Made by a program: the position numbers and the translations under genes
The notes under the pieces: model-generated
What the model was told of the DNA's origin: nothing
Seen by the model: only the letters and a program-made list of their open reading frames with translations
The model's database searches: none
Shown: positions 1 through 64,000 of the stretch, piece after piece
How positions within the stretch are numbered: position 1 is the stretch's first letter
Layout: every line of letters begins with the position of its first letter
From: Fusobacteria bacterium ZRK30
Lineage (GTDB): Bacteria > Fusobacteriota > Fusobacteriia > Fusobacteriales > Fusobacteriaceae
Assembly: GCA_024628785.1 (NCBI GenBank)
Contig: CP102404.1
Coordinates: forward strand, 186,001 to 250,000
DNA length: 64,000 nucleotides
Reading direction: 5' to 3'

Positions 1-1
1 A

Positions 2-1357
2 AATAACTTTGTATGGGGACCACCGCTATTAATACTATTGGTAGGAACAGGTTTTTATCTGACGGTTCGACTGGGATTACTACAAATTTTCAAACTTCCC
101 CTGGCACTGAAATATCTTTTTGTAAAGGATAGCGATGATTCTGGTGAGGGAGACGTAAGTAGTTTTGCTGCACTTTGTACAGCACTGGCAGCAACTATTG
201 GTACCGGAAATATTGTAGGAGTAGCAACGGCTATTAGATTAGGAGGACCGGGAGCATTATTCTGGATGTGGATGGCGGCATTCTTTGGAATGGCAACGAA
301 ATATTCAGAGGGACTTCTAGCCATCAAATATAGAACAAAAGACGAGAATGGACAACAAGCTGGAGGGCCCATGTATTATTTAGAAGGGGGGCTTAAAAAT
401 AAAAAGCTTGGTAAGATATTAGCGAAATCTTTTGCTATATTTGGGATAGGAGTTGCATTCTTCGGGATAGGAACTTTTGCTCAGGTAAATGCCATCGTTA
501 CAGGAGTAAGTGGCGGATTTGGAGTTCCAAGAATAATAGTTGCAGTACTTTTAACACTTAGTGTAGCTGCTGTAACTGTAGGAGGAATAAAGAGTATCTC
601 TAGAGTTTCAGAGATTGTAGTTCCATTTATGGCACTATTTTATGTCTTTGGAGCAACAATAATACTTCTTATGGATAGAAGTGCTACTGCTGCTGCATTT
701 AATTTAGTTATCAGCAGTGCATTTAATGGCCATGCTGCTGTAGGAGGATTTGCAGGTGCAGGGGTAGCTCTAGCATTAAAAGCAGGGGTAGCTAGAGGAG
801 TTTTCTCAAATGAATCTGGTTTAGGATCAGCTCCTATTGCATCTGCTGCTGCTAGAACAAATTCTTGTGTAAGACAAGGACTAATCTCTATGACTGGGAC
901 GTTCTTTGATACTATTGTAGTTTGTACTATGACAGGTCTTGTACTTATTTCTTCTGGATTCTGGAACCATGCAAACCTTGCTGGAGCAGAAGTTACTAAC
1001 GCCGCATTTAATAACCTTCTTACATTTGGAGGTATTGGTGGTCTTATTGTCAACATTGGTATTATTTTCTTTGCCTTCACTACAATCCTTGGTTGGAATT
1101 ACTATGGTGAAAGATGTACTGTATATCTTTGTGGTGTAAAAGGAATAAAATATTTTAAAGCAATCTTTATATTCTTGATTGCCATAGGACCATTTATCAG
1201 ACTAGAACTCATTTGGGTTGTAGCTGATATAGTTAATGGACTTATGGCTATTCCAAACTTAATCGGTTTAATTGCTCTTAGTGGAGTAATCATAAAAGAA
1301 ACGAAAGATTATTTTGAGGAATTAAAGGCAAAAGAAAAAAAGACAAAAACGGTTTAG
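2..1357 (+). CDS. Sodium:alanine/glycine symporter (AGCS family), 5' end outside the window
   Basis: Imports alanine or glycine with Na+ across the inner membrane. The frame is already open at base 2 (codons read NNFVWGPPLLILLVGTGFYL), so the true start lies left of the window; 451 residues are visible, close to a full AGCS protein. The family signatures are present: an ATIGTGNIVGVATAI segment near the N-terminus and FSNESGLGSAPIASAAA in the middle, separated by many hydrophobic segments. The C-terminus is short and lysine-rich, typical of the cytosolic tail. An intrinsic terminator follows 27 bases after the stop, so the gene ends its transcript. The substrate (alanine, glycine or another small amino acid) cannot be fixed from sequence. 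Confidence 0.93.
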   Translation, partial: NNFVWGPPLLILLVGTGFYLTVRLGLLQIFKLPLALKYLFVKDSDDSGEGDVSSFAALCTALAATIGTGNIVGVATAIRLGGPGALFWMWMAAFFGMATKYSEGLLAIKYRTKDENGQQAGGPMYYLEGGLKNKKLGKILAKSFAIFGIGVAFFGIGTFAQVNAIVTGVSGGFGVPRIIVAVLLTLSVAAVTVGGIKSISRVSEIVVPFMALFYVFGATIILLMDRSATAAAFNLVISSAFNGHAAVGGFAGAGVALALKAGVARGVFSNESGLGSAPIASAAARTNSCVRQGLISMTGTFFDTIVVCTMTGLVLISSGFWNHANLAGAEVTNAAFNNLLTFGGIGGLIVNIGIIFFAFTTILGWNYYGERCTVYLCGVKGIKYFKAIFIFLIAIGPFIRLELIWVVADIVNGLMAIPNLIGLIALSGVIIKETKDYFEELKAKEKKTKTV

Positions 1358-1384
1358 AGAAAAAACAAGTGGAATATCAAAAAT

Positions 1385-1411
1385 AAGGCTTCCAAATTTT
1401 GGAAGCCTTTT
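1385..1411 (+). terminator. Intrinsic terminator of the AGCS symporter
   Basis: Near-perfect 11-12 bp inverted repeat (AAGGCTTCCAA / TTGGAAGCCTT) with a minimal loop, followed by a T-rich stretch. Confidence 0.85.
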
Positions 1412-1446
1412 CAATTATATTAACTATAAGATAAATTTTAAAATTA

Positions 1447-1455
1447 TGGTATAAT
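1447..1455 (+). promoter_or_regulatory. Extended -10 promoter of the small lipoprotein gene
   Basis: TGGTATAAT is a perfect TGnTATAAT extended -10 box, 32 bases before the lipoprotein ATG. No good -35 box is visible, as expected for an extended -10 promoter. Similar boxes precede fhs, the HAD gene at 47.4 kb and the phosphatase at 38.8 kb. Confidence 0.6.
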
Positions 1456-1486
1456 GGTTGTAAATGTTTTTTATCAGGAGGAAAGA

Positions 1487-1696
1487 ATGAAGAAAATTTT
1501 ATGTATACTTGGATTGGTTATATTTTTTACAGGATGTGACTCAATTACTACAAAGGGAAAGTTTGGAAGTATTCAAATAAATAATAATAATAATAACAAA
1601 AAAAACAAATCAAATGGGAACGCATTTGGGCATAAAAACCCTAAAAATCCTCATTATAAAGGTCAGACTACTAACAATATCAATATAGAATTATAA
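1487..1696 (+). CDS. Small predicted lipoprotein, function unknown
   Basis: Sixty-nine residues. The start is the ATG at 1487, six bases after a strong AGGAGGAA ribosome binding site; an earlier in-frame ATG at 1454 overlaps the -10 box and is not used in this model. The N-terminus (MKKILCILGLVIFFTGC) is a lipoprotein signal peptide ending in a lipobox with Cys17, so the mature protein should be lipid-anchored. The rest is polar and low-complexity, with a run of asparagines and lysines (about residues 30-45), and has no recognised domain. It stands alone between two terminators, with its own promoter. Confidence 0.65.
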   Translation: MKKILCILGLVIFFTGCDSITTKGKFGSIQINNNNNNKKNKSNGNAFGHKNPKNPHYKGQTTNNINIEL

Positions 1697-1730
1697 ATAA
1701 ACTAGTTACTTTTTATATTTTTATTAATTC

Positions 1731-1764
1731 AAAAAGGTTTCCAAAATATGGAAACCTTTTTTTT
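1731..1764 (+). terminator. Intrinsic terminator after the small lipoprotein
   Basis: AAAAAGGTTTCC / GGAAACCTTTTT stem with a 7-base AT-rich loop and a run of eight T. Confidence 0.85.
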
Positions 1765-1926
1765 ATCAATGATAATTTCATAGAAATAGAAGATATGGAA
1801 CCTTTAATTTTTAGACCATTATATATATAGCAAAAAAACTTATTCTCAAATCCCATATTACTTTATTCTTTTATTCCAGATTCTTTCAAAAATTAAACCT
1901 ATTAATATTTCCTTTAAAAGAAATAA

Positions 1927-2514
1927 TTACTTTTTTTGGCAGCTGAAAAAGAAAAATTTTTCATCCTTTATTACAATATTTTTTAAATTTAATTTTACAC
2001 ACTCTTTTTTTAAACTTATATCGTTAGGAATTGCATCCCTGTTTAAACTATAATTTATTTTTTTATGATGTTCTTTCAATTGATTTCTTGTTTTAGAATG
2101 TATTATATAAAAAACTCCTCCATCGTTGAGGAGTTCAGCAGCATTTTCAAATAGAAGATCTACTCTTTCAAAGTGAGGAATGCTGTCAAATAATACAACG
2201 ATATCAAATTTTCTGTCTAAATTTATCTTTTTCTCAAAGTTCATACAACAGGTTACAGCTTCAGGGAACCTCTTTTTAAATTCTTCTAACATCTTTTCTG
2301 AGATATCTATTCCCAAATAGTTTTCCGATTTATTGGTATTAAAAAAAGAATAAAAAGTTCCTGTCCCTGCACCAATCTCTAAAACACTGTTTTCCTTATC
2401 AATGTTCATTAATTTTAAACTTTCTTTAATAGCAAAGGTTCTGTCATCAGTTAAATAATCAACCCATTTATCTACATTCTTATTAAAATATTCTTTATTA
2501 TTCTGAATTTTCAT
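1927..2514 (-). CDS. Class I SAM-dependent methyltransferase
   Basis: A 195-residue Rossmann-fold methyltransferase. SAM-binding motif I reads VLEIGAGTGTF at about residues 44-54, the acidic end of strand 2 is YLGIDIS at about 70-76, and motif IV is FDIVVLFDSIPHFE at about 104-117. These place it in the broad Methyltransf_11/25 group; the substrate cannot be deduced. AAGGAG lies 6 bases before the ATG. It is a single gene between a plus-strand terminator and another small minus-strand gene. The C-terminus ends in a short run of Phe and Lys. The family call is secure; small molecule versus tRNA or quinone substrate is open. Confidence 0.85.
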   Translation of the reverse strand: MKIQNNKEYFNKNVDKWVDYLTDDRTFAIKESLKLMNIDKENSVLEIGAGTGTFYSFFNTNKSENYLGIDISEKMLEEFKKRFPEAVTCCMNFEKKINLDRKFDIVVLFDSIPHFERVDLLFENAAELLNDGGVFYIIHSKTRNQLKEHHKKINYSLNRDAIPNDISLKKECVKLNLKNIVIKDEKFFFFSCQKK

Positions 2515-2622
2515 ATATCTCCTTAATTATAAATTTAATCATACCCTTTTAATTTAGGCCCATTACATATTCAAAACTTCCTTATAAACTGCTGAGTTAT
2601 TCTGTACAGTAAAAACGTTAAA

Positions 2623-2862
2623 TTATCTTAAAAGATCTTTTAAATGGTCTACTCGATTAAGAATATCACGGTCTATCAGGTTTGACTGCGACTCACAATA
2701 TTTCTGAACCTTATTAATGGACCTCATTTTTTCATGAACATCTCTGGAACTATTAATAGAATCCATATATTCAAATAATTCTGCATGGTCTGAGTATAGC
2801 GGCAATAACAATTCTTCAAGTTTATTTAATTCATCGTGGAATTTATCTAGACTTTTGCTCAT
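2623..2862 (-). CDS. Small helical protein of unknown function
   Basis: Seventy-nine residues, highly charged and predicted almost wholly alpha-helical, with heptad-like leucine spacing in the first 40 residues (LDKFHDELNKLEELLLPLY). A strong AGGAGGG site stands 6 bases before the ATG, which supports real translation. There is no Cys cluster beyond one Cys, no signal peptide and no recognised domain. It is upstream of the methyltransferase on the same strand, with a gap of about 110 bases, so co-transcription is possible but not shown. Confidence 0.6.
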   Translation of the reverse strand: MSKSLDKFHDELNKLEELLLPLYSDHAELFEYMDSINSSRDVHEKMRSINKVQKYCESQSNLIDRDILNRVDHLKDLLR

Positions 2863-3003
2863 TGGTGCCCTCCTGAATGTATAGAATAACTCAGTCTCTT
2901 ATAAGTATACTTCATTTAAGTTATAAATTATATACCTTCCAAGCTCATAAATCAATATTTTTTTATCTGCCATCAGAGTCTCTGGTAAATCATATTAATA
3001 TAT

Positions 3004-3042
3004 AAAAAAAGATGATTCCTAATATAGAAATCATCTTTTTAT
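3004..3042 (-). terminator. Intrinsic terminator of the purine operon (after purD)
   Basis: Read on the minus strand, AAAAAGATGATT and AATCATCTTTTTTT form a stem with a loop of about 11 bases and a U-run, 23 bases past the purD stop. Confidence 0.85.
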
Positions 3043-3064
3043 TATTTCAAATAATAACTCTAGT

Positions 3065-4315
3065 TTAATCTATCTTTCCAATGTCTCTCCTACAATATAC
3101 TCCCTCAAAATTTATTTTATCCATAGAACTATATGTATTTTCACAGGCAGTTTTTAAATTTTCTCCTAAACTGACTATATTTATTACACGTCCCCCATTG
3201 GTCAGGAGTTTATCCTCCTCCAATTTAGCCCCTGCAATAAATACCAGATCGTCTACATCTGAAAGACCTGTTATCTCATATCCCTTGTTATAATTTTCAG
3301 GATATCCTCCAGATACTCCTACAACACAGCATGCAGATGCATCCTTCCAGTCCATCTTAACTTTATCCAAGTTCCCATCTATACACATCTCTAAAATTTC
3401 CAGAAAATCATTTTCCATAAGGGGCAATACAGCCTGAGTTTCAGGATCTCCCAGTCTCATATTGTATTCCAGTGAGTAAACTCCTTTTTCCGTTATCATC
3501 AATCCAAAGAATATCACACCATTAAACTTCATCTTTTCTGCTTTTAATCCTTCCAAAGTAGGAGTCATAATATCATCAATAAAACCTTTCATTATTTCAG
3601 ATGTCACATATGGATTAGGAGCTATTACTCCCATTCCTCCTGTATTTAAACCTATTTCACCTTCACCGATCTTTTTATGATCCTTGGCAGATATAAACGG
3701 CACTATGGTATTACCATCGGTGATAGACAGGATGGAAGCTTCTACTCCTACAAGAAATTCCTCTATAACTATCTCAGATCCAGCCTCACTAAATTTATGA
3801 TCTAATATCATATCTCTCACTGCTTCCACTGCCTCATCTTTATTTTGAGCTATAATTACACCCTTTCCTGCAGCTAAACCACTGGCTTTTACTACAGTGG
3901 GGTACTCTATCTCATCCAAATACTTTACAGCACTATCATAATCAGTAAAGATCTCATAGGCAGCTGTTTTTACTCCATATTTTTTCATAAAGTCTTTAGA
4001 GTAAGCCTTGCTCCCCTCTAAAATTGCAGATTTTTTATCCGGACCAAATACAGTCAATCCTTTTTCTTCAAATTTATCCACTATTCCTTCTACCAGTAGC
4101 TCCTCAGATCCCACCATGGTAAGTCCTATCTTATTCTTTGCTGCAAACTCTACCATCTCTTCAATATTGGATAGATCTATATTTTCACATCTGTCCAATA
4201 GTTCAGTCCCGGCATTCCCCGGTGCTACATATATTTTTTCCACCTTACTGTTTTGAGCAAATTTCCATGCAATAGCATGTTCACGACCGCCACTACCTAT
4301 AATTAAAATTTTCAT
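3065..4315 (-). CDS. purD: Phosphoribosylamine--glycine ligase
   Basis: Catalyses ATP-dependent ligation of glycine to phosphoribosylamine, giving GAR, the second step of de novo purine synthesis. At 416 residues it is full length. It opens with MKILIIGSGGREHAIAWK, the PurD N-terminal signature, and has the ATP-grasp core (VVKASGLAAGKGV at about 142-154) and the late motifs GGMGVIAPNPY and MRLGDPETQAV. The ATG follows a GGGGAG site. It is the last gene of the pur run, 147 bases after purH, with a terminator-like palindrome in between, so read-through or a second promoter may adjust its level. No broken motifs were seen. Confidence 0.97.
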   Translation of the reverse strand: MKILIIGSGGREHAIAWKFAQNSKVEKIYVAPGNAGTELLDRCENIDLSNIEEMVEFAAKNKIGLTMVGSEELLVEGIVDKFEEKGLTVFGPDKKSAILEGSKAYSKDFMKKYGVKTAAYEIFTDYDSAVKYLDEIEYPTVVKASGLAAGKGVIIAQNKDEAVEAVRDMILDHKFSEAGSEIVIEEFLVGVEASILSITDGNTIVPFISAKDHKKIGEGEIGLNTGGMGVIAPNPYVTSEIMKGFIDDIMTPTLEGLKAEKMKFNGVIFFGLMITEKGVYSLEYNMRLGDPETQAVLPLMENDFLEILEMCIDGNLDKVKMDWKDASACCVVGVSGGYPENYNKGYEITGLSDVDDLVFIAGAKLEEDKLLTNGGRVINIVSLGENLKTACENTYSSMDKINFEGVYCRRDIGKID

Positions 4316-4431
4316 AATTTACTCCCCTGATCTTAAATATTAGTTTTTAATTTTTTATCATACAACTTTTAAATACTCTCTCCTTTATTTACAGCCTATG
4401 ACTATGAAATTTAATTTTTAATCTCATCTAT

Positions 4432-4452
4432 AAAAAAGCAACGTGACGTTGC
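4432..4452 (-). terminator. Intrinsic terminator between purH and purD (repeated palindrome, copy 1)
   Basis: On the minus strand GCAACGTCACGTTGC, a perfect 7-bp stem, is followed directly by TTTTTT. The same 15-base palindrome plus T-run recurs at 30875-30889 and, degenerate, at 47488-47500. Confidence 0.7.
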
Positions 4453-4462
4453 ATCCAATATC

Positions 4463-5956
4463 TTAATGTTTAAAATGTCTTATCCCTGTAAGTACCATAG
4501 ATATCCCGTGTTCGTTACATGCATCTATAGATTCTTGATCTCTTATTGATCCACCAGGCTGGGCTATCCCACCAATCTTTGCTGCTGCACAGGCATCCAC
4601 TACATCCCTAAATGGGAAAAAGGCATCTGATGCCAAGATCGCACCATCTCCTGCTCTCTCAATAGCTTGTTTTGTAGCCCATATTCTATTGGTTTCTCCT
4701 GTTCCTATCCCCTTAGCCATCCCATCTTTTACTACTACTATGGCATTGGACTTCACATGTTTTACTACCTTCATTCCAAACACTAAATCTGTCATCTCTG
4801 ATTCTGTAGGAGATTTTTCAGTTACCACTTTAAAATCATCAGAGAATGCGATGTCTCTATCCTGTACTAAGATACCACCATCTACCTTTACATACTCTAT
4901 ATTATCACATGGTTTTTGGTACGCTTTTATGATTCTTAAATTTTTCTTTGTCTTTAGTATCATTAAAGCTTCCTCTGTAAAGTCAGGAGCAATTACTATT
5001 TCTAAGAATATTTTCTTTAACTCCTCAGCGGTTTTACCATCTACCTTCTTGTTGAAAGCTACTATCCCTCCAAATATAGAAATGGGGTCACAGTCATAGG
5101 CCTTCATATATGCATCATAGACATTTTCTGCAATTCCTACCCCGCAAGGTGTTGAATGTTTCAGACCACAGCATGCAGATACTTCAAATTCATTGGCTAC
5201 CTTCCATGCCACATCCATATCTCTTATATTATTAAAAGATAATTCCTTTCCATTTAATTGTTCAAAGTCTTTCATAGCTCCATTTTCAGTTGTAGATACA
5301 TAATAAGCAGAATTTTGATGTGGGTTTTCACCATATCTCAGATCCATCTTCTTAACATAAGATGTACTCAAGTATTCCGGCATCTCTCCCTCCAATAAGA
5401 AGTTAGATATAGCTGCGTCGTAAGCTGATGTCAGGTTAAATACCTTTCCTGCCAGTCTCTTCTTAGTTTCAAAAGTTACTTTCCCTGCTTCCATCTCTTC
5501 CTTTACTACATTATAGTCAGAAGTATTAGAAATTACCACTACATCTTTAAATGACTTAGCAGCAGATCTGAGCATTGTAGGCCCGCCGATATCTATGAAT
5601 TCTACCTTGGCTTCAAATGAGATATCATTTTGTACCTCTTTAAAGAATGGATATAAATTAACTATTACCATATCTATTGTAGTTATCTCCCTCTCCTCTA
5701 AAGTTTTCATATGCTCCTCATTATCTCTAACAGCCAAGATACCCCCATGGATAATTGGATGCAAAGTTTTTACCCTTCCATTTAACATCTCTTCTGCCTG
5801 TGTTACTTCTGCTACATCTAATACAGCTATATTATTTTCCTTTAGATGTCTATAGGTTCCACCTGTAGAGATTATCTCCACCCCTTGCGATATTAAAAAA
5901 TTTGCAAATTCCACTATCCCTGTTTTATCAAAAACTGATATCAATGCTCTTTTCAC
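4463..5956 (-). CDS. purH: Bifunctional AICAR formyltransferase / IMP cyclohydrolase
   Basis: Carries out the last two steps to IMP: formyl transfer from 10-formyl-THF to AICAR, then ring closure. Its 497 residues match the family. The N-terminal MGS-like cyclohydrolase domain (about 1-130) starts [18 protein letters not shown] and has STGGTYRHL; the transformylase domain carries the catalytic Lys-His in [13 protein letters not shown] and ends with [17 protein letters not shown]. The start is GTG at 5956, preceded by AGGAGGG. The purN stop is 32 bases upstream. Fhs, at the head of the same gene run, makes its formyl donor. Confidence 0.97.
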
Positions 5957-5988
5957 TTGTATACCCTCCTATGTGTTTTTACAACTTT

Positions 5989-6564
5989 TTATTTGAAATT
6001 ATATAGTACCTGCTCAATAGCTTTTGGCAACAATTTATGTTCTTCCACCAATACTTTCTTTTGTAAAATTTCTGCGGTGTCTCCTAAATCAACTTTTACC
6101 TTTATTTGCTCTATTATCTCTCCTGTATCTATACCTGCATCTACATAATGAACTGTACAGCCAGATTCATATTCTTTGGCTTCTATCACTGCCCGGTGAA
6201 TTCTCATCCCAAACATTCCAGGCCCACCAAATTTAGGCAGGAGAGAAGGGTGGATATTTATTATCCTCCCCTTCCTGTTATTTATAAATTCTTCATCCAG
6301 GATCGATAAAAACCCTGCTAAAACAACTAGATCTACTCGATCTCCTAAATATTCATCTATCTTTTTAGAGATATCTTTTTTTAATATCTTTCTATCAAAT
6401 ATTTTTGTCACTATATTATTTTTTTTTGCCCTTTCAATACCATAACATTCTCTGTCTGCTATAACACAAGATATTTCGTATTTTACTTTTGATATAGAGA
6501 CAGTATCAATTATAGATTGCAGATTACTTCCTCCACCAGATATCAAAACTGCTATCTTAAACAT
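5989..6564 (-). CDS. purN: Phosphoribosylglycinamide formyltransferase (folate-dependent)
   Basis: Transfers formyl from 10-formyl-THF to GAR. At 191 residues it is the usual size. The N-terminal motif is AVLISGGGSNLQSIID. The catalytic region NIHPSLLPKFGGPGMFG contains the conserved Asn and His, followed by a TVHYVDAGIDTG segment with the conserved Asp. Its ATG lies inside the 3' end of purM (13-base overlap), which points to translational coupling. The use of PurN rather than the formate-dependent PurT fits with fhs in the same operon. Confidence 0.96.
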   Translation of the reverse strand: MFKIAVLISGGGSNLQSIIDTVSISKVKYEISCVIADRECYGIERAKKNNIVTKIFDRKILKKDISKKIDEYLGDRVDLVVLAGFLSILDEEFINNRKGRIINIHPSLLPKFGGPGMFGMRIHRAVIEAKEYESGCTVHYVDAGIDTGEIIEQIKVKVDLGDTAEILQKKVLVEEHKLLPKAIEQVLYNFK

Positions 6565-7553
6565 ATTCCATTATCTCCTTTAGATATAGTTCCTATCTCA
6601 TAGGGAGCCTCTCCCAACTCCTCCAAAGTTTTGATTATTCCATCTTTTTCATTGGGATTAGCTATTATTATAAATCCTACTCCCATATTAAATGTTCCCC
6701 ACATCTCAGATTCATCTACACCCAATGACATTAGGTGTTTAAAGATAGGGAGTATCTTTATTGCTGATTTATCAACGATAGCTTCTAATCCTGCCGGTAT
6801 TACTCTAGGTAAGTTTTCGATTATTCCCCCACCAGTCATATGAGCCAGACCGTTTACACTATGCTTTTTAATAAGTTCTAAGATAGGTTTCACATATATT
6901 CTTGTCGGAGTAAGCAGTTCCTCTCCTATTGTCTTATCCCCATATTTTGCATTATAATCAGTTACTAATTTTCTTACCAGGGAAAAACCATTACTGTGTA
7001 CTCCTGATGAAGGCAATGCTATGATTGTATCTCCCTCTTCTATCTTTGAACCATCTATAAGATTTTCTTTTTCAACTACTCCCACTGTAAATCCGGCTAT
7101 ATCATAGTCTCCATCCTTATAAAATCCAGGCATCTCTGCTGTCTCTCCTCCAACCAGTGCTGCATCAGACTGTAGACATCCTTCTGTTATCCCGCTTACA
7201 AGTGTCGCCGCGACATCTGCTTCTAACTTCCCGCAAGCCATATAATCTAAGAAAAATAATGGTTTAGCCCCATGACACAATACATCGTTTACACACATAG
7301 CCACACAATCAATTCCTACAGTGTCATAAGTTTTAGTTTTGAATGCTATCTCCAATTTTGTTCCTACGCCATCTGTTCCAGATACCAATATTGGGTCTTT
7401 CATCTGTCCCAATTGATACATTGCCCCGAAGCTGCCTAAGCCGGTAAGTACACTTTTATTATGTGTTTTTTTTACTAGATCCTTCATTAGCCCTACTGAC
7501 TTGTATCCCTCTTCCTTATTTACCCCTGCATCTTTATATGAAATTGTTGACAT
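6552..7553 (-). CDS. purM: Phosphoribosylformylglycinamidine cyclo-ligase (AIR synthetase)
   Basis: ATP-dependent closure of FGAM to AIR. It has 333 residues, close to the family norm. The signature SGTDGVGTKLEIAF is at about residues 58-71, followed by DCVAMCVNDVLCHGAKPLFF and MTGGGIIENLPRV in the second half. These belong to the PurM-like ATP-binding fold that also includes PurL and SelD, both encoded in this window. It overlaps purN by 13 bases and lies 34 bases after purF, with an AGGAGGC site before the ATG. Confidence 0.97.
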   Translation of the reverse strand: MSTISYKDAGVNKEEGYKSVGLMKDLVKKTHNKSVLTGLGSFGAMYQLGQMKDPILVSGTDGVGTKLEIAFKTKTYDTVGIDCVAMCVNDVLCHGAKPLFFLDYMACGKLEADVAATLVSGITEGCLQSDAALVGGETAEMPGFYKDGDYDIAGFTVGVVEKENLIDGSKIEEGDTIIALPSSGVHSNGFSLVRKLVTDYNAKYGDKTIGEELLTPTRIYVKPILELIKKHSVNGLAHMTGGGIIENLPRVIPAGLEAIVDKSAIKILPIFKHLMSLGVDESEMWGTFNMGVGFIIIANPNEKDGIIKTLEELGEAPYEIGTISKGDNGICLR

Positions 7554-7587
7554 TACAGCCTCCTGATATTATTTATATTATGTTTTC

Positions 7588-8979
7588 TTACATATTCGCT
7601 ACTGTAGACATGGGGTATATTCCGTTAAAACATCCCATACAGAAACTTTTACTTCCCAAAGTATTAGTCAGATTATCCAGCTTTAAAAAATCCAAACTAT
7701 CTGCACCGATATATTCACATATCTCATCTACAGACATCTCTGCAGCTAGAAGTTCCTTCCTATACGCTATATCTACCCCAAAATAACATGGATGCATCAC
7801 TGCCGGGCTGGCAGATCTAAAGTGAACCTCTGTAGCTCCCGCCCCCCTCAGCATCTCTATTAATTTTTTACTTGTAGTCCCACGAACTAATGAATCATCT
7901 ATTACTACAACTCTTTTTCCCTCTATCATAGACCTGATTGGATTTAATTTTACCCTTACAGCTCTTTCACGAAGTTCCTGAGATGGTTTTATAAATGTCC
8001 TGCCTATATATTTATTTTTTACTAACCCAGTCACAAATGGTATCCCAGAAGCTATTGCATATCCTTGAGCTGCCGGTAACCCGGAATCTGGAACCCCTAT
8101 AACGATATCTGCTTCGATCTTTCCCTGCTCCCATAGTTTTACCCCTGTTTCATATCTGCTTTTATATACATCCAATCCATCTATCACAGAATCCGGTCTG
8201 GCGAAATAAATATGTTCAAATGAGCAGGGAGCTTTATGAGATTGTTCGTTGTAGTTGATCGCTTCTACACCATTTTCATCTATTATTACTATCTCCCCTG
8301 CATTTATGTCTCTGATTAATTCTGCTCCTACAGAGTCTAAAGCACATGATTCAGATGCCAGTACAATACTTCCATCCTCTAACTTACCCATACATAGTGG
8401 TCTAATCCCATAGGGATCTCTTATTCCAATCAATTTATCTTGTACAGCTATTACCAGGGCAAAAGATCCCTTTATAGCTGATATAGTATCTACCAATGTT
8501 GATTTCAATCCATTTTTAGATCTCCTGGCCATCATATTTATAATAACTTCTGAATCGGTAGTAGTCTGGAACACCACCCCTGCATCTTCCAATAATTCTT
8601 TGATTATCATAGGATTAATAAGGTTTCCATTGTGAGCCACAGCTATATCTCCTAATTTAGAATGTCTTTGTAATGGTTGTGCATTCCCCTCACATGATCC
8701 CCCGGCTGTAGAGTATCTTACATGACCTATCCCTACATTTCCTACTGTTTCTTTTAAAGTTGTTTCTGAGAATACATCTGAAACCAGTCCTTGACCCTTA
8801 TAGGTTTTTATCTTTTCATCTTTAGATATACTCATTCCTGCACTTTCCTGGCCTCTGTGCTGTAGTGAGCACAACCCATAGTAGATAAGTCCCGCTATAT
8901 CTTTTTTATCTTCCTTAGAATAGATCCCAAATACTCCACATTCTTCCTCCATCTTCTCTGATTCATTATATACAACCAT
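7588..8979 (-). CDS. purF: Amidophosphoribosyltransferase
   Basis: First committed step of purine synthesis: PRPP plus glutamine to phosphoribosylamine. It has 463 residues. A 13-residue propeptide precedes EECGVFGIYS, so Cys14 should become the N-terminal nucleophile after self-cleavage, as in the Bacillus-type enzyme. The [4Fe-4S] class is indicated by Cys in MHPCYFG and the C-terminal FCMGCFNG pair. The PRPP loop reads VVVIDDSLVRGTT. The start codon overlaps the purC stop (TAATG), implying coupling. The Fe-S cluster makes the enzyme oxygen-sensitive, in keeping with an anaerobe. Confidence 0.97.
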   Translation of the reverse strand: MVVYNESEKMEEECGVFGIYSKEDKKDIAGLIYYGLCSLQHRGQESAGMSISKDEKIKTYKGQGLVSDVFSETTLKETVGNVGIGHVRYSTAGGSCEGNAQPLQRHSKLGDIAVAHNGNLINPMIIKELLEDAGVVFQTTTDSEVIINMMARRSKNGLKSTLVDTISAIKGSFALVIAVQDKLIGIRDPYGIRPLCMGKLEDGSIVLASESCALDSVGAELIRDINAGEIVIIDENGVEAINYNEQSHKAPCSFEHIYFARPDSVIDGLDVYKSRYETGVKLWEQGKIEADIVIGVPDSGLPAAQGYAIASGIPFVTGLVKNKYIGRTFIKPSQELRERAVRVKLNPIRSMIEGKRVVVIDDSLVRGTTSKKLIEMLRGAGATEVHFRSASPAVMHPCYFGVDIAYRKELLAAEMSVDEICEYIGADSLDFLKLDNLTNTLGSKSFCMGCFNGIYPMSTVANM

Positions 8980-9689
8980 TATTTTGCTCCTAGTCTTTTT
9001 AATATCTCGATGTATGCTTCCTCTATACTCCCTAAATCTCTTCTGAATCTGTCTTTATCTAGTTTTTGTCCTGTAGCTTTGTCCCATAACCTGCAGGTAT
9101 CCGGTGAAATTTCATCGGCTAAAACTATCTCTCCGGCAGCATTTTTTCCAAATTCAATTTTGAAATCCACTAAATCTATCCCTTCATCTCCGAAGGCTTT
9201 AAGTAATAGAGTATTAATTTCCCCTGTAATCTCGTATATCTTCTTTAATTCATCATATGTAGCTAACCCCATAGCTACTGCATGGTGATCATTGATAAGG
9301 GGGTCACCAAATTCATCATTTTTATAACATATTTCAAAGATAGTGTTTTCAGGTTTAGTTCCCTCTTCAATTCCTACCCTCTTAGCCATAGATCCGGCTA
9401 TTATATTTCTTACTATTACTTCTAATGGAAATATTTCCAATTTTTCGCACAATTGATCTCTCTCATTTAATTTTTCTTGAAAATGAGTTCTGATACCGTT
9501 TTTTTCTAAATTTTCAAATAAGATAGTTGTGATCTCATTATTTATCATTCCCTTATTAGAAATTGTTCCTTTTTTTTCTCCATTTCCAGCAGTAGCATCA
9601 TCTTTATAATGAATTATTACCAAGTTCTCATTGTCTGTAGCATATATTTGTTTAGCTTTACCTTCATATATAAATTCTCTCTTTTCCAT
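8979..9689 (-). CDS. purC: SAICAR synthetase
   Basis: Joins CAIR and aspartate. Its 236 residues match the bacterial short form. It opens [15 protein letters not shown], the PurC signature, and has [26 protein letters not shown] and [14 protein letters not shown] in the expected order. A GGAGGCAG-type site precedes the ATG. It is followed without a gap by purF and sits about 130 bases after purE; the purE-purC gap contains a TATAAT-like hexamer and no clear terminator. The adenylosuccinate lyase (purB) needed for the next step is not in this window. Confidence 0.97.
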
Positions 9690-9818
9690 CTTCTGCCTCC
9701 GATTTATTCAAATTCAATTTTTTCTCATAAATTATACAAATCCTGTATATTCAACCTAGTCTCAACGTTTACTAATTCCATCATTATATTATCAGTTCTA
9801 ACTATTAACTGACAACTT

Positions 9819-10298
9819 TTATAGCTCTACTCCACTTTCATTATCTGCAATGAAATTTTTCTTCATATTTTCTCTAAATCCTACTAATTTTTCTTGAACT
9901 TCAGGATATTTCAATGCTAATATCTGTACCACTAACATCCCTGCATTATAGGAATTATTGATTCCAACTGTAGCTACCGGGATAGATTTTGGCATCTGTA
10001 CAATTGACAGCAGTGCATCCATCCCATCTAATGCTGCTCTGATAGGTACGCCTACAACTGGCAGTGTCGTTTTAGAAGCTATCACTCCCGGCAGGTGTGC
10101 TGCTAATCCTGCCCCTGCAATTATCGCTTGTGTATCTTCTGCTTCTAATCTTTTTAATGTTTCTACCAATTTCTCTGGAACTCTATGGGCTGATAATACA
10201 TGTGCTTCAAATTCAATCCCAAACTCTCTCAGGCATTTTGCTGCCCCTCTCATAACATCTGTATCTGATTTACTTCCAAATATAATAGCTACCTTCAT
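9819..10298 (-). CDS. purE: PurE: AIR carboxylase / N5-CAIR mutase
   Basis: Puts the carboxyl group on the purine ring precursor. It has 159 residues: GSKSDTDVMRGAAKCL at the nucleotide-binding N-terminus, HVLSAHRVPEKL, then AGAGLAAHLPGVIAS and SIVQMPKSIPVATVGI. Most of this resembles class I PurE, the mutase that needs PurK, but no purK lies in the operon or the window. Class II PurE uses CO2 directly, and the class cannot be settled by eye. The GGAGAGA site and ATG are clear. The gap to purL is 97 bases. Confidence 0.95.
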   Translation of the reverse strand: MKVAIIFGSKSDTDVMRGAAKCLREFGIEFEAHVLSAHRVPEKLVETLKRLEAEDTQAIIAGAGLAAHLPGVIASKTTLPVVGVPIRAALDGMDALLSIVQMPKSIPVATVGINNSYNAGMLVVQILALKYPEVQEKLVGFRENMKKNFIADNESGVEL

Positions 10299-10395
10299 AA
10301 TCTCTCTCCTTTTATGTAAAAATTTTTTTTATTACACCAATATCTTGCCTTTATTATATATATATCTACCTTTGGCAGACATGAAATCTATACAA

Positions 10396-13300
10396 TTATC
10401 TGTTTCTGAAATAATTCACACCATTTCTAAAGATATTTTGTTCCTTATCTCCAATGATATTTTTATATAAATTTTCTCCTGTTCTTTCTGAATGTCCCAT
10501 CTTACCGAAAATCCTTCCATCTTTAGAGGTTATTCCTTCGATTGCATAGACAGATCCATTGGGGTTATATTCTCCATGATTAGTCGGGCTTCCATCTAAG
10601 TCAATATATTGAGTGGCTACCTGGCCATTCTCTATTAATTCTTTTAGTTTTTCCTCTCCTACAACAAATTTTCCTTCCCCATGGGATACAGCTATCTGAT
10701 GTTTTGATCCCACTTCAATATCACTGAACCACGGTGAGTTATTGGATACAACCTTAGTTGTTACAATTTTTGATATATGTCTGTTGATGTCGTTATAAGT
10801 CAGAGTAGGAGAATTTTTATCCAAGTCTCCGATTACTCCATTAGGCAGGAGTCCCGATTTTACAAGTGCTTGGAATCCATTACATATTCCTAAGATCAAT
10901 CCATCTCTATCTAATAATCTCTCTACTGCACCTTTTATCTTTTCATTTCTTAAGATAGTTGCTATAAATTTAGCTGATCCCTCTGGTTCATCTCCTGCTG
11001 AGAACCCCCCTGGAAGCATTAGAATTTCACAGTTATCTATATGACTTGTCATCTCATCTATAGATTTTGTTATATGATCCATAGTTAAGTTTCTAAATGT
11101 CATTGTAAATGGTAGTGCTCCTTCCTTAGCGAAGGCTTTCATAGAATCATATTCACAGTTAGTCCCGGGAAAAGCTGGTACAAATACCCTTGGATTTTCT
11201 ATCCTTTCATTGGGTTTTACTGCCTCTTTTTTCTCACAAGTTTCAATATTTAGATCTTCACTTTCAATTGAAGTTCCTTCTACTATTTCAGGGAATATTT
11301 CATTTAGAGTTCCCTTCCATTTACTTAATAATTCATCTAATTTAATTGCTTTATCATTTATAATTAGTTCCTTAGACGGGATTGTTTCCCCTACTAAGAG
11401 TGTATTATCATCTTCTAAGATATGAGGAGTTTCAACCAGGATCGATCCATATCCCATTTTAAACAACTCATCTTCTTTCATTGTGATCTTGGCTCCTACC
11501 ATATTTCCAAAACTCATCTTAGAGATAGCTTCAATTACTCCTCCAGCTTTTATGGTCATTGCTGATATAATCTTCTTATTTTTTATATTTTCATGGATAT
11601 ATTCAAAGTTAGTTTTTAACTCCTCCAGATTAGGCATAAGATCTTCATTCATATTGTGTTTTATCAGGTATAGATTATTCCCGCTATTTTTTAACTCTGG
11701 TGAAGTCACATTAGAAGCCAAAACCTTAGTTACTCCAAATGAGATCAATGTAGGCGGTACATCTATATCGTTAAAACTTCCACTCATACTGTCCTTCCCA
11801 CCGATAGCAGGGATATTGAAATTCTTCATTATGTATTGTGTTCCCAGTAATGCAGCGAATGGTTTACCCCATTTTTTAGGATTAGACCCTAATTTTTCAA
11901 AGTACTCTTGGAATGATAGTCTTACACCTCTGTAATCTCCTCCCATAGCGACTATCTTAGCCAGTGATTCTACCACTGCATAAGCTCCACCATGATACGG
12001 TGACCATTTAGTAATCAATGGATTATATCCCCAGGTTATAGCAGATGCTGTATCTGTGGTTCCCTCCAGCAGCGGTATCTTGTGAACCGATCCCTCTGTA
12101 GGAGTAAGCTGGTATTTTCCACCAAATGGCATAAGTACCGTTCCTGCTCCAATCGTTGAATCAAACATCTCCATAAGTCCCTTTTGAGAACTTACATTGA
12201 GTGAACTTATCCTATTCATAACTTTTTCTTCCAGTGTTAAGCCTTTTGTGTTAGGAGTTTCCATCGGACTTTCTGAATCAGGTGTTTCTACCTCTATATC
12301 CATATATCCAGTGACACCATTGGTATCCAAGAAATCACGGCTGAGATCTACTATAGATTTTCCTTTCCAATTAATTATCAATCTTCTTTCCTCTGTAACT
12401 ACTGCTACCTCTACTGCCTCTAAGTTTTCAATGTCAGATAGTTCCAAGAATCTTTCTACATCCCTATCCTCTACTACCACTGCCATTCTTTCCTGCGATT
12501 CAGAAATAGCCAATTCTGTACCATTTAATCCCTTATATTTTACCGGTACTTTATCTAAATTTATTATTAATCCGTCTGCTAGTTCTCCAATTGCTACCGA
12601 TACTCCCCCGGCACCAAAATCATTACATTTTTTAATCAATTTAGTTACTTCTGGATTTCTGAATAATTTCTGGATCTTTCTCTCTTCTGGGGCATTCCCT
12701 TTTTGAACCTCAGCAGAGCAGGTAGTTATAGAGTTTATATCATGTTCTTTAGATGAACCAGTAGCTCCTCCACATCCATCTCTACCAGTTTTTCCTCCCA
12801 ATAAGATTATCTTATCCCCGGCATTTGGAGTTTCACGACGTACATTACTTGCCGGGGTAGCCGCTACTACTGCTCCTACTTCCATCCTTTTAGCTTTATA
12901 TCCCTGATGATATATCTCTGCCACATGGGATGTCGCTACACCGATCTGATTACCATAAGATGAATAACCATGAGCTGCACCAGTTGTTATCTTTCTCTGA
13001 GATAGTTTCCCAGGTAGAGTATCCTCTAATTTTTCCAATGGATTCGCCGACCCTGTCACCCTGATAGCCTGATATATATATGATCTTCCAGATAATGGAT
13101 CTCTTATTGCTCCCCCTATACAAGTAGAAGCTCCTCCAAATGGTTCAATCTCAGTAGGATGATTGTGAGTTTCGTTTTTAAACATCAATAGCCATTTTTC
13201 TATTTTCTTTTTCCCATCTTTTTCTATATCCACATCTATGTATACAGAGCAGGCATTTATTTCTTCCGATACTTCCAAATCATCTAAAAGACCATTTTTT

Positions 13301-14148
13301 CTCATCTCTCTTGCTGATATGGTAGCCATATCCATAAGAGTCATCGGTTTTTTCTCTATCCTTGATCCATGGGCATCTCTTCTGCTTTCCAAGTATTCAT
13401 TAAATGTTGATTGTAAACTTTCTTTAAATCTACCTTTAGGTAAGGTGATTTTTTCTAATATCGTCTCAAAGGTAGTATGTCTGCAGTGATCTGACCAATA
13501 AGTATCCAATACTTTTATCTCAGTTTCGCTGGGGTTCCTCTTCTCTTCATCTTTAAAATATTTTTGAATATGTACTATGTCGGCTGTAGTCATAGCTAAG
13601 CCAGAAGATTTTCTAAAATTTTCTAATTCAACCTCGCTATAAGAGTTAAAATCACTATAGATTTCCACTTTCTCTGGAGGAGTTATCTCATCTTCTACCA
13701 TGTTAGACAAATCTTTTTCCCTCATCTCAACTTCATTTATATAATATTTTTTTATTTTTTTCATATCTTCAGGTGAGAGGTCTCCAGAAAAGATAATTAG
13801 TTTTCCTGTTTTCACCGATATATCCTGACTCTCTTCACAAATTAAATTTATACATTGGATGGCTGAGTCTGCCCTCTGATCAAATTGACCAGGTAAAAAT
13901 TCTACAGCTAAATAATTTCTATCCTCTAAGTCTAAAGTATCGTAGGTAAAATCTACTACAGTTTCTGAAAGCACCACTTCTTTTATTGTAGATATTTCAT
14001 CTTTTTTTACATTGAAAAGATCATATATATTTATTATTCTGACCTCCTCCAAATGAGCTAAATTTAAATTTTCCTTTAATTCCGCCTTTAATTTTTTAGC
14101 TTCTACAGCAAATTTTTCTTTTTTTTCTACATAGACACGGTGATTCAT
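10396..14148 (-). CDS. purL: Phosphoribosylformylglycinamidine synthase, large single-chain form
   Basis: Converts FGAR to FGAM with ATP and glutamine. The 1250-residue chain carries everything on one polypeptide: an N-terminal PurS-like part (about 1-180), tandem PurM-like synthetase domains with HNHPTEIEPFGGASTCIGG near residue 310, and a C-terminal glutaminase with FPGTNCEYD and the nucleophile Cys in LGICNGFQALVKSG. Separate purS and purQ genes are therefore not expected and none is seen. It is the first gene after the riboswitch at 14196-14325 and would be the first gene silenced by it. GGAGGAG precedes the ATG. Confidence 0.96.
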   Translation of the reverse strand: MNHRVYVEKKEKFAVEAKKLKAELKENLNLAHLEEVRIINIYDLFNVKKDEISTIKEVVLSETVVDFTYDTLDLEDRNYLAVEFLPGQFDQRADSAIQCINLICEESQDISVKTGKLIIFSGDLSPEDMKKIKKYYINEVEMREKDLSNMVEDEITPPEKVEIYSDFNSYSEVELENFRKSSGLAMTTADIVHIQKYFKDEEKRNPSETEIKVLDTYWSDHCRHTTFETILEKITLPKGRFKESLQSTFNEYLESRRDAHGSRIEKKPMTLMDMATISAREMRKNGLLDDLEVSEEINACSVYIDVDIEKDGKKKIEKWLLMFKNETHNHPTEIEPFGGASTCIGGAIRDPLSGRSYIYQAIRVTGSANPLEKLEDTLPGKLSQRKITTGAAHGYSSYGNQIGVATSHVAEIYHQGYKAKRMEVGAVVAATPASNVRRETPNAGDKIILLGGKTGRDGCGGATGSSKEHDINSITTCSAEVQKGNAPEERKIQKLFRNPEVTKLIKKCNDFGAGGVSVAIGELADGLIINLDKVPVKYKGLNGTELAISESQERMAVVVEDRDVERFLELSDIENLEAVEVAVVTEERRLIINWKGKSIVDLSRDFLDTNGVTGYMDIEVETPDSESPMETPNTKGLTLEEKVMNRISSLNVSSQKGLMEMFDSTIGAGTVLMPFGGKYQLTPTEGSVHKIPLLEGTTDTASAITWGYNPLITKWSPYHGGAYAVVESLAKIVAMGGDYRGVRLSFQEYFEKLGSNPKKWGKPFAALLGTQYIMKNFNIPAIGGKDSMSGSFNDIDVPPTLISFGVTKVLASNVTSPELKNSGNNLYLIKHNMNEDLMPNLEELKTNFEYIHENIKNKKIISAMTIKAGGVIEAISKMSFGNMVGAKITMKEDELFKMGYGSILVETPHILEDDNTLLVGETIPSKELIINDKAIKLDELLSKWKGTLNEIFPEIVEGTSIESEDLNIETCEKKEAVKPNERIENPRVFVPAFPGTNCEYDSMKAFAKEGALPFTMTFRNLTMDHITKSIDEMTSHIDNCEILMLPGGFSAGDEPEGSAKFIATILRNEKIKGAVERLLDRDGLILGICNGFQALVKSGLLPNGVIGDLDKNSPTLTYNDINRHISKIVTTKVVSNNSPWFSDIEVGSKHQIAVSHGEGKFVVGEEKLKELIENGQVATQYIDLDGSPTNHGEYNPNGSVYAIEGITSKDGRIFGKMGHSERTGENLYKNIIGDKEQNIFRNGVNYFRNR

Positions 14149-14195
14149 GACTCCTCCTAATTTTTATGAATAAATATAATTTTCTTACTAATAAC

Positions 14196-14325
14196 AAAAA
14201 TCCAGGAACTATTTTTAATAAGTAAAAATAGCCCCCGGATCTATCCAAGTACTTTCATTTACTTATAGCGGTTTATTTAAGGTAAACCGTAGAGACTCCC
14301 AACCATATTATGGGTATATATAAGT
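14196..14325 (-). promoter_or_regulatory. Guanine-class purine riboswitch with terminator, in front of purL
   Basis: Minus strand. P1 pairs ACTTATA (14325-14319) with TATAAGT (14267-14261). P2 is closed by CCCA/TGGG with L2 ending in GG; J2/3 reads AGTCTCTAC; P3 is GGTTTA/TAAACC with L3 CCTTAAA supplying the two C for the loop-loop contact. The base before the P1 3' strand is C (position 74 in xpt numbering), the guanine/hypoxanthine specificity base. Deviations from xpt: A73 is G and G62 is U. Downstream, 14196-14240 folds into a long terminator stem (ATCC..GGGGCTATTTTTA against TAAAAATAGTTCC..GGAT) ending in TTTTT, so this is a transcriptional OFF switch. The fhs stop is only 14 bases upstream, so the element is inside the operon. 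Confidence 0.88.
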
Positions 14326-14338
14326 TTATTTAATTTTT

Positions 14339-16009
14339 TTAGAACAATCCTGAGATTACTCCATCTTCATCTATATCGATCAATTCTGCCGAAGGTATTT
14401 TTGGTAATCCTGGCATATCTAAGATACTTCCGGCCATTGCTACTATAAATCCTGCTCCTGCTGATAATCTCAATTCATTTATTGTAACTGTAAACCCACT
14501 TGGTCTTCCCATCAATTTAGGATCATCTGAGATAGACTTTTGAGTTTTCGACATACAGATCGGTAATTTGTCGTATCCATATTCATTTAATGTTTTTATC
14601 ATCTTTTTAGCTTTAGGTGTAAATATTACTCCATCTCCACCATAGATATTTTTTACTATTTTTTCTATCTTTTCCACAATAGACTCTTCTGTTTCATAAA
14701 GATATTTAAAATTATTTTCCTTATTTTCAACTTCATCTATCACTAGTTTAGCTAGTTCTATTCCACCATCTCCACCATTAGCCCATACATCACATAGAGC
14801 TACCGGTACACCTAGTGTTTCACAGTGAGTTTTAATGAAGTTTAATTCAGCTTCACTGTCTGTAACAAATTTATTTATCGCTACCACAACTGGCAATCCA
14901 AAACTTTTCATATTTTCTATATGCTTATCTAAATTTTCTATTCCTTTAGTTAAAGCTTCTAAATTTTCTTCTTTTAATTCTTTAGGATTCGCTCCGCCAT
15001 GTAACTTAAGAGCTTTTACTGTGGCTACAATAACTACAGCATTAGGTTTCAATCCACCTTTTCTACATTTAATATCTAAGAATTTTTCTGCTCCTAAATC
15101 TGCTGCAAATCCAGCTTCTGTTATTGCATAATCAGATAATTTAAGAGCCATTTTAGTAGCTAATAATGAGTTACACCCATGAGCTATATTGGCAAATGGA
15201 CCACCATGGATTATTACCGGGGTATTTTCCAATGTTTGAACTAAGTTTGGTTTGATTGCTTCCTTTAGAAGAGCTGTTATAGCACCCTCTATCTTTAGAT
15301 CACTTACTTTTAGTGGTTTTCCTGCTCTGTTAAATCCAAATACTATCTCACTGATTCTGTTTTTCAGATCCATTATAGATTCTGATAAACAAAGGATAGC
15401 CATTATCTCTGAAGCTACAGTTATTTGAAATGAATTTTCTCTAGGGATCCCATTGGCAATCCCCCCCATTCCAATCACTATATTTCTTAGAGATCTGTCG
15501 TTCATATCCATAACCCTTTTAAAAGCTATCTTAGTCACATCTAGATCCAGTTTATTTCCATGTTTTATGTGGTTATCTATACATGCTGAGATAAGGTTAT
15601 GTGCCACTCCTATTGCATGAAGATCTCCTGTAAAGTGTAGATTTATATCTTCCATTGGAATTACCTGAGAATGTCCACCACCAGTGGCTCCCCCTTTCAT
15701 TCCAAAGACAGGACCAAGAGATGGTTCCCTCAATGCTGCTACAGATTTTTTTCCTAACTTGTTCATAGCCTGAGTCAGACCTACAGTAACTGTAGATTTT
15801 CCTTCTCCTGCTGGTGTAGGGGTAATTGCTGTTACCAAGATCAATTTACCGTCTTTTTTATCACTGTTTTTTTTCAATATCTCTAAATTTAATTTTGCTT
15901 TATGTTTTCCATATTGATCGTAGTCATCTTCCGATAGATTTATCTTCGCTGCTACCTCTTTAATGTGGAGTATCTTCGCTTCCTGAGCAATTTGAATATC
16001 TGTTTTCAT
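14339..16009 (-). CDS. fhs: Formate--tetrahydrofolate ligase
   Basis: Makes 10-formyl-THF from formate, THF and ATP. At 556 residues it is full length. The P-loop reads [19 protein letters not shown] at about residues 63-81, followed by [20 protein letters not shown] and [12 protein letters not shown]. In this organism formate would come from fermentation. Its product feeds PurN and PurH, both encoded downstream in the same gene run, which explains the linkage. AAGGAGG lies 5 bases before the ATG. Expression is probably attenuated by the leader hairpin at 16025-16065. Confidence 0.97.
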
Positions 16010-16024
16010 TCTGCCTCCTTAAAA

Positions 16025-16065
16025 TAAAAATCCTAAGTACACACTTATTCCAATGCGGACTTAGG
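16025..16065 (-). terminator. Attenuator-like terminator in the fhs leader
   Basis: On the minus strand TCCTAAGT and ACTTAGGA form a perfect 8-bp stem with a 20-base loop, followed by TTTTTATTTT, ending about 10 bases before the fhs ribosome binding site. A terminator in this position only makes sense if it is conditional. Confidence 0.65.
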
Positions 16066-16066
16066 A

Positions 16067-16117
16067 CTATTGATTAATTTCTTTTTTTATTTTTAATAAC
16101 CTCGTCTTATACCTCAT
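16067..16117 (-). CDS. Possible 16-residue leader peptide of fhs
   Basis: An ORF reading MRYKTRLLKIKKEINQ, stop TAG, ends immediately before the attenuator hairpin. A purine-rich GGGGG lies 6 bases before its ATG and an AGGAGG a little further upstream. That AGGAGG is itself inside a hairpin (TTCCTC / GAGGAA), so its access may be controlled. The peptide is basic and has no run of one regulatory amino acid. Its position between promoter and terminator is what suggests a leader peptide; translation is not proven. Confidence 0.4.
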   Translation of the reverse strand: MRYKTRLLKIKKEINQ

Positions 16118-16172
16118 TTCATTCCCCCACTTCCTCCTATGTTGAGGAATTATAATTGTTCTATTTGAGGAT

Positions 16173-16201
16173 ACTATACCATAAGATTTTTTAAAAAGCA
16201 A
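16173..16201 (-). promoter_or_regulatory. Promoter of the fhs-pur operon
   Basis: Minus strand: TTGCTT (16201-16196), 17-base spacer, TATAGT (16178-16173), with TG one base before the -10. Predicted start is near 16166, giving a leader of about 155 bases that holds the short ORF and the attenuator. Confidence 0.6.
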
Positions 16202-16304
16202 TAAATAGTCGTCGTCTTCATAAAAAAAATTTGGTTTTCCTTAAATAATATAGCATACTTGTAATAGAATAATACATTTTTATAATTAAGGAGTGTGATA
16301 GATT

Positions 16305-16628
16305 ATGATTGGATTTTACATATTGATCGGAGTTGTTATTATTATTTTTTTACTCAAAGGATCTAAAACAAAAGATTCTCATGAAACAATTAATGAAAAA
16401 GATGAACTTGCAATGAAAAATAAGGAAGTTTTAAAAGAAAAGATCCAAAATGACCTAAAAAATAACAAGATAGACCATGTATTTGTATCACCTCATTCAA
16501 AAAAATACCACACCAGAAAATGTCGATATTATAACGATACTATGTCTGAAATCCCTTTAGACATAGCTAAAAAAGAGGGATATGTTCCGTGTAAAATATG
16601 TAACCATAAAAAAGATATCTCTGCCTAG
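16305..16628 (+). CDS. Membrane-anchored small protein with a His/Cys putative metal site
   Basis: 107 residues. One N-terminal hydrophobic helix (about residues 2-20, IGFYILIGVVIIIFLL) is followed by a charged linker. The compact C-terminal module has KYHTRKCRYY near residue 68 and VPCKICNH near 97. The His-x3-Cys ... Cys-x2-Cys arrangement suggests a small zinc-binding fold like those appended to nucleases and Ada-like modules, but I do not recognise the family. The start ATG follows AAGGAG by 11 bases. A terminator overlaps the end of the gene, so it is monocistronic. The module should face the cytoplasm if the helix is a simple anchor with the positive residues inside. Confidence 0.6.
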   Translation: MIGFYILIGVVIIIFLLKGSKTKDSHETINEKDELAMKNKEVLKEKIQNDLKNNKIDHVFVSPHSKKYHTRKCRYYNDTMSEIPLDIAKKEGYVPCKICNHKKDISA

Positions 16629-16649
16629 TGTAGGGAATATCTTTTTTTT
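16608..16649 (+). terminator. Terminator overlapping the end of the small membrane protein gene
   Basis: AAAAAAGATAT / ATATCTTTTTT stem enclosing the stop codon, followed by more T. Confidence 0.75.
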
Positions 16650-16660
16650 ATTTTGTAAAT

Positions 16661-16688
16661 AAAAAAAATCCGAATAAAATATCCGGAT
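16661..16688 (-). terminator. Terminator of the rRNA operon, after tRNA-Trp
   Basis: Minus strand: ATCCG, an 11-base AT-rich loop, CGGAT, then a run of eight T. Confidence 0.65.
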
Positions 16689-16699
16689 AAAATTTCTTA

Positions 16700-16775
16700 T
16701 GGCAGTCCAGTAGGGACTCGAACCCTAAACCCACGGTTTTGGAGACCGTTACTCTACCAATTGAGCCACTGAACT
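16700..16775 (-). tRNA. tRNA-Trp (anticodon CCA)
   Basis: Seventy-six bases including an encoded CCA end. The acceptor stem AGTTCAG/CTGGACT pairs with one G-U, the D arm is GGCTCAATTGGTAGAGT, and the anticodon loop CTCCAAA gives CCA. The T loop is TTCGAGT. It is the last gene of the rRNA operon, outside the 23S processing stem. Confidence 0.95.
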
Positions 16776-16797
16776 ATAAATATTTAATTGTTATTAA

Positions 16798-16820
16798 ACA
16801 TTCAAAACTATATAATAATG
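16798..16820 (-). other. 3' arm of the 23S rRNA processing stem
   Basis: This 23-base segment is complementary to 19949-19971 with a single mismatch in the middle. The two arms bracket 23S and nothing else, as expected of an RNase III stem. Confidence 0.8.
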
Positions 16821-16867
16821 TTTCATAAATTAACTTTCTAAAAATCATTTTCTTTAGGTAAAGTGTT

Positions 16868-19797
<2,930 letters not shown>

Positions 19798-19948
19798 TAT
19801 TATTAAAATAGAATTTTAATATTTTTTGCTTAATTTGTTTTTAGAATTTTTGAAATCTAATTATCGTTCAGTTATTTCTAACTCTTCGTTAATTATTGTT
19901 ACACTCTCGTGTAACTGAAGATCTAATAAAATTGTTAATTTATTATTT

Positions 19949-19971
19949 CATTATTATATAGTTTTCAATGT
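19949..19971 (-). other. 5' arm of the 23S rRNA processing stem
   Basis: Pairs with 16798-16820 (22 of 23 positions) to enclose 23S; it lies between tRNA-Ala and the 23S 5' end. Confidence 0.8.
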
Positions 19972-19982
19972 CCAAATTGTTT

Positions 19983-20058
19983 TGGTGGAGATAAGCGGGG
20001 TCGAACCGCTGACCTCCGCAGTGCAAGTGCGGCGCTCTCCCAACTGAGCTATATCCCC
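19983..20058 (-). tRNA. tRNA-Ala (anticodon TGC)
   Basis: Seventy-six bases with encoded CCA. The acceptor GGGGATA/TATCTCC contains the G3-U70 wobble pair that marks alanine tRNAs, and the anticodon loop is CTTGCAC. It sits in the 16S-23S spacer. Confidence 0.96.
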
Positions 20059-20062
20059 AAAA

Positions 20063-20139
<77 letters not shown>

Positions 20140-20161
20140 ATATAAGGAATATAAAAGTCAT

Positions 20162-20182
20162 ATAGAGAAAGAAGTATGTAAA
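20162..20182 (-). other. 3' arm of the 16S rRNA processing stem
   Basis: Complementary, with a small bulge, to 21881-21900; the pair encloses 16S and is a likely RNase III site. Confidence 0.7.
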
Positions 20183-20227
20183 TATTCTTTATATAGATCA
20201 GTTAACTGATCTCATAAAGTGCTCCTT

Positions 20228-21748
<1,521 letters not shown>

Positions 21749-21880
21749 ATTTATATCCTAACTTCATAAATGAAGTTTAGCTATCTATTAAAAGATAATT
21801 ATTTTTATAGTGGTTCATTCCACTGTACACCTTAATCGATTGTTTGAAAACAAAATTTCAAACGACAATTGAGTTTTTAA

Positions 21881-21900
21881 TTTACACTTTCTTTCTCTAT
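21881..21900 (-). other. 5' arm of the 16S rRNA processing stem
   Basis: Reads ATAGAGAAAGAAAGTGTAAA on the minus strand and pairs with 20162-20182 on the far side of 16S. Confidence 0.7.
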
Positions 21901-21954
21901 TCAACTTTCAATGTCCTTCTCTGTCTCGTTCGGTTTCCCTCGCGGACAAGAAGA

Positions 21955-21983
21955 AGTATACCGCACTTATTATTCTACGTCAA
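21955..21983 (-). promoter_or_regulatory. rRNA operon promoter P2
   Basis: Minus strand TTGACG, 17-base spacer, TATACT. It lies about 200 bases before the 16S 5' end, with a GC-richer stretch just downstream (GTCCGCGAGG) that may act as a discriminator and leader. Confidence 0.75.
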
Positions 21984-22060
21984 GAGTTTTTTTGTTTTTC
22001 TTTTATTTTTTTCAAAAAAAACATCAAAAAAACCAGGAAATACGGTTAAAAATGAAGGTC

Positions 22061-22089
22061 TCTATAAACATTTTTCGAACAAAACACAA
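22061..22089 (-). promoter_or_regulatory. rRNA operon promoter P1
   Basis: Minus strand TTGTGT, 17-base spacer, TATAGA, about 100 bases upstream of P2, inside a long A/T-tract region (21985-22140) resembling an UP element. Apart from these promoters and the processing arm, nothing else was seen in the gene-free stretch 21749-22138. Confidence 0.6.
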
Positions 22090-22138
22090 CTTTTTTTCCA
22101 TACAAAACTTACCTTATATATGATCAACATAAAAAAAT

Positions 22139-22183
22139 AAAAAAACGACTAAATTCCAAAAGGAATAATATAGTCGTTTTTTT
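22139..22183 (-). terminator. Bidirectional terminator between rubrerythrin and the rRNA promoter region
   Basis: AAAAACGACTA and TAGTCGTTTTTTT form an 11-bp stem around a loop that contains its own short inverted repeat (ATTCC/GGAAT). T-runs exist on both strands; on the minus strand it ends the rubrerythrin transcript. Confidence 0.85.
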
Positions 22184-22211
22184 ATATTTAAAAATTATTT
22201 TATGGGTTTAA

Positions 22212-22763
22212 TTATTTTCCTTCAAAATGTCTCTCTAATAAACCTTTGAAAGCTTTTCCATGTCTAGCTTCATCTTTAGCCATCTCATGTACTGTATCAT
22301 GAATTGCATCTAATCCTAATTTCTTAGCTCTTTTTGCAATTTCAAATTTACCAGATGTAGCTCCATATTCTGCTGCTACTCTTAATCTTAAGTTTTCTTC
22401 TGTTGAGTTAGTTACTACTTCTCCTAATAACTCAGCAAATTTAGCTGCATGTTCTGCTTCTTCAAATGCAATTCTTTTGTATGCTTCTGCTACTTCCGGG
22501 TACCCTTCTCTATCTGCTACTCTTGACATTGCTAAATACATTCCAACTTCTGTACACTCTCCAGCAAAGTTAGCTTTTAATCCTTCAATGATCTCTGCAT
22601 CTCCACAAGCTAATCCTTCTCCTAACTTATGTTCAGTTGCCCACTCTTCAGTTGCATTCTCATCATAAGCTACGAATTTATCCTTTCCAGCCTTACATAC
22701 TGGACAGACTTCAACATTTGCATCTAATATTTCCCCACATACTGTACATCTCATTTTAGCCAT
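22212..22763 (-). CDS. Reverse rubrerythrin (NADH-peroxidase type)
   Basis: Reduces hydrogen peroxide, protecting an anaerobe from oxygen. Its 183 residues have the reversed domain order: an N-terminal rubredoxin-like domain with CTVCGEIL (Cys6, Cys9) and CPVCKAG, then a four-helix ferritin-like domain with di-iron ligands in [20 protein letters not shown] and the C-terminal DEARHGKAF. Classical rubrerythrin has rubredoxin at the C-terminus, so the order defines the class. An AAGGAG site precedes the ATG and a consensus promoter lies about 70 bases upstream. It is monocistronic. Confidence 0.93.
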
Positions 22764-22825
22764 TTCACTTCACTCCTTATATTTTCAATTTATTTTAATT
22801 TCAAATTTGTATTTATTACAAAATA

Positions 22826-22854
22826 ATAATAACCTATTTTAAATAAAGTGTCAA
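22826..22854 (-). promoter_or_regulatory. Rubrerythrin promoter
   Basis: Minus strand TTGACA (22854-22849), 17-base spacer, TATTAT (22831-22826): near-consensus, consistent with strong expression. Confidence 0.75.
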
Positions 22855-22952
22855 CATTTTTTTATAAATATTTTTAAAGATTAATTATAAATTTATTTAT
22901 CTATTGTGATATACTATATAATCTAAATATAATTATAAAAAGGAAGTACTTT

Positions 22953-24170
22953 ATGAAAACATATGAATATATAGTTGTAGGTGGAGGACCCGCCGGTATA
23001 TTTTCTGCAATATATGCAGGAAGCTTCGGGGTAAAAACTGCAATTTTAGAAAAAAAAAATAGGATGGGAAAAAAAATATTGGTCGCCGGTTCAGGTCAAT
23101 GCAATATAACCCATACTGGAGAGGTCAAAGATTTTTTAACTAAATACGGAGACCACGGTAAATTTTTGCGAACAGCAATCTATAAATATTCTCCCCAAGA
23201 TCTGCAAAGTTTCTTTAAAGATAATGGGTTGGAACTAGTTCCCAGGGAAGACGGTAAAATATTCCCTATAACTAAACGATCTGTAGACGTTGTAGAGCTC
23301 CTCTATACCCTGTGTAAAAAATACAGTGTTGATATAATAGAAGAGTGTGAGGTATTATCTATAACACACGATAATAACTTTAATTTAAATACCAGTTTAG
23401 GAGAATTCAACTCTAAAAATATTTTACTTTCTACTGGTGGAATCACATTCCCTCAAACAGGGAGCGATGGTCAGGGATACAGGTTCGCCAAAACTTTAGG
23501 CCATAAAATAGTAGAACCAAAACCATGTCTTACACCGGTATACATAAGGAATTATCCCTTCACTGAATTAGCAGGGATCTCTTTTAAAGATATATCGATC
23601 AGTGTCTTTGACAGGGATAAAAAAATAAATTCTTCCAAGGGAGATATACTATTTACCCATAAAAATCTTAGCGGCCCGGGAATTTTAGATAACTCGAGAT
23701 ATATGAAAAAAGGAAATCAGATTTCATTTAATTTTATAGATATGACTGCAGAAGAATTCAAGGAAGATTTCATCGAATATACCAATGCTCATGGCAAAAA
23801 TTTAACTAAAACTTTTTTAAACACTTATAATTTGCCTGAAAGATTTATTAAAAATATGCTTTTTGAAGCTGAAATATGTGAATGTATAAAGATCTCCAGC
23901 TTAACTAAAAAGATGAGAGATGATCTCGGAAAGCTTCTCACCGATTATCAATATGAGATAACTAAATTAGGTGGTATCGATATAGGAATGGCTACTAACG
24001 GCGGAATCAACTTAAAGGAGATCAACCCTAAAACTATGGAATCCAAACTGGTTAAAGGACTTTATTTTGCAGGTGAGATCATGGATATTGACGGTGATAC
24101 CGGAGGATATAATATCCAGGCTGCAATATCAACAGGGATCTTAGCCGCAAGGAGTATAGCTAAAAGCTAA
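22953..24170 (+). CDS. NAD(P)/FAD-dependent oxidoreductase, BaiN/HI0933 family
   Basis: 405 residues. The FAD-binding GxGxxG motif is at the start (YIVVGGGPAGIFSAIYAG, residues 6-23), followed by GRxxxV-like KKILVAGSGQCNITH, which marks this family. Then come STGGITFPQTGSDGQGY and a C-terminal flavin contact GLYFAGEIMDIDGDTGGYN. The family includes RdsA-like and bile-acid-linked flavoproteins, but most members are uncharacterised and the substrate here is unknown. An AAGGAAG site precedes the ATG. A coiled-coil protein follows after 38 bases and may be co-transcribed. Confidence 0.88.
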   Translation: MKTYEYIVVGGGPAGIFSAIYAGSFGVKTAILEKKNRMGKKILVAGSGQCNITHTGEVKDFLTKYGDHGKFLRTAIYKYSPQDLQSFFKDNGLELVPREDGKIFPITKRSVDVVELLYTLCKKYSVDIIEECEVLSITHDNNFNLNTSLGEFNSKNILLSTGGITFPQTGSDGQGYRFAKTLGHKIVEPKPCLTPVYIRNYPFTELAGISFKDISISVFDRDKKINSSKGDILFTHKNLSGPGILDNSRYMKKGNQISFNFIDMTAEEFKEDFIEYTNAHGKNLTKTFLNTYNLPERFIKNMLFEAEICECIKISSLTKKMRDDLGKLLTDYQYEITKLGGIDIGMATNGGINLKEINPKTMESKLVKGLYFAGEIMDIDGDTGGYNIQAAISTGILAARSIAKS

Positions 24171-24208
24171 TAATCGATAAAATAAAAAAATAGGAGGACA
24201 ATTTAAAT

Positions 24209-24877
24209 ATGAAATTAGAAAAAGTTAAAGAATTTAAAAAATTTGCCAGTGAGGTGATATTAAAAGTTTTGATGAAGATGGACAAAGACTACCAAAACTA
24301 TCAAAATTTAGATGACTATGATGGGATGCAGAAAGTTAAATTGGAGTTTATTCCTAAATATGAAAAATTATATCTTGAATTTTCCAATGATATCTCAGAA
24401 AATCTAGATGATCTAGATGACAAAAAAATAGAATCTTTAATGGGTATTGTCAATGATATTATGAAGGTTCACAATATAAATATTGACTATATCTTAGACG
24501 AGATGGAAAAAAGGGAAAAATTAAAGGGGAAATCCGGTGCGGAAGCTGTTGAAAAATTATTTAAATATCAAATCAAAGAATTAGAATCAAAGATGGAAAA
24601 ATTATTAACACAAGCCGATACCATCTTAGACAATGAAGGAAAACTAGAAGCAGAGTTAAGGGACGCCATCCAAGAGGATGATCAGATGAAGATCTTAGAT
24701 CAACTAGTTGTTGTTAGAAGTAAGTGGAGTACTCTGGAAAAGAAAACCATCCAGTGTAAATCAGCATTGGACGGGTTAAAGGACTCTCTGATAAAAAAAT
24801 GGACCTATGATATCTACGGTACTATCCCTCAGGAAGAACTTAAAAAAGTTTTCAGTGCTCAAATGAAAAATAAATAA
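24209..24877 (+). CDS. Predicted coiled-coil cytosolic protein, function unknown
   Basis: 222 residues, very rich in Lys, Glu, Asp and Leu, with no signal peptide and no hydrophobic segment. The middle (about residues 105-165) looks like a long amphipathic helix (EAVEKLFKYQIKELESKMEK), suggesting a dimeric coiled coil. It has a strong AGGAGGA site 9 bases before the ATG. It may share a transcript with the upstream flavoprotein. I recognise no family. Confidence 0.65.
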   Translation: MKLEKVKEFKKFASEVILKVLMKMDKDYQNYQNLDDYDGMQKVKLEFIPKYEKLYLEFSNDISENLDDLDDKKIESLMGIVNDIMKVHNINIDYILDEMEKREKLKGKSGAEAVEKLFKYQIKELESKMEKLLTQADTILDNEGKLEAELRDAIQEDDQMKILDQLVVVRSKWSTLEKKTIQCKSALDGLKDSLIKKWTYDIYGTIPQEELKKVFSAQMKNK

Positions 24878-24929
24878 AATTACTAATATTCACAGTAAAA
24901 AGATGGATTAATCTAGTTTTCACTAGATA

Positions 24930-24958
24930 TTGCACAAGTCAAATTACTATGTTAAAAT
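24930..24958 (+). promoter_or_regulatory. Possible promoter of the cyclophilin pair
   Basis: TTGCAC, 17-base spacer, TAAAAT preceded by TGT. The predicted start near 24965 would fall inside or just after the first ribosome binding site (24959-24963), which bears on start choice in the next gene. Confidence 0.45.
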
Positions 24959-24974
24959 GGAGGTATATTTCGAT

Positions 24975-25628
24975 ATGAATACAGGAACTAGAATAGCAAT
25001 AAATGTGATAGTTATCTTAATCATCATATTTTTTGTAATGAAAAGAAGAGCAAACAACGTAAAAAATTCAACTACAATACAAAAGGAGGCAACAATCGTG
25101 TCAAACACAAATTTAATTGCAAAGATCAAAACTAATAAGGGAGATATCAATATAAAATTATTTCCAAATGAAACACCATTTACAGTACTTAACTTCGTAA
25201 ACTTATCTAAGAAAGGGTACTACAACAACTTAAAATTCCATAGAGTTATCGCTGACTTTATGATTCAAGGTGGATGCCCACAAGGTACAGGAATGGGTGG
25301 TCCTGGATATAACTTCAAAGACGAATTCGTAAGAGAATTAGTATTCGATAAGCCTGGAATCTTAGCTATGGCTAACTCTGGTCCAAATACAAATGGTTCT
25401 CAATTTTTCATCACTCATACAGAAACTTCTTGGTTAAACCATAAGCATACTATCTTCGGAGAAGTTGTATCTTCTGAAGATCAAGATGTAGTTAACAAAG
25501 TAGCTCAAAATGATATCATAGAAACTATTGAGATCACTGGAGATGTAGATGCATTTTTAGAAGCAAACAAGGAACTTTTAGCTGAATTAAATAAAGAGTT
25601 AGCTAAAGATTTCCCTAACTTAAAATAA
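24975..25628 (+). CDS. Membrane-anchored cyclophilin-type peptidyl-prolyl isomerase
   Basis: Speeds cis-trans isomerisation at proline during folding. From the ATG at 24975 (GGAGG 11 bases upstream) it has 217 residues: an N-terminal transmembrane helix (about residues 6-22), a short linker, and a cyclophilin domain from about residue 45. Catalytic-core motifs are FHRVIADFMIQGGCP, GTGMGGPGYNFKDE and LAMANSGPNTNGSQFFI. A second in-frame start, GTG at 25098, has an even better AAAAGGAGG site and would give a soluble 176-residue protein beginning exactly at the domain. Both forms may be made. The next gene encodes a lipoprotein paralogue. Confidence 0.92.
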   Translation: MNTGTRIAINVIVILIIIFFVMKRRANNVKNSTTIQKEATIVSNTNLIAKIKTNKGDINIKLFPNETPFTVLNFVNLSKKGYYNNLKFHRVIADFMIQGGCPQGTGMGGPGYNFKDEFVRELVFDKPGILAMANSGPNTNGSQFFITHTETSWLNHKHTIFGEVVSSEDQDVVNKVAQNDIIETIEITGDVDAFLEANKELLAELNKELAKDFPNLK

Positions 25629-25651
25629 TTCTAAAATTCGGAGGTATACAC

Positions 25652-26659
25652 ATGAAAAAAATATCACTTATCTCTGCACTCCTCCTACTTCTAGTTTTAG
25701 GAGGGTGCTCATCTATCAGAAGAGCCATGAGAGCCGGAGAAGTCGCAAAAATCAATAATATCAAAGCAACAATAGTTACTACTCAAGGGGATATCAACTT
25801 CTATCTTTATCCAGAAGCTGCTCCTGTTACAGTAGCAAACTTTATAAACCTAGCTAAAAGAGGTTTTTATGATGACCTAAAATTCCATAGAGTTGTAGAT
25901 AACTTTATGGCTCAGGGAGGAGACCCTTTAGAAACAGGTTTAGGTGGCCCCGGTTATCAGATTGAAGATGAATTTGTAGAGTGGTTGGATTTCTACCAGA
26001 CAGGTATGTTGGCTATGGCAAATGCAGGTCCTAATACTGGTGGTTCTCAATTTTTCATGACAATGTACGCAGCTGACTGGTTAAATCAGAAACATACAGT
26101 ATTTGGAGAAGTTATCTCCGATGCTGATCTAGGTGTTATTAGAAAGTTGGAAATAGGAGACAGGATCAGAGAGATCAGGTTCGAAGGAGATATAGATTTC
26201 TTCTTGGCACTTGAAAAAGACAGAGTTGATTTTTGGAATGAGACTTTAGACAGAAATTTTCCAGATTTAAAAAAATATCCGGTAAAAGATATTACTGATC
26301 CAATTTTTACTGAAACTTATACTAACTATAAGGATGAACTAGAAAGAATCCAAGAGACAAAATTAAAAACATCTAAACCTTATGATCCAAAATTTATTCC
26401 AGCTTGGATAAGATATATAGATAATAAGTATACTGCTGCTAAAAAGAAAGAAGAAGTTTCTTCTAGCGAAAGATTAGAAGAACGTAACGAAGACAACCTC
26501 TCCGTTATAGCTACTTCTGTTACTGTCAGTAAATCTGACAACGTAACAAGCGAAGATGTATCTGTAGTTACCAGTGATGACACAGGTACTATTACTGAAA
26601 CTTCTACAGAGAGCAGTTCTGAATCTTCAGATAAACCTGAAGAACCAGAAACAAAGTAA
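25652..26659 (+). CDS. Lipoprotein cyclophilin-type peptidyl-prolyl isomerase
   Basis: 335 residues. The signal peptide ends in a lipobox (LLVLGGC, Cys19), so the mature protein is lipid-anchored outside the cytoplasm. The cyclophilin domain (about residues 40-195) has FHRVVDNFMAQGGDP, GLGGPGYQIEDE and LAMANAGPNTGGSQFFM. It is followed by an unrelated charged region (to about 275) and a low-complexity Ser/Thr/Glu tail that may span the wall or periplasm. It follows the membrane-anchored paralogue by 23 bases with GGAGG before the ATG, so the two form an operon serving two compartments. Confidence 0.92.
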   Translation: MKKISLISALLLLLVLGGCSSIRRAMRAGEVAKINNIKATIVTTQGDINFYLYPEAAPVTVANFINLAKRGFYDDLKFHRVVDNFMAQGGDPLETGLGGPGYQIEDEFVEWLDFYQTGMLAMANAGPNTGGSQFFMTMYAADWLNQKHTVFGEVISDADLGVIRKLEIGDRIREIRFEGDIDFFLALEKDRVDFWNETLDRNFPDLKKYPVKDITDPIFTETYTNYKDELERIQETKLKTSKPYDPKFIPAWIRYIDNKYTAAKKKEEVSSSERLEERNEDNLSVIATSVTVSKSDNVTSEDVSVVTSDDTGTITETSTESSSESSDKPEEPETK

Positions 26660-26669
26660 TAAATTTTAT

Positions 26670-26713
26670 AAAAAGGAAAAGAACTTTCAATTAAGAAAGC
26701 TCTTTTCCTTTTT
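26670..26713 (+). terminator. Bidirectional terminator between the cyclophilin lipoprotein and pdxT
   Basis: AAAAGGAAAAGA..CTTTC and GAAAG..TCTTTTCCTTTT form a long stem with a 6-base loop; T-runs on both strands serve the two converging transcripts. Confidence 0.8.
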
Positions 26714-26715
26714 TA

Positions 26716-27285
26716 CTATCTACCTAGCATATCTATAAAATATCTATGCATCTCTAAATTATCTGTCAATTCAGGGTGAAAAGATGTTACCAGCAAATTA
26801 TTTTCTCTTGCAGCCACTATCCTTCCATCTACTTTCCCTAGTATTTCTACATTTTTTCCCACACTCTCTATATAGGGTGCCCGTATGAAGACCATGGGAA
26901 TTTTATTCTCTATCCCCTTAAAAATACCGTCTATCTTAAAACTTCCCAGCTGTCTACCATAACCATTTCTCCTCACCACAATATCCATAAGGGGCAGATG
27001 GATTACCTTATCATCAGCTATCTCTTTAGCCAATAAGATCATCCCGGCACAGGTTCCCCAAACAGGAAGTCCCCCTCTGATCTTTTGAATCAAAATTTCT
27101 TTCAGGTTAAAATCTACCAAAAGTTTACCCATGGCGGTACTCTCCCCACCAGGAAGAATAAGAGCATCTACAGAGTTTAAATCTTCAATTTTTCTAACTT
27201 CAACCCCTTTATAGCCAAGAGTTTTTATAATATCTATATGTTCACGAAAAGCACCTTGGAGTGCTAAAACACCTATACACTTCAC
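26716..27285 (-). CDS. pdxT: Pyridoxal 5'-phosphate synthase, glutaminase subunit
   Basis: Releases ammonia from glutamine for PdxS. At 189 residues it is the usual size. It has the class I glutaminase features LALQGAFREH at the N-terminus, LPGGESTAMG, the nucleophile Cys in VWGTCAGMILLA near residue 80, and the His-Glu pair in TSFHPELT near the C-terminus. Only one base separates it from pdxS upstream, so the two are co-translated, as in the stable PdxST complex. Its terminator is shared with the converging cyclophilin operon. Confidence 0.97.
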   Translation of the reverse strand: MKCIGVLALQGAFREHIDIIKTLGYKGVEVRKIEDLNSVDALILPGGESTAMGKLLVDFNLKEILIQKIRGGLPVWGTCAGMILLAKEIADDKVIHLPLMDIVVRRNGYGRQLGSFKIDGIFKGIENKIPMVFIRAPYIESVGKNVEILGKVDGRIVAARENNLLVTSFHPELTDNLEMHRYFIDMLGR

Positions 27286-27286
27286 C

Positions 27287-28159
27287 TTAATATCCCCTGT
27301 GAGCCATTAATTCATTGGTATCTATAGAGTAAACATTTATCCCCACCATGGCTTCTCCAAGATTGGTAGAAATTTCAGCTAAAATTTTAGGATCATTATA
27401 ATGAGTTACAGCCTTAACTACAGCAGCAGCTCTCTTTCTCGGATCACCAGATTTGAATATCCCCGATCCTACAAATACTCCGTCACAACCTAACTGCATC
27501 ATCATAGCTGCATCGGCAGGTGTAGCTACACCACCAGCAGCAAAGTTTACAACTGGAAGTTTACCGTTTTCATGGATATATTCCACCAGATCTATGGGAG
27601 CCCCCAGTTCCTTGGCTGCGTTGTAAAGTTCATCTTTTGAAAGTCCCTGAACTCTGCTTATCTCGTTATTCATCATCCTCATATGTCTTACAGCTTCTAT
27701 AACATCTCCCGTTCCAGGCTCACCTTTAGTCCTGATCATTGATGCCCCTTCACTGATTCTCCTGAGAGCTTCTCCAAGATTTTTGGCTCCACAAACAAAT
27801 GGCACACTGTAGTTTGATTTATTTATATGAAGTGCAGGATCAGCAGGTGTCAGCACTTCACTCTCATCGATATAGTCAACTTCTAACGCTTCTAAGATCT
27901 GTGCTTCTACAAAGTGACCAATTCTTACCTTGGCCATAACAGGTATAGATACAGCAGCTTGAATTTTTTTGATCATATCAGGATCTGAGGCTCTAGCTAC
28001 TCCTCCATCCTTTCTGATGTCCGCCGGAACTCTCTCAAGGGCCATTACCGCACAAGCTCCTGCCTGCTCAGCTATTATTGCTTCCTCGGCATTGGTTACA
28101 TCCATTATAACTCCGCCCTTTAACATCTGTGCTAAATTTTTATTCAATTCATATCTCAT
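27287..28159 (-). CDS. pdxS: Pyridoxal 5'-phosphate synthase, synthase subunit
   Basis: Builds PLP from ribose 5-phosphate, glyceraldehyde 3-phosphate and ammonia. Its 290 residues match the strongly conserved family. Motifs: [51 protein letters not shown] with the catalytic Lys, and [26 protein letters not shown] site precedes the ATG. It is divergent from the MocR-type regulator at 28271, whose PLP-binding domain would sense the product. The deoxyxylulose-independent pathway needs no other gene. Confidence 0.98.
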
Positions 28160-28188
28160 ACTTTATCCCCCTTTATAATGTTTTTTCT

Positions 28189-28225
28189 TTGACACTATCA
28201 TACGCCTCATATATAATATATTCAA
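28189..28225. promoter_or_regulatory. Overlapping divergent promoters of pdxR and pdxST
   Basis: Plus strand: TTGACA (28189-28194), 17 bases, TATAAT (28212-28217), a perfect consensus promoter for the regulator. Minus strand: TTGAAT (28225-28220), 17 bases, TATGAT (28202-28197) for pdxST. The two share the same DNA, so polymerase can occupy only one at a time. A small inverted repeat, TGTA..TACA, lies downstream of the plus -10. Confidence 0.75.
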
Positions 28226-28270
28226 TCATAACTATAAAAAGTGTACCGATACAATTAAGGAGGAGATAAG

Positions 28271-29662
28271 ATGAATTTAGATAATCAGCAGACACTGTAC
28301 CTTCAGATATACGAAACAATCAAACATGATATTATCGAAAATAAATATGCAGAACACGAAAAACTCCCATCTATTCGAAATTTGGCTAAAAAATTAGGAG
28401 TCAACAATATAACCATTGTAAAAGCCTATGATACCCTGGAAAAAGACCGATATGTTTATAAAAAAAGGGGGAGCGGGGTCTATGTAAACAACCTCAATAT
28501 AAAAAAAAACATCTTAGAGGAAGAGATCCTTATGGAAACCTTTAAATATGGTAAATTAGATGTAGAGGGGGAGATTAACTTCGCCAATAGTAATCCCAAC
28601 GGGAATTATTTCCCCATTACAAAGTTTAAAAATTGCATAAATTTTGTAATAGACAGAGATCAGGAAAAAATATTTGCCTACGAAGATCCAAAGGGTTATG
28701 CAGGATTAAGGAATATTATCTCGAAACATTTAGAAGGTGAAAAAATAATGACCCATCCTGAAGATATTCAAATAATCTCTGGAGCCCAGCAGGGAATCGA
28801 TCTCATAACCAAGTCTTTAATTCACTTGGGAGACAATGTAATCATTGAAAATCCCAGTTATTCCGGAGCTATTACATCCTTTAAAAGAGGAGGAGCCAAG
28901 GTTATAGATGTCCCACTATTAGAAGATGGTATAGACCTAAAGAGTCTAAAAAAAATACTGGCTAAAGAAAAAATATCATATCTATATCTCATGACAAATT
29001 TTCATAACCCCACTGGGATCTCCTACTCTAAAAAAAAGAAATTAAAAATTTTAGAATTAGCAGAAAAACATGATTTTTATATAATTGAAGATGACTCCAG
29101 CTCAGATCTTTACTATAAAGATAAACCTTTTTCACTAAAATCTATGGATATAGATGAAAGGGTAATATACATCAAAAGTTATTCCAGAATATTTATGCCA
29201 GGTCTCAGATTAGGATTTCTCATCGCTCCCAAGGATAAATTAAAATATATCTCATTTACTAAATTTCATACAGATATATCGACTCCTGGTTTGATTCAGA
29301 GAGCTTTTGAACACTACCTGAGCTCAGATTCATGGGAGATACATACTAAAAAATTAAGATCTATCTATAAGAAAAAATTCGAAGTAGCCTACGATCTACT
29401 CAAGAAAATTGAGCATCTTAAATTATTTGCAGTTCCCCAGGGAGGCTTGTATTTCTGGGTAAAACTGGATAAAGTCTCCAGTGAAGCTCTTTTTTTGAAA
29501 GCTCTGCAAAAAAAAGTAGGAATCCTCCCTGGATCTATATTTAAACTGGATGAAAAAAGCGATGGGTGGGTAAGACTTTGTTTTGCCGACGTAGAAATAG
29601 AGGAGATAAAAAAAGGATTAAAGATTTTAAAAGAATCTGTAGAAGAGCTCTATAATTTATAA
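28271..29662 (+). CDS. pdxR: MocR/GntR-family regulator with aminotransferase domain, PdxR type
   Basis: 463 residues in the MocR layout: a winged-helix GntR domain (about 1-75; LPSIRNLAKKLGVNNITIVKAYDTLEKDRYVY) fused to a fold-type I aminotransferase-like domain. The PLP Lys lies in IKSYSRIFMPGLRLGF, with GAQQGIDLI and FHNPTG upstream. Divergence from pdxST and the shared promoter region make it the likely PLP-sensing activator of pdxST and repressor of itself; this is inference from known PdxR systems. AGGAGGAG precedes the ATG. It could control other PLP genes too. Confidence 0.88.
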   Translation: MNLDNQQTLYLQIYETIKHDIIENKYAEHEKLPSIRNLAKKLGVNNITIVKAYDTLEKDRYVYKKRGSGVYVNNLNIKKNILEEEILMETFKYGKLDVEGEINFANSNPNGNYFPITKFKNCINFVIDRDQEKIFAYEDPKGYAGLRNIISKHLEGEKIMTHPEDIQIISGAQQGIDLITKSLIHLGDNVIIENPSYSGAITSFKRGGAKVIDVPLLEDGIDLKSLKKILAKEKISYLYLMTNFHNPTGISYSKKKKLKILELAEKHDFYIIEDDSSSDLYYKDKPFSLKSMDIDERVIYIKSYSRIFMPGLRLGFLIAPKDKLKYISFTKFHTDISTPGLIQRAFEHYLSSDSWEIHTKKLRSIYKKKFEVAYDLLKKIEHLKLFAVPQGGLYFWVKLDKVSSEALFLKALQKKVGILPGSIFKLDEKSDGWVRLCFADVEIEEIKKGLKILKESVEELYNL

Positions 29663-29810
29663 TTTTTCTATAATTTATATTTTTTTCGTCTAAATATTAG
29701 ACTATTTAGATATTTTTCTTACCATTTTTTTTTTAGTATAATAAGAATGAATTTAATTGAACTATAAGTGAACATCATTTATTATATATTTTATTTTGGA
29801 GGAGATCATA

Positions 29811-30899
29811 TTGAAAAAACTTTTAATGACACCAGGACCTACCAATGTTCCTGAAGAGATCAGAAAAAAAATGGCTGAAGATGTCATCCACCACAGGATG
29901 GCAGACTATAAAAAACTATTTAACGATGTCAGTGAAGATCTGAAACAATTTTTTAAAACCAAACAGGAAGTTCTTACTTTAACCTGTTCAGGTACCGGAG
30001 TTATGGAAGCTGCTGTTGTAAATTTATTTTCAAAGAAAGAAAAAGTGCTGGTAATAAATACAGGAAATTTTGGACAGCGATTTGTAGAGATTGCAACTAC
30101 TTACGACCTTGACGTTATTGACTTAAAATATGAATGGGGTTCTACCTATGATCTAAAGGATGTCAAGGAGATAATCCTTAGTAATCCCAATCTAAAGGGA
30201 ATCTTCATTACCCACAGTGAAACTTCTACCGGGGTTTTAAACGATATTCAGAGTATCGGAGCTCTTACAAAGGATACAGATATCCTTTTAGTTGTAGATT
30301 CTGTCAGCGGTATGGTTGTAAACCCACTGGAATTTGACGATTGGTCCCTTGACTGCGTCATTGCCGGAAGTCAAAAAGGTTTTTTACTCCCTCCAGGTCT
30401 GGCATTTGTAGCTCTTAGTGAGAAAGCAAAAAAAGCTATGGAAATATCAAACTTACCTAAATTTTATTTTGATCTAAAAAAATATATCAAATTTTTAAAA
30501 GAGAAACAACAAAACCCTTATACACCTGCCATTTCATTGGTGGTTGGTCTTAAATGTGCCTGTGATATGCTCTTGGAGGAGGGCTTAGATTCCATCCAAT
30601 TAAAGCATACAAAACTTCGAAAATATCTAGGAGAAGAACTTATAAAGCTGGGGTTTGAATATTTTGTAAAAGATGAAAATGCCAGAGGAAATACCTTGGT
30701 TGCAGTGACCCATAAAGAAATTGAAGATATGGATGAATTTAGGGGAATAATTGATAAAAATGGAGTCAGCATCGCAGGGGGACAAGGGAAATATTCCGGA
30801 AAACTCCTTCGAATAGGATGTCTTGGGAAAATAACGAAAACAGATATAGATAGAACGATAAAAGAGATAAAAAAGCAACGTGACGTTGCATCTAGATAA
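29811..30899 (+). CDS. Class V aminotransferase (alanine--glyoxylate / serine--pyruvate type)
   Basis: PLP enzyme of 362 residues from a TTG start at 29811, six bases after GGAGGAG. The N-terminus LLMTPGPTNVPEEIRKKMAED is diagnostic of the alanine:glyoxylate / serine:pyruvate aminotransferase group. Other motifs are TCSGTGVMEAA, VVDSVSGMVVNPL with the cofactor Asp, and the Schiff-base Lys in AGSQKGFLLPPG. The substrate is not certain. The last codons (KKQRDVASR) are encoded by a copy of the palindrome that acts as a terminator on the other strand elsewhere, so the C-terminus may have been rewritten by that repeat. Pyruvate carboxylase follows after 93 bases. Confidence 0.88.
   Translation: MKKLLMTPGPTNVPEEIRKKMAEDVIHHRMADYKKLFNDVSEDLKQFFKTKQEVLTLTCSGTGVMEAAVVNLFSKKEKVLVINTGNFGQRFVEIATTYDLDVIDLKYEWGSTYDLKDVKEIILSNPNLKGIFITHSETSTGVLNDIQSIGALTKDTDILLVVDSVSGMVVNPLEFDDWSLDCVIAGSQKGFLLPPGLAFVALSEKAKKAMEISNLPKFYFDLKKYIKFLKEKQQNPYTPAISLVVGLKCACDMLLEEGLDSIQLKHTKLRKYLGEELIKLGFEYFVKDENARGNTLVAVTHKEIEDMDEFRGIIDKNGVSIAGGQGKYSGKLLRIGCLGKITKTDIDRTIKEIKKQRDVASR
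30869..30889 (-). repeat. Terminator-like palindrome, copy 2, inside the end of the aminotransferase gene
   Basis: GCAACGTGACGTTGC with an adjacent A6 run, identical to the purH-purD terminator. Here no minus-strand gene needs termination and the palindrome encodes the last residues of a plus-strand protein. Confidence 0.75.
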
Positions 30900-30992
30900 A
30901 CATTAATTTAAAGATTTGATAAAATTTAGGTTATATATTAATTTATAATTTCCTAGACAATAATAAAAGTTTTATTATAGATGGAGGTTGGA

Positions 30993-33900
30993 ATGAGTAG
31001 AAGATTTAAAAGAGTCTTAATTGCAAACCGTGGTGAAATTGCAATAAGAGTTATAAGAGCATGTAAAGAACTGGGAATAAGAACTGTTGCTATCTATTCT
31101 GAAGAAGATAAAACATCTCTTTTCAGAACAAAAGCAGATGAATCTTATCAAATAGGTAAAGGTAAGGGACCTATCGAGGCATACCTTGATATGGATGAAA
31201 TAATTAAACTTGCTCTAAAAAAAGGGGTAGACGCAATCCATCCTGGATACGGTTTCCTCTCTGAAAATCCTGAATTTGCAAGGAAATGTACTGTAGCAGG
31301 GATAGAATTTATAGGACCAACTGCTGAAATGATGAAAAGTTTAGGAGATAAAATACAATCAAAAATAGTTTCTGCAAGAGCTGGAGTTCCTACTATTCCT
31401 GGTGTAGATAAACCTGTAGGTTCCGAAGATGAAGCAATTGAATTTGCAGAAACTTGTGGATACCCTATAATGCTAAAAGCTGCCGCCGGTGGAGGCGGAC
31501 GTGGAATGCGTATAGTAAGGGAGGAATCAGAGCTTATCTCTTCTTACAGAAGTGCCAAAAGTGAATCTAAAAAAGCTTTTGGTATAGATGATATGTTTAT
31601 AGAGAAATATGTTGAACAGCCTAAACATATTGAGGTTCAAATTCTCGGGGACAAACACGGGAATATATTCCACCTTTTTGAAAGAGATTGTTCTATACAA
31701 AGAAGACACCAAAAAGTTATTGAGATAACTCCTGCACTTACATTAGCCGAAGAAAAAAGGCAGGAAATATGCAACGATGCACTAAAAATCGCAAGAGAAG
31801 TCGGTTACGTAAACGCTGGTACTTTGGAATTCTTAGTTGATAAACACGGAAACCATTATTTCATCGAGATGAATCCCAGAATCCAGGTTGAGCATACAAT
31901 CACTGAGATGGTTACTGGTATCGACTTAGTTCAAAGCCAAATACTTATTGCTGAAGGATATCCATTAACTTCAGAAGAGGTAGGAATCCCTTCTCAAGAT
32001 GCTATTCAAACTAGAGGATACTCTATCCAGTGCAGGGTAACCACTGAAGATCCTGTAAATAATTTTGCACCTGACACAGGTAAAATAGACATTTACAGAA
32101 CTGGATCTGGAATAGGTATCCGTCTTGACGGTGGAAATGGATATGCTGGTGCCGTTATAAGTCCTTATTACGACAGTTTACTTGTTAAGGTCATATCTCA
32201 TGGAAATTCATTTAAAGATGCCATCAGAAAAGCTCTTCGTTCTATAAAAGAGTCTAAAATTACCGGTGTAAAAACAAATATCGCTTTCTTAGTAAATGTA
32301 TTGAATCACCCTAACTTTGCAAGGGGGGACTTCACAACAGGATTTATACCTGAACACCCGGAACTTTTCGATATCTCTGTAAAAAGAGACAATGAAGGAA
32401 ATTTCCTTAAGTTTATAGCTGAAAAAGTTGTAAATGAAACCCATGGTGTTAAAACAGAGTTCGACGTACCACATATCCCTAACGCTCCTAAACCTGAAAA
32501 ACTTTCTGGCACAAAACAAATACTTGAAGAAAAAGGTCCAAAAGGTGTAGTTGAGTGGATTAAAAACCAAAACAAACTGCTTCTTACAGATACAACAATG
32601 AGGGATGCTCATCAATCGTTAATGGCTACCCGTGTAAGAACAACTGACCTGCTAAAAATAGCAAGGGATACATCTATACTTGGAAAAGACCTTTTCTCTC
32701 TGGGGATGTGGGGAGGAGCTACTTTTGATGTTTCATACAGATTTTTAAAGGAATCTCCTTGGGAAAGATTAAAAGAAATAAGAAAAAGAGTCCCAAATGT
32801 ACTTCTTCAAATGCTTATAAGAGGATCCAACGCAGTGGGATACAAAAACTATCCTGACAACGTAGTTGAAGAGTTCATAAAAGAAGCTTCTGACAGTGGT
32901 ATCGACCTTTTCAGAATATTTGATTCTTTAAACTGGATTAAAGGGATGGAAGTTCCCGTCAGAGAAGTTATTAAAAATGGTAAAATTGCTGAAGTATGTA
33001 TCTGTTATACAGGAGACATCCTGGATAAATCCAAAACTAAGTATACCCTTGACTACTATATAAAAAAAGCAAAAGAGATAGAAGCTATGGGAGCACATAT
33101 CCTTGGGATCAAAGATATGTCAGCTCTATTAAAACCATATGCAGCAGAAAAGCTTATAAAAGCACTTAAAGAAAATATATCTATTCCTATCCATCTGCAC
33201 ACACATGATACTACAGGAAATGGAGTAGCAACTGTCCTAATGGCAGCCGAAGCAGGGGTAGATATCATAGACACCGCTTTTGACGCTATGTCTGGACTGA
33301 CAAGTCAGCCTTCTCTAAACTCTGTAGTTGCAGCTCTAGAAAATACCGAAAGAGATACAAAAATAAATCTGGATGATGTTCAACAGATCTCTAATTATTG
33401 GAATGTAGTGAGACCTGTATATGCCCAATTTGAGTCTGGATTGAAATCCGGTTCTACAGAGATTTATAAATATGAGATCCCTGGAGGACAATACTCAAAT
33501 CTAAAACCTCAAATCGAAAGTTTTGGTCTTGGACATAGATTCGGTGAGATCAAGAAGATGTTTAAGAACGTTAATCTGCTCCTAGGTGACATAGTAAAAG
33601 TAACTCCATCATCAAAAATGGTAAGTGACCTTGCTATATTTATGGTTCAAAATAACCTTACTCCTGAAAATATTATTGAAAAAGGAAAAGATCTTGCTTT
33701 CCCTGATTCAGTATTTGCATACTTCAAAGGTATGATGGGACAGCCAGAAGGCGGTTTCCCTAAAGGTCTTCAAAAAATAGTTCTTAAAGGTGAAGAACCC
33801 ATAACATGCAGACCAGGTGAACTTTTACCTTCTGAAGATTTTAATGCAATCAAAGAATATCTAAAAACAAAACATAAAATAGAACCCACTATGCAGGATG

Positions 33901-34430
33901 CACTGAGCTATGCTCTCTATCCAACTGTATTTGAAGATTACTTAAAATACATAAAAGAACATGGTGATTTCAGCAAACTAGGAAGCGATATATACTTCCA
34001 TGGTCTTGCAGAGGGAGAAACTTGTGAAATCAGCCTTAAAGAGGGTAAAATAATGGTTGTAACACTCCTACAGATATCTAAACTTGACAACGAAGGTTAT
34101 AGAACTGTAACATTTGAAGTAAATGGTAACAGAAGGGAAACAAGGATCAAGGATAAAACTCAGTCAGCTTCTTCTATGTCCACTGAAATTACAAAAATGG
34201 TAGATCTTGACAACGAATTGCAAATAGGGGCTAGTATCCCTGGGGCTATCATAGAGGTACTTGTTAACAAAGGGGATAAGGTAGAGGAGAATCAAAAATT
34301 AGTTATTATGGAAGCTATGAAGATGGAAACAACCATCACCGCAAAAACAGGGGGAATTGTAGAAGAAATTTTCATAGAAAAGGGTAAAATAGTAGAATCA
34401 GGTGAGCTTCTCATTCAGCTTTCTAAATAA
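30993..34430 (+). CDS. pyc: Pyruvate carboxylase
   Basis: ATP- and biotin-dependent carboxylation of pyruvate to oxaloacetate. It has 1145 residues in one chain: biotin carboxylase (about 1-455; KRVLIANRGEIAIRVIRAC and the glycine-rich AAAGGGGRGMR), carboxyltransferase (about 525-800; DTTMRDAHQSLMATRVR with metal ligands in HLHTHDTTGNG), the PYC middle domain, and a C-terminal biotin carrier with the attachment Lys in MEAMKMETTI. The start is the second ATG (30993), since GGAGG at 30983 overlaps the first. It would supply oxaloacetate for succinate/propionate fermentation or amino acids. A terminator follows. Confidence 0.97.
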   Translation: MSRRFKRVLIANRGEIAIRVIRACKELGIRTVAIYSEEDKTSLFRTKADESYQIGKGKGPIEAYLDMDEIIKLALKKGVDAIHPGYGFLSENPEFARKCTVAGIEFIGPTAEMMKSLGDKIQSKIVSARAGVPTIPGVDKPVGSEDEAIEFAETCGYPIMLKAAAGGGGRGMRIVREESELISSYRSAKSESKKAFGIDDMFIEKYVEQPKHIEVQILGDKHGNIFHLFERDCSIQRRHQKVIEITPALTLAEEKRQEICNDALKIAREVGYVNAGTLEFLVDKHGNHYFIEMNPRIQVEHTITEMVTGIDLVQSQILIAEGYPLTSEEVGIPSQDAIQTRGYSIQCRVTTEDPVNNFAPDTGKIDIYRTGSGIGIRLDGGNGYAGAVISPYYDSLLVKVISHGNSFKDAIRKALRSIKESKITGVKTNIAFLVNVLNHPNFARGDFTTGFIPEHPELFDISVKRDNEGNFLKFIAEKVVNETHGVKTEFDVPHIPNAPKPEKLSGTKQILEEKGPKGVVEWIKNQNKLLLTDTTMRDAHQSLMATRVRTTDLLKIARDTSILGKDLFSLGMWGGATFDVSYRFLKESPWERLKEIRKRVPNVLLQMLIRGSNAVGYKNYPDNVVEEFIKEASDSGIDLFRIFDSLNWIKGMEVPVREVIKNGKIAEVCICYTGDILDKSKTKYTLDYYIKKAKEIEAMGAHILGIKDMSALLKPYAAEKLIKALKENISIPIHLHTHDTTGNGVATVLMAAEAGVDIIDTAFDAMSGLTSQPSLNSVVAALENTERDTKINLDDVQQISNYWNVVRPVYAQFESGLKSGSTEIYKYEIPGGQYSNLKPQIESFGLGHRFGEIKKMFKNVNLLLGDIVKVTPSSKMVSDLAIFMVQNNLTPENIIEKGKDLAFPDSVFAYFKGMMGQPEGGFPKGLQKIVLKGEEPITCRPGELLPSEDFNAIKEYLKTKHKIEPTMQDALSYALYPTVFEDYLKYIKEHGDFSKLGSDIYFHGLAEGETCEISLKEGKIMVVTLLQISKLDNEGYRTVTFEVNGNRRETRIKDKTQSASSMSTEITKMVDLDNELQIGASIPGAIIEVLVNKGDKVEENQKLVIMEAMKMETTITAKTGGIVEEIFIEKGKIVESGELLIQLSK

Positions 34431-34469
34431 AACTAAAATAATTTAAAAAACACATATTCTTAAATATTT

Positions 34470-34505
34470 TGACGTAGATTAATTTCTACGTCATTTTTAT
34501 TTTTC
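34470..34505 (+). terminator. Pyruvate carboxylase terminator
   Basis: TGACGTAGA / TCTACGTCA stem, 6-base loop, then TTTTTATTTTT. The rest of the gene-free stretch 34431-34747 is AT-rich. It contains the pyrimidine-rich block 34610-34640 facing AAAAGG motifs at 34638-34660, which could form a weak leader hairpin before clpB; no CIRCE element was seen. Confidence 0.85.
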
Positions 34506-34747
34506 TTATACTTATACTTTTTTTCATCTATTTTTATCTATCGTTAAACTTGTTTTATACTAACATCAATTTTTTACCTCATCTATACCTATACATGAAA
34601 GAGGTTTCCACCTTTTCACACCCCTTTTAAAATCTAAAAAAGGTAAAAAAGAAAAGGATTTTTACTTCAATGAGAGTACAAAAAAATTGGAGGTTTTTTT
34701 TAGAAATAAAATTAATAAGATGTTTTAAAGTTTACGGAGGTCAGAAC

Positions 34748-37339
34748 ATGAATTCAGAAAAATTTACACAAAAAAGTCTAGAAGCACTGTCAGCAGCCCA
34801 TGAATTTGCATTGAAGTATAAACATACCAATATAAAAAATGAGCATCTGATCTTGGCTCTAATCAGCCAGATGAATGGACTTATACCAAAGTTATTGGAA
34901 AAGATGGGGAAAAATAACTCAGCATTAATAAACAAGGTCGAGGAAAACCTCAATCATTTCCCCACTGTAGATACAGTCAACCCAGGTAATATCTATATGG
35001 ATAGAGATCTGACTGCTAACCTCAACAAAGCAGAAAAAATAGCAGAAGATATGGGAGACAGTTATATAAGTGTTGAGCATCTGTTTATGGCGTTGATTAA
35101 AAATAAAATACTAAAAGAAGAGGGGATAGACATTGAAAATTTTAAAGAAACCCTTAAAGAAGTCAGGGGAAATCAAAAAGTAAATAGTCAAAACCCTGAA
35201 GGTATCTATGACGTTCTCAACAAATATGGCAGTGACCTATGTGAAGAAGTCAGAAAAGGCAGGATAGATCCTATAATAGGAAGAGATGTTGAGATAAGAA
35301 GATCCATACAGATTTTGTCTAGAAGGACTAAAAATAATCCAATGCTTATTGGAGATCCCGGTGTTGGAAAAACAGCTCTGGTAGAAGGTCTGGCACAGCG
35401 AATCGTAAAGGGAGATGTCCCCGATAACTTAAAGGAAAAAACTGTGTTTTCCCTGGATATGGGAGCACTAATAGCCGGAGCAAAATTTAGAGGTGAATTT
35501 GAAGAGAGATTGAAAGCTGTGGTTAAAGAACTAGACGCCAGTGAGGGGAACATTATACTCTTTATAGATGAGATCCATACCATTGTGGGAGCCGGAAAAA
35601 CAGAGGGAGCCATGGATGCGGGGAACCTATTAAAACCCATGCTGGCCAGGGGGGAAATAAATGTAATAGGTGCCACTACCATAGATGAGTATAGAAAATA
35701 TATAGAAAAAGACAGTGCACTGGAAAGAAGGTTTCAGACGATCCTGGTTAATGAACCGACAATAGAAGACAGTATATCTATACTTCGGGGATTGAAGGAA
35801 AAATACGAGGTATATCACGGAATTCGAATAAGCGACAGTGCCATTGTATCGGCTGTAATACTTAGTGACAGATATATCACAGATAGAAATCTACCAGATA
35901 AAGCAATCGATCTAATCGATGAGGCCGCCAGTAAAATAAAAACAGAGATGAATTCTATGCCTGTAGAATTAGATGAACTCACCAGAAAAGCTATGCAGTA
36001 TGAGATAGAAAAGGAAGCACTAAAAAAAGAAAAAGACAAAGGCAGTCAGGAACGACTAAATAATCTTCAGAGGGAACTGGCTGAATTAAATGACAAAAAA
36101 TCGGTCCTTCAAGCTCAGTGGAATTTAGAAAAAAATGATGTAACCAAGGTGCAGCAAATAAAAGAGCAGATAGAAGCGGCAAAACTGGAGATAGATAAAG
36201 CCAACAGGGAAGCCGATTTACAGAAGCTGGCTGAATTACAGTATGGAGAACTGCCTCAGTTGGAGAAAGATTTAAAAGCAGAAGAAGAAAAGATGGAGGC
36301 CAGTAAAAAAACAAGCAGCAGGATGGTCAAAGAGGTCTTGGATAGAGATGAAATAGCAGAAACTTTAAGCTTTTGGACTGGTATTCCGGTAAAAAAATTG
36401 ATGGAGGGGGAAAAAGAAAAGATCCTTCATTTAGAAGACAGTATTAAATCAAGGGTAATTGGACAGTCAGAAGCTATAAAAAGTGTTTCCGAATCTATTA
36501 TCAGAGCCAGAGCAGGGCTCAATGACCCTAACAGACCTCTGGGGTCATTTATATTTTTAGGTCCTACAGGTGTGGGAAAAACCTATTTGGCCAAAACTCT
36601 GGCTTTAAATCTATTTGATGATGAGCGTAATATAGTCAGAATAGATATGAGTGAATATATGGATAAGTTTTCTGTAACCAGGCTTATAGGAGCTCCTCCG
36701 GGTTATGTGGGGTATGAGGAGGGGGGACAGCTCACAGAAGCAGTCAGAAGAAAGCCGTATTCTGTGATATTGTTGGATGAGATAGAAAAAGCGCATCCAG
36801 ATGTATTTAATATCCTCCTCCAGCTGTTAGACGACGGTCGTCTCACCGACAGTAAGGGAAAGGTTGTTAATTTTAAAAATACCCTTATTATAATGACAAG
36901 TAATTTAGGAAGTGAATATATAGTCAAAGATCCTCAGGTAGGAACAGAAACTAAAAAAATTGTAACCGACAGATTGAAGGCAGGCTTTAAACCTGAGTTT
37001 ATAAATAGGATCGATGATATCATAGTGTTTAAAGCACTAGATAAAGACAGTGTAAGAAATATAATAAAGTTATTGATAAAAGAGATCAATGAAAGACTCA
37101 AAGATAAATATATTCAGCTGAGATTTAAAGGAGAGGCTGTGGATTATATTATAGAAAAATCGTATGATCTGACATTTGGAGCCCGGCCTGTCAAACGATT
37201 CCTCCAAAGAGAAGTAGAAACCAACTTGGCTAAACTGATCCTACAGGGAGATGTGGCAGAAGGGGATACAGTGATGGTAAGTGTTGTTGAAGAAATTTTA
37301 ACTTTTAAAGTTCTCAAAAAAGATAAAATTTCTTCTTAA
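34748..37339 (+). CDS. clpB: ClpB-type AAA+ disaggregase
   Basis: Works with DnaK to dissolve protein aggregates. It has 863 residues from the ATG at 34748 (CGGAGG upstream); the longer frame from 34670 lacks a site and adds 26 unrelated residues. It has an N-domain with two Clp repeats (about 1-145), NBD1 with [17 protein letters not shown] (Walker A, about 200) and [11 protein letters not shown], a middle coiled-coil domain (about 400-515), NBD2 with [16 protein letters not shown] and [12 protein letters not shown], and a small C-terminal domain. The middle domain separates ClpB from ClpA/ClpC. It is monocistronic. Confidence 0.96.
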
Positions 37340-37402
37340 AAATTTAAATTAATGATTCTACAGCAAATATAGGGTTTAAATTTATACAAATTAAATTGTA
37401 TA

Positions 37403-38329
37403 TTATAGAAATATGATCATCAGGGTATGAAAAAAACTTTTCCTTTTAATGTTTTTTCTTGCAGGAAATTTTATTTTAGAAATTATTACCCCTGTCAATA
37501 AAATAAATATTCCCAGAATATTTATAGGATAAAGGTACTCTTTTAAGAAAAAATGACCTATAACAGCAGCAGTAGGAAGTTCTACTAAAGATACAATAGC
37601 TGCCTTTGTAGGGCTGATAAATTGGAGTGCTTTAGTATAAAAAACATAAGCTAAAATAGTGGAAATAATACCTAACATGAGAGAAAAGCCTATCATTTCA
37701 AAGCTTAATGCTTTTATTAAAATTTTTATATCCAACATAGGGACTACAAAAACAGCCCCAATCAAGAAACTATATATGAGAATTCCTAAAGAGTTGGAAC
37801 CTTTAGGGATTCTTTTACTTAATATAGGAAAAAAACCATAGGACAACCCCGAGATTGCCCCCATAAGAAGGCCAAATCCATTTGTATTTAAAACTGATAT
37901 ATCTCCCCCTGTGACAATTAAAAATGCTCCATAAAATCCCAGAGTTAAGGATATCCCTTTAAATAAAGTTATTTTCTCATTAAAAAATATCCTGGATAGG
38001 AGAGCTGTAAAAAGCGGACCTGTACATGACATTATTACACCAACAGTTACAGAGGTCCTCACAATGCACTGATACATTCCTATCCCCATTATGCCCTGAC
38101 TTATTATTCCAATTAAAAGAGCATGTTTAATACTTTCTTTTTTTATCTTTAATTTTTCTTTATCTCTGACCATATAAAAAATAAACATGGGAAGAAATGC
38201 AGAAAATAATCTTAAAAATGTTATTTCAAAGGGGCCGACTCCTGTTTGTCCCAAATAATATGATATGATCCCAATAGTTCCCCAAGTTATCCCCGCTAAA
38301 AATGCAAACCCATAACCCTTCTCTTCCAT
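37403..38329 (-). CDS. DMT-superfamily transporter (EamA family)
   Basis: 308 residues with about ten hydrophobic segments in two EamA repeats (each about 140 residues), the typical layout of metabolite exporters such as RhaT/YdcZ relatives. The first repeat starts GFAFLAGITWGTIGIISYYL. The second ends in LVELPTAAVIGHFFLKEYLYP, the conserved E-x-P-x-A segment near TM9. The C-terminus is basic. GGGAGG precedes the ATG. It converges with clpB with only about 60 bases between stops and no strong terminator. The substrate is unknown. Confidence 0.88.
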   Translation of the reverse strand: MEEKGYGFAFLAGITWGTIGIISYYLGQTGVGPFEITFLRLFSAFLPMFIFYMVRDKEKLKIKKESIKHALLIGIISQGIMGIGMYQCIVRTSVTVGVIMSCTGPLFTALLSRIFFNEKITLFKGISLTLGFYGAFLIVTGGDISVLNTNGFGLLMGAISGLSYGFFPILSKRIPKGSNSLGILIYSFLIGAVFVVPMLDIKILIKALSFEMIGFSLMLGIISTILAYVFYTKALQFISPTKAAIVSLVELPTAAVIGHFFLKEYLYPINILGIFILLTGVIISKIKFPARKNIKRKSFFHTLMIIFL

Positions 38330-38771
38330 CTTAAATTTCCTCCCATCTCCTTTATAGCTTTTTATTCTCTATTTCAGAAAAGTAAAAATATTATTTTGAT
38401 ATAATATATAGCCTTATTTTTAAAAAATAAAATAATTTAATTTAGATTATATAACATCTTTAGAGATTTAGATAGCAGTATGACAATAAATATTTAAATT
38501 TGGCTTTTTTATTAAATTATAAAAACCAATGATAATTAATGAAGGGTCTTAAGTTTTATTTTTACTCCGTAAAGAACACTCCTATACAAAACAAATTTTA
38601 GACATTGTAACTAGATGCAATCGGTCAGACTTTTCCTTCGACATTCCAATGTTGTTATAAATTACACAATCTTCTACTATATATATATGTAACTTTAGTT
38701 ACCGGCTTAGAAATCTTAATTTTTCTTTTCAATCCTTATTATGTTATAATTTATAAAAATAACTATATGGG
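38330..38771. other. Gene-free stretch between the DMT transporter and the phosphatase
   Basis: 442 bases, AT-rich. It holds an extended -10 box (TGTTATAAT, 38742-38750) for the phosphatase and a GTAAC/GTTAC inverted repeat (38689-38702). No ORF of merit, no terminator and no recognisable structured RNA was seen. Confidence 0.5.
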
Positions 38772-39470
38772 GTGATTATCATAAAATATGAAATTATAAT
38801 ATTTGATGCAGACGAAACTTTATTTGACTTTAAAAAATCCGAAAAGAAAGCTTTTGAAAGTACTATCATTGATTTTGGCATAGAATACGAGGAGAATTAC
38901 CACTTTAAAATATATAAGGAAATAAATACAGCCATCTGGAAGGAGCTTGAGGATGGACTTATCACACAGAAAAAATTAAAAACAGAAAGATTTAAACGGT
39001 TATCAAAAAAATTAAATATTCAATTTAATGAAGTTGACTTTGCAAAATTATTTATGAAATACCTGTCACAGGCATCTTTTTTATATGAGGAGAGTGAGGA
39101 GCTTGTTAAAAACTTAACTAAAAACTACAGACTCACTATCATTACAAATGGTCTTAGTGCAGTCCAGGATAATAGGATAAAAAAATCTATCATTGCCGAA
39201 TATTTTGAGGATATAGTAGTTTCTGAAGAGATTGGTATATCCAAGCCAAATCCGGAAATATTTCAACATGCTTTAAATAATATTAACTATACCGATAAAA
39301 ATAAGGTATTAATCGTTGGAGACAGCCTGACATCTGACATCCAGGGTGGAATAAATTTTGGCATAGATACATGCTGGTTTAACCCAACAATGAACTTAAA
39401 CAATGTAGGGATAGAACCGACCTACGTTATCTCTGATTTAATGGAACTAAAAGATATATTAAAAAAATAA
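38772..39470 (+). CDS. HAD-superfamily hydrolase, YjjG/YfnB type
   Basis: 232 residues with all HAD motifs: I, FDADETLFDF with the nucleophile Asp and the acid Asp two residues later; II, TIITNGLSAVQ; III, the Lys in SKPNPEIFQHAL; IV, VLIVGDSLTSDIQGG. The helical cap between motifs I and II fits the YjjG house-cleaning nucleotidases. The annotated start is GTG, but it has no spaced ribosome binding site. GGGGTG itself is positioned to serve the ATA at 38781, which would give a protein starting KYEIIIFDADE, as many homologues do. A terminator follows. Confidence 0.85.
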   Translation: MIIIKYEIIIFDADETLFDFKKSEKKAFESTIIDFGIEYEENYHFKIYKEINTAIWKELEDGLITQKKLKTERFKRLSKKLNIQFNEVDFAKLFMKYLSQASFLYEESEELVKNLTKNYRLTIITNGLSAVQDNRIKKSIIAEYFEDIVVSEEIGISKPNPEIFQHALNNINYTDKNKVLIVGDSLTSDIQGGINFGIDTCWFNPTMNLNNVGIEPTYVISDLMELKDILKK

Positions 39471-39476
39471 ATTTAT

Positions 39477-39530
39477 AAAAAAAAGCTTTTTTCAACTGGA
39501 TTTATCCAGATGACAGAAAGCTTTTTTTAT
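39477..39530 (+). terminator. Terminator of the HAD gene
   Basis: An outer AAAAAAGCTTT / AAAGCTTTTTTT stem encloses a second perfect hairpin (CTGGAT TT ATCCAG), followed by more T. Confidence 0.8.
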
Positions 39531-39651
39531 TTTGCAATCCCCTGTGATAATAAGTATGCAAAGACTTTTATTTCTAAAAATAAACTTAAAAAAAATCACT
39601 GCCTATACCAACTAATAAGACAAAAAGTTTTCAAATAAAACATAATCGTAG

Positions 39652-39680
39652 TTGACAAATTTATTTTCATGGTATATAAC
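39652..39680 (+). promoter_or_regulatory. Promoter of hydCBA
   Basis: TTGACA, 17 bases, TATAAC. Predicted start near 39687, leaving a 5' leader of about 170 bases with pairable segments (CGACT near 39700, AGTCG near 39760). Nothing else is visible in the gene-free stretch 39531-39859 except a weak Rex-like site near 39816. Confidence 0.7.
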
Positions 39681-39859
39681 AGAAAGTAGAAATATTAAAA
39701 TTCGACTAATATTCACTCTTATTTTCGTTCTTACCGATCTATTATGAAACAAAAAGAGTCGTTTTAGTGTTTTCCAGAATAAAAAAAGACTAAATTTTAA
39801 TCTTAAATTATTTTATTGTGCAAGATATCAAATAAAGAGTTTAACCAAGGGGGCAGCAA

Positions 39860-40339
39860 GTGACAGCAGATATTCAAGACGTAAACAAAATATTAAAAAA
39901 ATATGAGTATAAAGATAGTTCTTTAATACCTATATTACAAGAAGTACAAAAACTTAATGAGGAAAAGTATATTTCTGAAGAGATGGCAAAATATGTAGCT
40001 ACCGAAATGGAAATTTCTAAGACTAGAATCTATGAAGTGATAACATTCTTTTCTGCATTAAATGACAAGCCTAAGGGTAAATATTTCATACAACTTTGCA
40101 ACAGTACAGTATGTGAGATAACAGATAAGGAAACTATTGAAAATTCTTTGATAAATGAACTTGGAATTCAAGTAGGGGAAACATCTCAAGATAAGATGTT
40201 TACATTGGAGTATACACCTTGTTTCGGTGCCTGTGATGTTTCACCAGCTATGAGAGTCAATAAAGTTGTCTATGGAAACTTAACAGAAAGTAAGATAAAA
40301 AGTATAGTTAGCAAATTAAGAGGTGATATCCATGAATAG
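39860..40339 (+). CDS. hydC: NuoE-like [2Fe-2S] subunit of a multimeric [FeFe] hydrogenase
   Basis: 159 residues with the thioredoxin-like [2Fe-2S] fold of NuoE: helical N-terminus, then ligand Cys in QLCNSTVCEI (about 89-93) and CFGACDVSPAM (about 132-136). The start is GTG, with AAGGGGG 8 bases upstream. As first gene of hydCBA it would link the flavin of HydB to the hydrogenase subunit in the cytosol. It overlaps the start of hydB. Gene order and sizes match trimeric NAD-dependent, possibly electron-bifurcating, enzymes. Confidence 0.9.
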   Translation: MTADIQDVNKILKKYEYKDSSLIPILQEVQKLNEEKYISEEMAKYVATEMEISKTRIYEVITFFSALNDKPKGKYFIQLCNSTVCEITDKETIENSLINELGIQVGETSQDKMFTLEYTPCFGACDVSPAMRVNKVVYGNLTESKIKSIVSKLRGDIHE

Positions 40340-41594
40340 AATTCAGAAAGTAATTACTGAAAATTTTAATACATATAAAGTGGATCAAATTGAGAAATAT
40401 ATTGAAAATGGCGGATTTCAAGGATTAAAAAACGCCTTGGAAAAAGGAAAAGATTTCATAATAGATGAACTTAATATTTCCGGACTTCGTGGAAGGGGAG
40501 GAGCAGCATATCCTACAGGTAAAAAGTGGAATGGCGGAAGAAAAAATCACGCTGATGTAAAATATGTGCTTTGTAATGCAGATGAGGGAGAACCGGCAAC
40601 TTTTAAAGACAGAGAGTTATTGGTTAGAGACCCATATAAGGTAATCGAAGGACTGACTATCTCCGGATATACATTTGGAGCTCGTGAAGGGTTTATCTAT
40701 ATAAGGGAAGAATATGAATTCTTACATGACAAGATAAGAAAAGCTATAAAATTAGCAGAAGAAAATGGATATTTAGGAAAAAATATCTTAGGTACAGGAT
40801 TTGATTTCTCCATAAAAGTATTTTCAGGTGCCGGTGCATATGTATGTGGTGAAGGATCAGCTTTAATAGAGTCTATGGAGGGTAAAGCTGGTAGACCTAG
40901 AATGAAACCACCAAGAATAGGTGTTGTGGGATATATGGGAAAACCAACTCAATCTAACAACGTTGAAACATTAGCAATAGTTGCTACCGTTTTAAAGATG
41001 GGAGCTTCTAATTATGCAAAATATGGAACAGAAAAAAGTATAGGAACTAAGATGATCAGTCTTTGCGGAAATGTAAAGAAACCTGGATCATATGAGATTC
41101 CTTTTGGAATGAGTCTAAGAGAGATAATATACGATATCGGTGGAGGAATTGTAGGAGATAAAGACATTAAATTCTTACAACTAGGTGGAGTATCAGGACC
41201 ATTAATGCCTAAACAATACCTGGATACAAGATATACCTATGAAGATTTAGAAGCCAAAGGATTTGGGATTGGATCAGGAGCTATTTTAGTAGCCGATGAG
41301 ACTAAAAGTGTTATTAAATTTTTAGAATCAGTTAGTTACTTCTTCTTCCATGAATCTTGTGGAAAATGTACTCCATGTAGAGAGGGAAAAAGACAGATGA
41401 AAAAATTAATAGATAAAATGTCTAAAGGAACTGCAACAACTAAAGATCTAAAAAATATAGAAAAAATCTCCAGGATAATGACAGATGCATCTTTCTGTGG
41501 GTTGGGACAAACAGCAGCTACTGCAATGCTTACAGCCATAAAATATTTTTCACCGGAACTTTGTAGTTCGATAGATGAAATGAAGGCATTATAA
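40332..41594 (+). CDS. hydB: NuoF-like NADH-binding subunit of the [FeFe] hydrogenase
   Basis: 420 residues from the ATG at 40332. The FMN/NAD core has SGLRGRGGAAYPTGKKW, NADEGEPATFKDRELL and GAGAYVCGEGSALIESMEG. The C-terminal [4Fe-4S] site is SCGKCTPCREGKRQ plus a later Cys in DASFCGLGQ. Bifurcating HydB subunits usually have about 600 residues, with an N-terminal [2Fe-2S] domain and two extra C-terminal [4Fe-4S] clusters; this one lacks both and is the size of plain NuoF. It overlaps hydC by 8 bases and precedes hydA by 40. Confidence 0.92.
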   Translation: MNRIQKVITENFNTYKVDQIEKYIENGGFQGLKNALEKGKDFIIDELNISGLRGRGGAAYPTGKKWNGGRKNHADVKYVLCNADEGEPATFKDRELLVRDPYKVIEGLTISGYTFGAREGFIYIREEYEFLHDKIRKAIKLAEENGYLGKNILGTGFDFSIKVFSGAGAYVCGEGSALIESMEGKAGRPRMKPPRIGVVGYMGKPTQSNNVETLAIVATVLKMGASNYAKYGTEKSIGTKMISLCGNVKKPGSYEIPFGMSLREIIYDIGGGIVGDKDIKFLQLGGVSGPLMPKQYLDTRYTYEDLEAKGFGIGSGAILVADETKSVIKFLESVSYFFFHESCGKCTPCREGKRQMKKLIDKMSKGTATTKDLKNIEKISRIMTDASFCGLGQTAATAMLTAIKYFSPELCSSIDEMKAL

Positions 41595-41634
41595 ATTTAC
41601 ATTAAGTTAATTATAAACCAAGGGGGTCTAATAA

Positions 41635-43350
41635 GTGGTAAACCTTATTATAGATAATAAAGAAGTTCAAGTACCGAAGGGTACAACAATAATAGAAGCA
41701 GCAAAGAAAATACATATCAAAATACCTAGCCTATGTCACCATCCAGATCAAACTGTAAAAGGAAATTGTAGAATATGTTTAGTTGAAAATGACTGGGGTA
41801 AATTGGTAGCAGCTTGTTCTACAAAAGTATCAGAGGGAATGAAGATAAAGACAAATACAAAATTTGTAAGAGATACTCAAAAAGGTGTTTTAGAGTTAAT
41901 ATTAGCAAATCATAATCAAGACTGTCTAAAATGTGATAGAAATGGTAACTGTGAATTACAGGATCTATGTGAGAGATTTAATATTTCAAACAACAGTTTA
42001 GATGAAAATATAGTAGAAGCTCATGAAATAGATGACTTTAACTGTTCTATCGTAAGAGATTATTCTAAATGTATAAAATGTGGAAGATGTGCCGATGTCT
42101 GTAGAGAAGTGCAAAATGTAGATGTTTTAGCTGCAACTAACAGAGGGGCAGAATATGAATTTATACCTAGATTCGATAGAAAATTACATGAAACAGAATG
42201 TGTATTCTGTGGTCAATGTATAAAGGTCTGTCCAGTTGGAGCAATCTATGAAAAGTCTAGTATAGATAAAGTATTGACTGCTATAGATGATGAAGCATTA
42301 CATGTAATAGTTCAGATAGCGCCTGCAGTAAGGGTCAGTGTAGGAGAACTATTTAATTTAGAACCTGGAAGTATAACAGAGGGACAGATAGTATCAAGTC
42401 TTAAAAGAATAGGGTTTGAAAGGGTTTTCGATACCAATTTTTCGGCAGACCTGACTATCATTGAGGAAGGTTATGAATTGATCGACAGAATCACAAATGG
42501 CGGGAAACTACCTATGATTACATCATGCAGTCCTGGTTGGATAAACTATGTAGAAGGACATGGAGAAGACCTATTAGGACACTTATCTACATGTAAATCT
42601 CCCCAACAAATGTTCGGGGCAATTTCTAAGACTTATTATGCAGAAAAATTAGGTATTCACCCATCTAAGATATTTACAGTATCAATAATGCCATGTACAG
42701 CAAAGAAATTTGAGGCTAACAGAGAAGAGATGAATTCATACGGATTCCCAGATGTAGATGCTGTATTAACAACTAGAGAATTAGGTAGACTAATAAAATC
42801 TCAGGGAATAGATTTTGCAAATGTTGAAGAAGAAGCATTTGATGCTCCATTTGGAATAGCATCAGGAGCAGGGGCAATATTTGGAGCCAGTGGAGGAGTA
42901 ATGGAAGCTGCTCTTAGAAGTGTATATGAAATACTTACTAAACAAGAATTAGAAAAATTAGAATTTGAAGAAGTAAGAGGTATGCAGGGAATAAAAGAAG
43001 CGACTGTAAATATAAATGGCAACGAAGTAAAGGTGGCAGTTGTTCATGGGCTAGGAAATGCTAAAAAAGTAATGGAAGAGATCAGAGAAGGAAAATCTGA
43101 CTATACATTCGTTGAAATAATGGGGTGTACCGGAGGATGTATCGGTGGCGGTGGTCAGCCAATAGAAAAAACTAAAGAAACAAAACAAAAAAGAATGGAT
43201 GCACTATACACTATAGATAATGGTAAGGAACATAGATCTTCCCATAAGAACCCAACAATAACTAAACTATATGAGGAATTCTTAGGAGAGCCTAACGGGC
43301 ATAAAGCTCATGTTCTCTTACATACAACATATAAGGGAATAAAATTATAA
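41635..43350 (+). CDS. hydA: [FeFe] hydrogenase catalytic subunit
   Basis: Interconverts protons and H2 at the H-cluster. It has 571 residues from a GTG start (AAGGGGG upstream). Order: a plant-type [2Fe-2S] domain (CHHPD...GNCRICLV), a His-ligated [4Fe-4S] (HNQDCLKCDRNGNCELQ), two ferredoxin clusters (CIKCGRCADVC and CVFCGQCIKVC), then the H domain. H-cluster motifs are L1 ITSCSPGWINYVE, L2 IMPCTAKKFEANRE and L3 MGCTGGCIGGGGQP. In L1 a Ser replaces one of the two adjacent Cys of the clostridial prototype. The maturases HydEFG are not in this window. Confidence 0.95.
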   Translation: MVNLIIDNKEVQVPKGTTIIEAAKKIHIKIPSLCHHPDQTVKGNCRICLVENDWGKLVAACSTKVSEGMKIKTNTKFVRDTQKGVLELILANHNQDCLKCDRNGNCELQDLCERFNISNNSLDENIVEAHEIDDFNCSIVRDYSKCIKCGRCADVCREVQNVDVLAATNRGAEYEFIPRFDRKLHETECVFCGQCIKVCPVGAIYEKSSIDKVLTAIDDEALHVIVQIAPAVRVSVGELFNLEPGSITEGQIVSSLKRIGFERVFDTNFSADLTIIEEGYELIDRITNGGKLPMITSCSPGWINYVEGHGEDLLGHLSTCKSPQQMFGAISKTYYAEKLGIHPSKIFTVSIMPCTAKKFEANREEMNSYGFPDVDAVLTTRELGRLIKSQGIDFANVEEEAFDAPFGIASGAGAIFGASGGVMEAALRSVYEILTKQELEKLEFEEVRGMQGIKEATVNINGNEVKVAVVHGLGNAKKVMEEIREGKSDYTFVEIMGCTGGCIGGGGQPIEKTKETKQKRMDALYTIDNGKEHRSSHKNPTITKLYEEFLGEPNGHKAHVLLHTTYKGIKL

Positions 43351-43391
43351 TATCTCAATTTGATATATTATAGACATTAAAAATAATTACT

Positions 43392-43420
43392 AAAAAACAG
43401 GAGATTTTCTCCTGTTTTTT
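43392..43420 (+). terminator. Terminator of hydCBA
   Basis: AAAAAACAGGAGA / TCTCCTGTTTTTT, a perfect 13-bp stem with a 3-base loop. Confidence 0.9.
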
Positions 43421-43452
43421 CATTTCTTTGAAATCATTTCATCTTTATAAAG

Positions 43453-43501
43453 TTTACAAACAGAGTCGTTTGTAGTACAATACTTTACAAACAAAGTAAA
43501 G
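43453..43501 (+). promoter_or_regulatory. Promoter and operator-like repeats in front of the MoxR/VWA pair
   Basis: TTTACA (43453-43458), 17 bases, TACAAT (43476-43481). Across it lies a perfect inverted repeat, TACAAAC-6-GTTTGTA (43455-43474). A third TACAAAC (43486-43492) lies just past the -10, within another inverted repeat, CTTTAC-7-GTAAAG (43483-43501). The arrangement is typical of repressor operators covering promoter and start site. Confidence 0.65.
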
Positions 43502-43515
43502 AATAGAGGTGCGAC

Positions 43516-45099
43516 ATGAAAAACAAAATAAAAAACTTACTAAATGAATTAAATAAAGGGTTAATTGAGAGGGAAGAAGTTATCAAAACTTGCCTGTTAA
43601 CTCTAATGACAGGAGAGAATATGGTTATTATAGGTCCTCCTGGAACCGCTAAATCAGAAGTTGCCAGAAGAATTTCAGATATATTCTCAGAAAATGAATA
43701 TTTTGAATATTTATTGACTAAATTTACCACTCCGGAAGAAATATTTGGCCCTATCTCTTTAAAGGAATTAGAAAATGATATATTCAAGAGAAATACCATA
43801 GGATATCTTCCTACATCTAAAATAGGATTTTTGGACGAAATCTTTAAAGCTAATTCTTCCATCCTAAATTCTCTTCTGACGATTATCAATGAAGGGGTCT
43901 ACCATAATGGCTCTATTAGAGAAAAAGCAAGCACAAGAAGCATCATAGGAGCCTCTAATGAGCTTCCTACCAAAGAATCGGAACTCTATGCCCTCTATGA
44001 CAGGTTTTTAACTAAGGTTCAGATAGACTATGTAAAAGACCCTAGTTTACTTTTCTTAAATCACTCTGTCTATGAAGGAATAGATAAAAAATTAAAGTTT
44101 TCGACTATGGAGTTTGAGGAAATCACAAAAAAAAGTAATAATATAGTTTTTTCTCCTGAGATCCTACCTAAAATTTTAAAAATTAAAAATAAGATTGAAC
44201 TCCTTCCGACAGATTCTCTCTTTCCAGAAAATATTTCAGATAGAAAATTAATGAAATTAGGTAAATTATTAAAAACAGCAGCCTATACTTCGGGAAAAGA
44301 CAAGGTAGAGGTTATCGATCTTCTCCTTTTAAAGCATACTCTTTGGAATAATTTTGAAAATTTTTCTTCCATAGTAGATATTTTAGAGGGGGAAATACTA
44401 GGTATAGATTCTGAAAGAATCAATCTTTCCAATAAAATCTATAAAAGGTGGGAAGAGATCTTCGATGAAAAATTTAAAATTCAAGAAAGAAGCAGCAATA
44501 ATGAACTTCTCTACTATGATATAGATAAAAATAAAGTCACTGCTACCAATGGAGAGATCCACCTGCAGGATTCCAAAGGTAACTTCTTATTTTTTAAGGG
44601 GCATAGGGAATACATCACTGCTTCATTTTCTCAGAGTGAATGGAACTTAGGATTTATAGAAACCGGGTATAAGTTAAAAGACGAAAAGAAGATCTGGTAC
44701 TATGAATCTTCATCAACTAAGGTTACTTCTTCCTCTGAAAGAACTTTAGAAGGATGGAGTCCCCTTTCCGTTAATGGAGATCTTCCACCTGTTATTATCG
44801 ATGATTTTGAGGAATTTTTAGAAAAAAAAGATACAGTAAAGGTCGATAACTTAGTTGATTTTAAAAATATAAAATCTAATTTAGAAACAGAATTAACATC
44901 TCTTCAGAATTATCTGAAAAACCTAAGTAAAACAAAATTGGCACTCCTTCAAAATGAAGATAATATTTGGATCTGCTGCTCTGAAAAAACTGAACTATTA
45001 AAAAAACTAGATAAATTTATAAACGTCACCCAAAATTTGGTAGAAAAATATTCTATCCTCTTCAACAAAATCATTGCTCTACTAGGGGATAATCTATGA
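43516..45099 (+). CDS. ravA: MoxR-family AAA+ ATPase, RavA-like
   Basis: 527 residues. The AAA+ core (about 1-300) has Walker A IIGPPGTAKSEVARR (about 38-52), Walker B GFLDEIFKANSSILN, sensor IIGASNELP, and a following lid domain. The C-terminal ~200 residues are divergent and may match the LARA-type insertion of RavA. In E. coli RavA works with ViaA on respiratory Fe-S enzymes. Its stop overlaps the start of the VWA gene by four bases (ATGA). Position right after hydCBA suggests help in assembling the hydrogenase; that is inference. GAGGTG precedes the ATG. Confidence 0.85.
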   Translation: MKNKIKNLLNELNKGLIEREEVIKTCLLTLMTGENMVIIGPPGTAKSEVARRISDIFSENEYFEYLLTKFTTPEEIFGPISLKELENDIFKRNTIGYLPTSKIGFLDEIFKANSSILNSLLTIINEGVYHNGSIREKASTRSIIGASNELPTKESELYALYDRFLTKVQIDYVKDPSLLFLNHSVYEGIDKKLKFSTMEFEEITKKSNNIVFSPEILPKILKIKNKIELLPTDSLFPENISDRKLMKLGKLLKTAAYTSGKDKVEVIDLLLLKHTLWNNFENFSSIVDILEGEILGIDSERINLSNKIYKRWEEIFDEKFKIQERSSNNELLYYDIDKNKVTATNGEIHLQDSKGNFLFFKGHREYITASFSQSEWNLGFIETGYKLKDEKKIWYYESSSTKVTSSSERTLEGWSPLSVNGDLPPVIIDDFEEFLEKKDTVKVDNLVDFKNIKSNLETELTSLQNYLKNLSKTKLALLQNEDNIWICCSEKTELLKKLDKFINVTQNLVEKYSILFNKIIALLGDNL

Positions 45100-46697
45100 A
45101 TATATTCACTACCAAAGTCTTAAAAGATTTTTTATTTATGGAGTTGATTTGGATAAATTATCCAGAAACAAAAGAGATAAGGGAAAAAATTGCTAAAAAT
45201 ATTTGGGAGTTTTTATACTATGAGGAGAGAACATACAAAAAAGTAATAACTTCTTCTTCTTTGGAGGATAGTATGGAAATACTCCTGCCATTTAAGGAAT
45301 TCACCCAAAATAATTCTGCTCTTACTTCTAAAGTTGTAGGAGATTTTTTCTTGAAATTGAGAGAAAATTGGAATGGGATAATTCCTTTAAAAGACATAAA
45401 AAAAGATGCTGAAAATCTTGCTATGAAAAATATCCCAATTAAAAAATTTGGAATAGACAAACTCCAGACTAAACTCAGACAGTTAAAAAGAAAAAAAAAT
45501 CTCTATAAACACCAGGAGAGCGATCTAATAAAATCTCAAAAAAAACTCAGTGAAAATGAACTTGACCTATTAAAAAGTATTCTTCAATCTTATAAAAATT
45601 CTACAGATAATATAGAGAGTCGTTCTAAATTGGACCTTACTCTAAAAGAGATAGAGAAATATAAGGCACATTGGGCAAAACTTCAAAAAACAATGGAAGA
45701 TTATTTTTATGATTACTTTCACCAGCTAAAAATTGCAAAAGAGCTTTTCAATGATCCCAATCTAATCCCTGGATTAGGATGGGATTTAGGAAAGGGAAAG
45801 TTGTCTCAAAGAGATCTAAATAAATTTCTGGAAATAAGTCAGTCTCTAAAAAACAAACCAGAACTGACTGCTTTAATCGATCAATTAGGAAGAAGTTCAA
45901 ATCATAACCACATAACAAAATATCACGGAATAAATAAAGACAACCCCATATATCTTGAAAATAAAAATGATTCTCCTAAAGAACTCTTAGGTATCAACCA
46001 GGGATATGATCTTTCGAGAATTTTGCCCTCTGAATTAGTTAATTTAAAAAATAAAAACCTAAAAAATCTCTTTTATTCTAAATTATTGGAAAAAAAACTA
46101 ATTCAATATCAACTCTCTGGAGAAAATGACAAAGATGAAAGAGTTGGAAAGTTAAATTTAAAGGATGAGAAGGGTCCTATTATAGCCTGTGTCGATACTT
46201 CCAGCAGTATGGAGGGTATCCCAGAGGAAATCAGTAAGGGAGTCATCATCAAGCTATATAACATATGCAAGAAGGAGAAAAGAAAACTCTACCTTATAAT
46301 ATTTAGCAGTACCGATGAATTAATAGAGATGGAGATCACTAAAAAAACTAATTTTTCTGTTTTAATAAAATTTTTACAACAAGGGTTTTCAGGCGGGACA
46401 GACTATACTTCTCCATTGAAAAAAGCTATAGGTTTAATTGAAAAAAATAATTATTCTTTGGCTGATATTTTAATGATTACAGATGGTCTCTCTAAAATAG
46501 ATAATCCTTTTTTAGTATATTTAAATACAAAAAGAGATACTTTAAATTTTAAAATCTATACACTGGCTATCAGCCATCGTATGGAAAATGATTCTTATAG
46601 TGATAAAATAGTTAATTATAAGATAGAGTTAACCGGTCGCAGGTGGGTAGAAAAATTCAATACCATTCACCGAAGAGAAAAAAAATTCAATAAATAA
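45096..46697 (+). CDS. viaA: VWA-domain protein, ViaA-like partner of RavA
   Basis: 533 residues. The first ~340 are helical and charged with a coiled-coil stretch near 125-205. The C-terminal VWA domain begins at PIIACVDTSSSMEG, a complete MIDAS motif (DxSxS), with the third ligand in GFSGGTDYTSPL and the Asp in ILMITDGLS. Domain order, size and the 4-base overlap with the MoxR ATPase match ViaA. The pair is probably co-translated in equal amounts. A bidirectional terminator follows. Confidence 0.85.
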   Translation: MNIFTTKVLKDFLFMELIWINYPETKEIREKIAKNIWEFLYYEERTYKKVITSSSLEDSMEILLPFKEFTQNNSALTSKVVGDFFLKLRENWNGIIPLKDIKKDAENLAMKNIPIKKFGIDKLQTKLRQLKRKKNLYKHQESDLIKSQKKLSENELDLLKSILQSYKNSTDNIESRSKLDLTLKEIEKYKAHWAKLQKTMEDYFYDYFHQLKIAKELFNDPNLIPGLGWDLGKGKLSQRDLNKFLEISQSLKNKPELTALIDQLGRSSNHNHITKYHGINKDNPIYLENKNDSPKELLGINQGYDLSRILPSELVNLKNKNLKNLFYSKLLEKKLIQYQLSGENDKDERVGKLNLKDEKGPIIACVDTSSSMEGIPEEISKGVIIKLYNICKKEKRKLYLIIFSSTDELIEMEITKKTNFSVLIKFLQQGFSGGTDYTSPLKKAIGLIEKNNYSLADILMITDGLSKIDNPFLVYLNTKRDTLNFKIYTLAISHRMENDSYSDKIVNYKIELTGRRWVEKFNTIHRREKKFNK

Positions 46698-46733
46698 AGT
46701 TAACTCTTTTAGGAATAATAAAAATCAATAGAT

Positions 46734-46777
46734 AAAAAAAGATGACTTGTGTATTCAACAAAAGTCATCTTTTTTTA
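46734..46777 (+). terminator. Bidirectional terminator between the VWA gene and the HAD phosphatase
   Basis: AAAAAAAGATGACTT / AAGTCATCTTTTTTT, a 15-bp stem with a loop of about 13 bases, useful on both strands. Confidence 0.88.
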
Positions 46778-46779
46778 TT

Positions 46780-47415
46780 CTACACCAAAGTCTTAGCTAT
46801 CTCAAGAAGTTCCTTTGGCTCTTCTATAAAGTAATCCGGATCATGCTTTTTTAAGTTAGCAGATGTATTAAATCCCCATCCTACAGAGATAATAGGCACT
46901 TCTACTTTTTTACATGCCTCTATATCCCGCGTTTCATCTCCTACATATATGATTCTGTCTAATTTTTCTATATTCATCATCTTATTTATAGCTTTATCCT
47001 TTCCAAATACATTTTTTTCAGAATAGATAAATTCAAATAAATTCCTTAACTCATAGTGGTTCAAAAAAGCATCCACATTTTTTTTGTTGTTAGAAGTCAG
47101 TACTCCTATTTTATATCCCATTTTATTGAGTGATATCAAGGCTTCCTTCATTCCATCTATAAGAGGAATCTCCTCCATTTTCTGGGACATCAATTTTTTT
47201 AATTTGTACAGAAGAATCGGAAATTTAATCAGAGTAATATCATGATCTTTTAATAATTTATAGATATGTTTTCCCTTTAAATCTTCTATTTCATCTTTTT
47301 CTATCTTCTTACATTTTAGTTTTTTAGCTATATGGTTGTTGTATAGATCTATTCCCATATGTAAAGAGTCTGCTATGGTTCCGTCAAAATCGAATACAAA
47401 CATAGTTTTTTTCAT
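46780..47415 (-). CDS. HAD-superfamily phosphatase, phosphoglycolate-phosphatase-like
   Basis: 211 residues from the ATG at 47415. GGGGG lies 7 bases upstream of this ATG, while an earlier in-frame ATG abuts the site and longer starts lack one. HAD motifs: I FVFDFDGTIADSL, II GVLTSNNKKNV, III the Lys in GKDKAINK, IV IIYVGDETRDIEAC. The small helical cap suggests phosphoglycolate or nucleotide-type substrates. The gene has its own extended -10 promoter (TGGTATAAT, 47455-47447). Confidence 0.85.
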   Translation of the reverse strand: MKKTMFVFDFDGTIADSLHMGIDLYNNHIAKKLKCKKIEKDEIEDLKGKHIYKLLKDHDITLIKFPILLYKLKKLMSQKMEEIPLIDGMKEALISLNKMGYKIGVLTSNNKKNVDAFLNHYELRNLFEFIYSEKNVFGKDKAINKMMNIEKLDRIIYVGDETRDIEACKKVEVPIISVGWGFNTSANLKKHDPDYFIEEPKELLEIAKTLV

Positions 47416-47480
47416 AATCATTCCCCCTTCTCTATTCCCTAACATAATTATACCACATAAAAAACGTTTTTTTTTAGAAT

Positions 47481-47502
47481 AAAAAAGCAACATGATGCTG
47501 TA
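47481..47502 (-). terminator. Terminator-like palindrome, copy 3 (degenerate)
   Basis: Minus strand CAGCA TCA TGTTG followed by CTTTTTTATT. It aligns with copies 1 and 2 including the flanking GGAT and T-run, with compensating or wobble changes in the stem. Confidence 0.55.
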
Positions 47503-47722
47503 TCCAATCAGTCATAATAAAAAAATTATAACCTTTAATTTATCGATAAATTTTATCACAAAATTCTCTGTTTACTAAGTATACTACTAGCCCAAAGTTC
47601 TTAATTTACATCGCAAATTTCTAGATACTTTGGTGATCCCCTTTATCGAGTAGAAGTATTGATAATGCTGCTCGCTGATAGTATTTTAGTGACACCTTTG
47701 CAGCTATACTTTTCTAGGTAAT

Positions 47723-47762
47723 AAAAAAGGCAGTTTTAAAGGACTCTCCCTTTAAAACTGCC
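47723..47762 (-). terminator. Terminator of the purine permease gene
   Basis: GGCAGTTTTAAAGG / CCTTTAAAACTGCC, a perfect 14-bp stem, then TTTTTTA on the minus strand. Confidence 0.88.
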
Positions 47763-47773
47763 ATCTATTAAAT

Positions 47774-49057
47774 TTATTTAGATAATAATTCTACTGTAGA
47801 TAGTGCAACAATTACCCACATAGTAGGTCTTACTGTTTTTACCTTTCCTGATAAAATCTCTATAACTGCATATGAAATAAATCCAAAGGTAATACCTGTA
47901 CTGATACTATATGTTAGTGGCATTAAAATTATTGTTAAAAATGCTGGTATAGCTACCTCTATCTTGTGCAGGTCAATATCTATAAGATTTTTAAACATGT
48001 ACACTCCTACAATGATTAGTGCTGGTGCTGTAGCAAATGCCGGAACTACTCCTATTACCGGAGTGAAAAACATAGCTAAGAAAAATAATACTGCTGTTGT
48101 AGCAGATGTAAGTCCTGTTCTTCCACCTTGGGCAATCCCTGAAGCAGATTCTACAAATGTAGTAGTAGTACTCGTTCCCAATAATGATCCTATTACAGTA
48201 GCTGCTGCATCAGCTTCTAATATCTTACTTACATTTTCAATCTTTCCTTTTTCATCTATCATCTCAGCTTCATTTGCACAAGCTACAATAGTTCCCACTG
48301 AATCAAATAAGTCTACAAACATAAATGAAAATATAGGTCCTATCATAGTAACTTTTAACGCTCCTAATATATCTAATTTAAAGGCTATTGGTGCTATACT
48401 TGGAGGAGTAGACATTATTCCGCTTGGTAACTCTACATACCCTAAAACCATCCCTAAGACAGTTGTTATAACTATTCCTATTAAGATTCCACCCTTTACC
48501 TGTTTTATTTCTAATCCACCCATAATTACAAGTCCTATCAATCCTAAGATTACAGTAGGTCTTAGAGGTCCTAATCCTACTAGTGTTGCCGGGTTAGCTA
48601 CAATCAATCCTAAGTTTTGCATTCCAATAAATGCAATAAATAATCCAATTCCCGCTCCTACAGCTAATCTAAGCTGAATAGGTATAGCATCTATTATTTT
48701 TTCTCTAAATCCAGTCATTGTAAGTAATAAAAATGCGATTCCTGATATAAATACTACTCCCAAAGCTACATTCCAAGTGGCTCCCATTCCAAATACCAAG
48801 GTATAAGTAAAGAATGCATTTAATCCCATCCCAGGTGCCATAGCTAGTGGTGCGTTAACCCAAAGAGCAGTTATCATAGTTCCTATAAAAGCCGCCAAAC
48901 AAGTAACAGTAATCAATGCTCCCTTATCCATCCCAGTTTCACCTAATATCCCAGGATTTACAAATATAATGTAAGCCATCGTTAAAAACGTAGTTGTTCC
49001 AGCTACTACTTCCTGTTTTACGTTTGTTCCATGCTTTTCCAATTGAAAAAATTTCAT
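47774..49057 (-). CDS. pbuG: Guanine/hypoxanthine permease (NCS2, AzgA/PbuG subfamily)
   Basis: 427 residues, strongly hydrophobic, with about 12-14 membrane segments. AzgA-group motifs: TFLTMAYIIFVNPGILGETGMD at the N-terminus, NAPLAMAPGMGLNAFFTYT, and LFDSVGTIVACANEA in the middle. GTSTTTTFVESASGIAQGGRTGL follows. The guanine-class riboswitch directly upstream supports guanine or hypoxanthine as substrate. A GGGAG site precedes the ATG. Uptake here and synthesis by fhs-pur would both be shut down by guanine. Confidence 0.93.
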   Translation of the reverse strand: MKFFQLEKHGTNVKQEVVAGTTTFLTMAYIIFVNPGILGETGMDKGALITVTCLAAFIGTMITALWVNAPLAMAPGMGLNAFFTYTLVFGMGATWNVALGVVFISGIAFLLLTMTGFREKIIDAIPIQLRLAVGAGIGLFIAFIGMQNLGLIVANPATLVGLGPLRPTVILGLIGLVIMGGLEIKQVKGGILIGIVITTVLGMVLGYVELPSGIMSTPPSIAPIAFKLDILGALKVTMIGPIFSFMFVDLFDSVGTIVACANEAEMIDEKGKIENVSKILEADAAATVIGSLLGTSTTTTFVESASGIAQGGRTGLTSATTAVLFFLAMFFTPVIGVVPAFATAPALIIVGVYMFKNLIDIDLHKIEVAIPAFLTIILMPLTYSISTGITFGFISYAVIEILSGKVKTVRPTMWVIVALSTVELLSK

Positions 49058-49090
49058 ATGTTTCTCCCTTTTTTAATAATATAATTGTTA

Positions 49091-49273
49091 AAAATACAAA
49101 AACCCCATGCTATACACAAGGGGTTCATTATTTATAATCCAATCATAATAGTTAGAAAAACTTCTGAAAGCTTTAACAAAACCATGGAAGAAATTACAAT
49201 TAATTAACCCCATAGTAAGCCATTTACGGTGACTCGTAGAAACTCTCAACCAAATTATGAGAATATATGGGTT
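49091..49273 (-). promoter_or_regulatory. Guanine-class purine riboswitch in front of pbuG
   Basis: Minus strand. P1 is AACCCATA (49273-49266) against TATGGGGTT (49214-49206). P2 TCTCA/TGAGA encloses L2 TAATTTGG. J2/3 is AGTTTCTAC, P3 GAGTCA/TGGCTT with L3 CCGTAAA, and J3/1 has A-C-T with the guanine-specifying C. All consensus positions are kept. The platform is a terminator, AACCCC-13-GGGGTTTTT (49125-49097), so ligand binding should stop transcription. Confidence 0.93.
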
Positions 49274-49303
49274 CAAATATTTTATAACTAATATTACAAT
49301 AAC

Positions 49304-49576
49304 TTAATTGGTGATGTCAAGAATTTCTTTTTTCAATCCTGTTTTTTTTACTATATAACATCCTGAAAATTCTATCTTATTTTCGTCCAAAATCTCTCTA
49401 GACCTTTTGTAATCCGTAGGATTTATACGTAGTGATAGACCACAACTAGACGTTATCTCCCTAGGTACAGGAATTATTCTTATATCTAAATTTACTTCTT
49501 TCAATAATTTTTCACTCTTTATCGCCATATGAGTGGACTCAAAGGAGATAAGGTTAAATTCTTCTGTTTTTTTCAT
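49304..49576 (-). CDS. DUF3343 protein, putative Se/S carrier-like
   Basis: Ninety residues: an ACT-like short alpha/beta protein with EFNLISFESTHMAIKSEKLLK at the start and PREITSSCGLSLRIN in the middle, the single conserved Cys motif of DUF3343. Such proteins are often encoded beside selenium genes, and this one ends the selD-selA-selB-yedF run. Its role in carrying selenium or sulfur is a database-style inference, not proven. It starts about 85 bases after yedF, and an 18-bp hairpin lies in that gap. AGAGGA precedes the ATG. Confidence 0.8.
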   Translation of the reverse strand: MKKTEEFNLISFESTHMAIKSEKLLKEVNLDIRIIPVPREITSSCGLSLRINPTDYKRSREILDENKIEFSGCYIVKKTGLKKEILDITN

Positions 49577-49604
49577 TTTATCCTCTCTTTTTTACCCTTT
49601 CAAA

Positions 49605-49645
49605 CTTTTTATATTTTCTCCCTGGTAGGGAGAAAATATAAAAAG
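49605..49645 (-). other. Long perfect hairpin between yedF and the DUF3343 gene
   Basis: CTTTTTATATTTTCTCCC and its exact complement form an 18-bp stem with a 5-base loop, extended by CCCTTTC/GAAAGaGGG on the outside. There is no T-run after it on the minus strand, so it looks like an RNA processing or stability structure rather than a terminator. Confidence 0.7.
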
Positions 49646-49660
49646 AAAGAGGGTCGAATT

Positions 49661-50254
49661 CTATGGTCTTATTAATTTATCTGCACCCTGCAGTCTTTCC
49701 ATAATAGTGTACATATTAGTTACCTCTCCTACTGCTAATTTATCTCCTAAATTATAGTAGTTCAGACATGTTCCACAAGTTAATATCTCTACTCCCATCT
49801 CCTCTAAAGTTTTTAAATCTTCCAGTGTAGGAGCATCCTCTACTGTCAGTTTAGCGCCTCCATTATAGAATAAAACCGTAGCAGGCATAAGGTCCATCTC
49901 AGTCAATGTATAGATAAATCCCTTCATCAATACATCTCCTAATTCATCGATCCCTTCTCCCATCTTATCTGAAGAGACAGCTATAACCATCTTTTCATTT
50001 GATGCCGCATCATTTGAATCAGCTACTACTCCACCTTCACCCTTAGTGATTACTACTCTGTACTTGTGATCCTCTATTTTTTCGTGGCTGGATTCCAATC
50101 CCATCTCTTTAGCCATTTTTAGTAGATTTTCCATAGAAGATTCATTGTCCACCATAGTTTCTACACTACCGTTTTCCTCTATATTTCTTAACGCTTTTTT
50201 AGTTTGAATTACAGGTAATGGACAAGCCAGTCCCATAGCATCTATTTTTATCAA
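49661..50254 (-). CDS. yedF: Selenium metabolism protein YedF
   Basis: 197 residues in two parts. The N-terminal TusA-like domain (about 1-72) has the CPxP motif DAMGLACPLPVIQTKKAL. The C-terminal DsrE-like domain (about 85-197) contains VIAVSSDKMGEGIDELG, ATVLFYNGGAKLT and LTCGTCLNYYNL. This fusion is the selenium-linked YedF family, thought to handle or deliver reduced selenium to SelD; the exact reaction is not established. It follows selB by about 50 bases in the selenium operon. Confidence 0.92.
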   Translation of the reverse strand: MIKIDAMGLACPLPVIQTKKALRNIEENGSVETMVDNESSMENLLKMAKEMGLESSHEKIEDHKYRVVITKGEGGVVADSNDAASNEKMVIAVSSDKMGEGIDELGDVLMKGFIYTLTEMDLMPATVLFYNGGAKLTVEDAPTLEDLKTLEEMGVEILTCGTCLNYYNLGDKLAVGEVTNMYTIMERLQGADKLIRP

Positions 50255-50306
50255 AATTAATCCCCCTTATCGCTTACAGCGAAACTAATAATACTTTTTG
50301 TTTAAC

Positions 50307-52205
50307 TTACACTAATACTCTTGAGTTATCTACCCTCTTAGTTACTCCTACCTTATCTAAATGTTCTAAATAGGCAACTAAATATTTCCTACTGGTTTCT
50401 ATCTTAGCTTTAACATCAGGAAGCGCTATTTCCTTGCCACCTTCTCCCAACTGATTTATTACCATCATTAGATTATTATAATCTGATTCCAATAGGAAAA
50501 CATCCTTTTCTATAAACTTTAATTTTCCTAACAATACCATCATATCGAAAACCCTCTTTAATTCTTTAGGATCCCCGGCTAATTTTGATAGTTCCTCATA
50601 TTTAGGAGGTTTGTAACCATTATTTTTATAAGTTTTCAAGATTGTCTCTTTAATTTTTTCCTGATTTTTACTTAGTTTTATCTCAAAATCAAAGAGGGAA
50701 ACTAAACTAGAATTTACCTTAATAACTTTATCATCCTCTAATTTTGATAAAACTTCTAAATAATTTTTATTCTTAAATTTTTTAGAAAAAATCTTATTTC
50801 TAATAGTAGAAGTATTTTCTCCTATTAACAGTGGGTTTTTACTGTGGAAATCCTCTAGGATTGCTAAAAGTTCCCCTTTTTTACCTTCTAAGAAATTTTT
50901 ATGCATATATATAGTTTCGCTTAAAGCTGTTAACTCTAAAACTTCCTTATTCTTAACCAACTTTTTCAAAGATTCAGTTATATCTTCAGCACTTCCAAAA
51001 TTTAATTTGATATCTTCAAAAGATGGATATTTAGAACTTAATTCCTCAATTACACTGGATAGTTTAACACTGTTATCGCTCTTTCCACCCTTTAATGTTT
51101 GGATTAATTTTTCATCAAATCTCTTAGCCTTTGTAGCCAACGGATTTAGAATCGTTACTCCTCCAATGGTAAACATAGGGGAATAATTACGAAGTATCCC
51201 TAAGTCTCCAGTAAATCCAACCAATTCCTTCTCTAAGATCAATTGTGCATAACCGCTGTCCCCGGCTTTTAATTCCTGCTGATCCAGCAATTTTATACGG
51301 CAGATGATCTCCTTGGTTCCATGATGAAATCTAACCCTTTGGTTGTTCTTTAGAACTTTGGTGTTAGAAGACAGGTAATTTATCTCTACATCCATAAGTC
51401 TAGTTACAGAAAGAGAGTTAGGAGTAGCTACTACACTTCCCCTCTTTATATCTTCCTTATCTATCCCTGCAAGGTTTATAGCACATCTATTCCCTGCACT
51501 GAGAGTGTCTACACCTATACCATGATTTTGGATCCCTCTGACCTTAGCTACCCTGTCACCTGGATATATCTGCAGTGAATCTCCTACTTTCAGATCTTTT
51601 CCCTGAGATGTTCCTGTAATAACTGTTCCAAATCCCTTTACACTAAATGATCTGTCTACCGACATTCTAAAAACTATTTTTTCCTGCTCTTCATCTTTGA
51701 TAGTTTTTACTAAATCACTCAATGAGTCCCTTACCTCTTGGTAAGAATCCGGGTTATCTATAGAGGTTTCAATCATAGGAGCTCCACTTAAAAAACTCCC
51801 TCCTAATTCTTCTTCTATTTCATTTCTTACTTCTAATACCCTTTCTTTACTTGCCTTATCACACTTAGTGATAACTACAACTCCGTGATGGATCCCTAAA
51901 AGTCTAACTATATCAAAATGCTCACGAGTCTGAGGCATTATCCCGTCATCAGCAGCTACTACTAACATAACTATATCTATTCCTGTAGCTCCTGCCATCA
52001 TATTTTTTACAAACTTCTCATGTCCCGGAACATCTATTATTCCTACTTTTTCTCCCTTTAGATTGAGGTAACTAAATCCTAGATCTATAGAGATCCCCCT
52101 TTTTTTCTCCTCAGGTAATCTGTCGGTATCTACCCCTGTAAGGTTTTTTATCAACGTAGTTTTACCATGGTCTATATGTCCTGCCGTTCCAATTACTATA
52201 CTCAT
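50307..52205 (-). CDS. selB: Selenocysteine-specific elongation factor SelB
   Basis: Brings Sec-tRNA to UGA codons by binding the SECIS hairpin. At 632 residues it is full length. The GTPase domain has [20 protein letters not shown], the switch [16 protein letters not shown] and TKCDKA. EF-Tu-like domains II-III follow, and the C-terminal ~250 residues form the winged-helix array that binds the SECIS. It overlaps selA by four bases. Its presence with selA and a UGA-containing selD shows an active Sec pathway; selC (tRNA-Sec) is not in this window. Confidence 0.96.
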
Positions 52206-53605
52206 ATTTTATCAATCCCTTTACTTAAAATTTCATAAATACTATCCATATCATTTTCATTCAAAGTTTTGCAGTCAAAAACTAGTTTTCCCCCTTGAAT
52301 TCTACCAACTATAGATAGTGGATTATTTCTAAGAGTTCTTTCTAATTTGACAATACTATGTCCTTTATAAGATATCGCTACCCCGAAACTATCCATAAGT
52401 TCCGTAGGCATAGAACCTCCTCCGATCATTGCATTAGTTTCAACCAGATCCGCTTCTAAAGTTTCTAAAGTTTTTAACTTTTCATATAAAATATGAGCTC
52501 TTTTCTCAACCTCATCCTTCCCCTCTAATATCATTCTAAGGGTTGGAATATTCTTTACAGCTTCCGCTTCATCTAAATACTCCCTTAAAGTAACTTCCAA
52601 GGCAGCTATAGTCAACTTACTGACTCTTAAAGTACGTAAAAGATTGTTTCTTTTCATCTTTTCAATATATTGTCTTTTTCCAACTATGATTCCAGCCTGA
52701 GGTCCTCCTAAAAGTTTGTCCCCACTAAATGTAACTACATCTATACCAGATTTTAAACTCTCCTGAACTGTAGGTTCCTTCTTATATCCATATTTAGCGA
52801 AGTCGATCAATACTCCACTGCCTAAATCTTCAATGGAGATTAATTTTTTATCTCTGGCCATCTTAGATAACTCTTCATTTTTTACTTCCTTCGTAAATCC
52901 CATTATCTTATAGTTAGAAGTGTGTACTTTTAGAAGTGCTTTCGTTTCAGGTGTTATAGCCTCTAAATAATCCTTCTTATGAGTTCTATTAGTTGTTCCT
53001 ACCTCTATCAGCTTAGAACCACTATATTCCATTATAGCAGGTATTCTAAATGATCCACCTATCTCTACTAATTCCCCTCTAGATACTATTACTTCACTAT
53101 CTTTAGTCAATGTATCTAAGGCTAATAATACAGCTGCTGCATTGTTATTTACTACTATAGCACCTTCTGCTCCTGTTATATCACAGATTAATTTTTCAAT
53201 ATGAGAATATCTGCTTCCCCTCTTACCGGTAGATATATCATATTCCAAATTATTATAGTTACTAGCTATATTTACTATGTTTTTTACACTACTCTCTATC
53301 AACTTAGATCTTCCTAAGTTAGTATGAATGATTGTTCCTGTGGCATTTATTACCCTTTTAAGGTTTAATTGGTTCTTTGATTCAATTAATTTTATTATCT
53401 TATTGGTAATCTCCAATTTTAGATCTTCCTTAGCTATTTCCATATCAGTAAATCTTTGATTTAAAATCTCTTCCCTGTAGAATGAAATTCCTTCCCTAAT
53501 AGATTTTATTAAAATATTATATGGAACACTGTCTTTATATGCTTCTAACTTTTTACTTATTAAAAATTCATCTACCTTAGGTAGATTAGATAACAATCTT
53601 TTCAC
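52202..53605 (-). CDS. selA: L-seryl-tRNA(Sec) selenium transferase
   Basis: PLP enzyme that converts Ser-tRNA(Sec) to Sec-tRNA(Sec) using selenophosphate. Its 467 residues match the family. Signatures: RVINATGTIIHTNLGRS near residue 83-99, VVNNNAAAVLLAL, and the Schiff-base Lys in VTFSGDKLLGGPQAG near residue 290-304. It lies 22 bases after selD and overlaps selB by 4 bases. The N-terminal ~80 residues are helical, as expected for the tRNA-binding part. A GGGGG site precedes the ATG. Confidence 0.96.
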   Translation of the reverse strand: MKRLLSNLPKVDEFLISKKLEAYKDSVPYNILIKSIREGISFYREEILNQRFTDMEIAKEDLKLEITNKIIKLIESKNQLNLKRVINATGTIIHTNLGRSKLIESSVKNIVNIASNYNNLEYDISTGKRGSRYSHIEKLICDITGAEGAIVVNNNAAAVLLALDTLTKDSEVIVSRGELVEIGGSFRIPAIMEYSGSKLIEVGTTNRTHKKDYLEAITPETKALLKVHTSNYKIMGFTKEVKNEELSKMARDKKLISIEDLGSGVLIDFAKYGYKKEPTVQESLKSGIDVVTFSGDKLLGGPQAGIIVGKRQYIEKMKRNNLLRTLRVSKLTIAALEVTLREYLDEAEAVKNIPTLRMILEGKDEVEKRAHILYEKLKTLETLEADLVETNAMIGGGSMPTELMDSFGVAISYKGHSIVKLERTLRNNPLSIVGRIQGGKLVFDCKTLNENDMDSIYEILSKGIDKI

Positions 53606-53627
53606 TTTTTAAATCCCCCTTTATTCC

Positions 53628-54650
53628 CTATATAACTTTCATTCTAAACGTACTTTTTTTCACGACTTCTCCTATAAGACTAGATTTTATATCCAGTTCC
53701 TCCAAGTCAGCTAAAAATTTATCTGCATCTTCACCTGCTACACTTATGAGTAATCCTCCTGAAGTTTGCGGATCAAACAATATCTCCTCCATAGGAAATG
53801 GAACTCCCTCTAAGACTACTTTATCTCCCAGATGTTTTCTATTTTTTTGTCCGGCAGAGGTAATCAAGAATTCTTCTGCATATTCATAAGCTTCCTCAAT
53901 ATAAGGTACTTTTTTACTGTCTACCACTATACTGATTTCGTCATTTAACATCTCAGATAGATGTCCTAAAAATCCAAATCCAGTTACATCTGTACATCCA
54001 TTTACTTCATATTTCTTCATCTTTTCAGCTGAATATTTGTTCAGTGTTTCCATAAGTTTTATTGCTTCCTTATAAGAACGTTCGTTGGCTTCTCCCACAT
54101 TATGAGCTGTAGTCACTATACCTATCCCAAGGGGTTTTGTCAGAATTAATTTATCTCCTGCCTTACATGTATTATTGGCTATTACCTTATCAGGATGAAC
54201 TACTCCTGTTACAGATAATCCATATTTTGGATTTTCATCATTAACAGAATGTCCCCCACTTAAAATACCACCTGATTCCATTACTTTTTCAGCTCCACCA
54301 CGTAAAATTTCCCCCAATATATTAGGATCTAATTTTTCTGGAAAACATACTATATTCAATGCTGTAAGAACATCCCCACCCATTGCATATACATCACTGA
54401 GAGAGTTAGCTGCCGCTATCTTTCCATATGTATATGGATCTTCAACTATGGGAGTAAAAAAGTCTAACGTTTGAATCAAGGCCATATCCTTACTCACCTT
54501 ATATACTGCAGCGTCATCAGCACTATCGAACCCGATAAGCAGATTTTCGTCGTATACTTTTGGAATATGAGCCAATACTTCAGATAGAACACCCGGTCCT
54601 ATTTTAGAAGTTCAGCCTCCACCACTGCAAAATTTTTCAAATTTGTTCAT
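53628..54650 (-). CDS. selD: Selenide, water dikinase, a selenoprotein with Sec13 at an in-frame UGA
   Basis: Makes selenophosphate from selenide and ATP. The simple ORF starts only at 54575, inside the domain. The true start is ATG at 54650 after GGGAGGT: codons read [15 protein letters not shown] (54614-54612), then [20 protein letters not shown]. Other SelD proteins have Cys or Sec at exactly this place, before the glycine-rich loop, so the UGA is read as selenocysteine and the protein has 340 residues. The remaining domain has [13 protein letters not shown] and [22 protein letters not shown] hairpin follows the UGA. It heads selD-selA-selB-yedF-DUF3343. Confidence 0.95.
54577..54611 (-). 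promoter_or_regulatory. Bacterial SECIS element in selD
   Basis: It starts immediately after the UGA. Lower stem ACTTC/GAAGT, an internal loop (TAAA opposite CT), upper stem ATAGGAC/GTTCTAT with one G-U, and a 5-base apical loop CGGGT holding the G residues that SelB contacts. Size and spacing fit bacterial SECIS rules. Confidence 0.88.
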
Positions 54651-54675
54651 CTTATTACCTCCCATATTTTTTTTC

Positions 54676-54704
54676 ATTTTAACATTTTTCCCATGTTTAT
54701 TCAA
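54676..54704 (-). promoter_or_regulatory. Promoter of the selenium operon
   Basis: Minus strand TTGAAT (54704-54699), 17 bases, TAAAAT (54681-54676) with TGT in front of the -10. It lies 26 bases before the selD start, so the leader is short. Confidence 0.7.
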
Positions 54705-54744
54705 TGTAAGAGTGGTAGAAGCTGTCAATATCCAAAAAAAAAAA

Positions 54745-54805
54745 GGAAATTATCTATATCCTGCCAAAATAATTAATAAAAACACATTGGCATAAAATAA
54801 TTTCC
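54745..54805. repeat. 61-bp inverted-repeat element (MITE-like), full copy
   Basis: The ends GGAAATTAT / ATAATTTCC are perfect inverted repeats, with a second internal pair TGCCAA/TTGGCA. A half copy with the same left flank occurs at 57501-57539. It is about 40 bases upstream of the selenium promoter. Confidence 0.55.
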
Positions 54806-54839
54806 ATAGAGATAAAATTCTATTATTATTTTGCTTACG

Positions 54840-55893
54840 TTGTCAAATTAAATGCAACACTTTTCAATTTCACCCCAAAATACTTCTTTTGGGGTTTTCC
54901 AATTTAAACACTTCCTTGGTCTATTATTAATTTTGTTTACCGCTTTATAAAATTCACATCTCTTTATCTTACTAAAAATAGTCCCTTTAGGGAAAGTTCT
55001 CCTTAATAAACCGTTTGTATTCTCATTTGTTCCTCTCTCCCATGAGTGATAAGGGTTAGCAAAATAAGCTTTAATACCTAATGCTTCCTCTAATTCTTTA
55101 AATTTAGAGAATTCTTTCCCGTTATCCGATGTAAATGTTTTTATGTATTCTTTAGGTATATATTTAAAATTCTCTATTGTTGCCTCATTAAAAGTATCTG
55201 ATTTTCTATTAATCATTAGCTCCGCTACAAGATATCTTGATTTCCTATCAACATAAGTCATCATAGCACCTTTTTTTCCTGCGCCAACGATAGTATCGCT
55301 TTCAAAATGACCAATCTCACTTCTATCATTCGCTTCTTCAGACCTTTCTTCTATCATCTTTTTATTAGGGATTTTACCCCTTGTTTCTTTCAATCCTCTA
55401 GGCTTTTGTTTGCCTTTTCTAGTTAAAAGGTATTTAGTACTCTCCGTAAGAAAATCAAGATATATTGCTCTATAAATTGTTTTAAATGAAATAGAATATT
55501 GGTTGTCTAATTTAGCTCTTCCTGATATTTGTTCTGGACTCCAACCTGATTCTAACTTTTCTTGAATATCTACCAAAAGGATCGAATCTCTTAATTTGTG
55601 CTTTCTTCCACAAAGTTGTTTTCTTTTTTTGTATAAAAACTGGGCTTTATTAGGAGTGTACTCACCATCAACTGAATTTCTATTAATTTCTCTATAAATA
55701 CTAACTCTATTTTTCTTTAATTTAGCTGCAATAAAACTAATTGATTTTTTTTGCGCTAAAAATTTAAATATACTTTCTCTTTCTTCAATGGTAAAATGTT
55801 TATGATTCATAAATACTCCTTTAATGTTTGGTCGCACTTACATTATACCAAGGAAATATTTATGAATTTTTTTTGTTGCATTTAATTATACAA
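54840..55893 (-). mobile_element. Insertion sequence, IS30 family
   Basis: About 1.05 kb bounded by 20-bp terminal inverted repeats (54840-54859 and 55874-55893; 18 of 20 bases match, both carrying AATTAAATGCAACA). They enclose one intact transposase gene whose stop codon lies inside the left repeat. No target duplication is obvious, which is not unusual for the 2-3 bp made by IS30. It sits between the selenium operon and a small secreted protein gene. Confidence 0.85.
54848..55837 (-). CDS. IS30-family transposase
   Basis: 329 residues, intact. It has an N-terminal helix-turn-helix (about 1-60; FTIEERESIFKFLAQKKSISF, then KKNRVSIYREINRN) that binds the terminal repeats. The DDE catalytic domain has the first Asp in IGHFESDTIVGAGKKG, the second in KTFTSDNGKEFSKF, and the Glu in HSWERGTNENTNGLLR. 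The spacing is right for IS30, and NRPRKCLNWKTPKEVF near the end is the family's C-terminal signature. The element is probably still mobile. Confidence 0.95.
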   Translation of the reverse strand: MRPNIKGVFMNHKHFTIEERESIFKFLAQKKSISFIAAKLKKNRVSIYREINRNSVDGEYTPNKAQFLYKKRKQLCGRKHKLRDSILLVDIQEKLESGWSPEQISGRAKLDNQYSISFKTIYRAIYLDFLTESTKYLLTRKGKQKPRGLKETRGKIPNKKMIEERSEEANDRSEIGHFESDTIVGAGKKGAMMTYVDRKSRYLVAELMINRKSDTFNEATIENFKYIPKEYIKTFTSDNGKEFSKFKELEEALGIKAYFANPYHSWERGTNENTNGLLRRTFPKGTIFSKIKRCEFYKAVNKINNRPRKCLNWKTPKEVFWGEIEKCCI

Positions 55894-56002
55894 TTCAAGT
55901 TGTAAAAAAAGAGAAAGGGAGAAAAAAAGAAGGTTCTATTAATTTTTTTAGTGTATCGGCAATAAGTTTCATATTTTGAGTTTATAAGAGGAGGTAATTA
56001 TT

Positions 56003-56293
56003 ATGAAAAAACAAATTTTAATTATTACTTTTATTATTTTAATGAGTATTTTGGTAAATGGTCAAGAGAAAGAAAGCATTACTACTCCAACTGCTATCTC
56101 ACCAGATAACCTTTCAAATTCTTTTATGACTGCCTTTGGTATGAAAGTTGAAACTGCTGAAGATATAGACAATAAAACTCCAGATCCTTCCATAGAACCT
56201 GATATAAATACAACTCCCATAGGAATGTCTATTATTTCTACTTCAGCAGTTAATCAGGTAACTCCACCATTCACACCACATATCCCTAAATAA
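56003..56293 (+). CDS. Small secreted protein of unknown function
   Basis: Ninety-six residues with a clear signal peptide (MKKQILIITFIILMSILVNG, cleavage near residue 20) and no lipobox Cys. The mature part is acidic and proline-, serine- and threonine-rich, without cysteines or a recognisable domain, and may be disordered. An AGGAGG site 9 bases before the ATG supports expression. It stands alone between the IS30 element and the msrAB gene, which converges on it. Confidence 0.55.
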   Translation: MKKQILIITFIILMSILVNGQEKESITTPTAISPDNLSNSFMTAFGMKVETAEDIDNKTPDPSIEPDINTTPIGMSIISTSAVNQVTPPFTPHIPK

Positions 56294-56313
56294 TATTACG
56301 ATTTATTTTAATC

Positions 56314-57327
56314 CTACTTACCTTCAAACAACTTCTTAAATTCCCCATACCCTTCTTTTTCTAAATCTTCTACAGGGATAAACTTTAGGGATGCTGAATT
56401 CAGGCAATATCTCAGACCAGTAGGCTCAGGACCATCATTAAACAGATGCCCCAAATGAGCATCTCCGGCCTTACTCCTAATCTCTGTTCTTTTTTGAAAA
56501 AGTTTAGTATCCTCTTTTTCTACAATATTTTCTGGAACCAGTGGTTTGGTAAAACTAGGCCACCCTGTTCCAGACTTGTATTTATCTATAGAACTAAAAA
56601 GCGCTTCCCCAGAGATAAGATCTACATAGATCCCATCTTTTTTATTATCCCAATATTTATTGTTAAATGGTGGTTCTGTAAACTCTTCCTGTGTTACCTT
56701 AAACTCTAAATCCGTTAATTTTTTCTTCAACTCATACCTCCCCCAGTCTTTTCTGTCTTTTCCCCAAATTTCATCTAAAAATTTATCCCTTCCAGATCTT
56801 CTCCTATAATATTTGTACTTCAATGAACTTTTCTTATAATAATCCTGATGATACTCTTCAGCTCTATAAAAAGCAACAGCAGGCAGGATAGGAGTCACTA
56901 TTTTACCTTTATACACCCCTCTTTTTTCCAGGGTTTTTTTGGACAACTCAGCCTCCTTTCTTTGGTTATCGTTAAAATAAAAGATTGCTGTAGTATATCC
57001 ATGCCCCCTGTCTGTAAATTGTCCCCCTGAATCTGTTGGATCTACCTGCTTCCAATAGATCTTTAAAAGCTCCCCATAAGTGATCTCATATGGATTATAG
57101 ATAATCTCTACAACTTCAATATGCCCTCCTGAACCATAGTTCTCATAGGTTGGGTTGCTGGTAGTTCCCCCTGTGTATCCAGACATTACAGATTTAACCC
57201 CTTCCATCTTTTCAAAAGGGTATTCCATACACCAAAAACATCCCCCTGCAAAGACAGCTTTTTCATACTGGGCTCCATACAGGGCGAAGCTCATTAAAGT
57301 AATTAATAGTGTTATCAGTTTTTTCAT
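56314..57327 (-). CDS. msrAB: Exported peptide methionine sulfoxide reductase, MsrA-MsrB fusion
   Basis: Repairs both S- and R-methionine sulfoxides in proteins. It has 337 residues from the ATG at 57327 (AGGAGA 7-8 bases upstream; the ATG six bases earlier is too close). A signal peptide (about 1-18) is followed by MsrA with the catalytic [15 protein letters not shown] and GHIEVVEI, a linker, and MsrB with [21 protein letters not shown] and the catalytic Cys in [12 protein letters not shown]. The zinc-binding CxxC pairs of MsrB are absent. Export places the repair outside the cytoplasm. Confidence 0.94.
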
Positions 57328-57663
57328 AACCATCTCTCCTTCAATAGGTTTTATCGACTTAAAGTAACTAAAATAACTTATTTAATATCTAATATACTAA
57401 ATACCGAAAAAGGTAAATAAAACCTTTAAAATAATCTGATAAAAAACAAAAAAAGTTACTAGAACAGTTACTAAATGTAGAGAGAACAGTCAATACTCCT
57501 AAAAAAAGGAAATTATCCATATCCTGCCAAAATAATTAAAGGTTTCATTATGAATGTTTTTGGTCTAGGTATAACATTGTAAAATCTTGAAATTGGATTT
57601 ATACTAATTATAGTTACTTGTATTCAGTATATTTTAAAATTATATAGGTTTATGGGAGGTATT
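57328..57663. other. Gene-free stretch between msrAB and the AraC-type gene
   Basis: 336 AT-rich bases. It contains the half copy of the 61-bp repeat (57501-57539) and a plausible plus-strand promoter (TTGTAT near 57619, 17 bases, TATATA) about 20 bases before the regulator's ribosome binding site. No ORF was seen. Confidence 0.45.
57501..57539. repeat. Half copy of the 61-bp inverted-repeat element
   Basis: Repeats the left half of 54745-54805 (GGAAATTATCCATATCCTGC onward) and its left flank (GTCAATA..CC, A-run) with one clear substitution, then diverges after AATAATTAA. Confidence 0.6.
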
Positions 57664-58830
57664 ATGAGTAATATAGAGCAGATTGAGTTTATTAATAAGA
57701 AGGGTCAAATCAAAGGTTTTGAGATCACATCATTGAAGAGTTATTTTGAATCTGTGGATGAATCTTTTATTAAAACACCATACCGTACCTCTTTTTACAA
57801 TTTAATATTTATCACTAAAGGCAGGGGATCCCATGAAATTGATTTCTTAGAATACACCATTAAAGCAGGTGATCTTTTAATAGTATCCAGAGATCGTGTT
57901 CATAGATATAGTAAATTCGAAAACTTAGAGGGATACTTAATCATGTTTACAGAGGGGTTTTTATGTGAATTTTTAAGCAGTCAAACTTCTGAGGTAAAGG
58001 ATTTATTTAAACTGAGTTATTTAAATCCGCATATTGATTACCTGGATTTATACACAGAAACATTAATAACACTTTTAAATGTAATAAATGATATGTATAA
58101 AAATGCTTATGAATTTATAGATAACAAGGTAATTGCTTCAGCTTTTAACACCTTTACACAAATACTGTCCAACAGTGGTTTAGGAGAAAGCAGATCCAGA
58201 TATAAAAAAAATGAGACATTTGTACAGTTCACTGAATTAGTTGAAAAAAATATCAATAATATCAAAACTGTGAAAGAGTATGCCGATATGATGCATGTCT
58301 CAAAAAAAACGGTTAATTTAATGACAAGAAAAGCTATTGATATGTCGGCTAAACAGTATATTATTCAGCAATTAATATTAAAAATAAGACTTAAACTCAG
58401 TTTCGAACAAAAAAGCATCAATGAGATTGCTTATACAATAGGGTTTACAGAACCATCAAACATGACTAGGTTTTTTTAAAAGAATACAAAAACCAGCCCC
58501 AGTGAATTTAGAAATATGGTAAGACATGACAAAAACAGCTGGTTAAATAGCAAAAATATAGAATTAAATAGTATTGCCGAATCTATCGAGGAAAATGTAT
58601 ATCACATCTCTTCCAAAGCAGTGGTTCCACTGCACAAACATGAAGATCTGGACGAAATCTTTTACTGCATAAAAGGTTCTGGTTTTGGCGTACTAGAGAA
58701 CGGAGAAGTGGAGTTAACGGTAGGCAAACCTTTTATTGCCCCTGCCGGAATAATGCACTCCCTTAGAAGTGATGGAGATCTCTATGTTACAGCTTTTCTT
58801 ATTCCCGTCGTAGATGAGCGGCAAATTTGA
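57664..58830 (+). pseudogene. AraC-family regulator fused to a C-terminal cupin, interrupted by an in-frame TAA
   Basis: Start ATG at 57664, after GGGAGG. Residues 1-270 are an AraC regulator: an N-terminal cupin-like sensor (FIKTPYRTSFYNLIFITKGRG, IKAGDLLIVSRDRVH) and two HTH motifs (VKEYADMMHVSKKTVNLM and INEIAYTIGFTEPSNMTRFF). A TAA at 58477-58479 stands where a Lys codon is expected. The same frame then continues with KNTKTSPSEFRNMVRHD, the normal end of AraC proteins, and a second cupin (about 58590-58810). There is no ribosome binding site for a separate downstream gene. Loss of the last helix probably kills DNA binding unless the stop is read through. Confidence 0.8.
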
Positions 58831-58883
58831 CAGGAGTTAAATAACATTGAATATAATAAAAAAAGAACAAAAGGAGTAAAGAC

Positions 58884-59447
58884 ATGAATTTAAATTTAAT
58901 TAAAGAATCTATTGAGACAAAGGTATATGAGATCCATTTGGATACAAAGGTTCCTATGCATGAACATGCAGATCAAGATGAAATATTTTATTGTATAAAA
59001 GGTTCCGGTTTTGGGATTTTAGAAGATGGGGAAGTAGAATTAAATGTAGGAGATACATTTGTTGTTCCTGCCGGGACAATGCATTCTATGAGAAGTGATA
59101 AAGATTTATATGTGGTAGCTATTCTTATCCCTGTAGATAAAATTATTTGTCACTGTAAACAAGTGAGTTTTGGTGATATCAGGAGAGCGATGGTCGGCGG
59201 CGCTCGTACTGTAGAGAAGATACAAGAAATCACAGGAGCAGGGACAGGTTGCGGCGGATGCATTGAAGAAGTAAAAAAAATATTAGCAGTAGCCTGTGGA
59301 TGCAAAGGGGTTTCTATAGAAGCAGTAGTTAACACAGTTAAAGGTGGAGCAGATACAATTGAAAAAGTTGAGAAAGCAACAGGGGCAGGTAGTGGATGCA
59401 GAAAATGCAAAGCTCTATTGCAAAACATAATTGACACAAAGAAGTAA
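58884..59447 (+). CDS. Cupin fused to two BFD-like [2Fe-2S] modules
   Basis: 187 residues. The cupin (about 1-88) has the metal-site pattern VPMHEHADQDEIFYCIKGSG and PAGTMHSMRS. Next is a BFD-like [2Fe-2S] domain with ICHCKQV and GAGTGCGGC (four Cys, about 92-137), then a second, more diverged copy with ACGCKGV and GAGSGCRKC (about 145-185). BFD domains occur in nitrite reductase, NifU and Bfd; their union with a cupin is not one I recognise. The cupin is a near duplicate of the one at the end of the preceding gene. AAAGGAG precedes the ATG. Confidence 0.8.
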   Translation: MNLNLIKESIETKVYEIHLDTKVPMHEHADQDEIFYCIKGSGFGILEDGEVELNVGDTFVVPAGTMHSMRSDKDLYVVAILIPVDKIICHCKQVSFGDIRRAMVGGARTVEKIQEITGAGTGCGGCIEEVKKILAVACGCKGVSIEAVVNTVKGGADTIEKVEKATGAGSGCRKCKALLQNIIDTKK

Positions 59448-59514
59448 TAGAGCTTTGCTCTTGTATAAAAGATAAAATAAAATATATATTAAATATTATT
59501 AGGAGGAACAACCT

Positions 59515-59892
59515 ATGTTTAAACGAATCGACCATATCGCATTTACCATTAAGGATAGAGCCAAATCTATACATTTTTATGAAGAAAATTTTGGATTTAA
59601 AAAATATTTTGAACACGATGCACCTGTGCCTGCAGTAGAAAAAATAGTTTATCTTAAACTAGGGGATACTATTTTAGAGATGGTGCACCTAAACACCGAT
59701 TCAACAAATCAAGGGTTTCATTTCTGTCTTGAAAGTGATAATTTTGACGAAGACTATACCCGTCTGATAAATGCCGGTGTTCCTGTAGATACCGAACCTC
59801 ACCCTGTTGAAGCAAGAGAGGCAAGAGAAGAAGGATGGCGTAGAGTAGTCTTTATCGGTCCTGATGGAGAATTAATAGAATTTAGAGGGTAA
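59515..59892 (+). CDS. VOC-family (glyoxalase/dioxygenase fold) protein
   Basis: 125 residues forming one vicinal-oxygen-chelate unit of two beta-alpha-beta-beta-beta repeats: MFKRIDHIAFTIKDRAKSIH with the first metal His, KLGDTILEMVHL with the Glu, HFCLESDNFDEDY with the second His, and GPDGELIEFRG with the final Glu. All four metal ligands of the glyoxalase type are present. Length and motifs resemble methylmalonyl-CoA epimerase and lactoylglutathione lyase relatives; the substrate is open. AGGAGG lies 6-8 bases before the ATG. It follows the cupin-BFD gene by 67 bases and may share its transcript. Confidence 0.85.
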   Translation: MFKRIDHIAFTIKDRAKSIHFYEENFGFKKYFEHDAPVPAVEKIVYLKLGDTILEMVHLNTDSTNQGFHFCLESDNFDEDYTRLINAGVPVDTEPHPVEAREAREEGWRRVVFIGPDGELIEFRG

Positions 59893-59942
59893 AAATTTAA
59901 ATTAATAGTTTTATTATAAGATGATATATTTTAATTTTTTTC

Positions 59943-59971
59943 TTTACATTACTTGGATATCCAAGTAAAAT
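59943..59971 (+). promoter_or_regulatory. marR promoter with embedded palindromic operator
   Basis: TTTACA (59943-59948), 17 bases, TAAAAT (59966-59971). The spacer contains the perfect 16-bp palindrome ACTTGGATATCCAAGT (59951-59966), identical to 60448-60463. The predicted start is at or next to the A of the marR ATG (59978). Confidence 0.82.
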
Positions 59972-59977
59972 AGATTT

Positions 59978-60418
59978 ATGAGATATGATAATACGATTAA
60001 TTTAATAAGTAAAATCAGAGAGATTTCCAGCATGTTTATTATTTCTGAATTAGAAAAATTAGGAATAATAGGAATTGTCCCTTCCCACGGTGACATTATA
60101 GTCACACTGATAAAACATAGGGAACTGACCATGACTGAAATTGCAGAAAAAATCAACAAAGACCGTTCAACCGTTACTACCTTGGTAAAAAAGTTGAATA
60201 AAATTGGCTTTACAGCCACAAAGAAAAACGAAAACGATCAGCGATCAAATTTCGTATTTCTTACACCTAAGGGGAAGGAGTTAGAGGAAGGTTTTAATCA
60301 AATTTCTGAAAAATTATACAACGTTCAATTTAAAGGACTAAAAGAGGAAGAAAAAGAAATTTTTAGAAATATTTTAATCAAAATATATAATAATTTTAAA
60401 CAAGAAAATCAGAATTAG
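59978..60418 (+). CDS. MarR-family transcriptional regulator
   Basis: 146 residues with a winged helix-turn-helix: LTMTEIAEKINKDRSTVTTLVKKLNKIGF (recognition helix DRSTVTTLVKKL) and the wing TKKNENDQRSNFVFLTPKG. Terminal helices form the dimer interface. It probably represses itself and the NhaC antiporter through the twin palindromes. No Shine-Dalgarno sequence precedes the ATG, and the -10 box ends only six bases before it, so the mRNA is probably leaderless. A later Met (residue 12) also lacks a good site. An intrinsic terminator overlaps the stop codon. Confidence 0.9.
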   Translation: MRYDNTINLISKIREISSMFIISELEKLGIIGIVPSHGDIIVTLIKHRELTMTEIAEKINKDRSTVTTLVKKLNKIGFTATKKNENDQRSNFVFLTPKGKELEEGFNQISEKLYNVQFKGLKEEEKEIFRNILIKIYNNFKQENQN

Positions 60419-60439
60419 TGATACTAATTCTATTTTTTT
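60411..60439 (+). terminator. Terminator overlapping the marR stop codon
   Basis: AGAATTAGT / ACTAATTCT, a 9-bp stem with a 3-base loop, then ATTTTTTTA. It separates marR from the nhaC transcript, which has its own operator. Confidence 0.85.
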
Positions 60440-60447
60440 AAAAATAT

Positions 60448-60463
60448 ACTTGGATATCCAAGT
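60448..60463. promoter_or_regulatory. Second copy of the MarR-type palindromic operator, in front of nhaC
   Basis: ACTTGGATATCCAAGT, identical to the marR operator, followed at once by an extra half site ACTTGGA that runs into the GGAGG ribosome binding site. A TATACT-like -10 (60445-60450) overlaps its left edge. Confidence 0.8.
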
Positions 60464-60480
60464 ACTTGGAGGTTGAATTT

Positions 60481-61866
60481 ATGGATTATGGATGGATTTC
60501 ACTCCTGCCTATAATTATCGCTATTACATTAGCTTTTATCACAAAAGATGTTTTTACTGCCCTACTATCCGGTATTATTTCTTCCGGCTTGATCCTAAGT
60601 TATCACGGAGAAAGTATTTTTATAGGATTGAATAGTATAGCAGGTGTTTTCCTAAACGGCTGGGCTGTCAGATCAATATTGTTCTGCCTAATGATCGGAT
60701 CATTTGTACACACAATAGAAGCTTCCGGAGGAATAAGAGGTCTTCTCATATTTTTAGCAGAGGAAAAAAAAGTAGTAAAATCCAGAAGGGGAGCTGAACT
60801 CATAGCCTATATAATCGGACTGCTCATCTTCATAGAAGCAACCAGTTCTACAGTTATATCCAGTATATCTGCTAAACCTTTCTTTGATAAATACGGTATC
60901 CCCCGGGAAAAACTGGCCTATATCACAGACTCTACATCTGCTTCTGTAGCCTGGCTTTTCCCTATAAATGCCGCAGGGGCGTTTCTTATGACCATGATAG
61001 GATCTCAAATTTCTGCCGGGACTATTACAGGAGATCCCTTTGTTTATGTGTTAAAATCAATGCCCTTTCAGCTTTATAGTATCTTTGCAATAATCCTGGT
61101 TGGAATCACAATTATTACAGGAAAAGACCTTAAGGTTATGAGCAGTTTCACAGCTGATGATTTAACAACTATAGAGACCGTTTCAAAAAAACATGATCAT
61201 TTTAAAAAACCAAGGGCACGAAACATGATCTTACCTACATTTCTTTTAATCGCCAGTATTTTTGGAATTTTGTATATCACCGGAAAAGGTAATATATCTT
61301 CCGGGGACGGAGCCGAAGCAATATTTAATGGGATAATAATAACCTTGATCTTAACCGGTATCTACTATGTTTTTCAGGGAATAGTAAAACCCAAAATATA
61401 TATAGATTGGTGTATAGAAGGAATGGCCAATTTCCTTCAAATCACAATTATACTGGTTTTAGCCTTTGCCTTAAGTAGTCTAATGGAAAAATTAAATTTA
61501 GGCTCCTATATAGCCGAAATGAGTACAGATATGAATCCCGTGCTTTTACCGGCAGTGATCTTTCTCATGGGATCCATTATATCTTTTGCTACTGGGACCA
61601 GCGGTGGAACAGCTGCAATTCTTATCCCCATCGCTATCCCCATGGCTGCAAAATTAGGAGTCGATATCCACCTGACAATAGGAGCTGTCGTATCCAGTGC
61701 TGTTTTCGGAGATCATTGTTCCCCCATATCGGACTCTACAATCTTAGCTTCCATGATCTCAGAAGTCCCTGTGATGAACCATGTAAAAACTCAGATACCC
61801 TATGCCCTTATTTCAGGGGGAGCTTCAATGGCAGGATTTTTAATAATGGGAGTACTTCTCATATAA
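60481..61866 (+). CDS. NhaC-family Na+/H+ antiporter
   Basis: 461 residues from the ATG at 60481 (GGAGG 8 bases upstream), with about 11-12 membrane helices. Typical features: MDYGWISLLPIIIAITLAFITKD at the N-terminus, an acidic LIFIEATSSTVISSIS segment in a helix, AWLFPINAAGAF, and the re-entrant FATGTSGGTAAILIPIAIP and VFGDHCSPISDSTILAS near the C-terminus, the hallmark of NhaC/YuiF/MleN proteins. It may exchange protons and sodium, or an organic acid as in MleN. It is probably repressed by the adjacent MarR protein and co-transcribed with the flavin/ferredoxin gene 28 bases downstream. Confidence 0.9.
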   Translation: MDYGWISLLPIIIAITLAFITKDVFTALLSGIISSGLILSYHGESIFIGLNSIAGVFLNGWAVRSILFCLMIGSFVHTIEASGGIRGLLIFLAEEKKVVKSRRGAELIAYIIGLLIFIEATSSTVISSISAKPFFDKYGIPREKLAYITDSTSASVAWLFPINAAGAFLMTMIGSQISAGTITGDPFVYVLKSMPFQLYSIFAIILVGITIITGKDLKVMSSFTADDLTTIETVSKKHDHFKKPRARNMILPTFLLIASIFGILYITGKGNISSGDGAEAIFNGIIITLILTGIYYVFQGIVKPKIYIDWCIEGMANFLQITIILVLAFALSSLMEKLNLGSYIAEMSTDMNPVLLPAVIFLMGSIISFATGTSGGTAAILIPIAIPMAAKLGVDIHLTIGAVVSSAVFGDHCSPISDSTILASMISEVPVMNHVKTQIPYALISGGASMAGFLIMGVLLI

Positions 61867-61894
61867 AATATATAAATTAAAATAGGAGGATAAA

Positions 61895-62560
61895 ATGAAT
61901 ATCAAAGAAATTTATGAAAAATTTGATGCAATCGGATCATTGACATTTGCTACAATCAATGAAGGATATCCAGAAACAAGAATAGCACATTTTTTTGCTC
62001 ACGATGAGGATGGTTTATATTTCAGAACAATGTTTCCAAAACCTTTTTATAAGCAATTAAAGAAGATAAAAAAAATATCTGTATGCGGTTTATACGGGTC
62101 TACAGAAGTAACTCATGGAGAAGATGGGTTGCCGGAGTTTGAACCTGGATATACTATTAGAGTAACAGGTGATATTAAGGAAGTTTCTTTAGAAGAAATT
62201 AAAAAAAAATCTATAAATAAAGAGCTTTTTGATGTGGGAATAAAAGATGTGGAAAAGTACCCTGCAATGAGAATTTTTGTTTTATATAGAGGTAAGGGAG
62301 AGGTTTTCGATTTTGATTTTGAGACTAAGTTCCGTGATCATAAATTATTGCGGACAAATTTTTCCTTTAACGATTTTTGTGATAAGGTCTTTGGTCTGGA
62401 AATTAAGAATAACTGTATAAGATGTGGAAAGTGTTTTAAAAGATGCTCCTTTAAAGCCGTCGAAAAGATCAACAAAGATTATACTATAAACAGCAAAAAG
62501 TGCGATATATGCGGAGACTGTGTTACAGTCTGTCCTGTAGATGCCATCAAAGAAAGGTAA
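61895..62560 (+). CDS. Flavin-binding split-barrel protein with C-terminal 2[4Fe-4S] ferredoxin domain
   Basis: 221 residues. The N-terminal ~150 residues resemble the pyridoxamine-phosphate-oxidase/FMN split barrel (GSLTFATINEGYPETRIAHF, LYFRTMFPKPFYKQLKK). The C-terminal ~50 residues carry two ferredoxin clusters, CIRCGKCFKRC and CDICGDCVTVCPVDA. The combination suggests a small cytosolic electron-transfer reductase; the partner is unknown. AGGAGG lies 7 bases before the ATG. It follows nhaC closely and so falls in the same MarR-controlled unit. Confidence 0.85.
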   Translation: MNIKEIYEKFDAIGSLTFATINEGYPETRIAHFFAHDEDGLYFRTMFPKPFYKQLKKIKKISVCGLYGSTEVTHGEDGLPEFEPGYTIRVTGDIKEVSLEEIKKKSINKELFDVGIKDVEKYPAMRIFVLYRGKGEVFDFDFETKFRDHKLLRTNFSFNDFCDKVFGLEIKNNCIRCGKCFKRCSFKAVEKINKDYTINSKKCDICGDCVTVCPVDAIKER

Positions 62561-62643
62561 TTATCTTTATTAAGGGTATCTCTTTAAAACTCCATATGAT
62601 ATTATAGAAGGTATAAAATCTATAATTTTAGGAGTACCTGATT

Positions 62644-63195
62644 ATGAAAAAAAATATTGCCCTTCTTGCAGGGGGGAAAAACTCCCGTATGGGTGGATTT
62701 ACTAAATCTTTTTTAAAATTTAAAAATGAGTATTTTCTACAAAGAGTTTTGAATGAATTCAATGATTTCCATAAGACAGTAATCATATCCAATGAAAAAA
62801 AACTATATAAAGAATATCAAATTGAGACATTTGAAGACCTTGTAAAAGACAAGGGGCCATTAGGAGGGATCTACACAGCTCTTTCATCTATTAATGACAG
62901 CTGTTTTATTGTGGCTTGTGATATGCCATTTTTAAGTCAGGAAAAGATTTTAAATTTCTACAACGACTTAGATAATTATGATGCTGTAATCCCAATCTAC
63001 AAAAATCGTCCCCAGCCTCTCTGTGCTCTTTATAATATAAGTGTTCTCAAATATATAAAAGATGCTATAGACAACGATGACCTCAAGATAATGATCCCTT
63101 TAAAAAAAGCCAGGGTTAAATTTGTAGAGATAGATGACGATAAGTTATTTGTAAATATAAATACTCCGGAAGAATACAGGGCATTGACTATTTAG
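62644..63195 (+). CDS. mobA: Molybdenum cofactor guanylyltransferase-like nucleotidyltransferase
   Basis: 183 residues. The nucleotide-binding N-terminus ALLAGGKNSRMGGFTKSFLKF fits MobA (LAGGxSxRMGxxK). It is followed by EDLVKDKGPLGGIYTAL and the metal-binding VACDMPFLSQ, in the right order. It would attach GMP to molybdopterin for bis-MGD enzymes such as formate dehydrogenase, whose selenium-containing forms would fit the Sec operon here; that link is inference. No other molybdenum gene is in the window. A GGAG site precedes the ATG. Confidence 0.87.
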   Translation: MKKNIALLAGGKNSRMGGFTKSFLKFKNEYFLQRVLNEFNDFHKTVIISNEKKLYKEYQIETFEDLVKDKGPLGGIYTALSSINDSCFIVACDMPFLSQEKILNFYNDLDNYDAVIPIYKNRPQPLCALYNISVLKYIKDAIDNDDLKIMIPLKKARVKFVEIDDDKLFVNINTPEEYRALTI

Positions 63196-63542
63196 TTTTT
63201 TATTATTAGGTAGATATAAAATATAGTCAGATTTTTCAAAAAATATTTTTTAACTTCTTTAGTATATTTATTACATTTTTCAGACAAAATCCCCTCCTAA
63301 GCAAACATTTTTAAGCTATTAAATCGTAGATGTTTTTATTGTATCTACTTAAGAGGGATTATACTATAAAACAGCAGCTTTTATTTTACATAAATCCAAC
63401 TTACAAAGATTTATAAGGCTCTCCACTACAGGGTAATCTCTTATAAAATTATAATATAATTTTTGTTTTGAGATATAAGTGCTGTATATCCGTCTTTCAT
63501 TGTAATAAATATACTAAGGTTTCCATTTTCATCCGTATGACT
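63196..63542. other. Gene-free stretch with a possible structured RNA
   Basis: 347 AT-rich bases. 63288-63360 is closed by AATCCC..TC..TAAG / CTTA..GA..GGGATT and contains two mutually exclusive inner helices (GTAGAT/ATCTAC or AACAT/ATGTT). I recognise no RNA family and cannot assign a strand. Confidence 0.35.
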
Positions 63543-64000
63543 TTACAAGAATTGAACAACACCCTCTTTACGCTTAGGCGCCTTTCCCTCAATTCCCTTA
63601 TAACCTACGACCACTGCATGAAATGGTTTAACACCTTCTGGAAGTTGAAGGTCTTTAATAACATCGTGCTCAGGCATAAAATTAAATAAAAACCTCATAC
63701 CATTCCAACATGTACCTACCCCCATACTTTCTGCAGCTAATAGCATATTTTGTGTTGCAGCAGAAATATCCTCAATTGGAGTATGGGCATCTTCTGACGC
63801 CGATACGACAATAACGGTTTTAGCACCATAAAAAACATCTGGCATATTCTTTGCCGCGTTACGAATATATTCATCCTCACTTTTTGATGCATTTTCTTTG
63901 GAAGCCATGTTTAAACGCTTCAACAATTGTTCATCTTGAACAACTGTAAAATGCCACGATTGCTTGTTGTTACCACTAGGAGCCCACATACCAGCTTCGA
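63543..64000 (-). CDS. Nitroreductase-family protein, 5' end outside the window
   Basis: FMN-dependent oxidoreductase fold. The frame is open to the right edge (EAGMWAPSGNNKQSWHF), so the N-terminal part with the SIRxF signature lies outside; 152 residues are visible. APSGNNKQSWHFTVV, NMLLAAESMGVGTCWNG and the C-terminal AVVVGYKGIEGKAPKRK are family features. The substrate is unknown. Codon choice looks slightly richer in GC than the neighbours (many GCC, CGC and ACC-type codons), so acquisition by transfer is possible but unproven. Confidence 0.88.
   Translation of the reverse strand, partial: EAGMWAPSGNNKQSWHFTVVQDEQLLKRLNMASKENASKSEDEYIRNAAKNMPDVFYGAKTVIVVSASEDAHTPIEDISAATQNMLLAAESMGVGTCWNGMRFLFNFMPEHDVIKDLQLPEGVKPFHAVVVGYKGIEGKAPKRKEGVVQFL

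Follow-up and report, generated by a model that had tools for sequence, protein, structure and literature searches.

Two neighbouring genes of a Fusobacteriota genome carry closely similar cupin domains, one at the C-terminal end of an interrupted AraC-family regulator and the other at the head of a protein with two BFD-type iron-sulfur domains, which raises the question of why one fold should be attached both to a DNA-binding protein and to a redox module. The first-pass annotation of the window (the whole stretch of 64,000 nucleotides analysed here, G000:C1:186001-250000, part of a 3.6-Mb genome) saw in the pair a local duplication that had linked the same sensor fold to DNA binding and to an iron-sulfur module, perhaps for redox or metal sensing.

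The gene pair and its relatives

The first gene (57664..58479, + strand; ORF and profiles) starts at ATG 57664, with another in-frame ATG at 57652, and encodes an AraC-family regulator with an N-terminal AraC_binding domain followed by HTH_18. An in-frame TAA (58477..58479, +) separates it from its C-terminal cupin and cuts the second half of the HTH at position 66 of the 80 in the HTH_18 profile. The frame stays open beyond the stop to 58830, and this continuous rest of the gene (58480..58830, +) encodes a Cupin_2 domain (E 1e-8), cupin A, placed at about 58558-58809 by profiles and alignment. HTH_18 scores 41.3 bits despite the interruption (61.5 in the intact copy of the relative G055; cut-off 33.6) and AraC_binding 28.4 bits (42.6 in G055; cut-off 21.1). 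That the gene is broken, as had been annotated, is confirmed by its homologues in G055, G056 and Propionigenium maris (G054), which read through this position into intact proteins of 389 aa with AraC_binding, HTH_18 and a C-terminal Cupin_2. In comparisons of the window with these three relatives, dN/dS is 0.08-0.16 after the stop and 0.09-0.14 before it, indicating conservation at the protein level; since the sequence past the stop is still conserved as protein, the interruption should be either very recent or a sequence error. With the stop in its second HTH, the gene of the window genome does not encode a complete AraC/XylS protein able to bind DNA, and the regulator is probably inactive there, unless the stop is a sequence error. 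Inspection of the sequence reveals no apparent ribosome-binding site before the downstream ATG at 58516, and for this reason cupin A is probably not made on its own.

The second gene (58884..59447, +; profiles and AlphaFold2 model) encodes a protein of 187 aa in which Cupin_2 (43.5 bits, cut-off 27.2) and two stretches of Fer2_BFD (93.1 bits over both, cut-off 26) exceed the curated cut-offs, in agreement with the cupin and two BFD-like domains annotated before. Cupin B (58884..59135, +) carries a predicted metal site of conserved residues, H26-x-H28-(x4)-E33 and H67, together with C37. The first BFD domain (59142..59288, +) reaches 60.5 bits and the second (59295..59435, +) 45.1 bits for Fer2_BFD in a search of their own genome; all eight BFD cysteines are present, as C89-x-C91...C123-xx-C126 and C138-x-C140...C172-xx-C175, the C-x-C and C-x2-C lying about 32 residues apart in both domains. 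Given the family membership and these eight cysteines, it is highly likely that both domains hold [2Fe-2S] clusters. The residues HxH(x4)E, C and H are found in every cupin of the family (45/45, alignment of 45 cupin domains), as are the Cupin_2 metal ligands HxH(x3-4)E(x6)G with the second-motif His (45/45), and we are confident, on the basis of these ligands, in predicting that the cupins bind metal. The AlphaFold2 model of the 187-aa protein has a mean pLDDT of 90.6 and a pTM of 0.65, so that the arrangement of the domains is less certain; the best PDB matches of its N-terminal part by Foldseek are cupins (E 5e-7). A PDB match to TALE repeats was discarded, as it consisted of weak repeated matches and no significant single stretch. 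The two cupins are identical in 56 of 82 residues (68%), gapless (E 2e-40), and form a direct repeat of 260 nt with 71% identity at the DNA level; their agreement in most residues had been recognised from the outset, and the coordinates given then are correct to within a few codons.

The cupin-BFD-BFD fusion is present in 4 of 98 Fusobacteriota genomes, with two copies each in G054 and G056, and outside this phylum in Oceanirhabdus, in the Bacillota MAG McBI.64 and in three Marinifilaceae of the Bacteroidota (Labilibaculum, Ancylomarina and Marinifilum); no match to it was found in 72,556 plasmid records. The AraC-cupin gene followed by the cupin-BFD-BFD gene occurs in the window genome, G055, G056, P. 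maris, Oceanirhabdus and McBI.64, at a distance of 53-54 bp in the window and G055 and of about 150 bp in McBI.64, and in Oceanirhabdus a second AraC gene sits between the two. One cluster cysteine is lost in each of two fusion copies (L075:9718-10308, BFD1 GWAGC; L077:7178-7768, BFD2 CGG), which are perhaps degenerate paralogues. Two Clostridium MAGs, the only known sources of such forms, encode the whole arrangement in a single chain, as AraC-cupin-BFD-BFD of 487 aa (L044) and as AraC-cupin-BFD of 438 aa (L045), the lone BFD of the latter looking like a recombinant of BFD1 and BFD2. In both, an A-type linker leads into a cupin of type B, as would be expected if the two-gene form had lost the segment between its two cupins. 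The model of the 487-aa protein is poor (pLDDT 62.9), hence uninformative on domain contacts, and was left out. The separate parts are commoner than the fusion: around a tenth of 207 Clostridium-family genomes have a stand-alone cupin (86-90 aa), and a similar share a tandem-BFD protein (about 106 aa). The window genome has another tandem-BFD protein at C2:1776308; in L078:6300-8180, also from C2, the separate tandem-BFD protein of 106 aa has a Crp-like regulator and a flavoprotein of PNPOx type as neighbours, and a Crp-like protein of the same cluster comes after the fusion in P. maris.

A conserved element ahead of the regulator and its probable targets

The region 5' of the AraC gene has changed far less than synonymous sites have (synonymous difference 0.34-0.40). 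Within it, a 43-bp element, TTTCATTATGAATGTTTTTGGTCTAGGTATAACATTGTAAAAT (57543..57585, +), can be aligned upstream of the AraC gene in eight genomes of two phyla (profile E 2.6e-12 in its own genome), and we propose it as the operator of the AraC-cupin protein. Its 3' end overlaps the TTGTAA of a proposed operon promoter (57577..57605, +), identified by consensus match only, with a 17-bp spacer and TATACT; TATAMT at 57600-57605 is invariant in all eight aligned upstream regions. The element precedes every intact AraC-cupin and AraC-cupin-BFD gene, its core being recognisable 5' of AraC in Oceanirhabdus, in McBI.64 and before both single-chain Clostridium genes. A search for an RNA element in this conserved region gave no credible Rfam match.

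A weight matrix trained on the eight sites ahead of AraC genes was used to scan 1.8 million positions of retrieved DNA, where only three further sites reached at least 18 bits, all in sense orientation: 106 bp before the cupin-BFD-BFD gene of Oceanirhabdus (L040:4895), 118 bp before that of McBI.64 (L041:4883) and 110 bp before the VOC gene of McBI.64 (L041:2591). The top score in a Markov null of 4 million bases was 6.9. These three non-training sites lay in loci already chosen for these genes, and their rank is confirmed by the search of whole genomes: with a profile of all 11 sites run against eleven whole genomes, the sites have E-values of 5e-8 or better and everything else of 3e-4 or worse, a result that, as the profile includes the three new sites, confirms the gap to the background and not their discovery. 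Among 98 Fusobacteriota genomes, strong sites are confined to the four with the regulator, one site per genome.

In the Bacillota Oceanirhabdus and McBI.64, where the two genes do not form one operon, the cupin-BFD-BFD gene thus has an element copy of its own, and it is this copy at a separated target that provides the strongest evidence for control of the iron-sulfur protein by the regulator; where the genes are 53-54 bp apart, one element before the regulator would be enough. We regard it as very highly probable, judging from sequence, that the AraC-cupin protein controls both itself and cupin-BFD-BFD.

Candidates for a wider regulon were rejected, as the next-best sites are weak or lie inside a coding gene (lysine aminomutase-like). 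One weak copy (E 0.016; L155:1448-1530, Oceanirhabdus C1:4333854) lies 114 bp before an NhaC-type transporter that is 52% identical to the one near the window locus; it falls in a long palindrome, may be a chance occurrence and is kept as a hint only.

A proposed module and competing readings of its function

In the scheme that we favour, an AraC-family activator with an extra C-terminal cupin of metal type would bind the 43-bp element overlapping the -35 of its own promoter and switch on its own gene, the cupin-BFD-BFD gene behind it and, in some hosts, that of a VOC enzyme; that it activates rather than represses is our inference. Cupin-BFD-BFD would be a soluble redox effector, its cupin taking a metal and a small ligand while the predicted [2Fe-2S] cluster of each BFD domain feeds or withdraws electrons, and cupin A, as a paralogue of cupin B, could read the same metal or ligand and so close a feedback loop. 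In the single chain of Clostridium, DNA binding might respond directly to the state of the clusters. Whether this scheme holds in all its parts (self-activating AraC-cupin, redox effector, shared cupin sensing and merged Clostridium form) we judge to be evenly balanced; redox or metal sensing by the pair is plausible.

The neighbouring genes bear on the role of the fusion protein and on the possible signal. Each of the five Fusobacteriota loci with the fusion has a VOC gene after it (in G056, after the second copy), which in the window encodes a protein of the VOC/glyoxalase fold (59515..59892, +; PF00903, E 6e-14); the VOC protein of McBI.64, under its own element copy, is 67% identical to it. 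Other neighbours vary: MarR, PNPOx-ferredoxin and NhaC-type transporter genes in the window, a MATE protein and an Oxidored_FMN (old-yellow-enzyme-like) enzyme in G056, and a Crp-like protein in P. maris. In the three Bacteroidota, a gene for an HxlR regulator lies divergent to the fusion gene (in Marinifilum an NmrA-like reductase intervenes), and the second fusion copy of P. maris (L077:7768-8140) has a divergent MarR gene and neither an AraC gene nor the 43-bp element. Quinones and thiol oxidants are the signals of HxlR regulators such as YodB, and oxidant or electrophile stress might be the physiological signal of the module, a tentative suggestion towards which we incline less than half-way, as it rests on neighbours that differ between genomes. 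Because cupin-BFD-BFD is retained next to HxlR or MarR genes where AraC is missing, we think it somewhat more probable that it is mainly an effector than a co-sensor.

Some features of these surroundings stand apart from the element. The palindrome ACTTGGATATCCAAGT occurs in the window at 59951-59968, before the MarR gene (59978-60418), and again at 60446-60465, before the NhaC-type transporter gene (60466-61866); it is probably the MarR operator, which would place these two genes under their own control. Two ATATCTA(A/G)TTAGAT palindromes lie 5' of the second P. maris fusion copy (L077:7768-8140). On the other side of the pair, the window holds selB, selA and selD-like genes (50300-54575), the selD frame being open only from a TTG beyond the place expected for the active-site region, as it would be with an in-frame TGA for selenocysteine ahead of it, and an IS30-like transposase gene (54848-55837) sits between this selenium gene cluster and an msrAB gene. 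A lead towards nitric oxide came from the cupin Ddes_1828, which adjoins hcp and is NO-induced in Desulfovibrio desulfuricans (PMC5701242); it was dropped, as the model in that paper names ylbA beside hcp (PMC5701242). A search of 199 genomes from the class to which Halodesulfovibrio belongs gave no further relative, and the three hcp-type genes of the window genome all lie away from the locus.

Cupins commonly dimerise, and the presence of homologous cupins on both partners, together with their tight synteny, their co-regulation and the single-chain forms, would also fit a split iron-sulfur sensor, in which cupin-BFD-BFD is a co-regulator and not an enzyme; by pairing of its cupin B with cupin A, it would signal to the AraC protein in what redox or iron state its two [2Fe-2S] clusters are, and the fusion in Clostridium would be the same device in one chain. 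However, neither an AraC gene nor the element adjoins the fusion in the three Bacteroidota or at the second copy of P. maris, so that signalling to AraC-cupin cannot be its only function there, and we consider a split sensor unlikely.

We find it more unlikely still that the genes form a catabolic or detoxification operon free of redox sensing, with cupin-BFD-BFD as a metal-dependent enzyme of oxygenase or isomerase type fed with electrons by its BFD domains, VOC as a second enzyme acting on the compound that the first one acts on, and the AraC protein sensing this compound. Such an operon would account for the constant place of the VOC gene after the fusion in Fusobacteriota and for its shared operator in McBI.64, and the NCBIfam model that comes nearest to the regulator is HpaA, though with a score far below cut-off; the related NhaC-type transporters of the window locus and Oceanirhabdus would also fit, but the Oceanirhabdus site is the weak one within a palindrome. 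Moreover, the hosts are anaerobes, which makes an oxygenase unlikely, and the cupin is also found alone beside unrelated genes and regulators.

Origin of the cupins and relation to known systems

In a tree of 45 cupin domains (84 columns), cupins group by type and not by genome, those fused to the regulator (A) apart from those fused to BFD (B). Five of the six A cupins, from Fusobacteriota and Oceanirhabdus, form one group (support 99/83), all B and single-chain cupins another (92/95), and each type spans Fusobacteriota and Bacillota. A sister relation of the two window cupins is rejected (AU p about 1e-59), a duplication within the genus nearly so (0.059), and one inside Fusobacteriota is not rejected (p 0.13). 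The link between regulator and iron-sulfur module proposed by the first-pass annotation is upheld by the shared operator, the conserved synteny and the single-chain fusion in Clostridium, whereas the local duplication is not borne out, the phylogeny speaking against a recent event and for separation by type across phyla. The annotation had also held that greater similarity to distant families than to each other would count against its view, and this is so in part: of the stand-alone cupins, that of Candidatus Scalindua comes closest, with 80% identity to A and 71% to B, against 67% between A and B over the 84-residue domain. That the repeat is a recent tandem duplication of no functional significance in a locus undergoing decay, to which the in-frame stop and the DNA identity might point, is extremely improbable, since the gene pair recurs in other genera and in a second phylum, a window-only event is rejected, purifying selection is seen on both sides of the stop and the operator is conserved. 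A and B would derive either from one old duplication or from two separate recruitments, between which 84 columns do not separate.

Each domain of the module is known, and the combinations are new relative to two sources: no NCBIfam model covers them, and no description of cupin-BFD-BFD or AraC-cupin fusions was found in full-text searches of the open-access literature. A regulator and its target with paralogous metal-type cupins, merged into one protein elsewhere, provide a testable case of a ligand-binding fold moving between an effector and a sensor; thanks to the conserved operator, the regulon can be read from sequence, and the small soluble proteins (187 and 389 aa) lend themselves to biochemistry.

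Few families of bacterial regulators are as numerous as the AraC proteins. Like the AraC/XylS proteins HpaA, RhaS and AraC, the regulators described here have an N-terminal cupin-like domain, a double helix-turn-helix and a proposed site abutting the -35, and by sequence a conserved site near the -35 is present at the AraC, cupin-BFD-BFD and VOC promoters; what sets them apart is the additional C-terminal Cupin_2 that follows the HTH, joined in Clostridium by one or two BFD domains. The BFD domains share C-x-C...C-x2-C, and Fer2_BFD scores above the curated cut-off, with E. coli Bfd, NirB, NifU and CopZ, but here two of them stand in tandem on a cupin, with no NirB, NifU or bacterioferritin attached, and the 187-aa protein falls below the NCBIfam equivalog cut-offs for NirB (52.6 against 578 bits), Bfd (21.3 against 75) and NifU (28.2 against 273). 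The stand-alone tandem-BFD proteins of Clostridia and Fusobacteriota (about 106 aa) have the same two domains, about 43-70% identical, but no cupin and no operator that we could see, and the fused ones mostly group apart from them. The stand-alone Cupin_2 proteins of 86-90 aa in Clostridium, Scalindua and Halodesulfovibrio are about 50-80% identical, with the same metal residues and the FYC motif, but are unfused and have varied neighbours. To our knowledge, no AraC protein carries an iron-sulfur cluster. AraC-cupin-(BFD)2 could conceivably represent a new class of iron-sulfur regulators, the first [2Fe-2S] sensors of redox state, iron or NO in the AraC family, with a one-chain form in Clostridium, a split form in Fusobacteriota and Bacillota and a dedicated operator, a proposal that we regard as rather doubtful. 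SoxR, IscR and NsrR, with their MerR and Rrf2 folds and other cluster-binding motifs, have no homology to AraC-cupin-BFD; the likeness would lie in the way of working, should the merged protein of Clostridium use [2Fe-2S] clusters for sensing, as is suggested solely by the domain fusion in L044 and L045.
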